Below are positions 1 to 39,740 of a stretch of DNA of 39,740 nucleotides, one piece after another. Source of the DNA: Candidatus Poseidonia sp. (lineage in GTDB: Archaea; Thermoplasmatota; Poseidoniia; Poseidoniales; Poseidoniaceae); the NCBI GenBank assembly GCA_030827475.1, contig JAUREJ010000014.1:1-39740 (forward strand), in the 5' to 3' direction. Below the pieces are notes generated by a model. It saw nothing but the letters and a program-made list of their open reading frames with translations. It was not told the origin of the DNA and did no database searches. The first letter of the stretch is position 1, and the number at the start of each line of letters is the position of its first letter. Made by a program: the position numbers and the translations under genes.

Positions 1-896
1 AGCATGCCCGGGCCGAACCCGTGCTCGTGGAAAGCAACCGAGAATGGGGCATGGACCCTGAGGATTTGGACAAGAAAGCCGGCGAGACGGGCGCCAAGGT
101 GTTGCTGATGTCGTACATGCGCGGCCACGTGCCCGACATGGATGCGGTGATGGAGGTCGTCAAGAAGCACAATCTTGTGCTCATTGAGGACTGCGCCCAC
201 GCTTACGAAACCAACTGGAACGGAAAACGTCTCGGCACCTTCGGAGAAATCGGTTGTTTCTCCACGCAATCATCGAAGGGCTTGAGTGCAGGGGAAGGAG
301 GGTTGTTCATCACCGATAACGACGAGTATGCGGCGAAAGCGGTGCTCTATGCCGGCTCCTACGAACGCCTCTGGAAGAAGCACTTTGACCTCGACCACGA
401 CATGATGAACATGCTCCAGAACCAAATTCCCGGCTACTCGATGCGCATGCAGGAAGTCACGGCTGCCATGTTAACCCCGCAAATCGACCGTTTGGCCGAG
501 ATCAAGAAAGTCCACGTCGCCAATTGGAACCTGCTCCATTCACTTATCGCCGACCATCCGAACATCGAAATTCCTCCTGCACTGCCTCAAGTCGACAGTT
601 TTTGCGACACCATGCAGTTCCACCTCGTCGGTCTTTCTCGGGAAGAGGCGGACCGATTCATCGAGGTTGCAAAGATGGAAGGCGTTCCGATGCAAATCTT
701 CGGTGTTGACCGCAACGCTCGGGATTTCCGCCAGTGGGAATACGTTGAAGCGCACAAAGACGAACTCAAGGACACCATCGCCAACATTGAATTCGCCTGC
801 GACCTTTCCCTCCAGCCCCACTTGACGCAGGCCAACATTCGCACCATCGGTCAGGTGCTGCACGACGTCTTGGCGTACATCAACGGCGAGACTTGA
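1..896 (+). CDS. DegT/DnrJ/EryC1-family PLP aminotransferase (5' end outside window)
   Basis: The open frame runs in from the left edge without a credible start, so only the C-terminal two-thirds or so is present. The segment LIEDCAHAYETNWNGKRLG followed by GCFSTQSSKGLSAGEGG matches the PLP site of the DegT/DnrJ/EryC1/StrS fold. The Asp of EDCAH should pair with the pyridine nitrogen, and the Lys of SSKGLSAGEGG should form the internal aldimine. In this family the enzyme aminates a keto-sugar nucleotide, usually as a precursor for surface glycans; the exact sugar cannot be told from sequence. The downstream flippase and glycosyltransferase support a cell-surface polysaccharide or glycoprotein-glycan role (inference). 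Confidence 0.85.
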   Translation, partial: HARAEPVLVESNREWGMDPEDLDKKAGETGAKVLLMSYMRGHVPDMDAVMEVVKKHNLVLIEDCAHAYETNWNGKRLGTFGEIGCFSTQSSKGLSAGEGGLFITDNDEYAAKAVLYAGSYERLWKKHFDLDHDMMNMLQNQIPGYSMRMQEVTAAMLTPQIDRLAEIKKVHVANWNLLHSLIADHPNIEIPPALPQVDSFCDTMQFHLVGLSREEADRFIEVAKMEGVPMQIFGVDRNARDFRQWEYVEAHKDELKDTIANIEFACDLSLQPHLTQANIRTIGQVLHDVLAYINGET

Positions 897-933
897 GCAA
901 GACTTGATGGTGCACCGGCATCGTTGGCTCATC

Positions 934-1200
934 ATGGCCCGACCTTCTCGATGGAGCGATGAACGCAAGGCCAACCGAGAGCAGGCCGATTGGATCGTCG
1001 CCTGGCTTCGTCACCACGGGCCTGCAACCACTCCCGCCATTGTCGCTGCGCTCGAAGCAGAAGGCCGAGACGTTCGGGCCCATGTGCTTCAGCGAGCCCT
1101 TCGCCGCTCGCCCTTTGTCCATTGCATCGGTAAAGAGGAGGGCGAGCGCGGCCCCGTCAGCCGATGGATGTTTTCGGTAGACCCGCCGGCTAAGCCTTGA
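934..1200 (+). CDS. Small winged-helix-like hypothetical protein
   Basis: An 88-residue basic protein begins MARPSRWSDE at the ATG at 934. An in-frame TTG at 904 and an ATG at 907 would add ten or nine residues. The central part (ADWIVAWLRHHGPATTPAIV, then a second helix and an Arg-rich helix) has the spacing of a winged-helix domain, and the end (SRWMFSVD) could be the wing strand. It may bind DNA, but no family was recognised. It lies 8 to 38 bases after the aminotransferase and 41 bases before the flippase on the same strand, so it is probably in their transcript. Confidence 0.5.
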   Translation: MARPSRWSDERKANREQADWIVAWLRHHGPATTPAIVAALEAEGRDVRAHVLQRALRRSPFVHCIGKEEGERGPVSRWMFSVDPPAKP

Positions 1201-1241
1201 GGCGTGGAAGAGGTTGAAAGCCGACGCTGCAAGGTCGGACC

Positions 1242-2696
1242 ATGTCCGCCCCGACCGCCCGACACCCGTCGAGTGGGCGCGATGCGGGGTGGTTGATGGG
1301 GGCCGACTTGCTCGCGGTTGGTTTGGCCTTTCTCGGACAAATTTTGCTCGTCAATGCGCTGATGGCTGAGCATTACGGCTGGATGGTGCTCGCCATCGAC
1401 CTGTACGCTTCGTTGTTCCTCGTGGTGGACCTTGGCCTGCCCACCCTGTTGGCACGAGACGGGGCCAACGCCCCCCATTTGGTCCGGCCTGCGGTGGCGC
1501 GTACGTACCGCTTGCAAGCCTTGGCGGCGGTGCCCTTTGTGCTTCTTGCTCTGACCTTCCGCCCTGACCGTTGGTTGAACATGGACGCCCCCGAATGGTT
1601 GCTCGTCGCTGCCGGCTTGACCGCCGTCGCCCATATCGCCTCATATGCACCTCGCTCAGCCTTGCGAGCGTTGGGCGAGGCGCGCCTCGAGGCGGTTTCC
1701 AAGGTCGTGGAACGGGGTGTTACCGTCGCTGGCTACGGTGTGTTGGTCGGCGTCGGGTCCACGTCCGTGACGGCGTACATGGGGGCCTTCTTGTTGGGAG
1801 CTTGTGCAGGCTGGCTCCTCGCGCTCGTGCTGATGCTTCGAAGCGCACCCGCTCCCCAAACCCCGGTGTCGTTGAAGGCTCTGGGTAAGGATTGGGCTTC
1901 AACCAAACACCTGCTGGTCGCAGCGTTGCCGTTCGCCATCACCTTGGGAGCCTTGCCCTACGTGGTTCGTCTCGAGAAATTCCTTACCGCCGCTTCGGGC
2001 GGAGCCGAGATAGCCGCCGTTTTCCACGTCGCCCAACTGGCTTGGCTTGCGGGATTGGTGGTGCCTGCAGCCCTTCGCTCGGCCTTGTTACCGGTTTTAG
2101 GTCATGTCCGGGGCCAACCCGTGAATTACCAGAGAGAACTGGATCGAGCGCTTGACATGTGTTTTGGTTTGATGCCCTACGGCCTGTTTGGCGGCTATGT
2201 CCTGGTTGCGGTCTTGGCGCCGTTCGCTTTTCCAGCGCCCTATTTGGACGGCACCTACGGGGCGTCAGCGGTGGACCTGTTTACCGTTCTTCTTGTGGGA
2301 TGGGCCGCCACGTTGCTTGCGACGCCAACCTACACCTCTCTGATTGCGGGCTTCCACCCTTGGCGTTTTACGCAGTTCATCTTCACCGTTCTTCTCCTTG
2401 CTGCCCTCATCGGCTACGGCTTGATCTTCGGCATGGCCACGACCAGCGGGGCAACCTTGTACGCCGCCGCTCTCGCCAGTTCCCTCTCTGCAGTGGCCTT
2501 GCTCGTTCTCTCGTGGTGGATGAGCGGTCAATCGGCGTTTGTTGTTCAGCGTCGAGACGAGTGGTGGTTGACCGTTTTGGGAGGTTCGTTCATCGTCATC
2601 GGCCTCTTCACCCAAACGGCGTGGTGGGTGTTGGGGTTGCCGCTTTTTGCCTTCACGCCTCAAGCGTGGCGAGCACTTCGCTCCACGCATCGGTGA
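1242..2696 (+). CDS. Polysaccharide flippase-like multi-spanning membrane protein (MOP/Wzx-type)
   Basis: This 484-residue protein is hydrophobic almost throughout, with roughly 12-14 candidate membrane helices, the first at about residues 16-40. Length, helix count and Arg/Lys-rich short loops fit the MOP/polysaccharide-transporter superfamily, which flips lipid-linked oligosaccharides across the membrane. No short diagnostic motif exists for this family, so the call rests on topology and neighbours: a sugar aminotransferase upstream and a glycosyltransferase convergent at the 3' end. Its last 44 bases overlap the 3' end of the GT4 gene on the other strand. A different MOP-like exporter is the main alternative. 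Confidence 0.7.
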   Translation: MSAPTARHPSSGRDAGWLMGADLLAVGLAFLGQILLVNALMAEHYGWMVLAIDLYASLFLVVDLGLPTLLARDGANAPHLVRPAVARTYRLQALAAVPFVLLALTFRPDRWLNMDAPEWLLVAAGLTAVAHIASYAPRSALRALGEARLEAVSKVVERGVTVAGYGVLVGVGSTSVTAYMGAFLLGACAGWLLALVLMLRSAPAPQTPVSLKALGKDWASTKHLLVAALPFAITLGALPYVVRLEKFLTAASGGAEIAAVFHVAQLAWLAGLVVPAALRSALLPVLGHVRGQPVNYQRELDRALDMCFGLMPYGLFGGYVLVAVLAPFAFPAPYLDGTYGASAVDLFTVLLVGWAATLLATPTYTSLIAGFHPWRFTQFIFTVLLLAALIGYGLIFGMATTSGATLYAAALASSLSAVALLVLSWWMSGQSAFVVQRRDEWWLTVLGGSFIVIGLFTQTAWWVLGLPLFAFTPQAWRALRSTHR

Positions 2697-3732
2697 CGGC
2701 TTCTCGACCGGCGAAGGCCAACCGTTCCTCCACCGATTCTTCGGCCTGCCAGCCGTGCCTCAGGGCCTGCTCAATGCCGTCGGCCAAGGCCTCAGGGTCC
2801 GGTTCACATACCCATTCGTCGGGGAGATATCGGCGTACTTCGCCCACGTCCACGCTCACGACCGGGGTGCCGCACAACAGCGATTCTCTGGCCACCAAGG
2901 GCCCTGCCTCCCTCGTTGAGGTGACGAGGGTGACGTCTGCGACGAGCATGCGGTCGTAGACGATGCTTCTCGGCTGGTGGCGCAACGAGGTGATGCCGAC
3001 CATCCATCCGCGTTGCTCCAGGGCTTCTCCGGTTTGGAGGGCGAGCAGGTGGCGTTTCTCGGGCCGTCGAGGGTCGGCAGGAAAGAGGATGTCAATCGCT
3101 TCTTTTTTCCACGGCTTTGAAAGCGGCTTCACGGGGCGTCGCCATTCACGGTCAACGTCGGTTAAACAGGGAACGGTCACGATTCGAACGGGGGCTTCGA
3201 CGGCCTCAGCGACCGCTTTTTCAAGGCGTGAAGCGACGCACACCAACGTGTGACATGACGCCATCAATCGCTCGACGTGGCGTTTGAGGTTCGGCTTCCG
3301 GAGGGCAACATCCACATCGTATCCGTGGACGACCCCGATCCAAGGAACGGACCAGCGCGCTGCCAAACGTTCAGCGAGGCCGGCGACCGGCCAGAGGGTA
3401 TGACAAACGATAACGTCGGGACGCCAATTCGCCAACTGCTTTTCCACCCAAGCCGCCTTTCTCGCCACGCTCGCCAACGTGAGGCGTGGATAAGGGTGCT
3501 CAGGGAGTGCAAAAAACCTCGGAACGAGCACGTCATGGCCTTGATGCGTCCATTTTCGGGGTGTTTTGGCCACGCCCATCATGGTGGAGCGGCGGGCTTC
3601 GGCATACCTCGGCATGCGAGGCAGCGGGTTCACGGTACGGACATCGTGACCCATGCCGCGCAGGAGTTCGATGTGGTCGGCCACGAACACGCCTCGGCTG
3701 CTGTTGGCCGGGACGGGGTGAAGCAGACTCAC
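2653..3732 (-). CDS. GT4-family glycosyltransferase
   Basis: This 359-residue protein has two Rossmann-like halves (GT-B fold). The N-terminal half contains the acceptor-side glycine loop (SSRGVFVADH, residues 11-20) and WIGVVHGYDV (131-140). The C-terminal half contains the retaining GT4 E-x7-E motif, seen as E275 and E283 in STREAGPLVARESL, followed by CGTPVVSVDVGE, which binds the nucleotide-sugar donor. It should transfer an activated sugar to a lipid- or protein-linked glycan on the cytoplasmic face; donor and acceptor are unknown. The chosen start is a GTG at 3732, 28 bases after the rpe stop. The preceding in-frame codons encode KVLV, which continues the first beta strand, so the true start could be slightly upstream at a non-standard codon. 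Confidence 0.85.
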   Translation of the reverse strand: MSLLHPVPANSSRGVFVADHIELLRGMGHDVRTVNPLPRMPRYAEARRSTMMGVAKTPRKWTHQGHDVLVPRFFALPEHPYPRLTLASVARKAAWVEKQLANWRPDVIVCHTLWPVAGLAERLAARWSVPWIGVVHGYDVDVALRKPNLKRHVERLMASCHTLVCVASRLEKAVAEAVEAPVRIVTVPCLTDVDREWRRPVKPLSKPWKKEAIDILFPADPRRPEKRHLLALQTGEALEQRGWMVGITSLRHQPRSIVYDRMLVADVTLVTSTREAGPLVARESLLCGTPVVSVDVGEVRRYLPDEWVCEPDPEALADGIEQALRHGWQAEESVEERLAFAGREAVTDAWSEVLATLEA

Positions 3733-3760
3733 GACGAGGACCTTGACGGTGAACCCCCCA

Positions 3761-4432
3761 TCATTGCAAAGCGGCGTGAATCTCGGCGAGGTTGGTCGCC
3801 ACGTCGGCGCGGTCGTTGAAGAGTCCCGAACCCACCACGCAATTGCTCACACCCCAGTCTTGGAGCATGGCGATGTTGTGCGCCTTGACGCCCCCGTCGA
3901 CTTGAATTTGTACCGGTCGGCCGCCCTCGGCGACTTGTTTGGAGATGGCTTCAGCGAGACGGCGAATCTTCGCCTCAACGTTCGGAATGAAGGATTGGCC
4001 TCCAAAGCCCGGATTGACGCTCATGATGAGAACCAAGTCAACTTCGCTGAGCACCTCCAACGCCGCCTCAACGGGTGTCCCCGGATTCAAAACGACGCCG
4101 GCGGTTGCTCCAGCCTCTCGAATCGCCGTGAGCAAGCGGTGCAGGTGTTTGACGGCTTCCACGTGAACCGAGATGTGGTTGCAGCCGGCGTTGATGTAAT
4201 CCTGAAACGACGCTTCAGCGTTCTCAACCATCAGGTGCGCATCAAACACCGCATCGGGTCCAAGCGCTTCCCGGAGGCTTCGGATAACAGGGGGTCCAAA
4301 CGTCAGGTTCGGAACGAAATTACCGTCCATGATGTCGAGGTGAAGCCAATCCAATCCAGCGTCCAACGCTTCACGGCAGTCGGTAGCGAGGTCGGCCAGG
4401 TTGGCCGTGAGGACGCTCGGTGCGATGATCAT
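3761..4432 (-). CDS. rpe: Ribulose-phosphate 3-epimerase
   Basis: This 223-residue TIM barrel has the usual family length. It interconverts D-ribulose 5-phosphate and D-xylulose 5-phosphate in the non-oxidative pentose phosphate pathway. The metal and catalytic residues are visible in order: S6 in APSVL, H31 and D33 in HLDIMDG, H66 in DAHLMV and D179 in VDGGV. The phosphate-binding loops NPGFGGQ and GSGLF are also present. The ATG at 4430-4432 is the only start that fits. The gene is divergent from thioredoxin and lies 28 bases upstream of the glycosyltransferase, with which it probably shares a transcript. Confidence 0.97.
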   Translation of the reverse strand: MIIAPSVLTANLADLATDCREALDAGLDWLHLDIMDGNFVPNLTFGPPVIRSLREALGPDAVFDAHLMVENAEASFQDYINAGCNHISVHVEAVKHLHRLLTAIREAGATAGVVLNPGTPVEAALEVLSEVDLVLIMSVNPGFGGQSFIPNVEAKIRRLAEAISKQVAEGGRPVQIQVDGGVKAHNIAMLQDWGVSNCVVGSGLFNDRADVATNLAEIHAALQ

Positions 4433-4465
4433 GGTGACCCTTGGTCATCCCAGTGGACGCCATTT

Positions 4466-4497
4466 GATGAGGCTTGTTATGGAGGCAAAGCCTCATC
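4466..4497. repeat. Perfect 10-bp inverted repeat between rpe and thioredoxin
   Basis: The left arm GATGAGGCTT (4466-4475) and right arm AAGCCTCATC (4488-4497) are perfect reverse complements around a 12-base loop. It lies in the 119-base divergent region, 34 bases upstream of the rpe ATG and just upstream of the thioredoxin TATA-like box. It could be an operator for a dimeric regulator acting on both promoters, or an RNA hairpin. Neither is shown by sequence alone. Confidence 0.7.
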
Positions 4498-4514
4498 CAT
4501 CCCGGCACAAACGC

Positions 4515-4520
4515 ATATAA
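4515..4520 (+). promoter_or_regulatory. TATA-like box of thioredoxin gene
   Basis: The hexamer ATATAA is centred about 34 bases before the thioredoxin ATG, predicting a start of transcription near 4543 and a leader of roughly 8 bases. A G-rich, Shine-Dalgarno-like stretch (GGAGGGGAG, 4531-4539) lies 12 bases before the ATG and would be outside such a transcript. Either initiation occurs further upstream or the G-run is not used. Confidence 0.45.
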
Positions 4521-4551
4521 TGCGTCATTTGGAGGGGAGCCCGGTGAAGAC

Positions 4552-4881
4552 ATGGGTGAAGTACGCAACATCTCCGACGCTGAATTCAACGAGACAATCA
4601 ACAACTCGGAATGGGTGATCGTTGACTTCTGGGCACCGTGGTGCGCTCCTTGCAAAGCCATCGGGCCCGTGCTTGAAGCGGTTGCCAACGAGCGTGACCT
4701 TGTCGTCGCCAAGGTGGATACGGACCAAAACCAGACCACGGCCGGCCAACTCGGCGTTCGCAGCATCCCCGCTCTTTTCATGTACCGTAACGGCACCATG
4801 GTCTCCAGCAAAACCGGCGGCATGCCAAAACCAAAACTTCTCGCTTGGATCGACGAAGTGATGAGCGCTGACGACTTCTGA
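4552..4881 (+). CDS. trxA: Thioredoxin
   Basis: This 109-residue single-domain thioredoxin starts at the ATG at 4552 (MGEVRNISD). An in-frame upstream extension to 4474 is not thioredoxin-like and contains the TATA-like box. The redox site is FWAPWCAPC, with C31 and C34 flanking Ala-Pro rather than the more usual Gly-Pro. The cis-Pro loop is SIPALFMYRNG. It reduces protein disulfides in the cytoplasm; there is no signal peptide. Its stop lies 2 bases from the stop of the convergent STAND ATPase gene. Confidence 0.95.
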   Translation: MGEVRNISDAEFNETINNSEWVIVDFWAPWCAPCKAIGPVLEAVANERDLVVAKVDTDQNQTTAGQLGVRSIPALFMYRNGTMVSSKTGGMPKPKLLAWIDEVMSADDF

Positions 4882-4883
4882 GG

Positions 4884-6431
4884 TCAGTTGATCCGCTCAA
4901 GGCGGGCTTGCTTGTCCTTGCCCACATCGCGCAACAATCGCTCACGAATTGCTTCGTGCAACCACATCCCCTCGTCCAATTCCAAGAGTAAGCCGTGGTT
5001 GAGCAAATTGCTTGGTGGCGGACCGTTCCATGCCACGCTGGCCGCCAACCGCTCCCAAGGGATGGGGGATTGAGCGAGGGCGAGCGTGGCCAGCATCTCT
5101 TTTTCCTGTTCAGGGAGGCGGCTGAGAATTTCCTCGTCGAGGAAACGCAACCAATCTTTGTGCGTTGGTTGTCCGTAGAGCTCGAGCAGTTCAAGCGCAA
5201 GGGGGTGACCTCCCGTGGCAGCGTGCACTTCCTCGGCAGAGGGTGCCTCGGCCGTGAGCGTGGCCAACCATGCCGAGGTGGCTTCAAGGGTCAAGCCCTG
5301 CAGAGGCATTTCACGAACCGTGTCTCGGATGTGCACGTCCCTGCGGTCGTAGACATCCAGTTCGGTACGGGAGATGAGCAGCATGCGAAGCGGGGCCCTC
5401 TGCGCCAATTGAAGCAAAGAGCCCAACAGGTGACGAGCGTTCTGGGCAATGTGGTGAACATCGTCCAACACGATGAGCCAATACGGGGGCGGTCCGCCAG
5501 CGCTGTTTTTGAACCGTTCTCGAATCGTGTTTGCATCCGTCATGTACGCCAACAAACGCCGCCGCCATGCGTCCACGTCCATGTCAGCACCCGGCGTGAG
5601 CGGGAGGGTTTCGATGATGTTGTACGGGTCGTGCGAATCGTCGATGCCGAAGCGATGCAAGAGGCTCGTAGCGAGACCAAGCGCCCTGTCCCAGGGCTGG
5701 CAAGTGTACCAACAAACCGAGAGATACGGGTCGGTCTCCATGTGCTGTTTCAACCAGTGTGCAACAAGCGTTGATTTTCCGATGCCCGCGATGCCGTGGA
5801 CGACCATGCACGGGTGTCGGTCGCCAAACCAGTCGTGAAGACGAGCGAGTTCAGCGTCTCGTCCGTACACCGGACGGGTGAGGGGGGGTTCGTTGGCGTA
5901 GGTGGCGTGGACACCGACGAGCGGCGTGAGTCGGCCGGGGGCAGGCAAACCGTCTTGCTCGGCCTTCTTGATGCTACCAAACCGAATGTCGCCGTAGGTC
6001 AGAACGCCTTCGTGTTGGGCGTGGAGAAGGATTTGCAAGAGCGATAAATCGGCCGCAAGAAGCGAAGGGACTTCCAAGGCTTTGACTTCAAGCAGATCGC
6101 CGTCAACGTTTCGAACCAGGACCTTTGTGGAGTTGAGCGCAACTTCTCGTTGGCGAGATTGCAGCCGCCCTTCCTCGGTCAACTGCCATGTTTTCTGCCG
6201 CCGTTCGTCTCCTTGAACCGAACGGGTGTGCTCTTCCACCAGCGCTTCTTTGAGTAGATCCCGCATGGTCCGGCTCACGTTGGGGGGGTGTTGAGCACAG
6301 GCATCGGCAATGCCCGGCCTGGTCAGGCTCGGCGGCACCATGTAGCGGTCGGCCCATTGGTCGTGGGCGAGCAAATGGAGCAAGATTCGGTCGCGAGCGG
6401 CAACGTTCACCTTGGGAATGTCACCCGCCAT
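4884..6431 (-). CDS. STAND-type P-loop ATPase with N-terminal winged helix
   Basis: A 515-residue protein starts at the ATG at 6431; an in-frame TTG at 6485 would add 18 polar residues. Residues about 10-90 form a MarR-like winged helix (ending ARQ/KTWQLTEEGR-type wing). A linker then leads to an NTPase: Walker A GIAGIGKST (about 213-221), Walker B LIVLDD (about 319-324), a sensor strand LLISRT, and a GGHPLAL module (about 407-413) typical of STAND/NB-ARC proteins. The C-terminal region is helical, as in STAND winged-helix or superhelical effector domains. Such proteins act as ATP-dependent signalling switches. The N-terminal DNA-binding domain suggests a transcription regulator. It is divergent from the large surface-protein gene, a plausible target (inference). 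Confidence 0.8.
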   Translation of the reverse strand: MAGDIPKVNVAARDRILLHLLAHDQWADRYMVPPSLTRPGIADACAQHPPNVSRTMRDLLKEALVEEHTRSVQGDERRQKTWQLTEEGRLQSRQREVALNSTKVLVRNVDGDLLEVKALEVPSLLAADLSLLQILLHAQHEGVLTYGDIRFGSIKKAEQDGLPAPGRLTPLVGVHATYANEPPLTRPVYGRDAELARLHDWFGDRHPCMVVHGIAGIGKSTLVAHWLKQHMETDPYLSVCWYTCQPWDRALGLATSLLHRFGIDDSHDPYNIIETLPLTPGADMDVDAWRRRLLAYMTDANTIRERFKNSAGGPPPYWLIVLDDVHHIAQNARHLLGSLLQLAQRAPLRMLLISRTELDVYDRRDVHIRDTVREMPLQGLTLEATSAWLATLTAEAPSAEEVHAATGGHPLALELLELYGQPTHKDWLRFLDEEILSRLPEQEKEMLATLALAQSPIPWERLAASVAWNGPPPSNLLNHGLLLELDEGMWLHEAIRERLLRDVGKDKQARLERIN

Positions 6432-6531
6432 GCTCTCCGCTGGCGGTGTTGATTGTTCAAGACTTGCCTTTTTGGCTTTCCTCAAAGAAATCCGGTTCGT
6501 GAAGCACGGAGGCTCACGAAGACAACAAACC

Positions 6532-6537
6532 TTTTAT
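6532..6537 (+). promoter_or_regulatory. TATA-like box of the large surface-protein gene
   Basis: TTTTAT in an otherwise GC-rich stretch is centred about 24 bases before the ATG at 6558. That spacing predicts a leaderless or nearly leaderless transcript. There is no convincing Shine-Dalgarno sequence in front of this ATG, which agrees. Confidence 0.5.
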
Positions 6538-6557
6538 TCAAACATCCATGGCAATTC

Positions 6558-9500
6558 ATGGCCAAAAACCCGAAATCACTCAACAGGGCCCCCCGCTTCG
6601 TTTCCCTCCTGTTGTGCGGGCTGATGTTGCTCTCCGCAGCACCGCTGGTGAGTGCCGCTGATTCGGACGGTGACGGGTTCGATGACAACGTCGACGATTG
6701 CCCGTGGGCCTACGGAACTTCGACCGTCGACAAGGACGGTTGCCCTGACCGCGACGGTGACGGGACATCCGACGATTCGGACGGCTGGACCTCAAACAAC
6801 CCGAACTTCTCTCAAGAATTCCACATCAACAACGTCAACGCTTACAGCATCGACCACAATCAAGCCGGTTCGCATGTCGCCGTTGCGACCGATGACCGCG
6901 TGCGCATTTACAACGCCTCGACGTACACCATCGTGACCACCTCTCCGGATTTGGTTGACGGCAACAACGCGTACGTCACGGCCTTGGATTGGAGTCCCGA
7001 CGACATGTACGTCGCTGTGACGTTGAGTGACGACACCGCCGCCGTGATGTGGGCCAGCAACCTGACGGTCATTCACGACGGGATCACTCATACGGGCAGT
7101 TCTCGGACGTTTTCGGACGTCGCCTTCATGCCGAACAGCACGTCGTTCGCCGTTGTTGATGAAGCCAGCGGCGGCTGGGGCGGCGGCACGTGTACGGGTT
7201 GCTCCGTCATGCTCGTGAGCGTAGCCGACGGTCAGATTTGGAGGGAAGTCACTCCTGCGGGGAACAGCGGCTCGTACTCTTCCGTGGCCTTTTCCCCCGA
7301 CGGCAGCGCTATGGCGGTTGGCAGCGATGGAAATTCCTACTTGATTGAAACAACGAACTGGACGACCGTTCGCGCCATGAACCCTCAAAGCGGCGCCAAC
7401 ATCAACGCCATCTCCTTCTCTCCAGACGGCCGAGTCATCGCCATGTGCAGTGCGTATGACAACGGAAACTCAAGGCTCCGAGCTTTTGCGTCCTCCAACG
7501 GGGCATCGTTGTTCAATCAGCAGGCCTCCAGTGCCTGTTACGGCGTGGACATCTCTCCCGACAATCAGCAAATTGCCTACGCCATCGGCTATTTCGGCTC
7601 TGACGGTGGCTCTCTCCTGGTCTACGAGTACTCGACGAACCTGCTCGTCGACCGCATCCAACTGGCTCGCGGCACCAGTGCCTGCACCCAAAACGGCGGT
7701 CAGAACCCCTGTGGAAACATCAACGGCGTTTCATGGCATCCCGACGGCGTCCACTTCGGTGTTGCCGTCAGTCGCAACTACGAAGGCGTGTACTTCCTTT
7801 TCGCTGACCTGGATCCTGACAACGACGGGTACAACACCACCGACCAAGGTGACGGCATTGTGGATGCATTCCCCGACGACGGGACTCAATGGGACGACAC
7901 CGATAACGACGGCTACGGCGACAATCCAGCCCCTGCCAACCAACCCGACGCTTGCGTCACCGTTCCCGGAACCTCAACCGAGGATATCTTTGGTTGCCCC
8001 GACGCTGACGGTGACGGTTGGTCAGACACCGGAGATTGGGCCCCCTCCAATCCCGACCAGTGGGTGGACGCTGACGGTGATGGACACGGCGACAATTACC
8101 TCTACGAGATCAACGAGTACCAGTTCCACGTGAATCAATCCGGCGATGCCTTCCCCAACGACGCCACCCAATGGAACGATACCGACGGTGACGGGTATGG
8201 TGACAATTACGAAGACGCTTCTTGGGACACGTACCGGCCCGCAGAGTGGCCGGGCGTCCTGCTTCCCTCGGCCAATCAACCCGACACCTTCCCGCTCGAC
8301 CGAACCCAACACATTGACACCGATGGCGATTGGGTCGGCGACAACCCCAACAGCGACCGTGCAGATTTGTGCCCCAACGTGTGGGGCAACTCCACCTACG
8401 ACCGCCTTGGTTGTCCAGACGGCGACGGTGACGGCTATTCAGACCCCGATGTAACTTGGCCCAGCACCCCGGACTGCTTTGGCGGTGATGCTTTCCCTGC
8501 CGACCCCACCCAATGGTGCGATGAAGACAACGACGGCTTCGGCAGCAACCCCGAGGGAAACAACGCCGACGATTGCCCCTCGAGCGCAGGAACGTCGTCC
8601 ATCGACCGCATCGGATGTGCAGACCGTGATGGGGACGGGTACTCCAACGCCGGCGACCCCTTCCCCGACGATGCGACCCAGTGGTCGGACCGTGACGGGG
8701 ACAACCGCGGCGACAATGAAAGCGGGAACAACCCCGATGCCTTCCCCGACGACACCTCCCAGTGGAAGGACACCGATGGCGACGGCTACGGTGACAACCC
8801 CGGAGGCAACAACGGCGACGCTTTCCCCTCCGATGCCAGCCAATGGAGCGACGAGGACGGTGACGGCTACGGCGACAACCTCGAGGGAACCAACGGCGAC
8901 GTGTGCCCGATGGAGTACGGTGAATCGCAAGAACCCTTGAGCCGGGGATGTCCTGACAGCGATCTTGACGGCGTGACCGACCCGTTGGATGCCTTCCCCA
9001 ATGACCCGTTCCAGTGGGCTGACACCGACGGTGACGGCTACGGCGACAACACCAATGTGCCGAGCGGCGACGACTGCGTTGAAGAATTTGGCAAGTCGTA
9101 CGAAGAAGGCCGCCAGGGCTGTCCCGATGCCGATTTGGACGGTTATGCCGACGAGGACGACGCCTTCCCGACCGATTTCGAACAATGGGTGGACACCGAC
9201 AACGACGGCTACGGTGACAATTACTTCTGGGAAAACATCACGGTTGAGGACAGCGATAACCCGGGCACCTTCATCACCTTGCGTGAACAGCGCGGCGACG
9301 CCTTCCCCGAAATCGCGAGCCAGTGGTCGGACATGGACGGCGACGGATGGGGCGACAACGCGAACAGCTCGAATCGCGTGGATAGCTTCCCGCTCCGAGT
9401 CTCCCAATGGCTTGACTTCGACGGCGACGGTTACGGTGACAACGTCACTGGTTACCAGGCCGACATGTGCCAGCGCGTGCCGGGTACATCCATCTCCGGC

Positions 9501-10004
9501 CTCGAAGAAGTTTGGTACGGATGCCCCGATGCCGACAGCGATGGGGTGGCCGACGACGCCGATGCCTGTCCTTGGGACCCTGCATTCTCGCTTGCCGTTG
9601 ACAAAGCCAAGTGCACCATCACGGCCGACCCGGACGCACAAGGTGAAGAAGGGGACACCAGTTCCTTCCTCAGCGGCGAGAACACCACCCTCGCTTGGAT
9701 GGGTGGCGTGATCATCTTCATGCTCGCCCTCATCCTCGTCGCCCAGGTGTCCCGTGCCGCTGGAAAGCGCAAAGCCATGGTGGCCAATCAGGAGAAGCAA
9801 CTTGCACAGGCCTCCATCGCTGAAGAAGAAGAACGGCGTCAGGCTTGGATTCAGCACTACATCGCCGAAGGCAATTATGCGGAAGCTCGTGCGTTGGGCT
9901 GGGAAGGCACCGAAGGGTTGCCGGAATGGAAACAGCATGAATTGCAACAACAAGCCGCCGCCGAGGCGGCGATTCCTACCATGTTGGACCTTGAGAACCT
10001 CTGA
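6558..10004 (+). CDS. Large surface protein: beta-propeller plus calcium-binding repeats and C-terminal anchor
   Basis: This 1148-residue protein starts at MAKNPKS (6558), giving a clean signal peptide with hydrophobic core and cleavage near SAADS. One or two thrombospondin type 3-like Asp-rich repeats (about 34-75) are followed by a WD40/YVTN-like beta-propeller (about 85-430; recurrent SFSPDGR, FSPDGSA and WSPDDMY signatures). Then come roughly twelve repeats with Asp-rich DxDGDGYGDN loops (about 435-1010). A transmembrane helix (about 1045-1064) precedes an 84-residue charged cytoplasmic tail containing QAWIQHYIAEGNYAEARALG. The Asp loops should bind calcium and rigidify an extracellular stalk. 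Expected role: cell-surface adhesion or recognition (inference). It lies 57 bases before the dual-HTH membrane regulator on the same strand. Confidence 0.9.
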   Translation: MAKNPKSLNRAPRFVSLLLCGLMLLSAAPLVSAADSDGDGFDDNVDDCPWAYGTSTVDKDGCPDRDGDGTSDDSDGWTSNNPNFSQEFHINNVNAYSIDHNQAGSHVAVATDDRVRIYNASTYTIVTTSPDLVDGNNAYVTALDWSPDDMYVAVTLSDDTAAVMWASNLTVIHDGITHTGSSRTFSDVAFMPNSTSFAVVDEASGGWGGGTCTGCSVMLVSVADGQIWREVTPAGNSGSYSSVAFSPDGSAMAVGSDGNSYLIETTNWTTVRAMNPQSGANINAISFSPDGRVIAMCSAYDNGNSRLRAFASSNGASLFNQQASSACYGVDISPDNQQIAYAIGYFGSDGGSLLVYEYSTNLLVDRIQLARGTSACTQNGGQNPCGNINGVSWHPDGVHFGVAVSRNYEGVYFLFADLDPDNDGYNTTDQGDGIVDAFPDDGTQWDDTDNDGYGDNPAPANQPDACVTVPGTSTEDIFGCPDADGDGWSDTGDWAPSNPDQWVDADGDGHGDNYLYEINEYQFHVNQSGDAFPNDATQWNDTDGDGYGDNYEDASWDTYRPAEWPGVLLPSANQPDTFPLDRTQHIDTDGDWVGDNPNSDRADLCPNVWGNSTYDRLGCPDGDGDGYSDPDVTWPSTPDCFGGDAFPADPTQWCDEDNDGFGSNPEGNNADDCPSSAGTSSIDRIGCADRDGDGYSNAGDPFPDDATQWSDRDGDNRGDNESGNNPDAFPDDTSQWKDTDGDGYGDNPGGNNGDAFPSDASQWSDEDGDGYGDNLEGTNGDVCPMEYGESQEPLSRGCPDSDLDGVTDPLDAFPNDPFQWADTDGDGYGDNTNVPSGDDCVEEFGKSYEEGRQGCPDADLDGYADEDDAFPTDFEQWVDTDNDGYGDNYFWENITVEDSDNPGTFITLREQRGDAFPEIASQWSDMDGDGWGDNANSSNRVDSFPLRVSQWLDFDGDGYGDNVTGYQADMCQRVPGTSISGLEEVWYGCPDADSDGVADDADACPWDPAFSLAVDKAKCTITADPDAQGEEGDTSSFLSGENTTLAWMGGVIIFMLALILVAQVSRAAGKRKAMVANQEKQLAQASIAEEEERRQAWIQHYIAEGNYAEARALGWEGTEGLPEWKQHELQQQAAAEAAIPTMLDLENL
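7863..9443 (+). repeat. Tandem Asp-rich repeats coding DxFPxxxxQW ... DxDGDGYGDN units
   Basis: At least eleven copies of a unit DxFPxxxxQWxD followed immediately by an Asp loop of the type DGDGYGDN can be read, with one further variant lacking the FP part. Spacer lengths between units vary. Some copies include a Cys pair and a thrombospondin type 3-like DxCP motif. The consensus differs from classical type 3 repeats by its conserved aromatic QW and FP. The DNA copies are diverged at third positions, so the array is not a recent duplication. Confidence 0.9.
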
Positions 10005-10061
10005 AACCTACGCATCGTTTGCACCGCTGACCTTTCAAAGGGGAAGCGACCATGTTTTCAC

Positions 10062-12638
10062 ATGGGCGAGAAGCCGCAAGGCCGCATCCTTCTCGTGATG
10101 GGCTTGCTGCTGGCCTCGCTTTTTGTGGGTCTTGCTTCCGCTGATGTGAGCGATGTTCACCTCGAAGCGGCCTTTGACAAGAGTGCCACCCAACCTTGGG
10201 TTGACCCGATGCACCCGCTTGAGATCACGCCTTCTTTGGTGAACCAAGGCGACGCCGTGACGCTGCCAAACAACCCCGCATGCGAATTCGTCATCAACGT
10301 GTTCAACGCGACCGGCATCAAGGTGGTTGATGGTGGCGAAGCTTGTCCTCTCCGTGAGCAAGGACTTGACCTCCTCGCAACCGAAACCTACACCGTTGAA
10401 TCGCCGTTGACATGGACCATGAAGGACGCAGACGGGATGTGGTTGGTGAGCGGGCAGTACACCGTTGAAGTCATGCACCTCGGCACCGGCCTTTCCACCT
10501 CCTCCACCGTGGTTGCTCAAACACCGGTTGAACTTCCGTCGGCCTTGACCTACTCTGTGGATTGGGTGCAGCGCTCCGAAACCGAGTATGGTGCTTGGGT
10601 GGGCCTTGTTTCCTTGCACAACCCGACCTCACAAGCTCTGGATTTGACCGAGGTCGCTCCCTGCGCCCTTGAGCGCACCATCGGGGATGCCGTGAGCCTC
10701 GGATCGTCGTGCATCGGCCCTCAAACCATCTTGATGCCGGGTGAAGTGGTGCAGGTGGACGAATTGACGCTTTCGCCAACCTCGCCAACAACGGTCCAAC
10801 TCGCTTTACCTGGTGGAGAAGTCGTTCACCAGCGGCTTCTTGAGCCCCCGCATGAAGGCGAGGCTCTCCTCGATGCCACTCTTTCCATGACGCTTAACGC
10901 TGACGAGGAGCGTCCCTTTGGGCAAGGGGATGTGCTGGTTGCTCAACTTGACCTGGTCAGCCGTTCAACCGAAGAGCAGGACCTGACCTTCACATCATCG
11001 TGCAGGTCCGAAATGTGGATTGTCGACGACCTCGGTGAAGTTGTGTTTGATTCACGCAGTGCCAAAACGTGTCAAACCATTGAACTCGAGACTTCACTCT
11101 CCCCCTCACAACCGCTTGCGTTGACCCTTCCACAATGGAATTTCTTTGACCAGAACGGCTGTAGAGTCGCACCCGGCACCTACACGGTGGTGGCCGAAGT
11201 CCCCGAGTTTCACCTCTCGGTCGTTGAGACCGTTGACTATCGAGATGCTGACCCCAGCGGCTGCGGTGGGCTTGCCGACATTCAACTCACAACCGATTCA
11301 ACTTGGTTTGATGACGACACCCTCCAATTGACCAATACCGTCACCAACCTCGGCCCTGAAACCTACTTGCGGATGACGCAACCGTGTTCCTTCGTCCTCA
11401 ATTTCATCAATGCAGAGAATGTCTCGGTCCACCGCTTCCAAGACCTCTGCGGATCCTACGACGGTCGGAAGGTCTTGATGCCCCAAGGCGCCGAGGGCTC
11501 GGTGTTTGCAACCTTTGAGGTTCAGATGGTTCAAAACGGGGCTCCGGTTGTTCCTGAGGGCATTTACCAACTCGAACTCACCCTCCTCGCATCGACCACC
11601 AGCACCGCTTCCGTTCCGGTGGTATGGCCTCAAGATTTCACCGAATCGCCGGCTGAAGAGGAGAACACACCAACGGTTGAGTTGGACGTGCTTGAACTGA
11701 CAGGAACGTGGACAGGTCTGCTCACCGAGCAAGGCACCTGTTATGTTTTGGAAATGGACGAAACGATTCACCTGCTGTCTCATGCCCGAACGCTGGCTGC
11801 GTGGACGCCCTCGGGTACAACTGAAGGCGTTTATCGAGCGGTTGAAGCCTCACCGTCGCCCGCATGTGCCTCCTTCTCCGCTCCTTCTGTGGAAGTGATT
11901 GAAGTCGTGATGGAGCGGTCCACGCTTGACCCTGTCATCGAAGAGAAACCGGTCGAGATGCAACAAGACCAGGTGAACGAAACCGCCCCCGTTTTCGTTG
12001 CGAGCGTTGTGACCGTGGTCGTGACAACATCGTTGCTGTCCCTGCTCGTCGCCGTCGTGGCCACCAACGAGGGCCTCCGGTTGCCGACCACGCTGGCGGG
12101 GCTGTGGCTGCTTGGCCTCGTGGGCAAAACCCACGAAACCACCGACGGCCGCTACCAACGCGGTCGCCTTATGGGGTACTTGACCGCCAATCCGGGCTGT
12201 CATTTCCGAGCGTTGATGAGTGCGCTGGAAATGAGCAACGGTCAAATCACGCACCACCTCCGTATTTTGGAGGCCGAAGAGAACGTATGGCGGAAAAATG
12301 ACGGACGTCTCGTCCGCTATTATCCGCTGACCAATCAATTGAATCCGAGCACGAACGAAGAAGACCTTCCCGTGCCTCCGTTGTCCCCCGACCCCAACAG
12401 TTTGCAAGGCAAGATCCTCAGCCTGCTCGACCAAGACGGCGACTTGGGGCAGTTCCCGACACAAGCAGAACTGGCCAAGCGGCTTGAAAAGAGCCAACAA
12501 CTCGTTTCTCATCACCTACGTACGTTGCAAAAGTACGGGTTGGTTGAGCGACGAAAGATGGGCTTGATGAACCGTTACAAATTGACACGGGAAGCCATTT
12601 TCCTCCTGGAAACCAGCGATGATTTTGGATCCAACTGA
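10062..12638 (+). CDS. Membrane-anchored regulator: large ectodomain, TM, two winged helices
   Basis: This 858-residue protein has an N-terminal signal/anchor (about 8-27). A long ectodomain (about 28-640) contains several Ig-like beta modules resembling the BsuPI/CARDB type, each with a Cys pair and an ending like GQYTVEV or PGTYTVVAEV. A strong membrane helix (about 645-667) is followed by a short second hydrophobic stretch (about 674-688). The C-terminus carries two winged helices of ArsR-like form: about 698-755 (LTANPGCHFRALMSALEMS, then HHLRILEAEENV) and about 782-840 (TQAELAKRLEKSQQLVSHHL). The second ends in a wing and basic turn. The architecture implies an outside signal coupled directly to DNA binding. 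It probably shares a transcript with the surface protein 57 bases upstream. Confidence 0.85.
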   Translation: MGEKPQGRILLVMGLLLASLFVGLASADVSDVHLEAAFDKSATQPWVDPMHPLEITPSLVNQGDAVTLPNNPACEFVINVFNATGIKVVDGGEACPLREQGLDLLATETYTVESPLTWTMKDADGMWLVSGQYTVEVMHLGTGLSTSSTVVAQTPVELPSALTYSVDWVQRSETEYGAWVGLVSLHNPTSQALDLTEVAPCALERTIGDAVSLGSSCIGPQTILMPGEVVQVDELTLSPTSPTTVQLALPGGEVVHQRLLEPPHEGEALLDATLSMTLNADEERPFGQGDVLVAQLDLVSRSTEEQDLTFTSSCRSEMWIVDDLGEVVFDSRSAKTCQTIELETSLSPSQPLALTLPQWNFFDQNGCRVAPGTYTVVAEVPEFHLSVVETVDYRDADPSGCGGLADIQLTTDSTWFDDDTLQLTNTVTNLGPETYLRMTQPCSFVLNFINAENVSVHRFQDLCGSYDGRKVLMPQGAEGSVFATFEVQMVQNGAPVVPEGIYQLELTLLASTTSTASVPVVWPQDFTESPAEEENTPTVELDVLELTGTWTGLLTEQGTCYVLEMDETIHLLSHARTLAAWTPSGTTEGVYRAVEASPSPACASFSAPSVEVIEVVMERSTLDPVIEEKPVEMQQDQVNETAPVFVASVVTVVVTTSLLSLLVAVVATNEGLRLPTTLAGLWLLGLVGKTHETTDGRYQRGRLMGYLTANPGCHFRALMSALEMSNGQITHHLRILEAEENVWRKNDGRLVRYYPLTNQLNPSTNEEDLPVPPLSPDPNSLQGKILSLLDQDGDLGQFPTQAELAKRLEKSQQLVSHHLRTLQKYGLVERRKMGLMNRYKLTREAIFLLETSDDFGSN

Positions 12639-12732
12639 GAGCGTCACAAGTCGGTCAAACGCTTGGCGCGAGGCGGGGATTTGAAAGCGTGAAGGCGAGT
12701 GGGTCGAATCGTCCAGTGGACGGTGAGGCTCC

Positions 12733-15561
12733 ATGTCATCCGAACTTGAACCCGTTGACGAGGTCGGCTGGCAGAAGCGATGGACTGACGAACGGGTCTT
12801 CGAGGCCGACCTACGGGGCGACCGACCGAAGTTCTACTGCCTTGAAATGTATCCTTATCCTTCGGGAAAAATGCACATGGGGCACGTGCGGAACTACTCC
12901 ATTGGCGATGCCGTTGCTCGCTACAAGCGCATGAGAGGTTTTGATGTCCTCTACCCCATGGGCTACGACTCGTTTGGTATGCCCGCTGAAAACGCCGCCA
13001 TTTCGGAAGGAGGTCATCCTCATGACAGCACCGAGCGAAACATGGCGTCCATCACCGCTCAAATCAAGCGGATGGGGTTCTCTTACGATTGGCGTCGAAC
13101 CCTCAAAAGCCACGACCCAAGGTATTACAAGTGGAATCAGTGGTTTTTCACGAAATTCATGGAAAACGGCCTGGCCCGTCGAGAGCATGCCCCGGTGAAT
13201 TGGTGCGAGGCGTGCAACACCGTTCTCGCCAATGAACAGGTCAAGGCCGGTCGGTGTTGGCGCTGCAACGGTCCCGTGGAACAGAAAGAAATGAACCAGT
13301 GGTTCCTTGACTTGCCCTCATACGCTCAACAACTCCATGACGGCCTTGACACCATCGCATTTCCAGAACACGTCAAATCGCTTCAGAAGGACTGGTTGGG
13401 TCGGTCTGAAGGTGCAAACATCCGTTTCGGCATCGTTGGCCGGGAGGAAAAGATCGAAGTGTTCACGACACGCCCGGACACCCTCTTCGGCGCCACCTTC
13501 GTCACGCTTGCGCCCGAACACCCCCTCGCCCGTCTCTTGGTTGAGGGAACCCCTCAGGAGGCCGAATGGCGAGCCTTGCACGACGAGGTTGCGAGCATGT
13601 CAGAGTTTGACCGCATCAAGAACATGAACAAGAAGCAGGGGGTGTTTTCCGGCCACCATGCCGTCCATCCGCTCACCGGCAATGCTGTTCCCATTTGGTT
13701 TGGCAACTTCGTCATCGCTTCCTACGGGACCGGAGCGGTGATGGCAGTCCCCGCCCACGACGAGCGCGACTTCGATTTCGCAACTGCTTACGACATCCCC
13801 ATTCGTCGCGTGTTGGTGATGAAGGAGGGCGGTGACGCTGACGCACCCATGAATCAAGCCGAGACCGATTTGGGTTACATGGTGAACAGTCCTTTGGACG
13901 GGTTTGACGGCCTTTACGGCCAAGCGGCGAAAGACGCCGTCTGCGCCGCCCTAGAAGCCGCAAATCACGGGGAGCGAACGGTCAACTGGAAGGTGCGACC
14001 TTGGCTGATCTCCCGCCAGCGGTACTGGGGCACCCCCATTCCGGTCATCCACTGCAAAGAATGCGGGGCGGTTCCCGTCCCTGAATCGGATTTACCCGTC
14101 GAACTGCCTCGTGACGTGGTCTTCGCCGTCGAGGGGAACCCACTGGAGACCTCGCCCACCTTTGTCAACGCTTCATGCCCCTCATGCGGTGCAGAGGCTC
14201 GGCGTGAAACCGATACCATGGACACGTTCATGGATTCGTCCTGGTACTTCCTGCGGTACACCGATGCGCTCAACGACGACGAACCGTTTGCAAAAGCCAT
14301 CGCTGACCGCTGGATGATGGTGGATTTCTATTGCGGCGGGATTGAGCACGCGCAGATGCATCTGATTTATGCTCGTTTCATGACCAAAGCTCTCCGGGAT
14401 TTGGGCTTGGTCGACGTGGACGAACCCTTCAACGAGTTGCTCTGCCAAGGCATGGTTAACAAATCGGCCCCGTTTTGTGCCGATTGCGGCGTGACGCTTT
14501 CGGTGGACCACGAAGGAGCGCCTTGCCCGCACTGTCACGGCGAGTTGACGTCCCGTTCAGCCAAAATGAGCAAGTCGCATGGCAACACGGTTTCACCGGA
14601 AGCCATGATCGAACGCTTTGGGGCAGATACGGTGCGCTTGTTCATTCTCTTTGCTGCCAACCCAACGGCGGGAATGGATTGGTCCGATGCAGCCCTAGAA
14701 GCGAACCATCGCGTCATGCTTCAACTCCGCAGCATGCCGGAGCAACTCATGGCTTGGACCGCCTCGGACACACCGATGGACGCTTGGATGGAGGCTCGCT
14801 TCACTCAACGCATTCACGAATTTACGGAGGCGATGGAGCGTTACGACCTTCGCCGTGCGGTCGAAATCTCCCACTACGAGGTCATCAAGGACATCAACTG
14901 GTACGTCCGCAGGGGCGGTGGCAACCGAGCGGTCGCCGAGCGTTTGCTCCCCATTTGGTCGCAGTTGATTTCCGTCTCAACACCGCACCTGGCCGAGGTT
15001 TGGTGGAACGATCATGCCGCAACGACCGGTTTGGTTGCAGCGAGTTCGCTCGAGGTTCCAACCCCGCTGGACGATGACCAGCAGGTGTTGCTTGCCGGAG
15101 AACAATACATTCGGGATGTGCTTGAACAGGCTCGAAAAGTTCGCGTGGTGGCGGAACGCCACCTCGGTCAGTCCGCCACGTCCGCCACGTTGGTGGTCGC
15201 ACCCGACTGGAAGCGTACATTGGCTCAATCCGCTCTTGCCTTCCTCGCTGATGGAGGTCATCCCAAACAATTCATGTCCGTGCTTCAGGAATTACCGTTG
15301 GCTCAAGGCGAGCGAAAGGGCGAAATTCTTGGGTTTTGGGGCAAGAAGATGCTTCCCCAAGTCTTCAAATGGGACGATGCTTCGAAGAGTGTCGTGATCT
15401 CGTCAATGGACGAAGCCCTTGTTCTCAGCCACGCCTCGGACTTTGTTGCCGCTGAACTCGGTCTTGCCACGGTGAACATCGTCGTCGGTGAAAGCGATGC
15501 TGACACCACGGGAAGGGCGGGCTCTACGATGCCGTTGTCGCCGGCCATCGTGTATGCGTGA
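12733..15561 (+). CDS. leuS: Leucyl-tRNA synthetase, bacterial-type
   Basis: A 942-residue class I synthetase that charges tRNA-Leu. The HIGH-equivalent is HMGH (48-51) within the bacterial signature YPYPSGKMHMGHVRNYSIGD, and KMSKS is at 611-615. The CP1 editing domain is intact: TTRPDTLFGATF and GTGAVMAVPAHDERDF. Zinc-ribbon-like Cys pairs occur in NWCEAC...CWRC, in CKEC...CPSC, and at C582/C585 and C598/C601 directly before KMSKS, where bacterial enzymes often carry the leucine-specific insertion. The sequence resembles bacterial rather than typical archaeal LeuRS, so ancient transfer is likely (inference). The start is the ATG at 12733. The stop abuts the stop of the convergent surface-protein gene. 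Confidence 0.96.
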   Translation: MSSELEPVDEVGWQKRWTDERVFEADLRGDRPKFYCLEMYPYPSGKMHMGHVRNYSIGDAVARYKRMRGFDVLYPMGYDSFGMPAENAAISEGGHPHDSTERNMASITAQIKRMGFSYDWRRTLKSHDPRYYKWNQWFFTKFMENGLARREHAPVNWCEACNTVLANEQVKAGRCWRCNGPVEQKEMNQWFLDLPSYAQQLHDGLDTIAFPEHVKSLQKDWLGRSEGANIRFGIVGREEKIEVFTTRPDTLFGATFVTLAPEHPLARLLVEGTPQEAEWRALHDEVASMSEFDRIKNMNKKQGVFSGHHAVHPLTGNAVPIWFGNFVIASYGTGAVMAVPAHDERDFDFATAYDIPIRRVLVMKEGGDADAPMNQAETDLGYMVNSPLDGFDGLYGQAAKDAVCAALEAANHGERTVNWKVRPWLISRQRYWGTPIPVIHCKECGAVPVPESDLPVELPRDVVFAVEGNPLETSPTFVNASCPSCGAEARRETDTMDTFMDSSWYFLRYTDALNDDEPFAKAIADRWMMVDFYCGGIEHAQMHLIYARFMTKALRDLGLVDVDEPFNELLCQGMVNKSAPFCADCGVTLSVDHEGAPCPHCHGELTSRSAKMSKSHGNTVSPEAMIERFGADTVRLFILFAANPTAGMDWSDAALEANHRVMLQLRSMPEQLMAWTASDTPMDAWMEARFTQRIHEFTEAMERYDLRRAVEISHYEVIKDINWYVRRGGGNRAVAERLLPIWSQLISVSTPHLAEVWWNDHAATTGLVAASSLEVPTPLDDDQQVLLAGEQYIRDVLEQARKVRVVAERHLGQSATSATLVVAPDWKRTLAQSALAFLADGGHPKQFMSVLQELPLAQGERKGEILGFWGKKMLPQVFKWDDASKSVVISSMDEALVLSHASDFVAAELGLATVNIVVGESDADTTGRAGSTMPLSPAIVYA

Positions 15562-18246
15562 TCATTCCTGTTCGAGCATGGACGGACGAGGCGGTGGCCC
15601 CATGGCGACATCTTCCTTTGGCAATGTTGGACCCACCCGCTGATTGCTGATGATAACGGCCCAGGCACCGATCACGCCCGCAGCGAGGAACAACCATCCT
15701 GCAAGGCCAAAGCCTCCGCTATCGTTCTCGCCGGAAGCACCGTCGGACTTGGTCGCACATCCCTGTTCATCCACGACCGCTCCAAAGACCGAGTTGAGGC
15801 AAAAATCGTAGGCATTGACCACGCCGTCATCGTCGTCATCGAGTTGGAACTCGCTGCAGCCGTTGGAGGAGATTTGGTCTCCGGCGGTGGTTCGAGGGCA
15901 CAGGTCAACAGGGTCCAAAACCCCGTCTTGGTCATCGTCATCGTCTTCCACGGCATCGATGCATCCGTCCCCATCCATGTCTTGTCCGGACTGCGCCACC
16001 CCGATGATGCCCTTTGGACATCGGTCCACCACGTCTTCAATGCCGTCGTTATCATCGTCGTCATCTTCGGTGCTGTCTGCGCACCCATCACCGTCGTGGT
16101 CCATGGTTTCGGCTTGGTCAATCCAATTTTTTTCGCCGAACAAGCACGTGTCGTCGACGTCCAAGACCCCGTCGTCATCATCGTCATCGTCCATCGTTTC
16201 GTCAATGCACCCGTCGGTGTCGTAGTCGTTCCAAGAGAAGGAAATCCACGGTGTCAAGTCGTTTGGACAGTTGTCGTCGGGGATTGAAATCCCGTCCCCA
16301 TCCTTGTCAACGTCACAAGGGTCCCCGATGTTGTCGTTGTCCAAATCCCCCTGGGTTGGGTTGGCGACCCCCGGACAATTGTCTGCTTGGTCGACAAAGC
16401 CGTCACCGTCGGTGTCCACATCAGCACACCCATCGGATTCAATGTCGTTTTCTTCGGTTGAAACCCAACCCACAGACCCCGTTGGGCAAAGGTCATTGGA
16501 GTCAAAAATGCCGTCCTCATCATCGTCCAAATCTTCGGTTGCATCTCGACAGCCATCACCGTCGTGGTCGGTGTTGGCGTTGGCCTGCCAGCCCACCTCA
16601 CCGAGGTTGCAATCATCGCTCGCATCGTTGACGCCGTCGTTGTCGTCATCCTCATCGCAGAGGTCGCCAAAAGCGTCTCCGTCGTGGTTTTCTTGATTGG
16701 GGTTGGGAAGCTTTGGGCAGTTGTCAACCCCGTCGAGAACGCCGTCCAAATCCAAATCGGTTTCGTACATCCACACGCCGATATCAACTTGGTCTCGTTG
16801 GTCAAACACATGGGGTCCGTACATGCCGTCGTTGTTGGAGGCGAAAGCAACAACCGGGGACCCGCTGGCCGTGAGCGCCAAGTCGGAAGGTCGGTCGTTC
16901 CCGCCTCCGCCGCCTGAAATCGCCCAATCCCAGGCGCCATTTTCTTGGCGTTGGGCCAAGAACAGGTCGAGATGATTTCCGTTGTTCAAACCGTCAAGGT
17001 CGGTCAGGGTGAATTCACCGAGCGTGAGTGCCCCGCTTGTTTCACCGAGGATGATGGAATCGCCTTGTGAGGTGATTTCGATGCCGACGACTCGGTCAGC
17101 TCCGTTTCCGCCAAAGCCGGATGCGTGCAACCATTCCCCGTTCGTTGAAAGGTGGGCCTCATAGAAGTCAATCCAGACGGCGTCATCGATGTCCATGTCT
17201 CCAAAACTCATGTTCTCCATGTAATCTCCAACGATGGCGATGCCGTTGGACGCTCGTCCGGTGCAGTCAGCGACGGTGTTGTCACCGGACCCTCCGGCGT
17301 GAGCGATCCAATTCCAACCTCCGGTGGAGTACTGGGCAACCGCAATGTCCAAATTCCCCGTACTGAGGATTTCCGTTTCGTCAAAATTCACCATGTCAAA
17401 GAACGTGGTGATGAAATACGTCCCTCCATTGCTGTCTTTGCAAAGTTTCCCGGTGGTATCAAGCGCATTTGTCGAGAACACGGTTTTGACCGCCAAGTGG
17501 TCGCCGTACCCGTTCATCATCACCAGGGCAACGGCTTCTTCGTTTTCGCTGGCTAGCGAGGTTTCGTTTTCGAAGAGCAACTCGCCGCGATGAAGCAGTG
17601 CGAGATGGATTTCGTCGTTTTGCGTAACCAGCAGGTCGACGACGCTGATTTTGTGAGCATTGGAGTACGATTTTGCCCACATCCAATCGCCTTCGGGCGT
17701 CATCGCTGCGAGGAACACGGCGTTTTCGTGTTCGTCAACCGTCTTGCTGATGGGGTCGAGTTCACCGAGCGTCATGTTGCATCCGCTGCCGAAGGTCATG
17801 TCGCAGTATGTTCCGGCGACAAGGACGGTGCCGTCGCTGAGCGCAGCCAAGGCGCTGATGCTATCCAGTCCGGAGTCCAAACCCGAATTACTGCTTCCAT
17901 TGGTCGTGTTCGTCCATGTTCCGTTGGCGGCGATCCATCCGATGAAAAAGTCAACACCAAACGCTGTACCTTCGGTTGAAAAGCCGATGACATCGCCGTT
18001 GAAATCGATGTTTTGTTCAAACGAACCGGCAACGATGACGCCACCATTGGGCAGGGGCAGGAGGGCGTTGATGGATTCACTCGAACTGCCTCCTGCGCTG
18101 GCCAACCACCCCGTCGTGTTTGTCGATTCGCTGTGCAACGCAAATGCTGGGCTTTCAAGTGCCTGGGGGGCGGAATTTGCGAGCGGTGTTGCTGCACCCG
18201 CCAACATGAGCACAGCAAGAACGGCATGCACGAGTATGAAGCGCAT
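15562..18246 (-). CDS. Surface protein with beta-propeller-like repeats, thrombospondin type 3 repeats and C-terminal anchor
   Basis: This 894-residue protein starts at MRFILVHAVLAVLMLAG (ATG at 18246), a typical signal peptide; longer in-frame starts at 18318 and 18345 would bury it. Residues about 35-490 hold SBBP/beta-propeller-like repeats (recurrent GDGTVLVAGTY, GGSGDN, GNGADRV-type turns). Residues about 495-835 hold classical thrombospondin type 3 repeats (DGDGCxD, DNCP, DDDDDDDGVLD), very rich in Asp and expected to bind calcium. A transmembrane helix (about 845-866) precedes a 28-residue tail ending PPPRPSMLEQE. It is probably exported and membrane-anchored; the ligand is unknown. 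It is separate in sequence from the other repeat protein in this window. Confidence 0.88.
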   Translation of the reverse strand: MRFILVHAVLAVLMLAGAATPLANSAPQALESPAFALHSESTNTTGWLASAGGSSSESINALLPLPNGGVIVAGSFEQNIDFNGDVIGFSTEGTAFGVDFFIGWIAANGTWTNTTNGSSNSGLDSGLDSISALAALSDGTVLVAGTYCDMTFGSGCNMTLGELDPISKTVDEHENAVFLAAMTPEGDWMWAKSYSNAHKISVVDLLVTQNDEIHLALLHRGELLFENETSLASENEEAVALVMMNGYGDHLAVKTVFSTNALDTTGKLCKDSNGGTYFITTFFDMVNFDETEILSTGNLDIAVAQYSTGGWNWIAHAGGSGDNTVADCTGRASNGIAIVGDYMENMSFGDMDIDDAVWIDFYEAHLSTNGEWLHASGFGGNGADRVVGIEITSQGDSIILGETSGALTLGEFTLTDLDGLNNGNHLDLFLAQRQENGAWDWAISGGGGGNDRPSDLALTASGSPVVAFASNNDGMYGPHVFDQRDQVDIGVWMYETDLDLDGVLDGVDNCPKLPNPNQENHDGDAFGDLCDEDDDNDGVNDASDDCNLGEVGWQANANTDHDGDGCRDATEDLDDDEDGIFDSNDLCPTGSVGWVSTEENDIESDGCADVDTDGDGFVDQADNCPGVANPTQGDLDNDNIGDPCDVDKDGDGISIPDDNCPNDLTPWISFSWNDYDTDGCIDETMDDDDDDDGVLDVDDTCLFGEKNWIDQAETMDHDGDGCADSTEDDDDDNDGIEDVVDRCPKGIIGVAQSGQDMDGDGCIDAVEDDDDDQDGVLDPVDLCPRTTAGDQISSNGCSEFQLDDDDDGVVNAYDFCLNSVFGAVVDEQGCATKSDGASGENDSGGFGLAGWLFLAAGVIGAWAVIISNQRVGPTLPKEDVAMGPPPRPSMLEQE
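15790..16770 (-). repeat. Thrombospondin type 3 repeat array (coding)
   Basis: On the minus strand this stretch encodes repeated units with DxDxDG and DxCP motifs and long Asp runs interrupted by Gly-Val/Ile turns. On the plus strand it appears as repeated TCATCGTC-type tracts. Copies differ enough that recombination-mediated collapse is not obvious, but assemblies of such regions deserve a check. Confidence 0.8.
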
Positions 18247-18264
18247 GATGCTGGATGGATGTCT

Positions 18265-18273
18265 TGCATAAGA
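18265..18273 (-). promoter_or_regulatory. TATA-like box of thrombospondin-repeat gene
   Basis: Read on the minus strand, CTTATGCAA is centred about 23 bases before the ATG at 18246, again the spacing of a leaderless transcript. The box is weak; the spacing and the lack of a Shine-Dalgarno sequence are the support. Confidence 0.35.
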
Positions 18274-18343
18274 ACCCCCCGTGCAGGCGTGCGCAACGGG
18301 ATTTGGGGGAGTCTTCATTGAGTGTCGCTCCACCAACGATACC

Positions 18344-19390
18344 ATGGGTGGGTCGGACGAACGCAGGGGTCGCCAGCAGCGACGAACCTCTTCATCTTCG
18401 AACCGACGGCGCTACGGTGGTCCAAAACGCGTGCAGCAAGAGGAACGGTTTCGTGAAGAGGTTCGAGCCATGGGTGCTCGGGCAGAGGGTCGGTTTGACC
18501 AGCGACCGCTCCCCATGGCCATTCCTGAAGACATTGAACCTCCTCGAACGTTCCACCTTGAGTGGGCGGTCAGCCCCGTCCCGCTCAAGACCGAGGAAAA
18601 GGTGGCGGATTGGGTCGTCCGGCGAGGTGAATACGGATGGTTGACCGATGAGCGAGTCGACGAAATTGGAAAAAGAGTCGTCAATGAAGCCATGACCCTT
18701 GACCAGGCCTTGTCGTTGCGGTCGGCTCTGTTGCAGCAAAAGACCGTTTATTCCCACCACAAACTGAAGCGAAAGGCTCGCTCGATCGCCCAACAATACC
18801 GAAACGGCTCAACGGTGATCGAACTTTCCATCGAACACGACTTTTCCCCGATGAACCTGTTTCGTGCGGTGCTCGAGGCGAACGGCTGGTCCAAGAATCA
18901 AATCAAGGAACGACTCCGCAATCCAAGCCAGATGAAAGAACGAGAACGTCGTGAATTTGAGGAAGCTGAAGCGGTGGATCGCGTGGCAAGCGTTGACCAA
19001 TCGGAGACCCAACTCAAAGCCGATTTGTTCGAAGATATCCTCGCCGACTGGTTTGAGGCTCAAGGCATTCGTCTTCGACGTCAACCTGAGATGGTGAAGG
19101 AGCAATCCGAAGCGTTAGGGCGGCCGGTTCGTACACCGGACTTGTTGTTCCTCGATCACGTGTACATCAACGGCCAGCCGGTGGCATGGATCGATGCGAA
19201 GCATTTCTACGGCGCCGATGTGGAGTTCCAACGCAAGAAAATGAAGAAACAGATGAACCGCTACATCGACGCTTGGGGTTCAGGGGCCATCATGTTCCGT
19301 CACGGTTTCTGCGAAAATCTGTACTTGCCCGGGGTGGTCATGTTGGATGCTGGACCCATCGATCTCTCCCGCCTCAATGCTGACGAGTAG
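18344..19390 (+). CDS. CDIN1/C15orf41-like TPD-motif nuclease homologue
   Basis: This 348-residue protein has an Arg/Ser-rich N-terminus, a helical central region (about 85-215) with HTH-like segments, and a C-terminal PD-(D/E)xK-like domain. T264-P265-D266 (GRPVRTPDLLFLD) gives the family name 'TPD'. It is followed by D284-x-K286 in AWIDAKHFYG and a conserved QMNRYIDAWGSGAIMFRHGF tail. The same motif order occurs in human CDIN1 (C15orf41), linked to congenital dyserythropoietic anaemia type I, and in archaeal relatives of Holliday-junction-resolvase-fold nucleases. A DNA or RNA nuclease is expected; the substrate is unknown. The start is the ATG at 18344; the reading frame runs 63 bases further upstream. 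The last 17 bases overlap the pantoate kinase gene. Confidence 0.78.
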   Translation: MGGSDERRGRQQRRTSSSSNRRRYGGPKRVQQEERFREEVRAMGARAEGRFDQRPLPMAIPEDIEPPRTFHLEWAVSPVPLKTEEKVADWVVRRGEYGWLTDERVDEIGKRVVNEAMTLDQALSLRSALLQQKTVYSHHKLKRKARSIAQQYRNGSTVIELSIEHDFSPMNLFRAVLEANGWSKNQIKERLRNPSQMKERERREFEEAEAVDRVASVDQSETQLKADLFEDILADWFEAQGIRLRRQPEMVKEQSEALGRPVRTPDLLFLDHVYINGQPVAWIDAKHFYGADVEFQRKKMKKQMNRYIDAWGSGAIMFRHGFCENLYLPGVVMLDAGPIDLSRLNADE

Positions 19391-20411
19391 ACGGGGCAAA
19401 GGCGCTCAACAACGTGCTCAAACCTCGTTGTTTCAGTTCGTTTTCCAAACGCATCAGGTCGTCATCGGTTGGAAGTTGGTCAATGCGACGGGGGAGGACG
19501 ACGACCGAACTTCCAAGCATGCACAAGCGAACGGCGCAGATGGCGTGGAGGGCGAGTTGAGCAACCTCTTCCACGACCGCATCGTATACGGCTGCGCGCT
19601 CGGCCTCGGCCAGCATGCCCGAAGCATTGGCAAAATTTCTCGCCTCATTCAGCACCTCCGACCAACGCCCTTCGTTCCATGCTCCGATGCGGAGGTTTGC
19701 AATGCTCGCTTCACCAGCCTCGGTGATGAGGTTCTGCCAGTCGGGGTCGTCGATGTAAAGTGATGTATGGCGTGCTTCAGCGGCGTCCCACACCAACAAC
19801 AACGGTGCTTCAAGCCCGAAACTCACGGCTTGGCCCGGCCAACCGGGCGCACCCGGTTGGATGCGGAGCTCAACGCCCCCAACGGACAATCCCAAAACAT
19901 CACCCAGCCCAGCACCGTGTTCACGCTCGATCCGATGGGCCAGTTTTTCGTACTGAACGGCAGTTCCTCGTCGGGTTGCAGCTTGAACCGCCCGCCCCAA
20001 GGCGACCAGCCCAGCAGCTGACATGCCGAAGCCTTGGCTGGTTGGACACTGCAGGGTCACGTCCACGGTAATGTATTCGTGCTCACGCAGCAGCGTGGCG
20101 TCTCGACACGCCTGAATGTAATCCATGTAGAGAGCGGTCTGCGACCGAGGCTTTCCTTCAGCATCGACGACGGTGACCGTCGAGCGCTCTTTCTTCAGCC
20201 TCGGGGAGGCGGCATCGGGTTCCATCCCGACCATGGTTCGCTTTGGAGCCAGTGCCTCATCGCTGTTGAGGGTGAGGCGAACGAGAACACCGTGTTTGAT
20301 CGTAAACCCCGTACCTCTGCTGCCCTGGCTTCGTTTGAGGCGAGCAGACTTGTCGATGGCAAAAAGCAGCGTGATGTGGCCGCCGCATGATGCTTCAAAG
20401 GACGGGGACAT
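19374..20411 (-). CDS. Pantoate kinase (archaeal CoA pathway, GHMP family)
   Basis: This 345-residue protein starts at MSPSFEASCGGHITLLF (ATG at 20411); a longer in-frame start would run into rpo3. GHMP-type motifs appear in the order seen in archaeal pantoate kinase: CGGHITLLF (9-17), GSRGTGF (30-36), the glycine/serine phosphate loop TSQGFGMSAAG (124-134) and GAGLGDVLG (157-164). It phosphorylates pantoate to 4-phosphopantoate, the archaeal replacement for the pantothenate kinase route. The gene lies 46 bases after rpo3, where many archaea carry ribosomal protein genes instead. Confidence 0.85.
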   Translation of the reverse strand: MSPSFEASCGGHITLLFAIDKSARLKRSQGSRGTGFTIKHGVLVRLTLNSDEALAPKRTMVGMEPDAASPRLKKERSTVTVVDAEGKPRSQTALYMDYIQACRDATLLREHEYITVDVTLQCPTSQGFGMSAAGLVALGRAVQAATRRGTAVQYEKLAHRIEREHGAGLGDVLGLSVGGVELRIQPGAPGWPGQAVSFGLEAPLLLVWDAAEARHTSLYIDDPDWQNLITEAGEASIANLRIGAWNEGRWSEVLNEARNFANASGMLAEAERAAVYDAVVEEVAQLALHAICAVRLCMLGSSVVVLPRRIDQLPTDDDLMRLENELKQRGLSTLLSAFAPSTRQH

Positions 20412-20457
20412 CGTTCTCCGCACGAAGGCGGGGCTGATGAAGTGTGCTCTTCGCACT

Positions 20458-21390
20458 TCAAGCCAGTGCGGACGCAACGTCTTCCTTCAACTGGGTGAAG
20501 CGTTGGCTTAGTTCGCTCAAGGCCATATTGAACGCCGTCACGGGGTCAAGGGCTCCGTCGGTCTCGTAGGAGAAGACGAAAGCCCCGTCAACGGGTTGCA
20601 TGACGATGGCGTTGTCGAAGTCTTCTTCGCGTCCGGTTCCGGGGCCGACTTGGTGAAGGGCTTTCTCAAGGTCCATCACGTGATTGATGTTGGTGATCTT
20701 CTTGTCTTTGCCGAACAATTTTGCATCAATGGCCTTTCCGTCGCTCGTTGTCAAGCCGAGATTGAACAGGATTTCTGCCTTCTTTGGTTTGTCAAGAACG
20801 GCGATGCATTGGGGTCGGAAGCCAACGGCTGCGACCGGAGACCACTTGGCGTGATCTCGACCTCGTCCCAACACGGCAAATGCGTAGAATTCGAGGAATT
20901 GACCCTTGGCCAGCACGGTGAGCGGGATGTCTTTGTGTTCTTCACGAATGTCGAAGACGGGGTCTGAAATCGTGGTGATGTCCCGTGCGTATACGGTTTT
21001 GAACTCTTCTTCGGAGTCGGCCGAAGGTCCACGGGCAGAAAGCGTGTAGAGCACCTGACACATGGGGCAACCCTTGTCCTTTTCAACGACGTCCTTGCAG
21101 TTTTCGCAAGTGTCGGGGAAGACCAGGCCTTCGTTGAGGTTGGTGGGAATGGGAATCATGGCGAGACGGTGAGCCAGCACTTCATCGGGAAGCACGTTCA
21201 CGGATTCGACCACTTCGCCCTTGTTGTCTTGGGTAACGCCTTGGGAGAAGTCAACCCGGGTGATGGCGAGTTTGGGGACATCAGCGATCAGGGCTCGACG
21301 AATGGCGTTGACTTGGGATGCGTCGGTGTCGCTGATGAGGATGCGGATTTCGTGGCCCTGTGGCCAGCCTTCTACGATTTCAGTCTTCAT
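20458..21390 (-). CDS. rpo3: RNA polymerase subunit D (Rpo3)
   Basis: A 310-residue homologue of bacterial alpha and eukaryotic Rpb3, which dimerises with Rpo11 to nucleate RNA polymerase assembly. The N-terminal dimerisation motif is clear (NAIRRALIADVPKLAI). The insertion domain carries a Cys quartet, C95/C98 and C108/C111 (DTCENCKD ... GCPMCQ), equivalent to the Rpb3 zinc loop. The later ferredoxin-like region has only one Cys, so the Fe-S cluster of some archaeal Rpo3 proteins is probably absent. The start is taken at the ATG at 21390; an ATG at 21396 is also in frame. The protein is about 50 residues longer than many orthologues. Confidence 0.95.
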   Translation of the reverse strand: MKTEIVEGWPQGHEIRILISDTDASQVNAIRRALIADVPKLAITRVDFSQGVTQDNKGEVVESVNVLPDEVLAHRLAMIPIPTNLNEGLVFPDTCENCKDVVEKDKGCPMCQVLYTLSARGPSADSEEEFKTVYARDITTISDPVFDIREEHKDIPLTVLAKGQFLEFYAFAVLGRGRDHAKWSPVAAVGFRPQCIAVLDKPKKAEILFNLGLTTSDGKAIDAKLFGKDKKITNINHVMDLEKALHQVGPGTGREEDFDNAIVMQPVDGAFVFSYETDGALDPVTAFNMALSELSQRFTQLKEDVASALA

Positions 21391-21405
21391 GGTCATCACC
21401 AGTCT

Positions 21406-21786
21406 TCAAACACGGCGGCCCCGGCGTCCACCCTTCTTCTTCGTTCCATCGTGGGCGATGGGGGTGACATCGACGATTCGGCTCACGGTCATGCCGGCAC
21501 GGGTGAGGGCCCGGATGGCTGCGGTTGCTTGAGGCGCACGGATGGAGCGGTTTCCGCCAGGCGCTCGAAATTTCACGACGATTTCGGTAAATTCCTTTTC
21601 TTTTAGGGCATCAGCCATGCGTTCTCCGGCACGGGTTGCAGCAAATTGACTTCCTTTGTCCTTACCGGACTTCACAACTTCGCCACCGTTGCAGGTGGAG
21701 ATGGTCTCGGCCCCGGTCAAATCCGTAGCCGTCATGAGAATGTTGTTCTTCGAACTGTAAATGTTGACAACGGCTTTGCGGGACAT
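21406..21786 (-). CDS. rps11: Small-subunit ribosomal protein uS11
   Basis: This 126-residue protein has typical uS11 features: NNILMTATDLTGAETIS, GSQFAATRAGERMAD, the rRNA-contacting GGNRSIRAPQATAAIRAL, and the basic C-terminus GTKKKGGRRGRRV. It helps form the 30S platform near the mRNA exit. Its ATG overlaps the TGA of rps4 by one base (TGATG), indicating translational coupling. Confidence 0.97.
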   Translation of the reverse strand: MSRKAVVNIYSSKNNILMTATDLTGAETISTCNGGEVVKSGKDKGSQFAATRAGERMADALKEKEFTEIVVKFRAPGGNRSIRAPQATAAIRALTRAGMTVSRIVDVTPIAHDGTKKKGGRRGRRV

Positions 21787-22436
21787 CACTCATCGCCTCC
21801 TTCAAGTGCAGCGGTTGAAGCCTCAGCGGCTTCCCGAACTTCTTCAGCAAATTCAGGGGTGGCCTCCGGGTCAACTTCACCGTCTTCGTAATCGGCCTTT
21901 TCGCGGACGCCTTCAATGGCTTTCCGAATGGAGTGGTTTGGGTTGTTGAGAGCAGAACTTGGATGGTAGCGAAGATCGGCTTCTTCGTCCTTGCTCACGG
22001 GGTAGGAAGGGATGGTGACCTTTTGCTCGCCAATGCAGATTTGGCCGTGGGTGACCAGTTGGCGTGCTTGCTTCATGGTGCATGCAAGACCTTTGTAATA
22101 CACTTGAGCCTGAAGTCGACGGTTGAGGACATCTTCCGTCGTGAGCGACAGGATGTCACCGAGGTCTGCGTCCGAAGCGATGAGGCCCTTGTGGTGGAGG
22201 GAGCGGAGCAGGTCTTCTCGCTCACGCTTGCCGTGGCCTTCCGTCGTGTCGACGTTACCGATCAGGCGCATGGCTTGTCGTCGGTGCCGGCGGAGTTGCG
22301 ACTTGGCCTTCCAAATCTCCTTCATGTTCTTGAGCCCGTGATTCTTTTGGATGGCGTGCTCTTCTTCGATTCGGTCAGCCTTCCAAGGGTGGGAAGGCGT
22401 GTCGTACTTGGGTCGTGAAAACTTTGGCTCTCCCAT
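21786..22436 (-). CDS. rps4: Small-subunit ribosomal protein uS4
   Basis: This 216-residue protein begins MGEPKFSRPKYDTPSHPW, as in archaeal uS4. The S4 RNA-binding domain is at about 100-160 (LNRRLQAQVYYKGLACTMKQ, then RQLVTHGQICIG). The C-terminal 45 or so residues are strongly acidic (YEDGEVDPEATPEFAEEV to GGDE), longer than in many orthologues. It initiates assembly of the 30S body. It is 15 bases downstream of rps13. Confidence 0.97.
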   Translation of the reverse strand: MGEPKFSRPKYDTPSHPWKADRIEEEHAIQKNHGLKNMKEIWKAKSQLRRHRRQAMRLIGNVDTTEGHGKREREDLLRSLHHKGLIASDADLGDILSLTTEDVLNRRLQAQVYYKGLACTMKQARQLVTHGQICIGEQKVTIPSYPVSKDEEADLRYHPSSALNNPNHSIRKAIEGVREKADYEDGEVDPEATPEFAEEVREAAEASTAALEGGDE

Positions 22437-22451
22437 GTTCAATCCCTCTCA

Positions 22452-22919
22452 TCACTTCTTTCGGCTCACACCGAGGGTCAAACCGCCACGGCCGTTGGAA
22501 CGACCGCGCTGGCCACGGACTTTGTTGCCCGACGCATGGCGGATACCACGGTAGGACTTCATGGTGCGTAGCCGGTCAATGTCGTCCTTGAGGGTAAAGC
22601 GAACCTGTTGGCCGGTGACATGGACGTCGTAGCCCGATTCGAGGTCGCGCTGCCGGTTTAGCATCCATTCCGGGACCTTTTCGGCGTAGGATTCAATGGC
22701 GCCACGGAGGTCTTCCTGTTGCTCGGTGGTGAGGAAACCGGCGAGGGCGTAGGGGTCGAAGCCCGTGTTCTTGCAAATCTGGATGGCGGTGCGAGCACCA
22801 ACGCCCTTGACCGAGGTCAATGCGGTGGCCAACGGCTTCAAGCCGTCCATGTCCGTATCGGCCATACGCAAAATGTATGAAAAATCGTCACCAAGGTCCT
22901 CATCCTTCGGTCGTGCCAT
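22452..22919 (-). CDS. rps13: Small-subunit ribosomal protein uS13
   Basis: This 155-residue protein starts at MARPKDEDLGDDFSYILR (ATG at 22919). The helix-hairpin-helix part GVGARTAIQICKNTGFDPYA and the basic tail KSYRGIRHASGNKVRGQRGR are diagnostic. It sits in the head of the 30S subunit and contacts the P-site tRNA and the bridge to 50S. A longer frame open to 23252 is rejected because it is not uS13-like and contains the promoter. The purine stretch AGGTGA (minus strand, 22925-22930) is a well-placed Shine-Dalgarno sequence, 5 bases from the ATG. Confidence 0.97.
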   Translation of the reverse strand: MARPKDEDLGDDFSYILRMADTDMDGLKPLATALTSVKGVGARTAIQICKNTGFDPYALAGFLTTEQQEDLRGAIESYAEKVPEWMLNRQRDLESGYDVHVTGQQVRFTLKDDIDRLRTMKSYRGIRHASGNKVRGQRGRSNGRGGLTLGVSRKK

Positions 22920-22976
22920 CGTGTTCACCTGTACGTTAACACACGCAGTGTCAAGCATCCCTCCGACCAACCCCCC

Positions 22977-22982
22977 ATATAT
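22977..22982 (-). promoter_or_regulatory. TATA box of the rps13-rps4-rps11-rpo3 operon
   Basis: The sequence ATATAT lies about 60 bases upstream of the rps13 ATG on the minus strand. Transcription would start near 22953, giving a leader of about 34 bases that contains the AGGTGA Shine-Dalgarno sequence. In this window it is the clearest example of a leadered promoter. Confidence 0.6.
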
Positions 22983-23031
22983 CAAGACCGCGATGATGGC
23001 GTTCGCGCCACTGAGCCGCGAAAAGGAGTGA

Positions 23032-24312
23032 TTAGGGCCTTCCCCCTTCAACCTCATCGTGAACCAAGACGCAGAGGAGGAGGGTATGGCCGTTGGGATG
23101 GCGGGTGAGAAAACCTTCGCGAACTCCGTGACGGCGTTGCAACTGTCGGTCCAAAGAACCCTGCAAAACGGGTTGAAGCGTTGGGTCGAGGTCAAGACGA
23201 AGCTTGACCGAGCGGAAGTTGTGCTCCAAAGCGTATTCGACCAGTCCATCAACGGTGCTTTCGTTCAATTCAATGTTGAGGAGTTCAACGACACGGCCCG
23301 TGGCTTGAACCAAGGTGCCTTGTTGCTGGTTCAAACGGAGAGCATGTTCGTGATGCACCTGCGGGCGCCGCCCTTCGACCACCGCCCAGCGAAAGGTGTG
23401 GTCCTTTGACACCGAAGGCAACCACGAACTCACCAGGCCGCTCTCAACCAAGGCTGCATCGAGCAGAGTGACGAATTCACCGCGTTTGGGAGGGTGGACA
23501 CGAACCGTGGGAGCCTCGTGGGTATCGCCGGTTCGCAAGATCAACGCCTCTTTGCCCAAGGTCTGCGGGACGCGCACGAACCTGCGAGACGTGCCCCGTT
23601 CAGCAACACAACCTCCCCAGAGGGCCAAACGGTCAACGCGCCCCCGTCCCCTCGAAGTCCATTCCCATGTTCGCGGAAGCCCGGGCCACAGGGCCTCAAC
23701 CAACGCCTCGACTTCTCCACGCTGCTGGTCGGTGAGCCTTGGCGAGAGGTCCAACACAAAGGCAGGCTCGCCTGCAAAATGGGGTGCCCATTCACGCAGA
23801 ACGCTGTGCAACGGGGGTTGCATCTCTTCGAGCGCATGCGTCCGACTGTTGCGAGGCCGAGCCGGGTCAAGATGCAAAAACGCGATGCGTTGCGCCGTAT
23901 CGACCGCCCGAAGCACACCTTCCGCATCCGTTCCATCGCCTGAGACGATACGACTCTCCGTGAACCATGGTTCCTCTGTGGCGGCGTGGTGGGCGGCCAC
24001 GGTTTGGATGTTGAAGGCCGAAGCATGGGCCCTCGCCGGTTCCAGCTCAACGCCGAGCACCGGTCGGTGAAGGCTGGAGGCGTAGGCTGCGAGTTGAATC
24101 CCGCTGCCGCAAGCGCAATCGAGCACAAGCCCTTCGGGGAGGGAATGCTTTGCGAGCAGAGCGGCGCGCAAAACGGCGACCTGCCACGGCGTAGCCAGCG
24201 GTTTCCCTTCAACGGCGTGATGAAACACCAAACCCTCGGGTGCCGTGGGGTCCTGGGCGAGTTCAACCAAACCGGAAGCGTCCACGTCGGCAGGGTTCAG
24301 AATTTCGTGCAT
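23032..24312 (-). CDS. SAM-dependent methyltransferase with DPAR motif (THUMP-like type)
   Basis: This 426-residue class I methyltransferase has motif I LDCACGSGIQLAA at about 64-76 (VLDCACGSG) and the acidic strand VELEPARAHA at about 88-97. The catalytic-loop position carries HLDPARP (about 147-153), in place of the NPPY of N-methyltransferases. The DPAR motif, followed by a second alpha/beta half ending in RSVKLRLDLDPTLQPVL, resembles bacterial methyltransferases annotated with a THUMP-like C-terminal domain, so an RNA substrate is likely (inference). The gene begins 9 bases after the pyrE stop and is probably co-transcribed with it. The exact substrate is unknown. Confidence 0.75.
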   Translation of the reverse strand: MHEILNPADVDASGLVELAQDPTAPEGLVFHHAVEGKPLATPWQVAVLRAALLAKHSLPEGLVLDCACGSGIQLAAYASSLHRPVLGVELEPARAHASAFNIQTVAAHHAATEEPWFTESRIVSGDGTDAEGVLRAVDTAQRIAFLHLDPARPRNSRTHALEEMQPPLHSVLREWAPHFAGEPAFVLDLSPRLTDQQRGEVEALVEALWPGLPRTWEWTSRGRGRVDRLALWGGCVAERGTSRRFVRVPQTLGKEALILRTGDTHEAPTVRVHPPKRGEFVTLLDAALVESGLVSSWLPSVSKDHTFRWAVVEGRRPQVHHEHALRLNQQQGTLVQATGRVVELLNIELNESTVDGLVEYALEHNFRSVKLRLDLDPTLQPVLQGSLDRQLQRRHGVREGFLTRHPNGHTLLLCVLVHDEVEGGRP

Positions 24313-24321
24313 GGAAACGCC

Positions 24322-24915
24322 TCAGAGGGCCAGGATATCGGACCGTGTGAGCAAGGATTCAAAGTGAATGCCGGCGGCTTCAAACGCCTCTTCTGCCCCT
24401 TCTTCCCGGTCGAGAATGCTGATCACGCCCACCACACGACAATCGGTTTCGGCGTGGATTCGCTCAACGGCCACGATCGAGGATCCCCCCGTTGTGGTGA
24501 CGTCCTCGACGATGACCACATCGCCTCCACCCACCAGCGACGAACCTTCAATGCCAGGGGGGTTGTTGGTTTTGCGCCCCCCTCGGCCTTTCGGTTCTTT
24601 TCGAACCATGAAACCTCGCAGATGGTCGGGGGCTGCCGCCACCACCAGCGCTGTGAGCGGGACCGCTCCAAGTTCAAGCCCGCCGACGAATTGAGCGCCC
24701 ATCGCTTCAGCACGCATGGTCAAAAGGCGTCCGAGAATCCGCCCCGCTTCCGGATGCATCATCACCGGCTTCGTGTCAAAAAACCAACGAGAATGCCGTC
24801 CGCTTGCGAGGGTAAAGGCATCATCATGGCCGCCGTCGAGGAAGGCCAGTTCGTGGACCAAGGCCCCCAAGCGGGCCCACTCAGGATGCGCACGAACAGT
24901 GGGGTCAACGGCCAT
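24322..24915 (-). CDS. pyrE: Orotate phosphoribosyltransferase
   Basis: This 197-residue type I phosphoribosyltransferase converts orotate and PRPP to OMP in pyrimidine synthesis. The PRPP-binding motif VVIVEDVTTTGGS is at 133-145, with acidic residues E137/D138. The flexible-loop Lys residues are in FMVRKEPKGRGGRK (102-115), and the N-terminal substrate motif FTLASGRHSRWFFDTK is typical of OPRT. The minus-strand AGAAGGA just before the ATG at 24915 is a good Shine-Dalgarno sequence. The gene is divergent from polC. Confidence 0.94.
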   Translation of the reverse strand: MAVDPTVRAHPEWARLGALVHELAFLDGGHDDAFTLASGRHSRWFFDTKPVMMHPEAGRILGRLLTMRAEAMGAQFVGGLELGAVPLTALVVAAAPDHLRGFMVRKEPKGRGGRKTNNPPGIEGSSLVGGGDVVIVEDVTTTGGSSIVAVERIHAETDCRVVGVISILDREEGAEEAFEAAGIHFESLLTRSDILAL

Positions 24916-24995
24916 GCTTCCTTCTCACGGGTGCATGACATGAACTTTCCTTCCCCCGTTCACGCTGAGCGGTCAAGAAATTGAACCGCGGTGAT

Positions 24996-25001
24996 GATAT
25001 A
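24996..25001 (+). promoter_or_regulatory. TATA-like box upstream of polC
   Basis: GATATA is centred 27 bases before the ATG at 25026, so transcription should begin at or next to the start codon (leaderless). The complementary strand reads TATATC and could also serve pyrE, with a leader of roughly 60 bases. Confidence 0.5.
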
Positions 25002-25025
25002 GGGTCGGTCTCCTCATTTTCACGA

Positions 25026-28000
25026 ATGACCATGGGTACTGAGCCGACTCGTTCCGAATTGGGAGAGTTGAACCCGTTGATTGGGCTTGATTTGCCCCGC
25101 CTTGAAGCCGAGATGGAACGCTACCATCTCTGGCTGGATGAACGGGCGGATGACGCTTACCGGATTGCCGAGGCTGCACGCGAACTCGGATTTGACCACA
25201 AACACCGGGTCGAGATTCCGCGTGCTTCGGACCTGGCCGGACGGACGGAAAAATTGCTCATCGAACACCTCGAGGGCTACCCCGTTGCAGATGATATCCG
25301 TGCTCTGCTCGAAAAACACGACCGAGAAACAACGTCCATCATGATCGCTCAATCCGTTTCCCGTGGGTTTCGAGAAAAGGGGTACGACTTGGAAAAGTCG
25401 ATTGACGTGGGGCTTCGCGTCGGTTTGGCCGTTTTGACCGAGGCGGTTTTGGTCGCCCCGCTGGAAGGGATCAGCGAGGTTCGGTTGTTGAACAACATCG
25501 ACGGCTCTCAGTTCGTGTCCGTTCATTTTGCCGGCCCGATACGGGCAGCAGGTGGAACCGCTCAAGCCCTTGCCGTGCTCATCGCTGACATGATTCGTCG
25601 GGAATTGAACATCGGTCACTACCAACCGACGGACCCGGAAGTTGAACGTGTGAAGGAGGAGTTTGGCCTTTACCGCGGCAACCTTCAGTACCGACCATCT
25701 CCTTCCGAAATCGATGAAATCGTGCGCGCTTGCCCGGTGATGATCAACGGTGAATCGACGGAGCGCATTGAATGCGCTGGCTACGGAAATGTTCGAAACA
25801 TCGACGAAGCGCGTATTCGGGGTGGTGTGCTGCTGGTCATTGGGGAAGGCATGTGCTTGAAAGCCCCAAAAATTGAGAAACACACCGAACGGTTGAACCT
25901 CCCGGGTTGGGATTTCATCGCCAAATTTGCTGCAAGAGGGAAGGAAAAAGACATCACGGATGCGAAAACCTTCCGAAGCAAGCAAATCCAGCCGATCACC
26001 AAATTCATGAACGACATCATCGCTGGTCGTCCGGTCTTTGGTGGACCCCTCCAGGCCGGCGGTTTCCGCCTTCGATACGGGCGGGCACGCCCTTCCGGAT
26101 TGGCCGCCGCCTCCTGCAACACCGCCTCAATGCTGGCGCTTGACGATTTCATCACCATCGGAACGCAGATGAAAATCGAACGCCCGGGGAAAGCCTGCGC
26201 CATCACGCCATGCGACGAGGCTGAAGGCCCATGGGTCATCCTTGACGACGGTCGTTTCCTCCGAATCGACGACCCCTCAGCCTACGCCTCCTTGCGGCCT
26301 CGTGTCAAGAACATCTGGGACAACGGTGAACTGGTGATCGGTTACGGTGAGTTTTTGGAGAACAACAAATCGCTTGTCCCCGCCGGCTACACAATGGATT
26401 GGTGGGCGAGCGATGTCCTGGAGGCGTTGGCGACACCGAAGGACATGGAGGATTTCTTCACCGTGATGGAGGCTGACCGCGACGCATGGCCAGAAGGCAT
26501 GCCGGGCCTCCAACCCGGTGAATCCCAGGACCCTCGCGCCCAATTTTGGGTTCGTTGCCGCTGGCATGCTCGTTTGAGGGCGCAGGCCCTCACTTGGGAG
26601 CAAGCAAAAGGCATCGCTGAACGCTTTGCAACCTCGCTCCCTCCACCTCACAACCCGTGGTTCAAAGACCTCCCCATCGAATGGTTGCCGGGCGTTCTGG
26701 GTATGCTTGAATCGGCGTCCATCGAACGCTCAAACACATTTTCCACCCTCGCTGCCAAGGACGTGCACCTCGAAGGTGCGCTTCCTCACCACGGTCAGCG
26801 CCAGCTCCGTTTGAAGGGGGCTGTAAAGGGTTGGACACCCAAACGGATGGACGACCTTGAGCCTGAGATTTTGCCCGCTCTTGAGGGCCTTGAGCTTCCG
26901 GGTACGGGCCACCTGCCTCGGGCCCCCGTGCTGCAATCCACCTTACCGGAGGGGTGGGTGCTTCACCAGCACGGCATGGCCAAAGCAGCGATGATGCTTC
27001 TTGGCCTACCCCACGCGCATGATGGCGACGACATCGTGGTTTTGGCCGGATGGGAGGCGTTGCTCGAAGGCCTTGGTTTCACCTTCGGCGGTGCTTCTCC
27101 GGTTCGTGTTCGTAACGCTGAAAGCATGACTGAGGAGCGACTGAAAGCCCTTGAACGGGCCAAAGCCATTCTCGATCAAGAACGTCAACGAAAAGGCGAA
27201 TTGGAAGCGGAACGTGCCACCATTCGAATCGCTGCTGAAACCGGTGCCCGTCAGCGGGGTTTGGGCATCGCTGAAACCGACAAGGTCGGCAGGGAAGCGG
27301 CAGCGTCTGTTCCTGACGACGGTCCCGATGACCCCCCGGCTTACTTGCATGCGCAGCAACTTGAGGACGAACACGCCATTCACGGCATCATGATGCTCGT
27401 TCGCAAACTCTCCGACCTACGGTGGGAACACAGCGCCCCCGTTCGTGTCGGATGCCGGATGGGTCGGCCCGAAAAGGCCGCTCCCCGCGTGATGAACCCC
27501 ATGACCCACTCCTTGTTTCCCATCGAACTCAACGGAGGGAATCAACGGTTGTTGCACAACGCCGTGGAGAAACGAACCATCCGGGTTCAACTCGGGAAAC
27601 GAACCTGCTCGGTGTGCAACCGGGCCTCTCCGTACATACGTTGTCATCATCGAAATCAAGACGATTTTGGAGAAGGAAGAGCGGGTGATGTTTGCGGAGG
27701 TCGAACTGAGGCAGACACCTCCGATTCAACGCGGCGGCGGCGCGGTGAAATCCAATCCGTCCGCCTCGACGACTTGGTCGAGGACGCTCGCATTCGGCTT
27801 GGCATTGACCGCCTCCCGGGGCAGGTCAAATGCATGAAGAAACTGAACAGCCGGGACCAAACCCCTGAAGCCATTGAGAAAGGTATTCTTCGTGCGCGCC
27901 ACGACCTCCCGGTCTTCCGAGATGGAACGGTCCGCTACGACATGAGTGACGTTCCCATCACGCATTTCCGTCCGCGGGAAATCGGTGTTCCTTGGAAGAC

Positions 28001-29147
28001 CCTTGCTGGGTTGGGATACACGCACGACTACACGGGGGAACCGTTGGCCGACGATGAACAGGTGCTGGAACTCTATCCACAAGATTTCATCGTGGCGAAA
28101 GGCGCTGGTGATTTCCTGCTCCGTACTGCGAACTACGTCGACGAACTCCTGGTGCGCTTCTACGGTATGGAACCCTATTACAACGCCGAGTCTGAAAACG
28201 ACCTGGTGGGCCATCTCATCTGTGCGCTTGCACCACACACCAGCGGAGGAGTCCTCTCCCGCATCATCGGGTGGGCCGATTGTTCGGGAGGTTATGCCCA
28301 CCCGCTCTTCCATGCTGCCAAACGTCGGAACTGTGACGGCGATGAGGACGCCATCATGCTTCTGATGGACGGCTTGTTGAATTTCAGCCGCGACATTCTC
28401 CCCGCCAATCGAGGGGGCCAGATGGACGCACCCTTGGTGTTGACGACCCGGCTGAACCCCACCGAGGTCGACAAGGAAGCCCTCAACGTGGATTCAGCGT
28501 GGTTTTACGAGCGTGATTTCTACGAAGCCACGCTGGACCAACCGCACCCCAAGGAGGTCCAGAACCGGATGGATTTCGTCGAGCGTCGGTTGGGTACCGT
28601 GGCGGCGGTTCGTGGGTACGGGTTCACGCATGATTGCGCTTCATTGGACCAAGGGCCGGCATTGTCGGCTTACAAAACACTGGAGACCATGATCGACAAG
28701 ATGAACGGGCAATTGGCGCTCGGTCATCGACTTCGCGGCGTCAATGTACGCCAGGTTGCCTCAAGCGTGGTCCGCTCCCATTTTTTGCCCGATTTACGGG
28801 GGAACCTGAACGCCTACGGCAGACAGAAAGTCCGGTGTTTGAAATGCGCTCATTCCTACCGGCGCATGCCCCTTTCGGGGAGTTGTATTCAACCCAAAAA
28901 AGAGGTCGGTCGGGGCCTTGCGAGCATGGGTGTTTCCGCCCATGAAGGCGGTTTGTGCAACGGAAATCTTGCGCTTACTGTATCGGAGGGTGCCGTTCGA
29001 AAATACATCGAAGTGATGCGCTTCGTGATGGACCATTACGGGGTGGACTTGTACACCCGTCAAAACGCTGAATGGTTGGCCAGCAGCGTCGATTCGCTGT
29101 TCAACAACGACCGAGCGAAGCAGCTCTCACTCGCGGATTTCCTTTGA
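25026..29147 (+). CDS. polC: DNA polymerase D large subunit DP2
   Basis: A 1373-residue catalytic subunit of the archaeal replicative polymerase PolD. N-terminal family motifs include SVHFAGPIRAAGGTAQALAV and the KH-like EGMCLKAPKIEKHTERL segment. A first zinc region is near residue 861 (CSVCNRASPYIRCHH ... CGG). The catalytic aspartates are D1104 and D1106 in HAAKRRNCDGDEDA. A C-terminal Cys cluster RCLKCAHSYRR ... CNGNLALTV precedes the end. No intein interrupts the catalytic motif, unlike some archaeal DP2 genes. The start is the ATG at 25026 or 25032; an in-frame upstream start at 24981 lies before the promoter. The last 21 bases overlap the next gene, which is convergent. Its partner DP1 is not in this window. 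Confidence 0.97.
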   Translation: MTMGTEPTRSELGELNPLIGLDLPRLEAEMERYHLWLDERADDAYRIAEAARELGFDHKHRVEIPRASDLAGRTEKLLIEHLEGYPVADDIRALLEKHDRETTSIMIAQSVSRGFREKGYDLEKSIDVGLRVGLAVLTEAVLVAPLEGISEVRLLNNIDGSQFVSVHFAGPIRAAGGTAQALAVLIADMIRRELNIGHYQPTDPEVERVKEEFGLYRGNLQYRPSPSEIDEIVRACPVMINGESTERIECAGYGNVRNIDEARIRGGVLLVIGEGMCLKAPKIEKHTERLNLPGWDFIAKFAARGKEKDITDAKTFRSKQIQPITKFMNDIIAGRPVFGGPLQAGGFRLRYGRARPSGLAAASCNTASMLALDDFITIGTQMKIERPGKACAITPCDEAEGPWVILDDGRFLRIDDPSAYASLRPRVKNIWDNGELVIGYGEFLENNKSLVPAGYTMDWWASDVLEALATPKDMEDFFTVMEADRDAWPEGMPGLQPGESQDPRAQFWVRCRWHARLRAQALTWEQAKGIAERFATSLPPPHNPWFKDLPIEWLPGVLGMLESASIERSNTFSTLAAKDVHLEGALPHHGQRQLRLKGAVKGWTPKRMDDLEPEILPALEGLELPGTGHLPRAPVLQSTLPEGWVLHQHGMAKAAMMLLGLPHAHDGDDIVVLAGWEALLEGLGFTFGGASPVRVRNAESMTEERLKALERAKAILDQERQRKGELEAERATIRIAAETGARQRGLGIAETDKVGREAAASVPDDGPDDPPAYLHAQQLEDEHAIHGIMMLVRKLSDLRWEHSAPVRVGCRMGRPEKAAPRVMNPMTHSLFPIELNGGNQRLLHNAVEKRTIRVQLGKRTCSVCNRASPYIRCHHRNQDDFGEGRAGDVCGGRTEADTSDSTRRRRGEIQSVRLDDLVEDARIRLGIDRLPGQVKCMKKLNSRDQTPEAIEKGILRARHDLPVFRDGTVRYDMSDVPITHFRPREIGVPWKTLAGLGYTHDYTGEPLADDEQVLELYPQDFIVAKGAGDFLLRTANYVDELLVRFYGMEPYYNAESENDLVGHLICALAPHTSGGVLSRIIGWADCSGGYAHPLFHAAKRRNCDGDEDAIMLLMDGLLNFSRDILPANRGGQMDAPLVLTTRLNPTEVDKEALNVDSAWFYERDFYEATLDQPHPKEVQNRMDFVERRLGTVAAVRGYGFTHDCASLDQGPALSAYKTLETMIDKMNGQLALGHRLRGVNVRQVASSVVRSHFLPDLRGNLNAYGRQKVRCLKCAHSYRRMPLSGSCIQPKKEVGRGLASMGVSAHEGGLCNGNLALTVSEGAVRKYIEVMRFVMDHYGVDLYTRQNAEWLASSVDSLFNNDRAKQLSLADFL

Positions 29148-29768
29148 GGGCGTGAGCGGCGCTCGCCAAGGCGACGCATCATCCTCAAGCACCAACTCAT
29201 CTTCTCGTGAGAACGAGGTCTGCTTGAACGGTGCAGTTTCCTTCTTCGGTTTCATCGCAGCCCCTTGTGTTCGGGCGGTGACAAAAGCCCTGACGCCTTG
29301 TTCGGCAAAGGCCAAGACGACCAATAAAACGCTCAGGACCGCATGTCCTTGGAGCCGAATGGAGTCAAAGGGTTGCAGCATCAGCACCTGTTCGACATCA
29401 ACCCCCTGCTCAACTTCCGTGACCACGGTGTACGTTCCCGGTTCGAGGGAACCGCTCCATTCAGGCGGCGTATCGGTCAAAAGGCCCGACCACGAATGCA
29501 CCACTGAGATGTTGTCTTTTTTAATTGCAAAACTGACGTTGGCCTGTTCAAGACTGCTGCTCGTGAAACTGGTTTGAAACGTGCTGGGAATGGCGTTCTT
29601 GGACCCGAAGACAGGGGCAACCGTCAGTTCACGATAGGGTTCAAATCGGTCGATACCGTTGACCTCGTTCGGGGCATCCTGCCGTGACACGTTACTCCAG
29701 ATGGCGTTGATGAGCACCAGAGCGAGCACCCACAGCACCGGGTTCACCCATGACCGTCCCGCCGCCAT
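29127..29768 (-). CDS. Hypothetical membrane protein with Ig-like ectodomain
   Basis: This 213-residue protein has a hydrophobic N-terminal helix (about 8-26, VNPVLWVLALVLINAIWS), an extracellular region of about 110 residues, and a second membrane helix (about 141-160). A charged tail follows. The ectodomain ends with GSLEPGTYTVVTEV, the same closing strand seen in the BsuPI/CARDB-like modules of the dual-HTH membrane protein in this window, so an Ig-like fold is likely. No function was recognised. The stop codon lies inside the 3' end of polC on the other strand (21-base overlap). Confidence 0.7.
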   Translation of the reverse strand: MAAGRSWVNPVLWVLALVLINAIWSNVSRQDAPNEVNGIDRFEPYRELTVAPVFGSKNAIPSTFQTSFTSSSLEQANVSFAIKKDNISVVHSWSGLLTDTPPEWSGSLEPGTYTVVTEVEQGVDVEQVLMLQPFDSIRLQGHAVLSVLLVVLAFAEQGVRAFVTARTQGAAMKPKKETAPFKQTSFSREDELVLEDDASPWRAPLTPSKEIRE

Positions 29769-29792
29769 GGCTGTTGTTCTGAAGCAGCGTTC

Positions 29793-30584
29793 TTATGCCT
29801 GTGTTTCAAAATCCTTGGTTGAATCGGGACTTGGAACATCTCCCCCTCCTGTCCGCCATTTCGGGGAGACCAAATCCAAAACGGTCGCCATCCAAGCCAA
29901 CTTTTCCAGTTTGCGAACCGGGTCCGTCGTTCCCGACCATGGCCCGACCCGGTCGGTGGAATATCCAACAAAGATCACCTTCTCCTCTTCAACGCCCAAC
30001 CAACGCATCAAACAGGCTGCACGGTCTCCGTCGGTGAAACCGCCCGGATTCAGCATGCCCTCAATGGGGTTCCGGCATTGATGGGTCAAGACCAGTTGTG
30101 GCGGATTTGACGACCACGCTCTGAGCAAACGCGCCCATGTCGAAAGGTTGTCACCGTGGGCGTGAACGAACAGCGGAACGCCACGGGAGACCGCAGCGTC
30201 CAAATGTTCACCGCCGTCGAGGTCGGTGACCACGCAGGCTGGCATGACGAGGTCCAAACATGCGCCTACGGCCCCATCTGCAGCGACGAACACGGTCCCC
30301 GCAGGCCACGAGCGGTCCAATTCCTTCCGCTGAGCCGCTGCGCCGACAAGCACGACCGAATCGGCTGTTGTGAGCACCCCCCGTATTCGCTCCAACGTTG
30401 CGTTCCGAGCCGTTCTTGACCAACCAAAAGCATCGGCGTGCGGGTGGTTTTCGCAGGCCGAAAGCAACGCTACGGCGCTCTTGGCATCGTCTTCATGGGC
30501 CCAACCGAAGTGCTGACGAACTTCGTCTTGGATTTGGATGAAAGCGTCGTCTGGGGCCCCATCCATGACTTCCGCAGGCTGCAC
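29793..30584 (-). CDS. mptE: 6-hydroxymethyl-7,8-dihydropterin pyrophosphokinase, MptE type
   Basis: This protein is 263 residues from the GTG at 30584, or 257 from an ATG at 30566. It matches the DUF115/MptE family: AADGAVGACL (101-110), VTDLDGG (119-125), HAHGDN (141-146) and the strongly diagnostic GGFTDGDRA (181-189), with a KLEKL-type segment near the end. MptE transfers pyrophosphate from ATP to 6-hydroxymethyl-dihydropterin in the archaeal tetrahydromethanopterin/folate pathway. It replaces bacterial FolK, to which it is unrelated. An in-frame stop upstream of the GTG limits the start choices. It is divergent from priL. Confidence 0.85.
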   Translation of the reverse strand: MQPAEVMDGAPDDAFIQIQDEVRQHFGWAHEDDAKSAVALLSACENHPHADAFGWSRTARNATLERIRGVLTTADSVVLVGAAAQRKELDRSWPAGTVFVAADGAVGACLDLVMPACVVTDLDGGEHLDAAVSRGVPLFVHAHGDNLSTWARLLRAWSSNPPQLVLTHQCRNPIEGMLNPGGFTDGDRAACLMRWLGVEEEKVIFVGYSTDRVGPWSGTTDPVRKLEKLAWMATVLDLVSPKWRTGGGDVPSPDSTKDFETQA

Positions 30585-30614
30585 AAGGTCATCAATTCAA
30601 CCGACGTTGAACTT

Positions 30615-30620
30615 CATAAT
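30615..30620. promoter_or_regulatory. Shared A/T-rich promoter box between mptE and priL
   Basis: CATAAT, within TTCATAATCCG, is centred about 25 bases before the priL ATG at 30643, giving a leaderless transcript. Read on the minus strand it is ATTATG, about 33 bases before the mptE GTG. It is the only A/T-rich core in the 58-base divergent gap, so it may serve both genes. Confidence 0.5.
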
Positions 30621-30642
30621 CCGTGGCGCTCATCGGACCACC

Positions 30643-31863
30643 ATGCCCGTCCCCTCCACCCCCCCTGAGGTTGTGGACGAGGTGACGTTGGCTCGCTATC
30701 CCTTCTTGCCGCAAGCGACGGCTTGGATTCGGGAAATGGCCGTCACCCATAACATCGACCTCAACGAACTCCTTGACGGCGTATGGATGGAAAAAGCAAG
30801 GCAACGGGCACGTATTCGCCTTATCGATTCGATTCAATCCAAAGAAGGCGTTCAGGTCATTGGAGGCGACATTCACACCGAAGAAGGGCGGTTGATTGAG
30901 GCGTTTTCGTTTTACTACGCTCGTCTGGTGATGTGCGCAAGTGAAGACGAGCGGCTCATCGCTCGGTGGGCGCAGGCAGAGGCAGCCCGTGCCGAACAAC
31001 TCTTGATTCAAGACAGCATGAACCTCGAAAACATCGCCCGAACCTACATTTCCGAGGTTGAACCCCTCGCTGCCTCTACAATGGGTGGCCTTTCACTTCA
31101 GCCATCGGGTATGCGAGAATTGAGACAGCAGGGCTCAACGGTATGGCGAATCGGTTTGGTGGATTTTGTTGAAATTTGCCCGCGCATCACAGGACAGCGC
31201 TGGCGACTGCCAAACGTGGACGTTGAAGCGGGATGGGTGAAGTTGCACGATGAGCGGCAATACGCTTCTTCAGCAAAACTCGCTCGCTTGCTGAGGGAGC
31301 GCATAAAATCCGGCATTGAGGCTGAGGCCTTGGAAAAAATGACCGAGATCACGACCGACCTTGCCGTTCGTTTGGCGGAACCCGTGGGCATGGTTCGCAA
31401 TTTGATGGCGAACAAAGCCAGCGAAGCCATCGCTCTGGTCGGCGCTGAAGAAAGCGATTGGCCCCCCTGCATGCAGAAGATCATCGCTGATTTGTCCGGT
31501 GGGGTGAACGTGAATCACTTCGGGCGTCTGTTTTTGGCCTCGATGGCGGCCACCCTCGCTCTCCCACAAGAAGCGTGCGTCAATTTCTTCCGCGGAGCTC
31601 CAGACTTTAGCGAGGCCACCACCTCCTATCAGGTCCAGCATGTCTACCAGCACGAATACACGCCAGCAGGTTGTGGAAAACTCAAGGTGAACCACAACTG
31701 TCCCGTGCTCCCTGGCGACAACCGGACCTGCGACCAATCGTGGATGGACCATCCGCTGAAATACATCCGGGCGACCCAACGCTGGCGTCGTCTCACCGCA
31801 CCTGCGGAACCGAAACCGGAGACATCGGGTGACGAGCCAACCCCGTCGTCAACCCCCTCCTAA
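30643..31863 (+). CDS. priL: DNA primase large subunit PriL
   Basis: A 406-residue Fe-S subunit of the archaeal/eukaryotic-type primase, which regulates primer initiation and length with PriS. The four cluster ligands are seen as C276 (PPCMQKI), C344 and C353 (CGKLKVNHNC) and C363 (RTCDQ). Between them lie the family motifs GGVNVNHFGRLFLASM and SYQVQHVYQHEYTPAGCGK, and HPLKYI follows the last Cys. The start at the ATG at 30643 is set by the TATA-like box 25 bases upstream; the in-frame extension to 30538 runs into the promoter. PriS is not in this window. Confidence 0.94.
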   Translation: MPVPSTPPEVVDEVTLARYPFLPQATAWIREMAVTHNIDLNELLDGVWMEKARQRARIRLIDSIQSKEGVQVIGGDIHTEEGRLIEAFSFYYARLVMCASEDERLIARWAQAEAARAEQLLIQDSMNLENIARTYISEVEPLAASTMGGLSLQPSGMRELRQQGSTVWRIGLVDFVEICPRITGQRWRLPNVDVEAGWVKLHDERQYASSAKLARLLRERIKSGIEAEALEKMTEITTDLAVRLAEPVGMVRNLMANKASEAIALVGAEESDWPPCMQKIIADLSGGVNVNHFGRLFLASMAATLALPQEACVNFFRGAPDFSEATTSYQVQHVYQHEYTPAGCGKLKVNHNCPVLPGDNRTCDQSWMDHPLKYIRATQRWRRLTAPAEPKPETSGDEPTPSSTPS

Positions 31864-31903
31864 CGGGCATGGTGCTAAGAATCAGAACGAAGGTCCACCT
31901 CTC

Positions 31904-33526
31904 ATGGTGAGCCCAGCGAACCGCCCGCCACCTGCGAGTGCGTTGAGCCTCCCCTACCGCATCTTTCGAGCCTTCTTTCGTTTTCTGACGAGCATTTGGT
32001 TTCGAGAAGTCAACGTCGTTGATGACGAGTTCATTGCCGATGAGGCCGGTGCTCTGTTCATCTCATGGCATCCCAACGGATTGATTGACCCTATGCTCAT
32101 GACCGCAAAATTACCTCAACGCGTGACAACGCTCGTGAGTCACCGCCTCTTCAAAGTGCCCCTGGTCAGCCTTCCGTTCCGAGCTGCAGGCGTGGTGCCG
32201 CTCACCGCTGCGGCCATGCCGTTCAGCCGGCGCACCTCCTCCGAAATCTCCTCCGATGTTCTTTCTGCAGCGGCGACAACGCTTGCGAACGGCGGGTCCG
32301 TGTTGATGTTCCCCGAAGAGAAAACGCACGCTGAGGCGTCGGTTCAATCCATCCGTTCGGGTGCTGCACGTCTCTTGCTCGAAGCGGTTCGCAAGGCCCA
32401 AGAGCAAGGTCTGCCACCACCCCGCCTCGTCCCAGTGGGTCTGCATTATTCCGATTCACATCGGTTCCGAGAACGCGCTGCTATCGTGCTCGAGCGCAAC
32501 ATGGTATTCCCCGATCCACCCAAAGAGCCCGATGAAGGCGCAGATAAGGCCTGGGTCAACGACCTCACTTCTGCCATTGGCGTGGAACTTCAACGGGCAA
32601 ACCTGGCCAAATCGACATGGCGAGAGCGGATGTTGATTTGGAAAGCGCGCAGCATGGTCCAAGCAGAAAAACAGCGCCAATCCGGCGAAGAACTTCGACC
32701 TCTTTCGTACGCTGAATCGGTTCTTGGTGCACGCCGACTGAGAGCAGGTTGGGAATACCTCGCTGTCCATGATGCGGCGGCTGCTGGTGAATTGGTGCAA
32801 GATTGTGAGGCCCATTTCGATGAGTTGGAACGGCGAAATCTCCGCCCTCATGACGTTGATTCCCGACCAGAAAAACTGACGTTCTCCGGGTTTTTCCGCA
32901 TCTTGATTTCGTGGCTTTGGTCCGTGGCTTGGATGTTTGGACTGGTGACGTGGGGCGCCATTCTCGGCAACTACGTGCCCTACAAATTCCAAAGCCTTCT
33001 CGAAAAAATCACCCGTCGGGCCAAGGTGGACGATTCCCTCCAGGGAAGCATCAAGGTGCTCTCCTCAGTGCTGGTGTTCCCGATTTGGTGGCTTGCGTTG
33101 ACCACTGCTTTTGTTTGGCTTCTTCTCGACCCAAACAGTCCGGTGTCCGTTGCCATGGCCTCTCACGAAGTGCTTCAGTACGTCACGATGCTGCCTGCTG
33201 TGGGAGCGTTTGTCTTCTTCATGCTGTTTTGGCCGTTAACCGCACGGGCTCACATGAAACTCTATGCTCGGTTTGTACGTTCTACGAGACGATTGAGGCA
33301 ATGGCGCTCTTGGCAAGATGTCGAGCACCAGTGGGGACATCTGTCCGCCACGCAAGGCCGCCTTGCAGAGCGCCTTGTCGCCTTGGGGGCTGGATTGGTG
33401 CTGCCGGGTGACCCCGATTGGGAGGACCCGCCGCTCGGGAAGGACGACGCCGCTGTCGTTCGTCAACGAAGCACTGCCGAGGTTGCGGAGGGCTCAATCG
33501 GAAATTTCGCACAAGGGTTTGAATGA
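31904..33526 (+). CDS. Glycerol-phosphate/lysophospholipid acyltransferase-like protein (Sct1/Gpt2-like)
   Basis: This protein is 540 residues from the ATG at 31904. A GTG at 31829 would add a Pro/Gln-rich 25 residues and overlap priL. The acyltransferase block 1 is WHPNGLIDP (H56, D62), the His-x5-Asp form of yeast Sct1/Gpt2-like GPATs rather than the usual His-x4-Asp. Block 3 is FPEEKTH (136-142), with Glu in place of the usual Gly of FPEG, followed by IRSGAARLLLEA. Two or three membrane helices follow (about 325-350, 380-405, 420-445). It probably acylates a glycerol phosphate, which is notable in an archaeon whose lipids should be isoprenoid ethers. Confidence 0.8.
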   Translation: MVSPANRPPPASALSLPYRIFRAFFRFLTSIWFREVNVVDDEFIADEAGALFISWHPNGLIDPMLMTAKLPQRVTTLVSHRLFKVPLVSLPFRAAGVVPLTAAAMPFSRRTSSEISSDVLSAAATTLANGGSVLMFPEEKTHAEASVQSIRSGAARLLLEAVRKAQEQGLPPPRLVPVGLHYSDSHRFRERAAIVLERNMVFPDPPKEPDEGADKAWVNDLTSAIGVELQRANLAKSTWRERMLIWKARSMVQAEKQRQSGEELRPLSYAESVLGARRLRAGWEYLAVHDAAAAGELVQDCEAHFDELERRNLRPHDVDSRPEKLTFSGFFRILISWLWSVAWMFGLVTWGAILGNYVPYKFQSLLEKITRRAKVDDSLQGSIKVLSSVLVFPIWWLALTTAFVWLLLDPNSPVSVAMASHEVLQYVTMLPAVGAFVFFMLFWPLTARAHMKLYARFVRSTRRLRQWRSWQDVEHQWGHLSATQGRLAERLVALGAGLVLPGDPDWEDPPLGKDDAAVVRQRSTAEVAEGSIGNFAQGFE

Positions 33527-33560
33527 AAGAACGTCTGTGGAGCCAACAAGGGGGGAGCAG

Positions 33561-34682
33561 ATGACACGAACGTTGGTGATTACGGTCGACCGTGATAACG
33601 ACCTCGGCATCAAGACTTCCATCCGGGGCCCCGTTGTTGGACGACGAAACGTCCTGACTGCAGCGCTCAAACTTGGCATCGCCGACCCAGAGGAGAGCGA
33701 TACCAACGCCATCCTCGGTGCGCTGGCCCAAAACGACGCCCTCCTTGAGACGAAGGGCGAAGAAGATGAAGTTGAGATCACGATTCTCACCGGTGACGAA
33801 AAGGTAGGTGTCCGCTCAGACCGAGCCATTGCGGCTCAACTGGAAGAGGTCGTCTCGAGATTTCAACCCGACCAAGCCATCCTCGTGACAGACGGCGCAG
33901 AAGACGAAAGCGTTCTGCCCATCATCACCTCGCAAGTTCGTATCGACCACATCGAGCGCGTGACGGTGCGCCAATCCAAGGGCATTGAGGGGACGTATTA
34001 CTACATCGTGAAAGCGCTTGACGACCCGAAATGGCGATCGAAGATCATGATTCCCTTCGGCGCCATCATGGCCATTCTCGGCTTGGGGATCATGCTTCCC
34101 AACGAAATCGGTGGTGTCGTTATCGGAGCCCTGCCTCTGGCCCTCGGGTTGTACATTTTCAGCAAAGGAGCTGGGATCGAATCCACGGTCAATCGCGTCA
34201 TCCAAGAAATGCGAGAAAACGCCGACGCAGCGATGTTTTCCTCCTTGCTGTGGACGGCCACCCTCTTCAGCGCCATCTTCGCTGTGGCCGAGGGTTGGCG
34301 AGCATTCGGTCTGCTCGAAGCGACGGCGAACGCTCCTTCGGTGCTCTGGCTCAGCGTGATTCATTCTTCGCTGGCTTGGACCGTCATCGCTTTCTTGACC
34401 TCAACCGCCGGTTTCATGCTTTTGCGCTTGAAACGGGGTTCCTTCTCGGGCAGCCTGATCGTCCTCAGCGTCTTCGGCATGGTCGTGTACTCTTTCCTCA
34501 ACGCCGCCCTCGACATCGCGATTCGGGTCTTGAACGGCACGTCCTACGAGTTCAGCGTCGAGATGATCCTCAACGACTTGACCACGCCCCTGATTTGGGT
34601 GGTCGTCCTTTGGATGGTGACGACCGTTGTTCGCACGCTCCAAGCCAAGCAAGCCCAAGCAGACCGCTACTGGGGCATTTGA
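33561..34682 (+). CDS. DUF373 family membrane protein
   Basis: This 373-residue protein belongs to an archaeal family of unknown function. The cytoplasmic N-terminal half has the family's characteristic segments: LVITVDRDNDLGIK, GRRNVLTAALKLGIADPEES, QAILVTDGAEDESVLPI and a VTVRQSKGIEGTYYY stretch. From about residue 155 onward there are about six membrane helices. A strong Shine-Dalgarno-like GGGGGGAG lies just before the ATG at 33561; the frame is open further upstream but overlaps the acyltransferase gene. The stop abuts the CBS gene stop exactly. Confidence 0.9.
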   Translation: MTRTLVITVDRDNDLGIKTSIRGPVVGRRNVLTAALKLGIADPEESDTNAILGALAQNDALLETKGEEDEVEITILTGDEKVGVRSDRAIAAQLEEVVSRFQPDQAILVTDGAEDESVLPIITSQVRIDHIERVTVRQSKGIEGTYYYIVKALDDPKWRSKIMIPFGAIMAILGLGIMLPNEIGGVVIGALPLALGLYIFSKGAGIESTVNRVIQEMRENADAAMFSSLLWTATLFSAIFAVAEGWRAFGLLEATANAPSVLWLSVIHSSLAWTVIAFLTSTAGFMLLRLKRGSFSGSLIVLSVFGMVVYSFLNAALDIAIRVLNGTSYEFSVEMILNDLTTPLIWVVVLWMVTTVVRTLQAKQAQADRYWGI

Positions 34683-35147
34683 TCACAGAAGAAAGCGAGG
34701 GAGCACCCTCGCAACGGTGTTGTGACCTACCGCGCCAACAAGGGCTCCTTCATCGTCCACCACCGCCAGTTGGTTCAAGTCATGCGTGAGCATCAGGGCA
34801 CCGGCTTTCAGGAGTGGAGTTCCTGTTCGAACGGTCAGCGGAGGGTTGGTGAGCATTTGTTGAGCGGGGACGGTGTGCATCCACGCAATATCCCGATTCA
34901 CCGCTTTTCGATTGACCGTTTTGAGCACATCAACGGCGTGAATTCGTCCGAGGGGGACATCGTCCTCGTCCACGATGAACACGTGGTCCCAATTGTGCCG
35001 CGTGAGGGCCTCGAGCACTTTTGCCATGGAATCGGTTGCAAACAAGGTGTGAGCAGGCTGCATGACCTCGCCGCACAAGATGTCTCGAACGGCTCGGACA
35101 CGCTTGTTGTTGCTTGCACTTTTTCGGAACATTGGACGGCTAACCAT
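34683..35147 (-). CDS. CBS-domain pair protein
   Basis: This 154-residue protein consists of two CBS motifs: about 25-80 (MQPAHTLFATDSMAKVLEAL, then VFIVDEDDVPLGRIHAVDVL) and about 90-150 (LTVRTGTPLLKAGALML, then LAVVDDEGALVGAVGHNTVA). A tandem CBS pair usually binds adenosine nucleotides and reports energy state to a partner. No effector domain is attached, so the partner must be another protein. A short basic N-terminus (MVSRPMFRKSASNNKRVR) could contact nucleic acid or membrane. The start is the ATG at 35147. Confidence 0.88.
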   Translation of the reverse strand: MVSRPMFRKSASNNKRVRAVRDILCGEVMQPAHTLFATDSMAKVLEALTRHNWDHVFIVDEDDVPLGRIHAVDVLKTVNRKAVNRDIAWMHTVPAQQMLTNPPLTVRTGTPLLKAGALMLTHDLNQLAVVDDEGALVGAVGHNTVARVLPRFLL

Positions 35148-35191
35148 GGTGGTTCAATCGCCGGCCACGGCCGACCTCATTTGAACCCTTC

Positions 35192-35197
35192 CATAAT
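35192..35197. promoter_or_regulatory. Shared CATAAT promoter box between CBS gene and zinc-ribbon gene
   Basis: CATAAT, within TTCCATAATCCG, matches the box upstream of priL over nine contiguous bases (CATAATCCG). It is centred about 25 bases before the GTG at 35219, which supports that GTG as a leaderless start. On the minus strand it lies about 47 bases before the CBS ATG. Confidence 0.5.
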
Positions 35198-35218
35198 CCG
35201 TACCCGGTCTTCCGGATT

Positions 35219-35716
35219 GTGGAAGAGCCAACGGAGGATCCCCTCAAACGGCGACCCTCAACAAAGAAAAGCAAGCCCTTACCTGCAAAATGCATGAGCC
35301 CTGTCCCCCAAGCAGAACTCGTCGCTTTGAAGGCCTTGAGCGGATACGACCAAATGCTTGAGATGGACCGGATTTGTCGGGTCTACGGGACCGATGAAGC
35401 CACGGTACAAGCCGCCATGGCTGCCCTTTCAACCTCATCGACGCCCACTCCAAACCCTCCAGCCAACACCTGGGACACGAGTCACAAAGAGGTCCCTGGG
35501 CTGCAATCCACATCGCCTCCTTCCGCCCCCAACCTGGTGGATAAGAGTCAGTTTCGGTTCGAATACGATCCAACCCGCGAAGCATCGGCTCGCCGGGAGA
35601 GCGTGAACCAAGCCATCCTCTGCTCGGGTTGCGGGGTAGCGTTGGGCATTCCTGAGGTACGTCCGATCAAAGTGACCTGCCCGTCATGCTTGTTTGAGAC
35701 CACCTACACGCACTGA
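35219..35716 (+). CDS. Zinc-ribbon hypothetical protein
   Basis: This protein is 165 residues from a GTG at 35219, supported by the promoter spacing; an ATG at 35294 would give 140 residues. The N-terminus is basic, and residues about 30-70 form a short helical domain (QAELVALKALSGYDQMLEMD). A Pro/Ser/Thr-rich linker follows. The C-terminal 35 residues are a zinc ribbon with CSGCGVALGIPEV and CPSCLFET. No family was recognised. The layout of helical domain, linker and ribbon suggests a nucleic-acid- or protein-binding adaptor. Confidence 0.65.
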   Translation: MEEPTEDPLKRRPSTKKSKPLPAKCMSPVPQAELVALKALSGYDQMLEMDRICRVYGTDEATVQAAMAALSTSSTPTPNPPANTWDTSHKEVPGLQSTSPPSAPNLVDKSQFRFEYDPTREASARRESVNQAILCSGCGVALGIPEVRPIKVTCPSCLFETTYTH

Positions 35717-35752
35717 GGCAAGTTGATGAACACACGGCGTTGACCAACTCGC

Positions 35753-36568
35753 ATGGACGGCACCTCCCCCCGCCTTTGGCCCTATGCCGCCAACAATTCG
35801 CCGCTCCCGCTCCCCACCCATGCCGTTCTTTATTCCCCGGAAGCTGTCGTTTCCCTCGCCTTTGAAGCGGCCCGTACGGCTGATGCAGAGCCCCTTGACG
35901 GAGATGCCGTTTTGGAGTACGCTCGAGGCTACGCTGCGAACGGCACCTCGTTGGACGACATGCTGGTCGCCTGCGGAGCGGAACCGCTTGAAGCGCGCCG
36001 GCCTATTTTGCTCCAAGGTGAACTCGCCAATCCCTATCGGCTTCAAGAAATGGGCATGTCCCCTTTGCCGTTGCTCCCGGTCCGACTGGAAGACCTTTGC
36101 CGAACGTGGGCGGACGGCCTTGACCCACGGGACGAGTATCCCGGTGTTCATCATGTCACGCTTGCTCGTACACCGGGTTGGTGGGAGGCTTCCGTCCTGG
36201 GCCTCGCCACTAAAGAACAACTCAAACTCATCCGAACGTGGTTGGACAACGGTGTCCCACATGTCTGGCGACCGGTGAAACTGGCGGAGGGCGGCGTCCG
36301 ATTTGAGCACGAACCGTTGGAGCCGCCTTCCCAGGCCGATGTGGAGTGGGACGGCACGATTGAGCGCGTCTCGCGGACACCACCTGCTGTCACGGGCCCC
36401 CTCCTTTCGTTGGACGACCTCTTGGTCGTGGTTCATACTCGCCAGGGTTGCTACAACCATCGGGGCAGGCTTGCACGGTGTGTTCACATGCAACAACGAG
36501 CGTTTCACGACCAACTCTTTCGAAAGGGGTCTTCGCACCGTTGGAACGAGGTGTTGACGGTGCGCTAA
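35753..36568 (+). CDS. Unrecognised conserved-looking protein
   Basis: This 271-residue soluble protein starts MDGTSPRLWPYAAN. No signal peptide, membrane helix or familiar motif is visible. Compositional features are an acidic middle, many Trp (GWWEASVLGLATKEQL, VPHVWRPVKL) and a Cys/His-containing C-terminus (TRQGCYNHRGRLARCVHMQQ) that could bind a metal. It is 36 bases after the zinc-ribbon gene on the same strand, so an operon is possible. Stop codons overlap those of ribD by 4 bases. I considered a gamma-glutamylcyclotransferase-like fold, but the family's key residues are not identifiable. Confidence 0.6.
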   Translation: MDGTSPRLWPYAANNSPLPLPTHAVLYSPEAVVSLAFEAARTADAEPLDGDAVLEYARGYAANGTSLDDMLVACGAEPLEARRPILLQGELANPYRLQEMGMSPLPLLPVRLEDLCRTWADGLDPRDEYPGVHHVTLARTPGWWEASVLGLATKEQLKLIRTWLDNGVPHVWRPVKLAEGGVRFEHEPLEPPSQADVEWDGTIERVSRTPPAVTGPLLSLDDLLVVVHTRQGCYNHRGRLARCVHMQQRAFHDQLFRKGSSHRWNEVLTVR

Positions 36569-37656
36569 CCCCAACGGGAGTAATGCTCAACCCGCTCATC
36601 GCCCCAAACCGTTTCTTCTTTCAAGCTCAACCCTGCTTTGATGAGCACCGCTTCGTCGAGGTTGGATGGCACCGGTTGGGTATGCTCGACCTTGCTGTGC
36701 ACCAAGTAGACCTCATCAACAAGGGCCTCTTTCAAAAATCGATGGACGGTTGAGGGGCCGCCTTCAACCAGAAGCCGTTGGACGTTCAGGTCGCCCAATT
36801 GGTTGAGCAGGGAATGCAGGTTCGTGAACTCGGATTGAACGAGCATCACGTCTTCGCCTTCCTTGAGCATGCTCGCAGAAGGATTGACTCTGCCGTTCGG
36901 GTCAAGAACGATGCGCAGAGGTTGCCGGGTTGCAGGCACCATGCGCACGGTCAATTGCGGGTCATCTCGGTTCACCGTTTCAACGCCCACAAGAACAGCA
37001 TCACAATCCCTGCGCAACTCGTGAACTTTCTCAAGGCATCCTGTCGAGGTGAAGCGTTGTGCTCGTGCAGCCCTGTCGTCGACCGAACCGTTGACGTCCA
37101 CGGCCAGTTTTACCGTGACAAGAGGTCGCCGGTGCTCGCACCAGTGCAGAAAAGCGCGCATTTGTTCTCGGGCTTCTCCTTCCATAAGACCCGTCCGTGT
37201 TGGAATCCCGGCGTTGTTGAGCACACTGCATCCGTTTCCACGCACGGTGGGGTTGGGGTCGCGGTGGGCAACGACCACCTCGCTCACACCGGCCCACATC
37301 AGCGCTTCGGTGCAGGGCGGCGTCCGGCCGAAGTGATTGCACGGTTCAAGGGTCACGTATGCCGTGGCGCCGTTGGGTGAATTTCCTTTTTCTTCTGCAT
37401 CGTGAATCGCCATCTGTTCGGCGTGCAGGCCTCCAAGGTGGTCGTGCCAACCTTCGGCGATGACAACGCCGTTTTTGACCAAAACACAACCCACCAGAGG
37501 GTTCGGGCTGACTTTGCCCCTGCCTCGTTCTGCGACGAGAAGCGCACGCTCCATGAACGCGTGATCGTCTTCACTCCAGGCTTCGTCCACGAAGGTGCGA
37601 GCAAGACCGGGTTCAAGACCTCTTGCTTGTGAATTTTCTCTGGAAGAGCATGACAT
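36565..37656 (-). CDS. ribD: Riboflavin biosynthesis deaminase/reductase RibD
   Basis: This 363-residue bifunctional enzyme has the fused bacterial layout. The N-terminal cytidine-deaminase-like domain carries the zinc site H78-A79-E80 (GLHAEQMAI), with C106 and C115 in EPCNHFGRTPPC. The C-terminal reductase domain has TVKLAVDVNGSVDD, the substrate motif VLVGVETVNRDDPQLTVR and the NADPH-side loop LLVEGGPSTVHRF. Together they deaminate and then reduce the pyrimidine intermediate of riboflavin synthesis. Most archaea use separate, different enzymes, so the fused form points to acquisition from bacteria (inference). The ATG at 37656 fits; a GTG at 37590 is an alternative start. Confidence 0.93.
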   Translation of the reverse strand: MSCSSRENSQARGLEPGLARTFVDEAWSEDDHAFMERALLVAERGRGKVSPNPLVGCVLVKNGVVIAEGWHDHLGGLHAEQMAIHDAEEKGNSPNGATAYVTLEPCNHFGRTPPCTEALMWAGVSEVVVAHRDPNPTVRGNGCSVLNNAGIPTRTGLMEGEAREQMRAFLHWCEHRRPLVTVKLAVDVNGSVDDRAARAQRFTSTGCLEKVHELRRDCDAVLVGVETVNRDDPQLTVRMVPATRQPLRIVLDPNGRVNPSASMLKEGEDVMLVQSEFTNLHSLLNQLGDLNVQRLLVEGGPSTVHRFLKEALVDEVYLVHSKVEHTQPVPSNLDEAVLIKAGLSLKEETVWGDERVEHYSRWG

Positions 37657-37697
37657 CCGGCCGATTATGCAATGTGAATGATGAATTATTCACTTCC

Positions 37698-37704
37698 CAT
37701 ATAG
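37698..37704. promoter_or_regulatory. TATA-like box between ribD and lipid-kinase-like gene
   Basis: CATATAG lies in an A/T-rich divergent gap. On the minus strand the predicted start near 37675 would give ribD a leader of about 19 bases. On the plus strand it predicts a start near 37727, favouring the ATG at 37759 as the start of the kinase gene. A second A/T-rich element (GAATTATTC, 37683-37691) could instead serve the GTG at 37708. Confidence 0.4.
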
Positions 37705-37758
37705 CGGGTGAAAACGGTCAAGGGAAGGCTTCAAGCGCTGAAACGGCGTCAAGGGTTT

Positions 37759-38847
37759 ATGGTCCAAGAGGACGAAGGGTTTGCTCCACCGCTCAATTTT
37801 GATGCGGACATGTCCTCTCGGAAGAAAAAAGGCGTTCATCGCCCGCAATTTGCTCCTGTCTTCACACATCCTGCGCATCAACGCAACAAGCCTTCCAAAG
37901 CCCATCTCTTGGTTAACCCGTACGCAGGAAAACGCAAAGGTGCAGCCATCGGTGACCGAATTAAGGCTCGTTTGGAACAGGAAGGCGTTGAAGTAACGCT
38001 GTCCCAATCGGCGTCCAGCGGTCACTTGGTGACGCTTGCATCTGCCTTGGTCGTTGGAGAGAACGAACCCATCGTTGCCGTTGGAGGTGACGGGACATTG
38101 TGCGAGGTCATATCGGGTCGCATGTTGCTCAATCTCGAGCAACGTCAAACCTTTGCTATCGTTCCTGCAGGAACCGGAAATTCGCAAGCCAACGATTTGA
38201 ACCTCAAATCGGTTGATGATGCCGTTGAAGCGATTCTTGGAGGGCATGTTCAGGCGCTTGACCTCGCCAAGGTTGAGCTGACCGAGGGATTGCCGGGAAA
38301 CGAAGGGGAACGCATGGTGCGTTTTAGCCACAATCTGGTCACGTGGGGTTTGGGGGTCGATTCGAACATTCAGGCCGAGCGAATGCGCTGGTTGGGTCCA
38401 GCGAGGTACGATGTAGGAATTTTGATGGCGATTCTCGCTAATCGAAAGCGGAGTGCAACGCTGATGATCAACGGCCGCTCAGTGACCGATGCTTTCACGC
38501 TTTTCTTGGTCCAAAACAGCCAGACCGGTGGCTCGCTCCTGCCGCTTGCTCCCGGAGCATCGGTTGATGACGGAGAGATGGACATCGGGGTGCTCAAGCG
38601 GATGAAACGCGGTCAAATTCTCAAGGCCTTTGGGATGCTAAAAGCGGAGGGCCGACATGTCTTCCATCCCAAAGTGGACTACCACCGCTTTACATCGCTC
38701 GCCATCACCACCGATGAGCCGACTGCCATCAACGTGGACGGTGAGAACTTGGGTTCCACGCCCCTCGTGATGCACGTGCTCAAGCACGCCGTTGACATCG
38801 TCGTCCCGGTTCAAAACGAAAAGTCAGAGAAATCCTCTTCCTCGTGA
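37759..38847 (+). CDS. Diacylglycerol/sphingosine kinase-family lipid kinase
   Basis: This protein is 362 residues from the ATG at 37759; a GTG at 37708 would add 17 basic residues. The catalytic domain starts with AHLLVNPYAGKRKG, followed by the nucleotide-binding signature VAVGGDGTLCEVISG and the PAGTGNSQANDL loop. These are diagnostic of the DAGK/LCB5/YegS family, which uses the NAD-kinase-like fold. A second beta domain follows, with DGEMDIGVLKR and INVDGENLGS. It should phosphorylate a lipid alcohol at the membrane; the natural substrate in archaea is not settled. It is divergent from ribD, and its last 37 bases overlap the next gene on the opposite strand. Confidence 0.88.
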   Translation: MVQEDEGFAPPLNFDADMSSRKKKGVHRPQFAPVFTHPAHQRNKPSKAHLLVNPYAGKRKGAAIGDRIKARLEQEGVEVTLSQSASSGHLVTLASALVVGENEPIVAVGGDGTLCEVISGRMLLNLEQRQTFAIVPAGTGNSQANDLNLKSVDDAVEAILGGHVQALDLAKVELTEGLPGNEGERMVRFSHNLVTWGLGVDSNIQAERMRWLGPARYDVGILMAILANRKRSATLMINGRSVTDAFTLFLVQNSQTGGSLLPLAPGASVDDGEMDIGVLKRMKRGQILKAFGMLKAEGRHVFHPKVDYHRFTSLAITTDEPTAINVDGENLGSTPLVMHVLKHAVDIVVPVQNEKSEKSSSS

Positions 38848-39740
38848 TGTTCAATCGGTGCGGGGGCCTCTTCATCCGGTTCTGCCTTTTTGACCGCTTT
38901 TCGCCGCAGGACCGGCGGTTGCCTCTTCTGTTCCTCGCTTCGTTGCGGGGGCCCACCGGCGTTGTTCTTTGGGGACGGAGGGCTCGAGCGTGACTGTCCC
39001 ACATTTGTTGGTGCAGAGGAGACCCGTGGTTCATTGGACGGAACACCACGCTCTTCCATGGCTTGAGCGCTTTGTGAAACCACCACGGAACTCTTTCGTC
39101 CACCAGGGGCGCCAACGCCCGGACCGGAAGAGAATGAAGTGGAAGCCAACACGCTGTCGAGGTCAAATCCACCGAGAGCATTGTCGCCCTTCACCGGTGC
39201 GGGCCGAGTTTCTTGACGTTCTTTCTTGACCTCTTTTTCGGCCTTGGCGTTTTCCTTGTTCATGCGTTGTTGACGTTCGGCAGGCGACTCCATGCCGGCT
39301 TTCTTGGCTGCTTTTGCATCGGATTTGACGCTCGCCGCTTTCTTCATGCCTTCTGTTCCGATGAGGGTTTGCATGGATTGGCTTGCGGAGCGCATCACCA
39401 TGCTACGCGAGACAACGAACAGGCCTGCTGCACCTCCGACGCCGCCAGCGAGGAAAAACAGAACAAACCCGGTGCGCCCCAACAACGGAACGCTGCCTTG
39501 GACCCATTCATCGTCGCTTTCACCGTTGGCGCTGACGGTTGCTCCATTGAGAACAATACCGCTCACCAAGACGTAGAGGTCTTCTCGGTTGTTCCCTGAA
39601 TTAACGGTGAGCGAGCATTCGTTGTTGGTAGCGTGCCATGATTTGAGGTAACCGGTGGGGTTGGTTTGGTTGCCACCCTTTGAGACCAAGTAGCCCTGAA
39701 TGGAGACGGGCTGATGCCATTCGTTGAGGGCTTTCATGCC
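38811..39740 (-). CDS. Membrane protein, C-terminal part (5' end probably outside window)
   Basis: At least 308 residues are readable. The ectodomain segment (about 1-85) has two candidate beta sandwich strands and a Cys. A transmembrane helix (about 88-108, TGFVLFFLAGGVGGAAGLFV) is followed by a long, charged, low-complexity cytoplasmic tail with Lys/Ala/Glu-rich coiled-coil-like and Pro/Ser/Gly-rich parts, ending HHEEEDFSDFSF. An ATG at 39737 is possible, but there is no signal peptide after it, so the frame probably continues beyond the right edge. No function was recognised. Confidence 0.7.
   Translation of the reverse strand, partial: GMKALNEWHQPVSIQGYLVSKGGNQTNPTGYLKSWHATNNECSLTVNSGNNREDLYVLVSGIVLNGATVSANGESDDEWVQGSVPLLGRTGFVLFFLAGGVGGAAGLFVVSRSMVMRSASQSMQTLIGTEGMKKAASVKSDAKAAKKAGMESPAERQQRMNKENAKAEKEVKKERQETRPAPVKGDNALGGFDLDSVLASTSFSSGPGVGAPGGRKSSVVVSQSAQAMEERGVPSNEPRVSSAPTNVGQSRSSPPSPKNNAGGPPQRSEEQKRQPPVLRRKAVKKAEPDEEAPAPIEHHEEEDFSDFSF

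Follow-up and report, generated by a model that had tools for sequence, protein, structure and literature searches.

A single-pass membrane protein of Candidatus Poseidonia, probably a transcription regulator, joins a BsuPI-like outer array to two winged helices

How does one protein come to carry a large beta-sandwich array at one end and two winged helices at the other, and how unusual is it? The gene in question lies in the window, by which we mean the whole 39,740-nucleotide stretch of Candidatus Poseidonia sp. (Marine Group II) DNA analyzed here. A preliminary description of the locus was confined to positions 12005-12638, which form the C-terminal quarter of an 858-residue open reading frame at 10062-12638 on the forward strand; position 12005 marks no domain border, the membrane helix beginning near 11991. 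The complete protein begins with a signal peptide and an array of five beta-sandwich modules; a single membrane helix and a short amphipathic segment then lead on to the two winged helices. We consider this protein to be best read, and probably correctly so, as a single-pass transmembrane transcription regulator, a reading built on its domains, its topology signals, its conservation among orthologs and the occurrence of the same layout across the phylum. The features of the locus, all on the plus strand, are as follows.

10009-10045, plus strand: non-coding element ahead of the start codon, conserved in an alignment of 78 upstream regions and containing the inverted repeat CCTTTCAAAGG (10031-10041)
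10062-12638, plus strand: whole gene, 858 amino acids (open frame)
10062-10142, plus strand: N-terminal signal peptide, residues 1-27 (hydrophobic core LLVMGLLLASLFVGL between a basic start and ASA|D)
10155-10517, plus strand: beta-sandwich module D1, BsuPI-like, residues 32-152 (AlphaFold2, pLDDT about 90; conserved C74 and C95)
10548-10841, plus strand: beta-sandwich module D2, residues 163-260 (AlphaFold2; conserved C201 and C217)
10875-11240, plus strand: beta-sandwich module D3, Pfam BsuPI, residues 272-393 (PF12690 above cut-off; conserved C314, C337 and C367)
11280-11627, plus strand: beta-sandwich module D4, BsuPI-like, residues 407-522 (AlphaFold2; conserved C442 and C463)
11691-11921, plus strand: membrane-proximal beta module D5, residues 544-620 (AlphaFold2; conserved C560 and C602)
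11991-12065, plus strand: single transmembrane helix, residues 644-668 (model helix; 19-mer hydropathy 2.56)
12066-12146, plus strand: juxtamembrane segment including the second hydrophobic stretch, residues 669-695 (family-conserved NE.LR..T.AGLW.LG..G.T.ETTDGR)
12147-12329, plus strand: winged helix 1, residues 696-756 (PF24266 HTH_HVO_0163_N; PDB 5duk; model)
12402-12614, plus strand: winged helix 2, residues 781-851 (HTH_5, HTH_24 and MarR above cut-off; PDB ArsR relatives; model)

The preliminary description had proposed two winged helices after the membrane helix, each recognizable as a member of an HTH family, and both profile searches and structure prediction bear this out. The first winged helix matches PF24266 (HTH_HVO_0163_N) at residues 699-756 (E = 8e-14, 51.9 bits against a curated Pfam cut-off of 31), and the second matches the HTH_5, HTH_24 and MarR families of Pfam at about residues 781-832, all above cut-off. 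Each half scanned separately also matches HTH models, the second one with E-values of 1.6e-7 for HTH_5 and 2e-7 for HTH_24. The motif HHLR, likewise reported for both heads, is found at residues 731-734 and 817-820. AlphaFold2, supplied with 51 orthologs, yields two helix-helix-helix-strand-strand units at about residues 696-752 and 781-851; this C-terminal model is moderately confident (mean pLDDT 71, pTM 0.43) and the mutual arrangement of the heads in it is not reliable. By sequence, PDB entry 5duk resembles the first winged helix (profile positions 71-123, E = 1.2e-4) and ArsR relatives in the PDB such as 2oqg match the second, while Foldseek matches of the model include SmtB, CadC, ZitR and other ArsR/MarR proteins. 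The ArsR/SmtB model NF033788 scores 56.7, above its NCBIfam cut-off of 55, only as the sum of both halves, which taken alone reach 25.2 and 42.0 and stay below it.

On which side of the membrane are these heads located? A membrane helix had been placed at about residues 645-667, and a second hydrophobic stretch behind it had been flagged as a reason to check the topology. AlphaFold2 predicts a long helix at residues 644-668, followed by a helix at 670-683. Among 45 relatives, the best 19-mer of the membrane helix has a mean Kyte-Doolittle value of 2.46 with a minimum of 2.09, against a mean of 0.94 with a maximum of 1.36 for the second stretch (about 1.0 in the Poseidonia protein itself), and the two ranges do not overlap. 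The second stretch (residues 677-688) is too short and too polar for a membrane crossing. The juxtamembrane segment, residues 669-695, is best read as a coupling helix, probably amphipathic and lying at the inner membrane face, plus a linker, and a comparable segment also precedes the first winged helix across the phylum. In all 67 near-full-length relatives counted, exactly 12 cysteines lie after the signal peptide and before the juxtamembrane motif, and one or two beyond it. This is the split to be expected of an oxidizing outside and a reducing inside, and by it the winged helices are assigned to the cytoplasm. One strong helix and a weak second stretch also support this prediction. The sole cytoplasmic cysteine of the protein is C713 (12198-12200), which lies in NPGCHF at the start of a helix of the first winged helix; it is invariant in the family alignments and is valine or isoleucine in the three sister-family relatives seen.

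The outer part follows a signal peptide whose hydrophobic character at the N terminus is also present in orthologs. It comprises about 610 residues, its 12 conserved cysteines probably form six disulfides, and AlphaFold2 models it confidently (mean pLDDT 86) as beta strands almost exclusively, the split into five modules being our own division of that model. It had been described as a BsuPI/CARDB-like array, a name of which the first half stands. BsuPI (PF12690) reaches 24.2 bits against a curated cut-off of 22.9 in a Pfam scan of the protein and is found in 50 of 56 orthologs (E <= 0.001, best E = 1.6e-11), in one ectodomain region, which here is D3. This is the sole module that passes the PF12690 cut-off alone; D1 and D4 are tied to it via profile comparison, by which these three of the five modules are mutually homologous (hhalign: D1-D3 98.6%, D1-D4 96.5%, third figure 86.7%). 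CARDB, in turn, gives no match in Pfam scans of the protein and its orthologs, and this half of the name has to be dropped. Foldseek matches of the ectodomain, among them complement C5, alpha-2-macroglobulin, C5a peptidase and transglutaminase, were considered as a clue to the ligand and rejected; given query-normalized TM-scores below 0.2, they reflect generic beta-sandwich arrays. Taken together, Pfam, AlphaFold2, hydropathy, cysteines and profile comparison agree with the earlier view that one chain carries an extracellular BsuPI-like array, a membrane anchor and two cytoplasmic winged helices.

Is this layout uncommon, as was first supposed? Our comparisons do not support this. The genome contains three copies of PF24266, all three on membrane-anchored chains with tandem winged helices, and across the phylum the sample shows this layout in no fewer than 19 genomes, which represent 14 families. 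PF24266 itself is present in 98 of 116 genomes of the phylum, with a dozen or more copies in many, and 55 of the 150 matches counted in the phylum list lie in frames of at least 400 residues. Some genomes of the phylum hold at least 40 PF24266 matches, some at least 46, and open frames extend up to about 2,000 residues. We surveyed 40 carriers of PF24266; 30 of them, which come from 19 genomes and 14 families, have a clear membrane helix just before the first winged helix, a count that is not a frequency, as the carriers were picked mostly for long frames. Four were set aside, their membrane helix being absent or their frame doubtful, and in all 36 that were kept the tail aligns as a second winged helix. 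With the tail of the Poseidonia protein included, 36 of 37 match HTH_24 (E <= 0.001) and 17 also match PF24266, pointing to an old internal duplication. Among the 30 best-scoring PF24266 loci a membrane helix is present in four, the top scores belonging mostly to short soluble forms and the choice of frame being crude; the phylum is rich in short PF24266 proteins that lack a membrane helix. To judge from these sequence comparisons, the protein is ordinary for its lineage and its layout is a widespread archaeal kind, not an oddity.

Within the family, a match above 300 bits is found in 46 of 58 genomes and any match in 55; the orthologs cover 10 of its 11 genera, and the genomes that yield no match above 300 bits include incomplete ones. 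In one Poseidonia assembly (L066) the protein is 90% identical across its full length, and sister-family relatives within the order have an identical layout and likewise an adjacent leuS. Conservation is distributed unevenly along the chain, amounting to about 78-93% per 30-residue block in the winged helices and linker as compared to about 30-59% in the outer part. Because the heads are near-invariant while the outer part varies, the alignments suggest that the DNA target stays the same whereas the input changes.

Signaling, DNA binding by both heads and the target are the part of the reading that we infer. The signal peptide would export the outer part, one helix would anchor the chain, and the winged helices, of HVO_0163 and ArsR-MarR type, would reside in the cytoplasm. 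A ligand or a contact at the cell surface would alter the outer array, and the membrane helix together with the conserved juxtamembrane segment would relay this change inward. The two heads, still anchored, would then bind one promoter, or a small number of promoters, with altered strength. The two heads had been thought able to bind two half-sites without dimerizing; a linked pair of predicted DNA-binding heads could equally act within a dimer, as ArsR/MarR proteins do.

The main alternative is that a surface signal leads to cleavage in or near the membrane helix, the freed fragment with its tandem winged helices then acting as a soluble transcription factor. Conservation is far lower in the membrane helix than in the segments behind it, the short PF24266 proteins imply that the pair can work unanchored, and the genome encodes one member of the site-2-protease family (PF02163, 4.5e-28) and one rhomboid (PF01694, 3.3e-24). 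However, the presence of the proteases carries little weight, since both families occur in every one of the 14 control genomes, and the fact that the juxtamembrane segment is conserved suggests that coupling takes place in the tethered protein; we regard such a release as unlikely. Still less probable is that one or both heads serve pairing or protein contacts instead of binding DNA, as winged helices do in ESCRT-II and ScpB. Chains of ESCRT-II and ScpB are indeed among the fold matches, but the nearest sequence relatives are transcription regulators, and the family alignments show numerous invariant residues in and around the recognition helices. That both hydrophobic stretches cross the membrane and leave the winged helices outside is very improbable, for in each of the 45 relatives measured the second stretch that prompts the idea lacks the length and the hydrophobicity to cross, the cysteine partition fits heads that are inside, and some relatives have no membrane helix at all.

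The anchored regulator could plausibly act on the promoter of its own gene. The 57 bases preceding the start codon contain a conserved element, here TACGCATCGTTTGCACCGCTGACCTTTCAAAGG, which can be recognized throughout the genera of the family. Positions conserved to 80% or more number 19 in the 50 bases closest to the start, as compared to 4 before leuS. As far as its sequence indicates, this element could serve as a promoter, as a site bound by this protein or by some other regulator, or in both roles. A regulon search with the 22-base upstream element, allowing up to 3 mismatches, detected it once in the whole genome and no further copy, and the short palindrome of the element occurs near chance level within the window. 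The gene is flanked by leuS downstream and by a gene for a large surface protein upstream. Of 83 loci that extend far enough to show it, 82 have leuS close to the gene, the exception being a paralog; as a functional clue this linkage was discarded, because a control shows block-wise conservation of the whole 20-kb neighborhood, which makes the linkage nothing special. The surface protein (6453-10004, 1183 residues) has a WD40-like propeller, a large number of calcium-repeat-like segments and, at its C terminus, a membrane helix, and its conserved short inner tail adjoins the regulator gene in 77 of 80 loci tested. In several genera an opposite-strand gene resembling a GHMP-type sugar kinase lies between the ortholog and leuS (four loci), and LeuRS in the window has a cysteine-rich, zinc-ribbon-like stretch (14443-14550; DZR, below cut-off) directly ahead of its KMSKS motif.

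How does the protein compare with known systems? Transmembrane transcription regulators (TTRs) include ToxR, TcpP and CadC in bacteria. A survey of them counts 1,384 among the 404 archaeal species it searched, gives a figure of about four for an archaeal genome, and finds single-pass forms to be the commonest over all prokaryotes (about 56%) (Demey et al. 2023, PMC10269533); in the sections of it drawn on here, Thermoplasmatota are not singled out as TTR-enriched. Like other TTRs, the protein has a predicted DNA-binding domain and a membrane region in a single one-component chain, and hydropathy and the cysteine partition predict its DNA-binding part to be cytoplasmic. What sets it apart is that its chain has an N-terminal signal peptide and bears a tandem of winged helices, of PF24266 and ArsR/MarR type, at the C terminus. 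It also resembles ArnR and ArnR1 of Sulfolobus acidocaldarius, two HTH-containing one-component regulators that sit in the membrane of an archaeon and have been studied by experiment (PMC6396743). In ArnR, however, a single HTH stands at the N terminus, there is a putative HAMP and sensing domain, and two membrane helices lie at the C terminus (PMC6396743); the order of parts is opposite to that found here, and a large outer array is absent. With HVO_0163-type regulators it shares a first winged helix well above the PF24266 cut-off, and the surveyed membrane-type chains also have the second; unlike the many short PF24266 proteins, it also has an anchor and, behind a signal peptide, an outer part of five modules. 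ArsR/SmtB and MarR repressors are small soluble homodimers; the protein resembles them in fold and sequence, chiefly in its second winged helix, whereas its two different winged helices are joined in a single anchored chain. The TTR class is already documented, with experimentally studied archaeal cases including ArnR and ArnR1, and the protein is probably a new member of it.

It is possible, although doubtful, that Thermoplasmatota, including Poseidoniales, employ a large, lineage-expanded set of anchored tandem-winged-helix proteins as their main cell-surface reader, in which the outer domains are swapped freely while the paired heads are of one type, and that this gene is the conserved Poseidoniales member which controls its own promoter via 10009-10045. 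Marine Group II archaea are known largely from metagenome-assembled genomes, and little is known of how they sense their environment. A regulator present in nearly all genera of the family, with a near-invariant pair of predicted DNA-binding heads, offers a concrete entry point to this sensing. The abundance of the layout in the phylum suggests that this signaling class is larger in Thermoplasmatota than the sections of the TTR survey drawn on here mention (PMC10269533).

Follow-up and report, generated by a model that had tools for sequence, protein, structure and literature searches.

Mutation of the human gene CDIN1 (also C15orf41) leads to congenital dyserythropoietic anaemia type I. Its product, a protein of 281 amino acids (PMC6077826), is described as consisting of two N-terminal helix-turn-helix (HTH) domains and a PD-(D/E)XK nuclease domain (PMC7261414). 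The gene studied here lies in a stretch of archaeal DNA of 39,740 nucleotides (hereafter, the window), and a preliminary description, based on the letters of the DNA, had taken its product for an archaeal homologue of CDIN1. This assignment was borne out. The existence of such a homologue is not a novelty, as euryarchaeal members of the C15orf41/CDIN1 family are already in print (PMC7092493). What our analysis adds is an active-site variant that is fixed in the Poseidoniales, evidence against two functional readings of the family, and a weak hint that its role may overlap with that of Hef.

The open reading frame (18344-19390, forward strand) begins with an ATG at 18344, has a stop codon ending at 19390, and encodes 348 amino acids, compared to the 281 of human CDIN1. 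Residues 199-329 match the Pfam TPD family (PF14811), in which human CDIN1 is also found, with 69.5 bits (E=3.3e-19, cut-off 27), and the family signature of T-P-D followed by (D/E)-x-K is present as T264-P265-D266 (codons at 19133..19141) and D284-A285-K286 (19193..19201), in agreement with the positions given for TPD, D284 and K286 in the preliminary description. No NCBIfam profile matches the protein, a search of PDB sequences returned no related solved protein, and the Pfam profiles for Hjc (PF01870) and XPF/Hef (PF02732) gave no match at E<=1. Among the best 80 of 169 relatives found on genome contigs, identity ranges between 58 and 95%, and because the nearest named ones (at most 95% identical) are MAGs of Poseidonia (Marine Group II), we take this to be the source lineage of the window. 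No TPD relatives were found in viral contigs by three scans, nor in phages by tblastn, and no title on Poseidoniales TPD proteins was among the matches listed in our literature search.

For the family alignment, 170 loci were collected and 10 were left out as identical; the alignment holds 161 distinct sequences, 100 from Poseidoniales (the window included) and 61 from other Thermoplasmatota. E230, T264, P265, D266, W282, K286, Q303, Y307, G312 and G314 are identical in 161/161, which is what would be expected for an active site under selection, and the motif residues are indeed conserved across the family. Three positions, in contrast, separate the two groups: residue 284 is D in 100/100 Poseidoniales, whereas 60 of the 61 other sequences have E and one has D, residue 285 is A in 100/100 as opposed to S in 59/61 and C in 2/61, and residue 319 is R in 100/100 where the others have W (60/61) or I (1/61). 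The carboxy-terminal segment formed by residues 303-322, QMNRYIDAWGSGAIMFRHGF, had been considered typical of the family; this holds for Q303, Y307, G312, G314 and, in most sequences, G321, the only positions of this end that the whole family has in common, but not for the (F/Y)RHG motif, which is specific to Poseidoniales and is YW-x-G in nearly all other members. In a tree of 83 of the distinct sequences, the Poseidoniales form a single clade (support 100/100) on a very long stem of 2.66 changes per column. Based on this stem, on the residue counts, and on the Pfam TPD scores (126-168 bits for the other Thermoplasmatota members versus approximately 67-82 for Poseidoniales among the matches listed), these proteins make up a strongly diverged branch, with PD...DxK where nearly all others carry PD...ExK. 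The gene product is a genuine, strongly diverged, lineage-specific member of the TPD/CDIN1 family.

Because three substitutions, D for E at the third acid, A for S, and R for W, are found in 100/100 Poseidoniales sequences, and the stem of the clade is so long, it could be argued that catalysis was lost in this lineage and that the protein now works as a DNA-binding or scaffold protein. We consider such a loss quite improbable, however, as E230, D266 and K286 are still invariant. Aspartate is, in fact, an accepted third acid of the PD-(D/E)xK superfamily motif, and pseudo-enzymes usually lose the lysine or the aspartate of the PD pair. Judging from the alignment, the nuclease active site of the Poseidoniales TPD proteins is apparently intact, with a slightly altered make-up.

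The AlphaFold2 model of the protein, built with 60 Poseidoniales sequences (pLDDT 89.6, pTM 0.84), is helical in its N-half and, together with VIA-align, supports a PD-(D/E)xK-like core at the C-terminus (residues 219-348, 18998..19387). Structure prediction had been proposed as a check in the preliminary description, and neither a missing core nor a missing family match was encountered. As in the superfamily layout, E230 is carried by the first core helix (219-239), the PD pair precedes the strand 267-269, and D-A-K lies on the strand 282-286 with D284 and K286; the core is completed by strand 272-275, helix 294-311, and strands 314-318 and 331-335. Most among the 50 VIA-align matches listed are PD-(D/E)xK nucleases, with Z up to 6.1, values that are middling for this tool. 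Such matches include 1y88, which we take to be a nuclease of this class (Z 6.1, 3.3 A, 101 aligned residues), BsaWI (Z 5.8), Vsr (Z 5.0), NucS (2vld, Z 5.0), Hjc (2wj0, Z 4.1) and XPF (2bgw, Z 3.7). Foldseek against the PDB gave no match at E<=0.001 for the whole model, and nothing better than weak matches for either this model or the N-terminal domain alone. Upstream of the core, an Arg/Ser-rich N-terminal extension (18344..18490; residues 1-19 with pLDDT <50) is missing in most members outside Poseidoniales according to the alignment, and is followed by a helical domain (residues 50-216, 18491..18991) that reaches a pLDDT of 87.2 when modelled alone. The best VIA-align matches of this domain include homeodomains, with middling Z values of 5.6 to 3.5, the highest being for residues 73-142, which are weakly homeodomain-like (5zjs, Z 5.6, 3.7 A, 66 aligned residues, again middling), and residues 144-192 resemble the Pfam profile HTH_Tnp_1 below its cut-off (E=0.024). 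The domain might possibly contain a helix-turn-helix, and the resulting arrangement of HTH and PD-(D/E)xK domains would be that of human CDIN1, likened here by its description.

Profile searches found TPD in 158 of 292 Thermoplasmatota genomes, including 78/81 from the two Poseidoniales families (39/42 in f1 and 39/39 in f2), where TPD is a near-universal, single-copy core gene. It is also present in every genome of families f17 (26/26), f6 (13/13) and f30 (8/8), and was not found in f27 (0/28) or f16 (0/45); among 14 control genomes, only Methanosarcina acetivorans matches TPD. A single genome of the 158, G279, carries two copies (L121 and L122). In Poseidoniales, a convergent GHMP-kinase gene adjoins TPD in 79 of 82 loci, the two genes lying -10 to 93 bases apart, and the order leuS, thrombospondin-repeat surface protein, TPD, GHMP kinase, rpoD, rps11 can be seen in full in 40. 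In the window, the surface protein is a large thrombospondin type 3 repeat protein (15562-18345, reverse strand), the listed start of which overlaps the TPD start on the opposite strand. About 34 residues from that listed start, the protein has a stretch resembling a signal peptide, which suggests a true start further in.

No neighbours are kept across families, with the exception of a RecB/Cas4-like gene in families tentatively named Methanomassiliicoccales-like, identified through a Pfam scan of ten chosen genes next to TPD. This PDDEXK_1 gene lies directly 3' of TPD in 12 of 13 sampled genomes of four families (f30 8/8, f38 1/1, f37 2/3, f42 1/1; for instance L113:7184-8218, reverse strand, with counterparts in L114, L115 and L116), while its homologues elsewhere, including one in the genome of the window, are apart from TPD. 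Gene context also bears on a possible function of TPD as a nuclease that processes RNA, a role suggested for CDIN1-Codanin-1 on account of the likeness of Codanin-1 to CNOT1. The place of the Poseidoniales gene between leuS and the rpoD-rps11 cluster would be in line with a role of this kind, but archaeal neighbours do not recur outside the lineage, the GHMP-kinase neighbour is convergent, and the sole conserved co-oriented partner is the RecB/Cas4-like gene, which encodes a class of nucleases acting on DNA. The resemblance of Codanin-1 to CNOT1 and RNA roles have been put forward in the literature (PMC7092493, PMC11911400); the human complex, however, was reported to show no activity towards RNA, whether linear or stem-loop (PMC7261414), and we regard RNA processing as an unlikely function for the archaeal proteins.

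A likeness between human CDIN1 and archaeal Hjc has been noted (PMC7261414), which raises the question of whether TPD could be an alternative Holliday-junction resolvase that took the place of Hjc. According to a review, Hjc is present in all archaea (PMC7776575). In our searches it was present in 244 of 292 Thermoplasmatota genomes and was not found by Pfam, NCBIfam or a lineage profile in families f3, f30, f37 and f38, which at the profile level would contradict that statement; TPD is present in 17 of the 18 genomes of these families. What speaks against replacement is the distribution of another resolvase, as RusA is found in 18/18 of these genomes and in none of the 25 Hjc-bearing ones tested (0/4 and 0/21), and is for this reason the evident substitute for Hjc, so that TPD is not needed to explain the loss. 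TPD and Hjc, moreover, do not exclude each other among the 292 genomes (both 131, TPD only 27, Hjc only 113, neither 21; odds 0.90, p=0.75), given that 131 of 158 TPD genomes also carry Hjc. The idea of TPD as a stand-in for Hjc is hence largely refuted, and we consider it very unlikely. RusA was also found in 14 of the other 30 Hjc-less genomes (32/48 overall), and seemingly sits in the place of Hjc in several Thermoplasmatota lineages (G003, G062, G083, G087, G168, G174, G177, G213 and others), and RuvC was not found in any of the 22 genomes searched.

A link to chromatin, modelled on the CDIN1-Codanin-1-ASF1 connection, was also evaluated, as Codanin-1, the human partner, is reported to bind ASF1 (PMC11911400). 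A histone-fold match over the cut-off was seen in just 4 of 60 chosen genomes, 3/32 with TPD and 1/28 without, and a histone-related role was rejected for Thermoplasmatota, where it appears extremely improbable.

Following Hjc and histones, ERCC4/Hef was the third candidate partner family to be compared with TPD, first in 60 chosen genomes and then in all 292, and any association between the two is post hoc. Both genes occur in 65 genomes, TPD only in 93, Hef only in 94, and neither in 40, a tendency to mutual exclusion with p=7e-7 by genome, kinship not being corrected for, and p=0.049 by family majority (13/10/18/3), a value just below the usual threshold. TPD is, in other words, weakly complementary to Hef/XPF. 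Neither TPD nor Hef is present in any of the 28 genomes of family f27, which speaks against complementarity; TPD, Hjc and Hef are all missing in four genomes, each at most 87% complete, and are all present as separate genes in the genome of the window, where no replacement is apparent. Hef and Hjc are reported to be jointly essential in Haloferax (PMC3905845).

Taken together, our best reading is that TPD is a putative structure-selective DNA nuclease of genome maintenance. The explanation that best joins the evidence, and which we hold to be somewhat better than an even bet, is that the Poseidoniales protein represents a divergent form of TPD/CDIN1 and a putative metal-dependent nuclease acting on branched or flapped DNA, in overlap with Hef. 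The protein would be a metal-dependent PD-(D/E)xK enzyme with E230, D266, D284 and K286 in its active site, and its basic N-terminal tail and helical domain would bind nucleic acid. With less certainty, the substrate might be branched or flapped DNA encountered in replication or repair, and the protein might have a task in common with XPF/Hef, and not with Hjc or RusA, which resolve Holliday junctions. Evidence against a nuclease reading comes from the human protein, as CDIN1 with a Codanin-1 fragment was reported inactive on flaps, forks, Holliday junctions and RNA, and the same source mentions an earlier report of no nuclease activity for CDIN1 alone (PMC7261414); a 2026 paper states that no CDIN1 nuclease activity had been published (PMC13370696). 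A broader scenario, which we offer as a doubtful conjecture, sees the Poseidoniales TPD as a re-tooled subfamily (D-A-K active site, R-H-G end, basic tail) and a core-gene nuclease that processes forks or flaps, with archaeal TPDs in general overlapping Hef/XPF and with branched-DNA cutting, not histone handling, as the ancestral job of CDIN1. We know of no Codanin-1 in archaea, and any nuclease role of the family would therefore be older than the Codanin-1/ASF1 connection.

In spite of having been called compact, the window protein exceeds in length both human CDIN1 and the majority of the other archaeal members, which typically have 252-296 amino acids. The suggestion that it would be a tractable model did not hold up either, as MAGs and single cells are the only sources for its lineage in our data, its branch is very long, and E-S-K and the W at 319 are replaced in it by D-A-K and R. 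The canonical archaeal TPDs of other Thermoplasmatota have the invariant E, T-P-D, W, K, Q, Y and G-x-G in common with Poseidoniales, but show E-S-K and YW-x-G in nearly all cases, lack the basic N-terminal extension, and reach the higher Pfam scores given above; that of Methanosarcina acetivorans, known here from its profile match alone, is grouped with them. These canonical members, rather than the window protein, are the best laboratory models. Since archaea keep the motif residues of the family, apparently without the human partner, they provide a route to its ancestral biochemical activity, for which the guesses are now narrowed: TPD is not a substitute for Hjc and is not histone-linked in Thermoplasmatota, possibly overlaps Hef, and in some lineages has the gene of a RecB/Cas4-like nuclease next to its own. 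Giant viruses also have TPD proteins, those of Powai lake megavirus and Acanthamoeba polyphaga mimivirus (named CDAN1-interacting nuclease 1), which match the window model at the fold level in BFVD (E=1.6e-13 and 1.7e-9, 17-20% identity). A viral protein of 303 amino acids in the same database, A0A8F8SNR0, gave a near full-length fold match (E=1.7e-24, 28% identity) that beats those of the megaviruses. Archaeal Hjc and XPF/Hef, finally, have solved members that align to the TPD core, but their Pfam profiles do not match the window protein at E<=1, and the genome of the window encodes each of them separately.
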